Positions 1-15,149 of a stretch of 15,149 nucleotides of DNA are shown here, in pieces. The stretch is from Spirochaetales bacterium (GTDB lineage: Bacteria; Spirochaetota; Spirochaetia; Sphaerochaetales; Sphaerochaetaceae). The position numbers and the translations under genes are program-made. Below the pieces are notes generated by a model that was not told the DNA's origin, did no database searches, and saw only the letters and a list, made by a program, of their open reading frames with translations. Location of the stretch: positions 1 to 15,149 of the forward strand of contig JAAYQY010000444.1 in the NCBI GenBank assembly GCA_012519125.1, given 5' to 3'. Position 1 is the first letter of the stretch, and each line of letters starts with the position of its first letter.

Positions 1-32
1 ATACTCAAGGAAGGAGAGAGAAACAAGGGAAT

Positions 33-61
33 TTGACAGGCGTACAGGATTCGGATAGAGT
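33..61 (+). promoter_or_regulatory. Sigma70-like promoter of the lysO-like gene
   Basis: A perfect -35 box TTGACA (33-38) is followed after exactly 17 bp by TAGAGT (56-61), a 4/6 match to TATAAT. The expected transcription start is about base 68, only three bases before the ATG at 71. No good Shine-Dalgarno sequence lies in front of that ATG, so the transcript may be leaderless or nearly so. Confidence 0.6.
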
Positions 62-70
62 TTTGCTCAC

Positions 71-1015
71 ATGGACACACTTTGGTATCTGGCAAAATTG
101 GCTTTGGCGCTGCTTTTAGGCGTCCTGGCTGCTCGCACGCTTGGAGTGCATCGGTTCAACAGGGTATCTGCCTATGCCCAGACGGTGCTTGTTTGGTTGC
201 TTCTGTTCTTCATGGGAGTGAATACCGGAGGAATTGATGACATCAGCTCGCAGTTCGGAACCATCGGGCTTTCAGCGCTGGTATTGACCCTTCTTGCAGT
301 GGTGGGAACCATCGTTGTCTCCCTCCTCTTCTCGTTCCTGCTCGCCCCATCAAGCAAGGAAGAAGGTATTGCCATTGCCAAGCGAAAGGAACAGAGTCTT
401 CTGCGCAGGTTCTATGACATTATCAAAGAGCCATTGCTTCTGGTAAGCATTGTCATCGTTGGTCTGGCGTTACGACTGGGTACAAATCTCTTCTTTTGGT
501 TTGACAGCTCATTGGTCACGTACCTGCTCTACACCCTCCTCTTTTTTGTAGGAATGGGTATGGTTCACAAGAAGATCAGTTTCAAGGGAGTTTTCTCAGA
601 TCGCAGTCTTTTCCTGCTGCCCCTGTACACCATTGGGGGAACCTATCTTGGTGCTCTTTTGGCACCCCTGCTCACTCCATACACGCTTTCCGAGGCGATG
701 GGGATGCTCAGTGGTTTTGGGTGGTACTCCCTTTCAGGGATTTTGATCAGCGACTTGGGTTTTCCCGTATTGGGCTCAATCTCTTTTCTCTCCAACCTGC
801 TTCGGGAGAGCTTCTCCTTTTTCCTCATCCCGCTCTTTGGCAGGCTGGGGAAACGGTTCTACTACCCCGCTGTCTGCAACGCAGGGGCGACCAGCATGGA
901 CGTTACCCTTGTGCTGCTCTCCTCACACTTCGGGACGAGGACCATGGTAGGCTCAATCTACCATGGGGTGATCATGAGTCTAGCTGCACCGCTTCTGATT
1001 CCTTTCTTCTTCTAG
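71..1015 (+). CDS. lysO: LysO-family (DUF340) amino-acid exporter
   Basis: This is an inner-membrane protein of 314 aa, close to the ~300 aa of E. coli LysO (YbjE), which exports L-lysine and toxic analogues such as thialysine. Hydrophobic segments fall at about residues 5-25, 35-52, 64-92, 121-137, 148-164, 179-200, 221-240, 246-257 and 295-314. A charged cytoplasmic stretch lies at 94-120. Family hallmarks are the SGFGWYSLSG motif (214-223), the NLLRE segment (242-246) and NAGATSMDVTL (270-280). E246 and D277 are good candidates for the membrane acidic residues that I recall being needed in E. coli LysO. In many Firmicutes this protein is split into two genes; here it is a single chain. The ATG at 71 was chosen because the first membrane segment starts at once and a promoter sits just upstream. 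The stop overlaps the stop of the convergent next gene. Substrate is inferred from family only. Confidence 0.85.
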   Translation: MDTLWYLAKLALALLLGVLAARTLGVHRFNRVSAYAQTVLVWLLLFFMGVNTGGIDDISSQFGTIGLSALVLTLLAVVGTIVVSLLFSFLLAPSSKEEGIAIAKRKEQSLLRRFYDIIKEPLLLVSIVIVGLALRLGTNLFFWFDSSLVTYLLYTLLFFVGMGMVHKKISFKGVFSDRSLFLLPLYTIGGTYLGALLAPLLTPYTLSEAMGMLSGFGWYSLSGILISDLGFPVLGSISFLSNLLRESFSFFLIPLFGRLGKRFYYPAVCNAGATSMDVTLVLLSSHFGTRTMVGSIYHGVIMSLAAPLLIPFFF

Positions 1016-1440
1016 CGGCTAATCCACATTTGTGCGACAATGGCGAGAGCGTTCTCCTTGAGCAAGCGCACATAGATTCTGTTGGGTCCGTCAAAGAGCA
1101 TCGGTATTTGGTCAAACAAAGTCCGGAGGTGCTCAGGAACAGCCAGCTGGATAAATGTATAGGTGCCGGGCTCAATCTGATGGGGATCTTGGTGAGGAGG
1201 CATTTCGAGGCCTTGTTCAACCCGGTTCCGTATCTCCTCGGTAGGAGGATCCTGAATGCCGGCAAAGAGCAGGCTCAATGTTGAGGTGAGCGCAAGACAC
1301 CCTTCGCTTCCAACCTCGGCTGAATCGAGGAAGGAGAGCAACTGTTGGTAGGCATGCTCGGCCTCAGAGGTATCGAAGGGTGCTCGTTTGTAGGAGATGG
1401 CTTGCTGGAGATGCAAGGTCATGGACTTGGCTGTTTGCAT
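1012..1440 (-). CDS. Uncharacterised small protein, 142 aa
   Basis: I do not recognise this family. The 142-aa product has no signal peptide, no membrane segment and no Cys-based metal motif. Its sequence looks like a soluble globular protein. The first half is helical-looking (about residues 5-60). A Pro-rich stretch follows near 65-90, and then a hydrophobic beta-like C-terminal part (93-142) with the segments YTFIQLAVPEHL, FDGPNRIYVRLL and ALAIVAQMWISR. It lies between a convergent lysO-like gene, with which it shares a CTAG at the two stops, and a divergent YgjP-like gene 18 bp away. No Shine-Dalgarno is seen at the ATG (1438-1440), but promoter-like hexamers place a transcription start on that codon. 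It is more plausible as a gene than overlapping frames because its composition is protein-like and it fills an otherwise empty 440-bp gap. Confidence 0.65.
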   Translation of the reverse strand: MQTAKSMTLHLQQAISYKRAPFDTSEAEHAYQQLLSFLDSAEVGSEGCLALTSTLSLLFAGIQDPPTEEIRNRVEQGLEMPPHQDPHQIEPGTYTFIQLAVPEHLRTLFDQIPMLFDGPNRIYVRLLKENALAIVAQMWISR

Positions 1441-1447
1441 GGGAGAT

Positions 1448-1476
1448 ACTGTAGCAGAATGAAAACAGACCGTAAA
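1448..1476 (-). promoter_or_regulatory. Possible promoter of the 142-aa gene
   Basis: On the minus strand TTTACG (1471-1476) and TACAGT (1448-1453) are separated by 17 bp, with 4/6 matches in each box. The predicted start is 1440-1441, at the A of the ATG. Each box alone is weak. The 17-bp spacing and the lack of a ribosome binding site make it worth noting. It lies inside the start of the divergent YgjP-like gene. Confidence 0.35.
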
Positions 1477-2157
1477 GTGGACTCCTTATCCTATGTCCTG
1501 CAAAGGCGGCGCAACAGCCGGCATATCACCATCAGGGTGCGTCCGGATGGCTTGGTGAAGGTAAGTGCTCCCTATGGGGTTTCCGTGGCTGCCATTGAAC
1601 GGGTGATCACCAACAACAAGGCCAAGTTGCTTTCCACGATTGATGCACAGCGCAGTGCGCTGCACACGTACCGAGAAGGGGAGACCTTCTTGTTTGCCGG
1701 AACAACCCTTACTCTCAAGTTGGTTTCATCAGAGAAGAATGCCATTGCTGTTACAGATACGCATCTTTTGGTTACGTATGCTGAGGCAGAGCCACAATCC
1801 TTGGTGGTCTGTACCTTGATCAAGGAACTCTTTCGTCAGCATGTCAAACAGCGGCTTGCCTACTGGGTTCCCTACTGGGCTAACCGTCTCTCACTGGATG
1901 TTCCCCCCTATGGGGTACGCGATGCAAGAAGCCGTTGGGGAAGCTGTTCCGCCAAGGGTAGATTGAGTTTTTCCTTACGCTCGCAGATTCTTGATGACGA
2001 GCAGTTCTCCTATCTGGTGCTGCATGAGATGGCCCATCTTGTGCATTTCAACCACTCAGCGCAGTTTCATGCACTGCTGGGAGAGCAGATGCCCTCCTAC
2101 AAGGAGATCCAAAAATCGGTATTTGCCTTACAAAAGGAAAGTCAGCTTTGCCTGTGA
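1459..2157 (+). CDS. YgjP/DUF45-family zinc metallopeptidase-like protein
   Basis: The 232-aa product matches the YgjP-like metallopeptidase family (M48-like zincin fold). Visible hallmarks are the N-terminal strand pair RRRNSRHITIRVRPDG (16-31), the family signature RSRWGSCSAKGRLSFSLR (157-174), and the zinc-binding LHEMAHLVHFNHS. In that motif H189 and H193 plus H199 would bind the metal and E190 would be the catalytic acid/base. No signal peptide or membrane segment is present, so it is expected to be cytosolic. Physiological substrates of this family are not established. An in-frame ATG exists at 1345, but that start would put 38 poorly conserved residues in front of the domain and overlap the divergent gene. 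The ATG at 1459, with GGGAGA 12 bases upstream, is preferred. It stands alone rather than beside restriction genes, where relatives are sometimes found. Confidence 0.85.
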   Translation: MKTDRKVDSLSYVLQRRRNSRHITIRVRPDGLVKVSAPYGVSVAAIERVITNNKAKLLSTIDAQRSALHTYREGETFLFAGTTLTLKLVSSEKNAIAVTDTHLLVTYAEAEPQSLVVCTLIKELFRQHVKQRLAYWVPYWANRLSLDVPPYGVRDARSRWGSCSAKGRLSFSLRSQILDDEQFSYLVLHEMAHLVHFNHSAQFHALLGEQMPSYKEIQKSVFALQKESQLCL

Positions 2158-2186
2158 TTCACAACGCTACTTTTATTGTGTATCTT
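2158..2186 (+). promoter_or_regulatory. Promoter of the flavodiiron protein gene
   Basis: TTCACA (2158-2163, 5/6) and TATCTT (2181-2186, 4/6) are separated by 17 bp. The -35 box begins on the base right after the stop codon of the preceding gene. The expected start is near 2193, giving a leader of about 17 nt that still contains AGAGGAGA as ribosome binding site for the ATG at 2210. Confidence 0.6.
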
Positions 2187-2209
2187 AGAGGGAGAGGAGA
2201 TAGAGCAGT

Positions 2210-3418
2210 ATGAAACCTGATACATTGGCAGACGGAGTATTTCGTGTTGCAGCAAAAATCGGCAACCGTGATCTGTTTGAAGGTATATGGCCCATCCCCG
2301 ACGGAGTGATGTTGAACTCCTATGTGGTAAAGGGAAGTGAGAAACGAGTCCTGATCGACTTGGTAAAGGATTGGGATGGCGCGTTGGCTGCGGTCAATAA
2401 GCAACTCGATGATCTGGCGGTGGGACCGGGAAACCTGGATTACATCGTGATCAACCACATGGAACCCGACCATACCGGTGCGATGGCACGCATTGTTGCC
2501 GCCTACCCGGAAGTTGAGATCCTCTGCTCGGCAAAAGCAGTCCCCCTGATCAAACACTTCTACAAGATTGAAAAGAATGTACGCGCGGTGGCCGACGGTG
2601 AGAAGCTCGACTTGGGTGGAAAGACCTTGCAGTTTTTCATGACACCGAACATCCACTGGCCCGAAACCATGATGACCTACCTCGAAGAGGACCAGATCCT
2701 CTTCAGCTGTGACGCCTTCGGTTCCTTTGGCCGCTATGAGAGCTGCTTCGATGATGAGTTGACCGAGGAAGAGAAGACGAAGCTTTTCAGCGAGACTGAG
2801 CGCTACTATGCGAACATCGTCTCCTCCTTCTCCTCGTTTGTCACGCGCGGCATAGCAAAGCTTGCTCTGCTTGGCATCAGGATGGTTGCACCAAGCCATG
2901 GCGTGGTCTGGAGGAAAGAGCCCGAGAAGATCATCAACTGGTATGGGACCCTTGCAACGTATATGAACGGTCCGCGGGAGAAGGAAGTCGCGGTGGTATG
3001 GTCGAGCATGTATGGCAATACCGAAGCCCTTCTCTCCTCGATTGTCAAAGGCTTGGAGAGCGAAGGAGTTCCCGTACACGTACTGCAGGTTCCCCAGACC
3101 CATGAATCCTTCGTGTTGGAGAAAGTCTGGCGCAGTGAAGGCTTGGTGATCGGGATGCCTACCTATGAGTACAAGATGTTCCCCCCGATGTACCATGTCC
3201 TGGACATCCTTGAGAGAAGCCATGTGCAGGGAAGAAAGACCCTGCGCTTCGGTTCTTTCGGCTGGTCAGGAGGGGCACAGAAGCAGTTTGATGAGTTCTC
3301 CACCGCCATGAAACTCGACTGCAAGGGTGTGATCGAATACCAAGGATCACCGACAGAAGAAGACAAGAAGAAAGCCTATGAGCTTGCCAAGGCTATGGCC
3401 AAGGAAATCAAGGGCTGA
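2210..3418 (+). CDS. fprA: Flavodiiron protein (A-type flavoprotein, FprA/ROO family)
   Basis: This 402-aa cytosolic enzyme reduces O2 to water and/or NO to N2O, protecting anaerobes from oxidative or nitrosative stress. Electrons normally come from rubredoxin or a related donor. Residues ~1-250 form the metallo-beta-lactamase domain, and all six di-iron ligands are present: H83, E85 and D87 in NHMEPDHTG, H149, D168 in SCDAFGSFG, and H230 in APSHGVVW. Residues ~258-402 form a flavodoxin domain that binds FMN through SSMYGNTE (265-272), with further FMN-loop segments at MPTYEYKMFPP (316-326) and FGSFGWSGGA (347-356). There is no C-terminal rubredoxin or NADH-oxidoreductase extension, so it is the simple class A form. 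No rubredoxin gene is adjacent. It has its own promoter and terminator and is probably monocistronic. Whether O2 or NO is preferred cannot be read from sequence. Confidence 0.95.
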   Translation: MKPDTLADGVFRVAAKIGNRDLFEGIWPIPDGVMLNSYVVKGSEKRVLIDLVKDWDGALAAVNKQLDDLAVGPGNLDYIVINHMEPDHTGAMARIVAAYPEVEILCSAKAVPLIKHFYKIEKNVRAVADGEKLDLGGKTLQFFMTPNIHWPETMMTYLEEDQILFSCDAFGSFGRYESCFDDELTEEEKTKLFSETERYYANIVSSFSSFVTRGIAKLALLGIRMVAPSHGVVWRKEPEKIINWYGTLATYMNGPREKEVAVVWSSMYGNTEALLSSIVKGLESEGVPVHVLQVPQTHESFVLEKVWRSEGLVIGMPTYEYKMFPPMYHVLDILERSHVQGRKTLRFGSFGWSGGAQKQFDEFSTAMKLDCKGVIEYQGSPTEEDKKKAYELAKAMAKEIKG

Positions 3419-3428
3419 CAAACACAAG

Positions 3429-3470
3429 GCTGTTGATCGGAGGCTCCGGTCAGCAGCTATTTTTTGTTTT
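3429..3470 (+). terminator. Intrinsic terminator after the flavodiiron gene
   Basis: GCTGTTGATCGG (3429-3440) pairs with CCGGTCAGCAGC (3446-3457) over 12 bp, including two G-U pairs, around a 5-nt AGGCT loop. It is followed by the T-rich tract TATTTTTTGTTTT (3458-3470). It begins 10 bases after the stop codon and is a textbook Rho-independent terminator. Confidence 0.9.
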
Positions 3471-3487
3471 CCTCCTAGTCATTTTTC

Positions 3488-3516
3488 TTGAATTGTCCAA
3501 TTACGTCCGCTATTCT
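3488..3516 (+). promoter_or_regulatory. Promoter of the papain-like lipoprotein gene
   Basis: TTGAAT (3488-3493) and TATTCT (3511-3516) are separated by 17 bp, with 4/6 matches in each. The predicted start is near 3523. It follows the terminator directly and lies a sensible distance before the ATG at 3546. Confidence 0.5.
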
Positions 3517-3545
3517 GTGAACATCCTGTGCACCCCAGGGGTCTC

Positions 3546-6086
3546 ATGCAAAACAGTCGGACGTCCAAACTCATCCTCACCTTTCTCTGTGCAATGCTTT
3601 TCATTGCCTGTGATCTGCTGTATACCCCGCCTGGAGTGCTGCAAAGTTCCCGACAAGCGGGAACCTACCTTGAGCCAATCGCGATCACCCTTTCAAGCAA
3701 CCATTCCAAGGCAATCCATTACACGACCGACGGGTCTCTTCCTACGTTGGACAGTCCTCGCTACACAACTCCCATCACCCTCACCAAGACAACACAGGTG
3801 CAAGCCATTGCAATCGACAGCAGTGATAGGGTTGTGCAACGAAAAAGCTGGAACTACATCGTGCGGGGAACTCCCCACTTTTCTCCAAACCTGTCAGTGG
3901 TCGACGATCGGCTCTATCATGTCTCTGACCAGTATGAGTACAGCACAGACGATGGGAACACCTGGCAAGCTTGCACAGGACTTTCCCAATCCCTCCCTGA
4001 GCTCTCTGTAGGCAATAAGGTTCATGTCCGTCATAAGGTGGTGCAGGACGACAGATACTACCTTGGGGAAGTATTGCAGGCAACTGGGCCTGATTTGGTG
4101 GCTGGCAACTGCTATGTTGCGCATGCACGCCTAGGTGAAAATGAAATTGATGATTTCAGCGGGCTGATTTTTGATGCCAACTTCTCAGATGGAAACGCAA
4201 CCATCGCCATTCCCACCATAACCAATGCCGGCAATGCTACTTTCACCGGTTCGGCCATCATCGACTTTTATGCATCCTCAGACCCTTTCATCACCGAAGA
4301 GGACCAACTCTTCCTTTCGGTAGAGACCATTGATTTCACGCTGGAGCCCAACCAAACCTACGGAGCCTCCCAAGATGGCTCTTGGCCGACCGATGTGATT
4401 TGGCTTTGGGGTCTTATCAAGACAGTGGATGGGGTTCCTCAGTTAACGTATAAAGTCAGCACTTTGGAAGGGTTTCAGTATATAGGGTACCATCTCAGAA
4501 CAGAGAAGTCAGAGTTGCTCACCCAGAACAACTGGACAGCATCACAGTATGTCGATTCGGTTTTCTTCACGGAAAGCGATGCAGACACGACGGATGGTGC
4601 CTTCAAGATTGTTAATTCATGGGGAGAGGGCAACTGGGAACATATCCCTGATGGGGCCTACTACCTTCCCTTTGATGCTGCCGTTGCCTTGAAACTACGC
4701 ATCAACTACTCTTTCAATACCTTTGAAACAGTATACGAGCCATTCCTATTTGCCTCATTTACCCTATCCCATCCAAACCGTGAGACCTGTCTGATCAGCA
4801 TTGGGGTGGGAGAGCCGGAGCATCCTCTCATGGTAAAACGGCTTCAGTCAATTTCAGATATTGCGAATGATGACCCTGTCCTGGCTGGAGGTCCCAATCC
4901 CTTTCCAAATACGAAGATGGTCATGGATATCAGCGAATTCGCGCCCTATATCGCCACCAACGACATCTTCATAAGAATTGACAACAGACTAGGAGCGGAG
5001 ACAGCAATGCTCTCTTTCTTCTCAGTGGAGCTGTACGACGACTATTCGCTTGATCCTGCAGATGCAGCACAAATCCTTGATTTTCCTCTAGAAGGCTCTT
5101 CTGCTACAGTGGCAGCAAGAGAGAACAGAACTTTCCTGATCAGCACAAGCAGGGATTTGGAGCAAGACAGTCTTCCCCTGCTTCGCACGCAGAGCCGAAG
5201 CCGAAGCAGTAGTCAGTCGCTTCCAGCCCAGCGACCTCTTACAGAAGAGGAGATCCAGGATATCCTTGCCTTACAGGCTCCTGCAAGCAGAAGCAGAAGC
5301 CAGAGCAACCCAAGCTCTGGGGGGTTGGTCCCTCCTACAGAATCTGAGCTGAGGAGCATGAGAACCATAGATGTGGGTGCCCGTTTTTATCCAGGTACTC
5401 TTCCCTCAGAAGTTGACTGGAGCCAAAGCCCCTACTTCCCCCCGATCGGCAACCAGGGGCAGAAGGGAAGCTGTGCGGCCTTCACGAACGCCTACTACAT
5501 CCACACCTTCAATGAGGCTCGTGAGCATGGATGGGATCTCAGCGGTGCACAGTGGATAGAAAGCACCACCGGTTCTGGCTATCCCTCAGTTGCGTATCAG
5601 GATAAGATCATGAGCCCGGATTTCAGTTACCACCTGGTGTCTCAAGCACCAGGGGCCTCGATAGCTGCTCTTCAATCCGTGCTGAACCGCATTGGATCGA
5701 GTACCTGGAAAACCACAGGATATGATGAGGTCGATGACACTCTCCCGTATACCTATCCCTGGCCAACCGAAGAAGCCTTTCGGGAAGCGGCGCTGTACCG
5801 GGGCAGAAGAAGTGATGGGAGTTACTTTGAGGAGAATTCTGGGGGTCTTATTGTACTCGATGACCCGGCGAAGATAGATATCATACAACAGCTGCTTGCC
5901 AGTGGGTACTGTCTGGCTACCGGCATCAACGCCCAAAGCTTTTTTTATAATGATCCCGGGGAGCAGTGGATGAACGAAGAGGACGTAGTGGATCTTACTG
6001 GGGTGTCCGAAGACGATATCAACTATTTCAGGCAAAACATAAACCATGCTCAGACCATAGTCGGCTACAAGACAGGATTACTGTAA
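3546..6086 (+). CDS. Large lipoprotein with CHB_HEX_C-like and permuted papain-like (C1) modules
   Basis: An 846-aa predicted lipoprotein. Residues 1-22 form a signal peptide with lipobox LFIAC (C22, followed by Asp). Residues ~30-105 resemble the chitobiase/hexosaminidase C-terminal domain (YLEPIAITLS, IHYTTDGSLPT). Residues ~125-178 look like a second Ig-like unit (YEYSTDDGNTW), and ~182-320 resemble a CARDB-type adhesion domain. Residues ~345-385 match the Asn-bearing end of papain proteases (GAFKIVNSWG, N357; then IPDGAYYLPF), followed by a beta-rich region to ~535. A Ser/Arg-rich linker (548-606) leads to the Cys/His part: DWSQSPYFPPIGNQGQKGSC with oxyanion Q637 and nucleophile C643, then NHAQTIVGY with H834. 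The protein stops 12 residues after H834, so the usual C-H-N order is permuted to N-C-H. It would be a surface or periplasmic protease or, if the pieces cannot assemble, an adhesin-like relic. The ATG at 3546 is preferred over GTG 3528 because AGGGG lies 4 nt before it and the signal peptide then starts normally. The 3' end overlaps the convergent gene by 9 bases. Confidence 0.85.
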   Translation: MQNSRTSKLILTFLCAMLFIACDLLYTPPGVLQSSRQAGTYLEPIAITLSSNHSKAIHYTTDGSLPTLDSPRYTTPITLTKTTQVQAIAIDSSDRVVQRKSWNYIVRGTPHFSPNLSVVDDRLYHVSDQYEYSTDDGNTWQACTGLSQSLPELSVGNKVHVRHKVVQDDRYYLGEVLQATGPDLVAGNCYVAHARLGENEIDDFSGLIFDANFSDGNATIAIPTITNAGNATFTGSAIIDFYASSDPFITEEDQLFLSVETIDFTLEPNQTYGASQDGSWPTDVIWLWGLIKTVDGVPQLTYKVSTLEGFQYIGYHLRTEKSELLTQNNWTASQYVDSVFFTESDADTTDGAFKIVNSWGEGNWEHIPDGAYYLPFDAAVALKLRINYSFNTFETVYEPFLFASFTLSHPNRETCLISIGVGEPEHPLMVKRLQSISDIANDDPVLAGGPNPFPNTKMVMDISEFAPYIATNDIFIRIDNRLGAETAMLSFFSVELYDDYSLDPADAAQILDFPLEGSSATVAARENRTFLISTSRDLEQDSLPLLRTQSRSRSSSQSLPAQRPLTEEEIQDILALQAPASRSRSQSNPSSGGLVPPTESELRSMRTIDVGARFYPGTLPSEVDWSQSPYFPPIGNQGQKGSCAAFTNAYYIHTFNEAREHGWDLSGAQWIESTTGSGYPSVAYQDKIMSPDFSYHLVSQAPGASIAALQSVLNRIGSSTWKTTGYDEVDDTLPYTYPWPTEEAFREAALYRGRRSDGSYFEENSGGLIVLDDPAKIDIIQQLLASGYCLATGINAQSFFYNDPGEQWMNEEDVVDLTGVSEDDINYFRQNINHAQTIVGYKTGLL
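5193..5363 (+). repeat. Duplicated Ser/Arg linker module within the lipoprotein
   Basis: Two diverged copies of a ~27-residue unit sit in tandem. Residues 550-576 start SRSRSSSQS and end PLTEEEIQDILAL. Residues 581-606 start SRSRSQSNPSS and end PPTESELRSMR. At DNA level the SRSRS parts are AGC/AGA/CGA hexamer-like runs (5193-5215 and 5286-5302). The module separates the Asn-bearing half from the Cys/His half of the papain-like region. Confidence 0.6.
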
Positions 6087-6797
6087 GGAAGCCTCTCTGA
6101 CAAAGGCCTCAAAGAGAGAATCCATAGCCTCTCCTAGGGTTTCCGGGTGCCATTGTACTCCGACGCACCAAGAGCCATCGATAGCCTCAAACGCCTCAAT
6201 GGAACCATCAGATGCATTAGCTGTGACTTTTAAGGCATCAGAAGGGGTGTCCACCAGCTGGTGATGCAGACTGTTTACTCCTAGTTCTGGTTTCTTGAGA
6301 ATGGAAAAAAGTATGCTGTCTTGCTTGATTTTCACCAGATGGCTTGCGTTGTTCCAGTGCTCCAGATCGGGGTGATGAATACTCCACCCCTCCCGCTTCT
6401 TATAGTCCTGATACAGCGTTCCTCCCTCTGCCACATTGATCAGCTGCATGCCACGGCAAATACCCAGTATGGGCTTTCCCGCTTGTCGCCCTTGGTGATA
6501 GAGCGCAAGGTGAAATGTATCGGTATCGAGGTCGGAAGGTCCACAGAGAGGGGTTCTCTCTTGCTGGTAGCAAGAAGGGTCGATATCTGCACCGCCTGCA
6601 AAGAGCACGCCGTCACAGAGCTGGATCAGCTGTTCGATATTCGTTGTTGTGGGGGACAGCAGAATGACCAGAGCTCCTACCGCTTGGAGACAGGAGCTGT
6701 AGCCTTCGTTGGTGAAGATCCTTCGGAGGGTGGGGAAGGCTGAGCTAGCCGGAGCCTGTTCATAGGTTCCGGCTATGCCGATCACCGGCCTTCTCAT
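6078..6797 (-). CDS. Class I glutamine amidotransferase-like hydrolase (peptidase C26, PuuD-like)
   Basis: The 239-aa product belongs to the gamma-glutamyl-gamma-aminobutyrate hydrolase/C26 family, cytosolic enzymes that hydrolyse gamma-glutamyl amide bonds. The catalytic triad is complete: C114 in LGICRGMQLINV, and H217 and E219 in GVQWHPE. The family motif GGADIDPSCY (68-77) and the N-terminal PVIGIAGTYE are also present. Length is normal. Its ATG overlaps the pepD stop as ATGA (6794-6797) and there is no separate Shine-Dalgarno, so translation is probably coupled to pepD. PuuD of E. coli acts in putrescine degradation, but no other puu genes are here, so that specific role is not supported. 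Its position behind a dipeptidase points to cleavage of gamma-glutamyl peptides, which is inference. Confidence 0.9.
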   Translation of the reverse strand: MRRPVIGIAGTYEQAPASSAFPTLRRIFTNEGYSSCLQAVGALVILLSPTTTNIEQLIQLCDGVLFAGGADIDPSCYQQERTPLCGPSDLDTDTFHLALYHQGRQAGKPILGICRGMQLINVAEGGTLYQDYKKREGWSIHHPDLEHWNNASHLVKIKQDSILFSILKKPELGVNSLHHQLVDTPSDALKVTANASDGSIEAFEAIDGSWCVGVQWHPETLGEAMDSLFEAFVREASLQ

Positions 6798-8239
6798 TCG
6801 ATGATGGAAAGCAGGTGGCGGGTAAATCCGCTGATACGCTCCACCGAAGAGATACAGAGCCGTTCCTTCACCGAGTGCACATCATACATATCAGGGCCGA
6901 AGGAAACAGAGTCCATTCCGCTGATCCTGCTATTGATGATACCGCACTCAAGACCAGCATGGATGGCGGTGATCTTCGGCTTCTTGTTGGTGTACTGCTC
7001 GTATGCTTTGGCACAGAAGCCGGTCAGAGCCGATGCAGGGTTAGGTGTCCAAGAGGGATAGGCTCCCGTATAGGATACCTTGGCTCCTGCAAGGGCAAGG
7101 ATGGCTCCATTGCGATGGGCAATGTCATCACGGGCGGAGAGCACCGATGAGCGATGACTGCTGATGACAGAGAAGCCCTGTTCCTCAAGACGGAGAATGG
7201 CAAGGTTGGAGGAGGTCTCCACAATGCCGGGAATAGTCATACTCATGGCATCGACACCATGGGGAGCAGCATAGAGGGCAGTGAAGAAAGCCTTGCTCTG
7301 CTCTTTGGCAACCGCTTTCCCTACCATGGGAACCTCGGTGAGAGTCAGCAGAAGGTTGGGATCACTGTGTGCATACTCAAGGCTCAACTCCTTCTGATTT
7401 TGTGCAACCAGGGAGGCAAGCAGTGTTGCATCTTTCTCCTCTACAACCAAGCCGATGGTACAGACAGAAGGAATGACATTGCGCTTGGTTCCTCCCTCAG
7501 CCTTGAAGATCTGGAAGGAAGGAAGCTGACTGACGGTGCGGGCCGCCACCTTGATCGCATTCGCACGTTGTTTGTGGATCTCTCCACCACTGTGGCCGCC
7601 AAGCATTCCGTTTGCAGTAAGCAGGAATGCCTTCGATGAAGAATCTGGCTTGGTCCAGGTGACAGGAAGCTGGGCATCCACTTCGATTCCCCCTGCACAG
7701 CCGATATAGAGCACCCCTTCCTCCTCGCTGTCGAGGTTGATCATGAGCCTGCTCTGTACATGCTCTTCCTGAATATTGAAAGCCCCGGTGAGGCCTGTCT
7801 CCTCACTGACGGTGAAGATTGCCTCAAGCGGGCCGTGCTTGCAATCAGGATCGGCAAGGATATCCAGAGCAAGGGCGATGGCGATGCCGTTGTCTCCTCC
7901 CAATGTGGTTCCATTGGCCTTCAAAAAGTCCCCATCCCGTACCAATTCGATGGGATCGGTGGCAAAATCATGTGTGCTTCCTTCGACCTTGACGCACACC
8001 ATGTCCATATGGCCTTGCAGGGCAACAGAGCTACGGCCCTCGTAGCCGGGATAGGCTTTCTTTCGGATGATGACATTACCGATATCGTCTACAATCGCCT
8101 TAAGCGCATGCTCTTTGGCAAACGCGAGCAGGAATTGTCGTACCCCTTCTTCATTGCCCGACTCGCGGGGGATATCAGAAAGGTCAGAGAAGTAGTTCCA
8201 AAGTCTTTCAGGTTTCAGGCCTTGTACAGCTTTTTGCAT
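6794..8239 (-). CDS. pepD: Aminoacyl-histidine dipeptidase / cytosol nonspecific dipeptidase (M20C)
   Basis: A 481-aa cytosolic di-zinc peptidase that cleaves a broad range of dipeptides. Metal ligands and catalytic residues of the M20 family are all visible: H77 and D79 in LQGHMDM, bridging D116 in LGGDNGIA, general base E146 and ligand E147 in VSEETGLTG, D170 in INLDSEEEG, and H455 in DVHSVKERL. Substrate-site motifs GGHSGGEI (215-222) and IHAGLECGII (426-435) are also present. The spacing matches that of Vibrio PepD. A longer reading starts at 8272, but ATG 8237-8239 has a perfect AAGGAG (8247-8252) 7 bases upstream and avoids overlap with nagA, so I chose it. It lies 25 bp after nagA and is followed with ATGA overlap by the C26 hydrolase, which indicates one operon. 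Confidence 0.95.
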   Translation of the reverse strand: MQKAVQGLKPERLWNYFSDLSDIPRESGNEEGVRQFLLAFAKEHALKAIVDDIGNVIIRKKAYPGYEGRSSVALQGHMDMVCVKVEGSTHDFATDPIELVRDGDFLKANGTTLGGDNGIAIALALDILADPDCKHGPLEAIFTVSEETGLTGAFNIQEEHVQSRLMINLDSEEEGVLYIGCAGGIEVDAQLPVTWTKPDSSSKAFLLTANGMLGGHSGGEIHKQRANAIKVAARTVSQLPSFQIFKAEGGTKRNVIPSVCTIGLVVEEKDATLLASLVAQNQKELSLEYAHSDPNLLLTLTEVPMVGKAVAKEQSKAFFTALYAAPHGVDAMSMTIPGIVETSSNLAILRLEEQGFSVISSHRSSVLSARDDIAHRNGAILALAGAKVSYTGAYPSWTPNPASALTGFCAKAYEQYTNKKPKITAIHAGLECGIINSRISGMDSVSFGPDMYDVHSVKERLCISSVERISGFTRHLLSIIE

Positions 8240-8246
8240 CCAATTG

Positions 8247-8252
8247 CTCCTT
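8247..8252 (-). promoter_or_regulatory. Shine-Dalgarno deciding the pepD start
   Basis: AAGGAG on the minus strand lies 7 bases before the ATG at 8237-8239. It argues against the upstream in-frame start at 8272, which would overlap the end of nagA. Confidence 0.8.
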
Positions 8253-8264
8253 GTGTGATGGTTT

Positions 8265-9449
8265 TCAGGCAAAACGGTCCCTGATGAGATTTCCCTCGAT
8301 GAATAGACCCTTCATCTGAAGGTTCTCGTCCAGAACGACGACATCAGCCTTATAGCCTGGGACCAGCATGCCTTGCTTGGCGAAGTTGTAAATACGGGCA
8401 GGGTTTGTAGCGCTCATCTGGCTTGCTTGCTGGATGGGTACCTCCCAATCCACGACATTGCGCAGTCCCTGCAACATGGTCAGTGCAGAACCAATGAAAA
8501 GATCAGGATCTTCTAAAGCAACGAAGGCGCCGTCCACGCCTATGGCACACTCGATGCCATTTGCAAGGCAGGATCCTGAACGCTGTTTTGTAGGCTTGAG
8601 CGAGTCGGTGACCATGACGATGTTGTCCAGCGGTTTCTCCCTGAGCAACATCTTCACCAGCTCAGGGTGGACATGTATTCCGTCACAGATGATTTCGCAC
8701 TGCATCTCACGCTGTATCAGGATTGCCCCGACTGTTCCAGGGTTTCGGTGGTGCAACCTGCTCATGGCATTGAAAAAGTGGGTGGAGTGGAAGATACCGC
8801 ACTGCATGCCTTCCATGATGTTCTCATACGTGGCATCGGTATGGCCGGCCAAGAGAACGATGTTCCGTTCTCTTGCAAGGAGGGCCAATTCACGCATGTG
8901 CTTGAGTTCTGGGGCTACCGTCATACAAATGACATGCCCCTTTCCTGCATCTATGAGCTGGTTGAAAACATCCAGGTTCACCGGCAGTACTCCTGCTGGA
9001 TTCTGTGCTCCCACCCGCTCCATGGAGATGAAGGGACCTTCAAGATTGACACCCATGATCTTTGCGCCTTGCTCGCTGCCCATGGCCTCCACAATGGCCT
9101 TGATGCTTGCAAGCATGTTATCCAAGGTATCGGTGTAGACGGTAGGCATGAATGCACTGACTCCGAAGTCTGCGAGCCGTTCGCTCATTCCCAGAATTGA
9201 AGATGCTTTGCAATCCTCGGTGCCGAAACCACCAATTCCATGGATGTGGGAATCGATGAATCCGGGCATGATGTAGGACCCCCCTACATCAATCATGACC
9301 GTGTCGGGGGGAAAATCTTTCTCTTCCAGCCTACGCATGTTGAAGATATCCCCGATTTCGCCTTTCTCATCTATATAAAGGGCGCAATTCTTAAGCTTTG
9401 CATACCCTGTAACGACAGTTCCATTGGTAAGTACTGTTCTCAGACTCAT
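8265..9449 (-). CDS. nagA: N-acetylglucosamine-6-phosphate deacetylase
   Basis: The 394-aa amidohydrolase converts GlcNAc-6-phosphate to glucosamine-6-phosphate and acetate, the first committed step in using GlcNAc from the medium or from cell-wall recycling. Visible features are the TIM-barrel metal motif DSHIHG (H68, H70), the metal-binding glutamate in NLEGPF (E137), H203 in AGHTDAT, H224 in HSTHFFNAM, and the catalytic aspartate D282 in VTDSLKP. The intact HxH motif is the two-metal type seen in Bacillus NagA. E. coli NagA lacks these two His and uses one metal. The ATG at 9449 has AGAGAGG 6 bases upstream. No nagB, nagE or NagC-like regulator is in view. It is read with pepD and the C26 hydrolase, from a promoter of its own inside the end of the MATE gene. 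Confidence 0.95.
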   Translation of the reverse strand: MSLRTVLTNGTVVTGYAKLKNCALYIDEKGEIGDIFNMRRLEEKDFPPDTVMIDVGGSYIMPGFIDSHIHGIGGFGTEDCKASSILGMSERLADFGVSAFMPTVYTDTLDNMLASIKAIVEAMGSEQGAKIMGVNLEGPFISMERVGAQNPAGVLPVNLDVFNQLIDAGKGHVICMTVAPELKHMRELALLARERNIVLLAGHTDATYENIMEGMQCGIFHSTHFFNAMSRLHHRNPGTVGAILIQREMQCEIICDGIHVHPELVKMLLREKPLDNIVMVTDSLKPTKQRSGSCLANGIECAIGVDGAFVALEDPDLFIGSALTMLQGLRNVVDWEVPIQQASQMSATNPARIYNFAKQGMLVPGYKADVVVLDENLQMKGLFIEGNLIRDRFA

Positions 9450-9470
9450 ACGGTACCTCTCTTTGGATAA

Positions 9471-9499
9471 ACTATACGTTCATATTTACAGGAGGTCAA
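9471..9499 (-). promoter_or_regulatory. Internal promoter for nagA-pepD-C26
   Basis: On the minus strand TTGACC (9494-9499, 5/6) and TATAGT (9471-9476, 5/6) are separated by 17 bp. The -35 box contains the TGA stop codon of the MATE gene. The predicted start at about 9464 leaves a 14-15 nt leader containing AGAGAGG. This is the strongest promoter match on the minus strand. Confidence 0.65.
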
Positions 9500-10857
9500 T
9501 GAACGATAGTCAGGTCATTCACCCAGGTTCCTCTCTTGATGCGATGAAGTCCGATGAACATCTTGGAGACCTCATCCATCCCCAGAAGCAAGAAGAGCTG
9601 GTGGATTTCCAGCTGGAACACCAGAGCCCCAAGGAACGCCAGCGGGACACCGACAGCCCAGACACCGAACATCTCGGCAAACATGGAGTAGCGCGTGTCA
9701 CCACCGCTACGCAGGATGCCGACAATGATCACAATGTTGATGCTCTTGAACGGCATGGTCAGGGCATGGACATAGAGGCAGAGGATTGCCAATCTCCTCA
9801 CTTCATCGCTGATATTGAAGAACTGTGCAAAAATCGGGGCAATGAGGACTTCGAAGAGACCCATGGCAATACCGACCAGCAAGGCGGTGATGATGAATCG
9901 CTTTGCATAGAGTCGAGCGAGAGGAATCTGCTTTTCTCCTATCTTGACTCCGATCATGATCAGGGTGGCGTTGCTCACCCCCATCATGGCGACGAAGAAG
10001 AGGTTGCCGATCGACTCGGCCACATTGATGGCAGCGATTGCTTCGATACCGATTCTGCTGTAGGCAACCTTGTACGCGATCATGCCCAAGGCCCAGAAGA
10101 ACTCGTTGAGGATGACAGGAAGACTGGTCGGTACGATATGCAGGAGGAAGGCCTTATTCCAGTGGAAGGCCTCTTTTGTCCGGATGGCCAGGACTGGGTG
10201 GCGGCGGTAGACGATGATAAGAAGTGCAACCACCTCCACCAGACGGCTGGCAGCAGTTGCATAAGCGGCCCCGGCCACCCCCATTGCAGGGATGGGTCCG
10301 ATGCCGAAGATCAACAGGTAGTTTCCCACTGCATTCATGGAAAGGGAGAAAAGTGCAACCAGCAAGGGAATCCTTGCGTGGCCCACAACGCGCAGTGCTG
10401 TTGCGAGTACCTGGCTGATGGCTGAGAAGATGTAGCTTATTGCCACTATTTTCAAGTAGGAAATGCCATGTGCGACTACGACTTCCTCAGTCGTGAAGAT
10501 GTACATGATCTGACGGGGAATGAAGAATGAAGCGAGGGCAAAAATTAATGCACCGATTCCGGCTACTGCAACAGAGAGCCCGAGCACCCGTTGGATGTTC
10601 GTCTCGTTCTTGGCTCCCCAATATTGGGAGAGGAAGATGGCCGAGCCGCTGGTTACCCCAAAGAAGAGGAGGCTGATGAGGAAGAACATCTGGTTTGCCA
10701 GTGCAACAGCTGCAATGGAGGCTTCCCCCAGCTGACCTATCATCAGGGTGTCAACAAAGGAGAGCGAGTTATTGAGTAGGCTTTGGAAGATGACCGGCAA
10801 GGCGATGGAAATCATCTTGCTGGTGAAATCTTTCCGTTCAGTAAGGTCTTTGGTCAC
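9496..10857 (-). CDS. MATE-family multidrug/toxin efflux transporter
   Basis: A 453-aa inner-membrane protein of the expected MATE length (about 450 aa, 12 membrane helices in two homologous halves). The N-terminal half carries the usual opening ALPVIFQSLLNNSLSFVDTL (19-38) and GQLGEASIAAVALANQ (41-56). The second half has the matching segments IAYKVAYSRIGIEAIAAINV and GEKQIPLARLYAKR. MATE proteins expel cationic or organic compounds using Na+ or H+ gradients; the substrate cannot be told here. A longer reading from 10923 would overlap ygiQ by 62 bases. GTG 10855-10857 is preferred: AGAAGG lies 7 bases upstream, within the last codons of ygiQ, and only 4 bases separate it from the ygiQ stop. 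It is thus the second gene of the ygiQ operon. A nagA promoter overlaps its stop codon. Confidence 0.92.
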   Translation of the reverse strand: MTKDLTERKDFTSKMISIALPVIFQSLLNNSLSFVDTLMIGQLGEASIAAVALANQMFFLISLLFFGVTSGSAIFLSQYWGAKNETNIQRVLGLSVAVAGIGALIFALASFFIPRQIMYIFTTEEVVVAHGISYLKIVAISYIFSAISQVLATALRVVGHARIPLLVALFSLSMNAVGNYLLIFGIGPIPAMGVAGAAYATAASRLVEVVALLIIVYRRHPVLAIRTKEAFHWNKAFLLHIVPTSLPVILNEFFWALGMIAYKVAYSRIGIEAIAAINVAESIGNLFFVAMMGVSNATLIMIGVKIGEKQIPLARLYAKRFIITALLVGIAMGLFEVLIAPIFAQFFNISDEVRRLAILCLYVHALTMPFKSINIVIIVGILRSGGDTRYSMFAEMFGVWAVGVPLAFLGALVFQLEIHQLFLLLGMDEVSKMFIGLHRIKRGTWVNDLTIVH

Positions 10858-10861
10858 GGGT

Positions 10862-12718
10862 TTACCTTCTGGCAAGCAACACTCTCGCCAAGTCCTTTCT
10901 CTTTGCTTTTTCCAAGGCCTCAAGAACTAAGGGGCGGTTTTCAGGTTTCTGATACTGCAGCAGGGCCCGCTGCAAGTGTCGCTCGCGTCCCTTGGGGACA
11001 TGGATGGTGGCAAACCGCTTTCCCATCCGTGGATCGAGCCCAGTATAGTACATGCAGGTAGAGACTGTCCCGGGTGTTGGATAAAATTCCTGCACCTGAT
11101 CAGGGATAAATCGGCTCTTATGCAAGTACAAGGCCAATTCGATGGCATCCTCAAGGGTGCTGCCAGGATGTGCTGCGATGAAGTAGGGAATGAGGTACTG
11201 CTTTTTCCCAGCCTCTTCGGTTGCTTCCTGGTAGAGTTCGGAAAAAGCATCAAACAGTTCAGCCTTGGGTTTTCCCATGGCATCGAGAACCGCTGGGCTT
11301 ACATGCTCAGGGGCAACCTTGAGCTGTCCGCTGACGTTATGACGTACCAGATGTCGCATGAAGCGGGAACGGGTCTGCTCGTCACAGACCTCAAGCAGGT
11401 AGTCGTAACGGATACCACTGCGAATGAATACCTTCTTTACCCCTTTGATGGCTTCCAGACTCTCCAAAAGGTCCAGATAGCGAGCATGATAGTCTTTCAG
11501 GTTGTCACAAGGAGTTGGCCAGAGGCACTCCTTGGCAGGGCAGGGGCCATAGGTGAGCTGACGGTCGCAGGCCAGACCTTGGAAGTTGGCGGTAGGGCCT
11601 CCCAAGTCGTGGATATATCCTTTGAAGAGAGGATGCGAGACCATTCGCTTTGCTTCCTTGAGCAATGAGTCCTTGCTGCGTGTCTGGATCATCCTTCCTT
11701 GGTGGCTGGTGATTGCACAGAAGGAGCAGGAGCCAAAGCAGCCTCGGTTGCTGGTAAGGGAGAACTGCACTTCTGTCAGCGCAGGAACACCACCCTCTTT
11801 TTCATAGTCGGGGTGTGCATCCAGGGTGAAAGGCAGGGCAAAGAGCGCGTCGAACTGAGCCTCGTCCAATGGTAGCGCAGGCCTGTTCTGTACAACCATA
11901 CGGTCCATGCACGCTTGGACGATGCGCTTGCCCCGTATCGGGTTTTCTTGTGCCAACTGCAGCTGGAAGGCAAGGGCATAGGCCCTTTTCCCTTCCTCAG
12001 TGGGGGTGTTTGACTTGGCATCACGTGCACTGACTTCCTCAAAGGAGGGTATCTGAAGTGTATCAGGAAGCTGCTCATAGGATTTCTTATTGAGCACATG
12101 GACAGTGCCGGGGATATCGGTCAGTCCCTTGATGGTTTGTCCTGCATCGAGGCGTTTGACTATCTCCACCGTCTGTCGTTCTCCCATGCCATAGACCAAA
12201 AGATCGGCCTTGGCATCGAGGATGATGGGCTTTCGAACCTTGTCGGACCAGTAGTCATAATGACTGAGTCTTCGCAGCGATGCTTCCAACCCCCCTATGA
12301 TGATAGGAATATCACTGCCGTAGGCTTGCTTGGCCAAGGCAGTATGGACCAGTGTCGGTCGGTCGGGGCGAAGGCCTGCTTTGCCCCCTGGACTGTACTC
12401 ATCCTCGCTTCGGATCTTCTGGTTGGCAGTATAGTGGGATACCATGCTATCGATATTCCCTCCGCTGATCATACAGCAGAGTCTGGGTTTTCCCATTTTG
12501 AGAAAATCTTTGGTTGAGTTCCAAGAAGGTTGTGCGATAATACCCACACGATAACCCTCCCGCTCGAGCAGTCTGGCCAGTAGGGCTGTTCCGAAAGAGG
12601 GATGGTCAACGTAGGCATCTGCGCTGATGAAGGCGATGTCGATTTGGTCCCAGGACCGATTGTGCAAATCTTCTTGTGTTGTAGGAAGAAATGCAGAGCG
12701 AGGGGCGTAGGTTTTCAC
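10862..12718 (-). CDS. ygiQ: YgiQ-family radical SAM protein
   Basis: A 618-aa member of the YgiQ/UPF0313 radical SAM family, whose reaction is not established. The N-terminal domain has the family stretch FLPTTQEDL followed by SADAYVDHPSFG and GGLEASLRRLSHYDYW. The radical SAM core carries RGCFGSCSFCAI with cluster cysteines C327, C331 and C334 in a CxxxCxxC arrangement, as usual for radical SAM enzymes. The C-terminal part (VPKGRERHLQRALLQY) corresponds to the DUF3362-type tail. Length is near normal. An upstream TTG (12782-12784) would add 22 residues, but it has no Shine-Dalgarno and lies 2 bp from the divergent lipid-kinase start. The GTG at 12716-12718 gives an N-terminus MKTYAPRSAFLPTT like relatives and coincides with the predicted transcription start, so I prefer it. 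It leads a tight operon with the MATE gene. Confidence 0.9.
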   Translation of the reverse strand: MKTYAPRSAFLPTTQEDLHNRSWDQIDIAFISADAYVDHPSFGTALLARLLEREGYRVGIIAQPSWNSTKDFLKMGKPRLCCMISGGNIDSMVSHYTANQKIRSEDEYSPGGKAGLRPDRPTLVHTALAKQAYGSDIPIIIGGLEASLRRLSHYDYWSDKVRKPIILDAKADLLVYGMGERQTVEIVKRLDAGQTIKGLTDIPGTVHVLNKKSYEQLPDTLQIPSFEEVSARDAKSNTPTEEGKRAYALAFQLQLAQENPIRGKRIVQACMDRMVVQNRPALPLDEAQFDALFALPFTLDAHPDYEKEGGVPALTEVQFSLTSNRGCFGSCSFCAITSHQGRMIQTRSKDSLLKEAKRMVSHPLFKGYIHDLGGPTANFQGLACDRQLTYGPCPAKECLWPTPCDNLKDYHARYLDLLESLEAIKGVKKVFIRSGIRYDYLLEVCDEQTRSRFMRHLVRHNVSGQLKVAPEHVSPAVLDAMGKPKAELFDAFSELYQEATEEAGKKQYLIPYFIAAHPGSTLEDAIELALYLHKSRFIPDQVQEFYPTPGTVSTCMYYTGLDPRMGKRFATIHVPKGRERHLQRALLQYQKPENRPLVLEALEKAKRKDLARVLLARR

Positions 12719-12724
12719 ATCGCA

Positions 12725-12753
12725 ATGATAGGGGATTGCCTCTTGGGTGTAAA
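12725..12753 (-). promoter_or_regulatory. Promoter of the ygiQ operon
   Basis: On the minus strand TTTACA (12748-12753, 5/6) and TATCAT (12725-12730, 5/6) are separated by 17 bp. Counting 7 bases beyond the -10 box gives base 12718, the G of the proposed GTG start codon. This supports the shorter ygiQ reading and suggests a leaderless mRNA. Confidence 0.6.
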
Positions 12754-12772
12754 TAGCCTTCGTCGGAGCATC

Positions 12773-12779
12773 AAAGGAG
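12773..12779 (+). promoter_or_regulatory. Shine-Dalgarno of the lipid kinase gene
   Basis: AAAGGAG lies 7 bases before the ATG at 12787. It falls in the 68-bp gap to the divergent ygiQ start. I could not find a convincing promoter for this direction in the gap. Confidence 0.75.
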
Positions 12780-12786
12780 TGCAACC

Positions 12787-13716
12787 ATGCAGCAAAATGA
12801 GCTCTTTGTCATCCTCAATCCCCATGCGGACAAAGGACGGGCGAAGAAGCAGGAGAGGATGATACAGACGTTGCTCTCCTCGGGTGGGGCGAAGGTCACT
12901 CTTTCCCATACCAAAGTGGGGGAAGGGGCACAATCGATTGCCTATGAAGCGGCATTGGCGGGGAGGAATCCCATTATAGCAGCCGGGGGCGATGGGACGG
13001 TGAACGAGGTTGCCAACGGCATCCTGAAAGCAGTCACCAAGGATGGTGTTCCCTGTCCGGTCATGGGGGTTATTCCCATCGGAAGGGGAAATGATTTTGC
13101 TTGGGGTATGGGCATTCCAAAGGATTTGGCGAAGGCTTGCTCCACCATCCTTGCAGGGAGAACCAGAGTCATCGATGCAGGGGTCACCTATGGGGGAAAC
13201 TATCCAGAGGGGAGGTTCTTTGTAAATGGGCAAGGAGTAGGATTTGAACCCTTGGTCAACTTTCTTGCCAGTGATTTCAAGCATGTGACCGGAACCCTTA
13301 GTTACGTGCTGGCTCTCATCAGGATCCTGATCAACTATCCTGATCCCTACACCGTCCAGCTCACGCTTGATGATGAGGTCATCAATCTGAAAACCCAACA
13401 GCTGAGCATTTGCAATGGAAGGCGAATGGGGTCTGCGTTCCTCATGGGGCCGGATGCACTCTTCGATGATGGGTATTTCGATGTTGTATATGCCAATACA
13501 CCTGTGGCCAGCTACAAGTTGGTTCCCATCGCTCTTACGTTTTTCAAGGGGACGCAAGTAAAGCTGAAGCAGTTCAGTGTCAAACGGGTGAAGTATGTGA
13601 AGATGATCAGCAGCGATAATCTGATGCCGATTCATGTGGACGGAGAGGAGATTTCTTTGGGTTGTATGGAGTTTACCGCACGATTGCTGGAGTCTGTGTT
13701 ACCGGTATTTTGCTGA
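12787..13716 (+). CDS. Diacylglycerol/lipid kinase family protein (YegS/BmrU type)
   Basis: A 309-aa ATP-dependent lipid kinase with the DAGK catalytic domain, likely membrane-associated and acting on diacylglycerol or a similar lipid. Visible features are the opening NPHADKGRAK (11-20), the nucleotide-binding AAGGDGTVNEVANGI (65-79), IPIGRGNDFAWGMGIP (96-111), and ICNGRRMGSAFLMGP (208-222) followed by DDGYFDVV (227-234). The C-terminal MPIHVDGEEI (280-289) closes the fold. Length fits the family (about 295-310). The phosphorylated lipid is not predictable; relatives act on diacylglycerol (DgkB), phosphatidylglycerol (YegS) or others. It is divergent from ygiQ and followed by an AT-rich gap. 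No terminator is evident after the stop. Confidence 0.9.
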   Translation: MQQNELFVILNPHADKGRAKKQERMIQTLLSSGGAKVTLSHTKVGEGAQSIAYEAALAGRNPIIAAGGDGTVNEVANGILKAVTKDGVPCPVMGVIPIGRGNDFAWGMGIPKDLAKACSTILAGRTRVIDAGVTYGGNYPEGRFFVNGQGVGFEPLVNFLASDFKHVTGTLSYVLALIRILINYPDPYTVQLTLDDEVINLKTQQLSICNGRRMGSAFLMGPDALFDDGYFDVVYANTPVASYKLVPIALTFFKGTQVKLKQFSVKRVKYVKMISSDNLMPIHVDGEEISLGCMEFTARLLESVLPVFC

Positions 13717-13918
13717 AAAAACACGATTTTTGCGAAACCATGTCCAGAGGGAATGCTGTAGTGATGAAAGATAAGGAGATATGCTGATTTGTAAAAAAAA
13801 AAGACTTTCCGAATCGGGGATAATTAGCTATTATATAAATGATTATTGGGAAACATCAAAAAGAAAGGTCTCAGTTTTAGAATATTTCTGTTGTTTCTGT
13901 ATCTTGTTGTATATGCGA

Positions 13919-13947
13919 TTGACTTCTCTGAAAAGAGAGTATATCTT
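13919..13947 (+). promoter_or_regulatory. Promoter of the glycosidase-like gene, with inverted repeat in the spacer
   Basis: TTGACT (13919-13924, 5/6) and TATCTT (13942-13947, 4/6) are separated by 17 bp. The predicted start is about 13954, giving a leader of about 55 nt. The spacer contains a perfect short inverted repeat TCTCT-GAAA-AGAGA (13925-13938), which could be an operator or a chance palindrome. Confidence 0.55.
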
Positions 13948-13994
13948 TAAAAATGCGCGTCTTATGTAGTTTTTCCAGTGTTTACCTGCTGAGT

Positions 13995-14000
13995 AAGGAG
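13995..14000 (+). promoter_or_regulatory. Shine-Dalgarno deciding a TTG start
   Basis: AAGGAG lies 8 bases before TTG 14009-14011. An in-frame TAA (13994-13996) just upstream excludes any earlier start, and the in-frame ATG at 14021 has no properly spaced site. Confidence 0.75.
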
Positions 14001-14008
14001 TTCCCAAT

Positions 14009-15149
14009 TTGATAAAGGATATGGTGCCGTTCGTACATTTTTATGACCAGGATTTCGTCGATATGTACGACAGGTCATGGGTCTGGATTGACGAACTGTG
14101 GAAACAAGGAACGGAGGCAAACGGCTTCAATGGTTCCTATCTTTCCCATCCCGGCCAGACCACCTTCAATCAGTATTTATCATGCTTTACCTCCCTGTTT
14201 TTGGTGTATAGCAACCAGAATAATTCGCCGTTTCCTCTGCTCGACTATTTCTATCAGAAGCAGGAAGCAAACGGTGCGATTCGTGGTGAGTATTCGATCG
14301 AAGATGGCAAGCCCGTTTTCACTGCTGCCAATCCGGAGGGAATATTTCCCCCGTTGTTTGCCTATGTAGAGCATGGTTTCTACCACAAGATCGGTAACAA
14401 GAAGCGGTTGAAGGACATTGTTCCTATCCTTGAGAAGTACTTTTCCTGGATTCAGGCAACATTCCAGAAACCCAATGGACTGTTCAGTGTCCCTGTAGAA
14501 GCCTGCCAGACGGGAAATACTCCCCGCGACCATGTGTACTATCCACTGGACTTCAACGCCCAGCTTGCCGTCAATGCCCTCTACATGTCCGCCATTGGTG
14601 ACATCCTCAACGACAAGGAGCTGAGTTTCCGTTACAAGCGGATATACTTCTCTCTCAAGACGAGGATCAACAGCATGATGTGGGATCCCGAGACAAACTT
14701 CTACTACGACCTCGACATCAAGGAGAATCGGCTTAATCACAAGTTCATCGGTGCCTACTGGACGATGCTTGCCGAAATCCCCAATGACGAGCGTGCAGCC
14801 TACATGATTGAGTACCTGCATGATCCGAAAGAGTTCGGTACGGACAATCCGTTCCCCGGTGTTCCCGTCTCCTCTCCTGCTTTCAGTGAGGAAGGAAATG
14901 GACATTGTGGAGGGGTGCTCTCAGTGAACACCTTCATGGTGATCAAGGGCTTGGAGAAGTTCCAGCAGTTCATTTTTGCCCGTGAGTGTGCAATCAGGCA
15001 TATGTATTTCCTGCTTGATACGCTGCATCCCGATTCTGAAACCATCGGTGATGTATGGGAAGCATACCTGCCCAATAAGGAAGGGTACTCCAAGACAACC
15101 GAGATTGCAGGCTTCCCGCGTAGACGTCTCATGCCCTTTGCCTCGTTGG
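14009..15149 (+). CDS. Six-hairpin glycosidase-like protein (GH37/GH63 trehalase/MGH-like), partial
   Basis: The first 380 residues of a protein that runs past the right edge with no stop. It resembles the (alpha/alpha)6-barrel domain shared by trehalases (GH37), GH63 and mannosylglycerate hydrolase-like enzymes. Matching segments include FPPLFAYVEHGFYHKIGN (113-130), LDFNAQLAVNALYMSAIGD (180-198), MMWDPETNFYYDLD (223-236), HKFIGAYWTMLAEIP (244-258), VNTFMVIKGLEKF (306-318), and WEAYLPNKEG (350-359), whose E351 is a candidate catalytic base. No signal peptide is seen, so it is probably cytosolic. Two motifs are abnormal: the usual ESGxDNSPR region reads EACQTGNTPR (164-173), with Gly where the acid Asp is expected, and the usual YWRGPVW region reads GNGHCGGVLS (297-306). 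Substrate and activity are therefore uncertain. It starts at TTG with a good Shine-Dalgarno and has its own promoter. Confidence 0.8.
   Translation, partial: MIKDMVPFVHFYDQDFVDMYDRSWVWIDELWKQGTEANGFNGSYLSHPGQTTFNQYLSCFTSLFLVYSNQNNSPFPLLDYFYQKQEANGAIRGEYSIEDGKPVFTAANPEGIFPPLFAYVEHGFYHKIGNKKRLKDIVPILEKYFSWIQATFQKPNGLFSVPVEACQTGNTPRDHVYYPLDFNAQLAVNALYMSAIGDILNDKELSFRYKRIYFSLKTRINSMMWDPETNFYYDLDIKENRLNHKFIGAYWTMLAEIPNDERAAYMIEYLHDPKEFGTDNPFPGVPVSSPAFSEEGNGHCGGVLSVNTFMVIKGLEKFQQFIFARECAIRHMYFLLDTLHPDSETIGDVWEAYLPNKEGYSKTTEIAGFPRRRLMPFASL

Follow-up and report, generated by a model that had tools for sequence, protein, structure and literature searches.

In the window, a stretch of 15,149 nucleotides from a Spirochaetales bacterium, we identified a protein that most probably derives, by natural circular permutation, from a secreted protease of the papain family (C1) (probability about 0.85, judged from sequence comparison). 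The Cys-His-Asn order of the catalytic residues is textbook knowledge for C1, the founding family of the papain clan. The open reading frame (ORF) of 846 aa found here (Table 1) reads N357, beta domain, linker, Q637/C643, H834 and stop. An earlier note on this DNA had described such an Asn-Cys-His order within one ORF, and we confirmed it: the four motifs on which it relied each occur once and lie where it had placed them. Its residue numbers count from the ATG at 3546; the ORF prediction begins six codons (18 bases) farther upstream, with the GTG at 3528, which is a possible alternative start. The absence of an Asn segment after the His, also pointed out in the note, held as well. Only 12 residues remain after H834, the single NSW of the protein lies upstream, and a convergent Peptidase_C26 gene overlaps the end of the ORF, so that no lost Asn segment lies directly downstream. 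The signal sequence suggests that the protein is a lipoprotein.

Table 1. Positions in the window of the putative permuted protease, its parts and the neighbouring gene
Feature	Position	Strand	Details
Permuted C1-type protease ORF, 846 aa (putative)	3546-6086	+	ATG start; full-length relatives known
Signal sequence, lipobox-like FIAC, Cys22	3546-3611	+	From sequence
CHB_HEX_C_1 / Fn3_assoc domain	3654-3824	+	Pfam PF13290, E 5.2e-17; PF13287, E 3e-13
Asn segment, GAFKIVNSWG...DGAYYLPFDA	4596-4679	+	GAFKIVNSWG, residues 351-360, 4596-4625; IPDGAYYLPF, residues 367-376, 4644-4673; N357 codon 4614-4616; canonical counterpart aligned to NSWG of PDB 3ois
Domain after Asn, probably beta-rich	4680-5180, end approximate	+	Homologous to post-Asn domain of canonical relatives
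Linker with worn remnant of canonical pro-region; probable join of old C- and N-terminal ends	5181-5387, limits approximate	+
Pro-region motif TEEEIQDIL in linker	5241-5267	+
Pro-region motif GGLVPPTE in linker	5319-5342	+
Cys/His half: Q637, C643, H834	5388-6068	+	Sequence comparison with canonical relatives; GNQGQKGSC, residues 635-643, 5448-5474; NHAQTIVGY, residues 833-841, 6042-6068; codons Q637 5454-5456, C643 5472-5474, H834 6045-6047
New C-terminal end, probably opened in loop between His strand and Asn strand	6069-6086	+	Short tails in permuted relatives
Peptidase_C26 gene	6078-6797	-	Convergent; overlaps last bases of the protease ORF

With regard to C1 membership, the window protein misses the cut-off of the Pfam family PF00112, which matches its Cys part only (15.5 bits against 20.7), and it has Asn-Cys-His in place of the Cys-His-Asn order. 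A profile based on the usual residue order under-scores the permutant. PF00112 matched 16 of the 44 members of one alignment of the family (A2) at E<=0.1, the best value being 5.2e-06. A PF00112 search of the window's genome returned no match, the window's own gene included, so a search of this kind is blind to permuted proteases. When the Cys/His half was searched in the same genome, a draft of 457 contigs that is 82% complete, it found only itself.

Relatives in both orders

Within the genus, we found the same permuted order, full-length, in seven further genomes, including three (G001, G002 and G019) that consist of a single contig. The gene is patchy: of the 26 genomes in the genus, among which are many drafts, 18 had no full-length match. 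The order is also present in Riflebacteria, Thermotogota, Cloacimonadota and Halanaerobiales (groups as named in database records), and organisms under five bacterial group names carry permuted proteins, including the named isolates Halanaerobium kushneri ATCC 700103 and Kosmotoga pacifica. The draft state of the source genome could be taken to suggest a misassembled or chimeric contig. However, the order recurs in one-contig genomes and in the named isolates, and of the 15 loci compared with near relatives, 7 carry it in the syntenic position; misassembly is refuted by these observations and we consider its likelihood negligible. Rather, the recurrence across several phyla points to a natural, working rearrangement and not to a sequencing error.

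Among 220 related proteins, 91 were permuted, 125 were canonical (Cys-His-Asn-beta) and 4 were unassigned; an earlier set of 78 proteins had comprised 43 permuted, 33 canonical and 2 undecided members. The same order in 91 of 220 related proteins places the Asn-Cys-His arrangement beyond chance. By sequence comparison, each half of one form is homologous to its counterpart in the other, with the order swapped, and the beta domain that the earlier note had seen after the Asn is the one found after the Asn in ordinary relatives. The canonical C1 and beta-domain proteins, which occur in archaea and several bacterial phyla (e.g. P0049, P0050 and P0066), share the Cys/His half, the Asn segment, the beta domain and the pro-region motif with the permuted family but not its order, and they carry their accessory domains on the C-terminal side (median 492 aa after the module), whereas those of the permutants are N-terminal. 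PF18560, a lectin-like Pfam family considered for the beta domain, was absent from the first 25 families listed for alignments A2 and A3. Eight proteins with two matches to the beta half were canonical, with the beta domain split. No duplicated intermediates were found among the 220 proteins or the six-frame ORFs (at least 80 aa, E 1e-5) of loci L001-L111.

A shared breakpoint and the pro-region at the join

All 76 permuted ORFs end 0-12 aa past the Cys/His match (0-10 aa in the 91-protein set), and 81 canonical ORFs continue into the Asn part 3-13 aa after it. The two halves of the permuted ORFs are separated by a linker of 71-116 aa. A hidden Markov model (HMM) built from 79 canonical pro-regions matched 62 of the 76 permuted linkers when these were searched alone (E<1e-3); after shuffling, none of the 76 matched at E<10. 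With full-length ORFs there were 44 matches out of 76, every one of them in the linker and none elsewhere. P0001, of the window's clade, matched with the linker alone and not in the full-length search, and 14 of the 76 linkers searched alone gave no match, including those of the close relatives P0002, P0003 and L033; judged by these matches, the pro-region is worn in the window's own clade.

A pro-region at the join, together with swapped homologous halves, indicates that the old termini were fused and that the loop between His and Asn was opened to give new ones, which is to say circular permutation. The earlier note had offered this reading and proposed a homologue search in related genomes with a comparison of breakpoints. 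That search and comparison yielded both orders and a common breakpoint. Together with the swapped homologous halves and the ancestral pro-region found where the old ends meet, they bear the reading out. The note's further idea, that a Ser/Arg-rich linker serves as a special folding aid, was dropped, as this composition is not conserved among nine aligned relatives; it is the pro-region that recurs there.

One origin or two

The densest rooted trees weakly support a single origin of the permuted order. In the trees of 50, 80 and 83 rows, rooting was on a canonical outgroup, with archaeal canonical rows basal. A quick tree of 83 rows gave a single permuted clade (SH-aLRT 97), as did a careful tree of 80 rows from which L059, P0078 and P0075 had been removed (support 70/56; 64% of bootstrap trees). 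Two changes of order were needed in the sparser trees of 41 and 50 rows, and also in a tree of 129 rows from which the truncated P0017 and P0038, and then rows more than 85% alike, had been removed. The 41-row tree was made by removing the long branches L059, P0078, P0075 and P0074 and thinning the remainder at 52% identity. Two or more independent permutations in the same loop, in Spirochaetota/Riflebacteria and in Thermotogota/Halanaerobiales, would agree with these two-change trees and with the rarity of a single permuted clade among their bootstrap trees (1% with 41 rows and 5% with 50). Nevertheless, a single clade is recovered by both denser rooted trees and was not rejected by the AU test (p-AU 0.157 with 41 rows and 0.406 with 50), and repeated permutation seems to us rather unlikely.

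Catalytic residues, selection and coupling

Gln, Cys and Asn are present in all 76 permuted ORFs and His in 74, both exceptions being truncated. In a wider set of 283 rows, which excludes P0017, P0038, P0193, P0194, P0217, the eight split proteins and short partial matches, all four residues are kept in 119/119 permuted and 164/164 canonical rows. Five of the seven invariant columns in the Asn-beta half of a 44-row alignment (Gly, Asn, Ser, Gly and Asp) lie in the Asn segment, and the His and Asn segments of canonical relatives align to the solved C1 proteases 3ois and 6a0n. Six of the 91 permuted proteins escaped a loosely written text pattern for the catalytic motifs: P0015 (GCC for GSC) and P0216 (NSWS for NSWG) retain the catalytic residue, the C-terminal end of P0038 is cut, and P0193, P0194 and P0217 are without the start of the Asn half and are perhaps fragments. 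Whole-gene dN/dS was 0.16-0.36 in six informative pairs, indicating purifying selection.

These data bear on the possibility that recombination between tandem paralogues left the gene as a relic, encoding a defunct protease that is retained for binding alone. In keeping with such a relic are N-terminal accessory domains that could function by themselves, the replacement of the Trp of NSWG (by Y, F or H) in 6 of the 76 permuted ORFs, and a higher dN/dS in the Cys/His part of two pairs (0.58 and 0.52). On the other hand, the catalytic residues are invariant across several phyla, the whole gene is under purifying selection and the order is conserved in 91 proteins, which makes this reading very unlikely. 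The one-off recombination relic and the misassembled repeat that the earlier note had listed as alternatives are ruled out by the conservation in many genomes, the synteny and the purifying selection.

Position pairs that show coupling between the two halves in canonical proteins do so in the permuted proteins as well (p 0.0002-0.016 against an entropy-matched null), although the depth is low (effective numbers about 56 and 82) and the same signal is expected for one chain or two. A control in which halves were re-paired among the sequences displaced the background as a whole and was not relied on. The couplings are compatible with complementation in trans, in which the Asn-beta half of one molecule would complete the Cys/His half of another in a strand-swapped dimer or chain; the linker is long enough for either route, and the sequence fits both. 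The ordinary C1A protease Cwp84 of Clostridioides difficile (PDB 4d59), a canonical relative, is described as having a propeptide, C1, beta-sandwich (lectin-like) layout, in which the propeptide winds round the lectin-like domain before it passes into the groove of the active site, and its Asn287 is reported to lie outside the active site (PMC4089489). If the permuted family is built alike, this path, taken by the old pro-region within the linker, would make closing within one chain sterically natural. In addition, the minimal permutants P0036 and P0037 hold the entire module in 543-564 aa, and we consider complementation in trans unlikely. Cwp84 has the ordinary order and a similar layout, and a canonical member matched it weakly in the His-Asn region (E 0.0034); the likeness of the two beta domains is one of layout.

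Proposed route and comparison with known systems

Under circular permutation, the ancestor would have begun with the signal and pro-region, followed by Cys, His and Asn and then the beta domain. Duplication in tandem with subsequent loss of the outer parts would be the simplest route; it would fuse the beta domain (old C-terminal end) to the pro-region (old N-terminal end) and open new termini in the loop between the His and Asn strands. The present chain runs from signal/lipobox through accessory domains, Asn, beta domain, pro-region and Cys to His and the end. The Asn strand may dock beside the His strand within one chain, rebuilding the papain fold, and the enzyme would presumably cleave protein outside the cell; to our knowledge, no activity is known for any member of the permuted family.

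In canonical proteins the pro-region is N-terminal, and its removal would also release the enzyme from whatever anchor it has at that end. In the permutant, cleavage after the pro-region could give a two-chain enzyme whose Asn-beta chain is still tied to the N-terminal anchor. We tentatively suggest that the permutation may have altered maturation and anchoring to give a membrane-tethered, cleavage-activated split papain, for which we found no precedent in the literature searched. If so, once the internal pro-region is removed, the lipid anchor and the binding domains would stay with the Asn-beta chain, to which the rebuilt papain fold would hold the Cys-His chain. That accessory and anchoring parts, once C-terminal, now lie on the N-terminal side is a concrete possible advantage.

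No permuted C1 protease was found in the literature searched. The NlpC/P60 relatives LRAT and YaeF/YiiX and the PPPDE proteins are described as natural permutations in the papain-like superfamily (PMC3142127, PMC10318531). In permuted NlpC/P60 and PPPDE the Cys helix appears to lie on the C-terminal side, with His before Cys, whereas in the window protein C643 precedes H834 and the Asn/beta part has moved to the front. Permuted or shifted catalytic residues are also reported in OTU deubiquitinases, with an acidic residue upstream of Cys in the A20 type and the order His-Asn-Cys in EschOTU (PMC7396840), but family and fold details differ from those of the permuted C1 proteins. A 2023 classification of papain-like proteases describes the cathepsin cluster as retaining canonical structures (PMC10318531). 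A natural permutant opened between the catalytic His and Asn would mean that evolution can cut even the active-site hairpin.

In the databases, the record names of several permuted proteins follow their accessory domains (chitobiase-type, InlB repeat), and the name C1 family peptidase is borne by the permuted P0036 and the canonical P0050.

The window gene and its parts

Downstream of the signal, the window protein carries a CHB_HEX_C_1/Fn3_assoc domain detected by Pfam and then, in order, the Asn segment, a beta-rich domain, a linker and the Cys/His half. An alternative GTG start lies six codons 5' of the ATG. Each motif named in an earlier note on this DNA occurs only once in the ORF, and the chain does end 12 residues past H834, as that note stated; the last bases of the ORF are overlapped by a convergent Peptidase_C26 gene. 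The sole signal of the papain family (C1) from Pfam was PF00112 on the Cys part (15.5 bits, below the 20.7 cut-off), and an NCBIfam search of the protein gave no C1 match. On the 3' side of the protease, positions 6081-9449 hold genes for peptidases of families C26 and M20 and for an amidohydrolase, each encoded on the opposite strand; this block is syntenic in near relatives.

Features of the permuted protease gene (846-aa numbering)
Feature	Position	Strand	Description
ORF of permuted protease	ATG 3546 to stop 6086	+	846 aa
Signal sequence with lipobox-like FIAC	N-terminal end	+	Sequence
N357 of Asn segment	4614-4616	+	Motif location
Q637 of Cys/His half	5454-5456	+	Motif location
C643 of Cys/His half	5472-5474	+	Motif location
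H834 of Cys/His half	6045-6047	+	Motif location

The same gene in related genomes

Relatives of the window gene were sought in 60 genomes, the window's own included, 26 of which belong to its genus. Full-length relatives were found in seven other genomes of the genus (identity 49-93%), together with one further relative from a different family within the class (L009; 38% identity over residues 313-850), all with reading frames that are open and free of stops; no full-length match came from the other 18 of the 26 genus genomes, many of which are drafts. Carriers include three single-contig genomes (G001, G002 and G019) and one of two contigs (G017). All nine aligned proteins have the order Asn, Gln/Cys, His with the chain ending soon past His, and N363, Q643, C649 and H840 (852-aa numbering, from the GTG) are invariant. 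Misassembly, which the earlier note had listed as an alternative, is contradicted by the same order in seven other genomes of the genus, three of them single-contig, with open frames, and the arrangement in the window is not an assembly error. At G002:C1:2949176-2951716 (L114) the profile match counts one internal TAA, and the genome search gave an open 857-aa frame; this TAA is probably the profile tail running past the stop.

Flanks were compared at 15 permuted loci. At seven (L002-L005 and L032-L034, where L002/L032 and L003/L033 each appear to be one gene counted twice) the gene is flanked by the same pair of neighbours, the C26 gene and an ODP-family gene, which we take to be FprA-like; neither neighbour was found at the eight more distant loci (L009, L035, L036, L040, L049, L052, L061 and L071). 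Whole-gene dN/dS (NG86) was 0.21, 0.16, 0.20, 0.17, 0.35 and 0.36 in six pairs, a seventh (window vs L005) being saturated. The Cys/His part had higher values, 0.58 and 0.52, in two pairs among L005, L006 and L008, at low divergence.

Relatives in both orders

With residues 330-852 as query, a protein search returned 78 proteins, and BLAST of each half placed the Asn-beta half first in 43 and the Cys/His half first in 33, with two undecided. Two more searches, one contributing 120 of its 674 matches, widened the set to 220 proteins, in which half-specific HMMs identified 91 permuted and 125 canonical chains and left four not assignable. The beta domain is split in eight of the 125 canonical proteins (P0070, P0139, P0150, P0156, P0163, P0165, P0167 and P0182) by a gap of about 170-190 aa, the second part being weak (10-16 bits); a precomputed PF20773 (MAM) domain is annotated in each of the eight and presumably forms the insert.

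When one genome per species was scanned, the best 80 of 112 loci yielded 33 permuted ORFs (32 loci) and 48 canonical ones. By annotated taxon, the 32 permuted loci comprise 14 from Spirochaetota, seven from Riflebacteria, six from Thermotogota, one from Cloacimonadota and four from Halanaerobiales. Most come from metagenome-assembled genomes; Halanaerobium kushneri ATCC 700103 and H. saccharolyticum WC1 are among the carriers. The protein P0105, annotated as Kosmotoga pacifica, lies on a 2.17-Mb contig. Within the same best 80, 32 of the 48 canonical loci are annotated as archaeal and the remainder are bacterial (Bacteroidetes, Neomarinimicrobiota, Planctomycetota, Caldithrix, others, and Cloacimonadota once). 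One Spirochaetales contig has two minimal permuted genes head to tail (L049:3032-4714 and 4794-6503).

From the window's phylum 392 genomes were sampled; matches at E<=0.001 turned up in 119 of them, in many cases to accessory domains alone. Thirty loci were examined: four were permuted (L112-L115), two of these being the window locus itself and a relative already known, and 26 had a more distant Cys/His half, in the ordinary order wherever positions could be assigned to the His and Asn motifs. L115:1129-2916 encodes a permuted, more distant member of the window's family; it is 596 aa long and has the nucleophile in GAC for GSC.

Evidence for circular permutation

Single canonical proteins contain counterparts of both window-protein halves, in swapped order (27-47% identity, BLAST). 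We pooled 76 permuted and 81 canonical ORFs, counted as rows, so that one gene may appear both as protein and as locus. The permuted chain ends 0-12 aa past the Cys/His match in 76/76 ORFs (0-10 aa in the 91 proteins), and in the 81 canonical ORFs the Asn segment begins 3-13 aa past that match. All permuted chains compared thus share one breakpoint, between the Cys/His match and the Asn segment. The permuted linker measures 71-116 aa (median 88), and the stretch before the Cys half in canonical proteins 16-215 aa (median 113). An HMM built from 79 canonical pro-regions (motif GTGLxPPTxEEW) matched 62/76 permuted linkers searched alone at E<1e-3, and 0/76 shuffled controls at E<10. In the harder search of full-length chains it matched 44/76, always inside the linker. 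The signal is weakest in the window's own clade: P0001 was missed by the full-length search, and even alone 14/76 linkers, some from close relatives, were unmatched.

No permuted ORF lacks Gln, Cys or Asn (76/76), and His is missing from two truncated ones alone (74/76); once partial rows are set aside, the wider set has all four in 119/119 permuted and 164/164 canonical rows. With the canonical profile, the His and Asn segments align to 3ois (E 3.3e-9) and to Lpg2622 6a0n (E 6.5e-8), and one canonical member matches Cwp84 4d59 over the His-Asn region (E 0.0034). The permuted profile matches cathepsin K in the Cys region (whole-chain E 2.2e-6; His region very weak, i-Evalue 4.3) and 3ois with E 2.8e-5, where the best stretch, the Asn segment, is insufficient alone. 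By these alignments, the identity of the catalytic residues is anchored in solved C1 proteases.

Because the halves are swapped, the breakpoint is common, the old ends (beta domain and pro-region) are joined in the linker, and the catalytic residues are kept and so anchored, the family is, as judged from sequence, circularly permuted. The earlier note's proposal of circular permutation is therefore supported, and the comparison of breakpoints in related genomes that it suggested recovered both orders with the permuted ends at one breakpoint.

Covariation between the halves was compared in 119 permuted and 164 canonical sequences. Those pairs with the strongest coupling across halves in canonical proteins also show, in permuted ones, coupling above an entropy-matched null (p = 0.0002, 0.0162, 0.0032, 0.0072 and 0.0020 with the top 10, 20, 40, 80 and 160 pairs, respectively). 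The alignments are shallow (effective numbers about 56 and 82) and part of the signal may come from clade structure, so this gives modest support to halves that still pack together, and would fit one chain or two alike.

Origin and novelty

For the trees, the two halves were aligned separately and then set in canonical order. Two changes of order were needed in a 129-row quick tree, in a 41-row careful tree (one permuted clade in 1% of bootstrap trees, not rejected, p-AU 0.157) and in a 50-row tree rooted on eight distant canonical C1 rows (5%; not rejected, p-AU 0.406). Permuted rows formed one clade within the canonical in an 83-row denser tree (SH-aLRT 97) and in an 80-row careful tree (70/56; seen in 64% of 200 bootstrap trees). 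The trees favour a single origin but do not prove it. Because the outgroup and a deep archaeal branch are canonical in rooted trees, the permuted form is most likely the derived one.

Permutation is known in the papain-like superfamily, having been described in NlpC/P60 relatives and PPPDE (PMC3142127; PMC10318531), in EschOTU and A20-type OTUs (PMC7396840) and in LupA (PMC10318531); according to a 2023 classification, cathepsins and their cluster keep canonical structures (PMC10318531). The main text of a 2023 study of papain-family origins has no word starting 'permut', a 2025 preprint on permutation finding has papain only inside one reference, and no permuted C1 protease was found among the papers listed on permutation, Cwp84, and Sphaerochaeta with papain, covered as titles and abstract starts, a scope outside which most subscription papers fall. 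As the literature searched describes none, a permuted C1 protease appears to be new, though permutation in the superfamily is not. The family has the parts of C1 and lacks its Cys-His-Asn order, and is therefore classed as a permuted relative of C1, not an ordinary member.

Proposed working, anchoring and accessory domains

The Cwp84 propeptide is reported to wind round the lectin-like domain and then into the active-site groove (PMC4089489). The layout suggests that the present family may be built likewise, so that the old ends would lie close together and be cheap to join; the new ends would lie in the loop that links the His strand to the Asn strand. The module formed by the two halves is preceded by a median of 357 aa and followed by 9 in permuted chains, against 113 and 492 in canonical ones: the permutation has shifted the accessory domains to the opposite chain end. 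A lipobox-like motif occurs within the first 45 aa of 49/91 permuted vs 4/125 canonical proteins, a comparison confounded by taxon and truncated N-terminal ends. We picture a putative surface-anchored extracellular protease, whose anchor would remain on the Asn-beta part whether the pro-region is cleaved or left intact.

Two proteins combine peptidase modules on one chain. P0196 (Thermotogota, 2033 aa), annotated as a pre-peptidase C-terminal domain protein, joins a permuted module to PF00656, presumably caspase-type, and P0161 joins a canonical C1 module to an S8 serine peptidase (PF00082).
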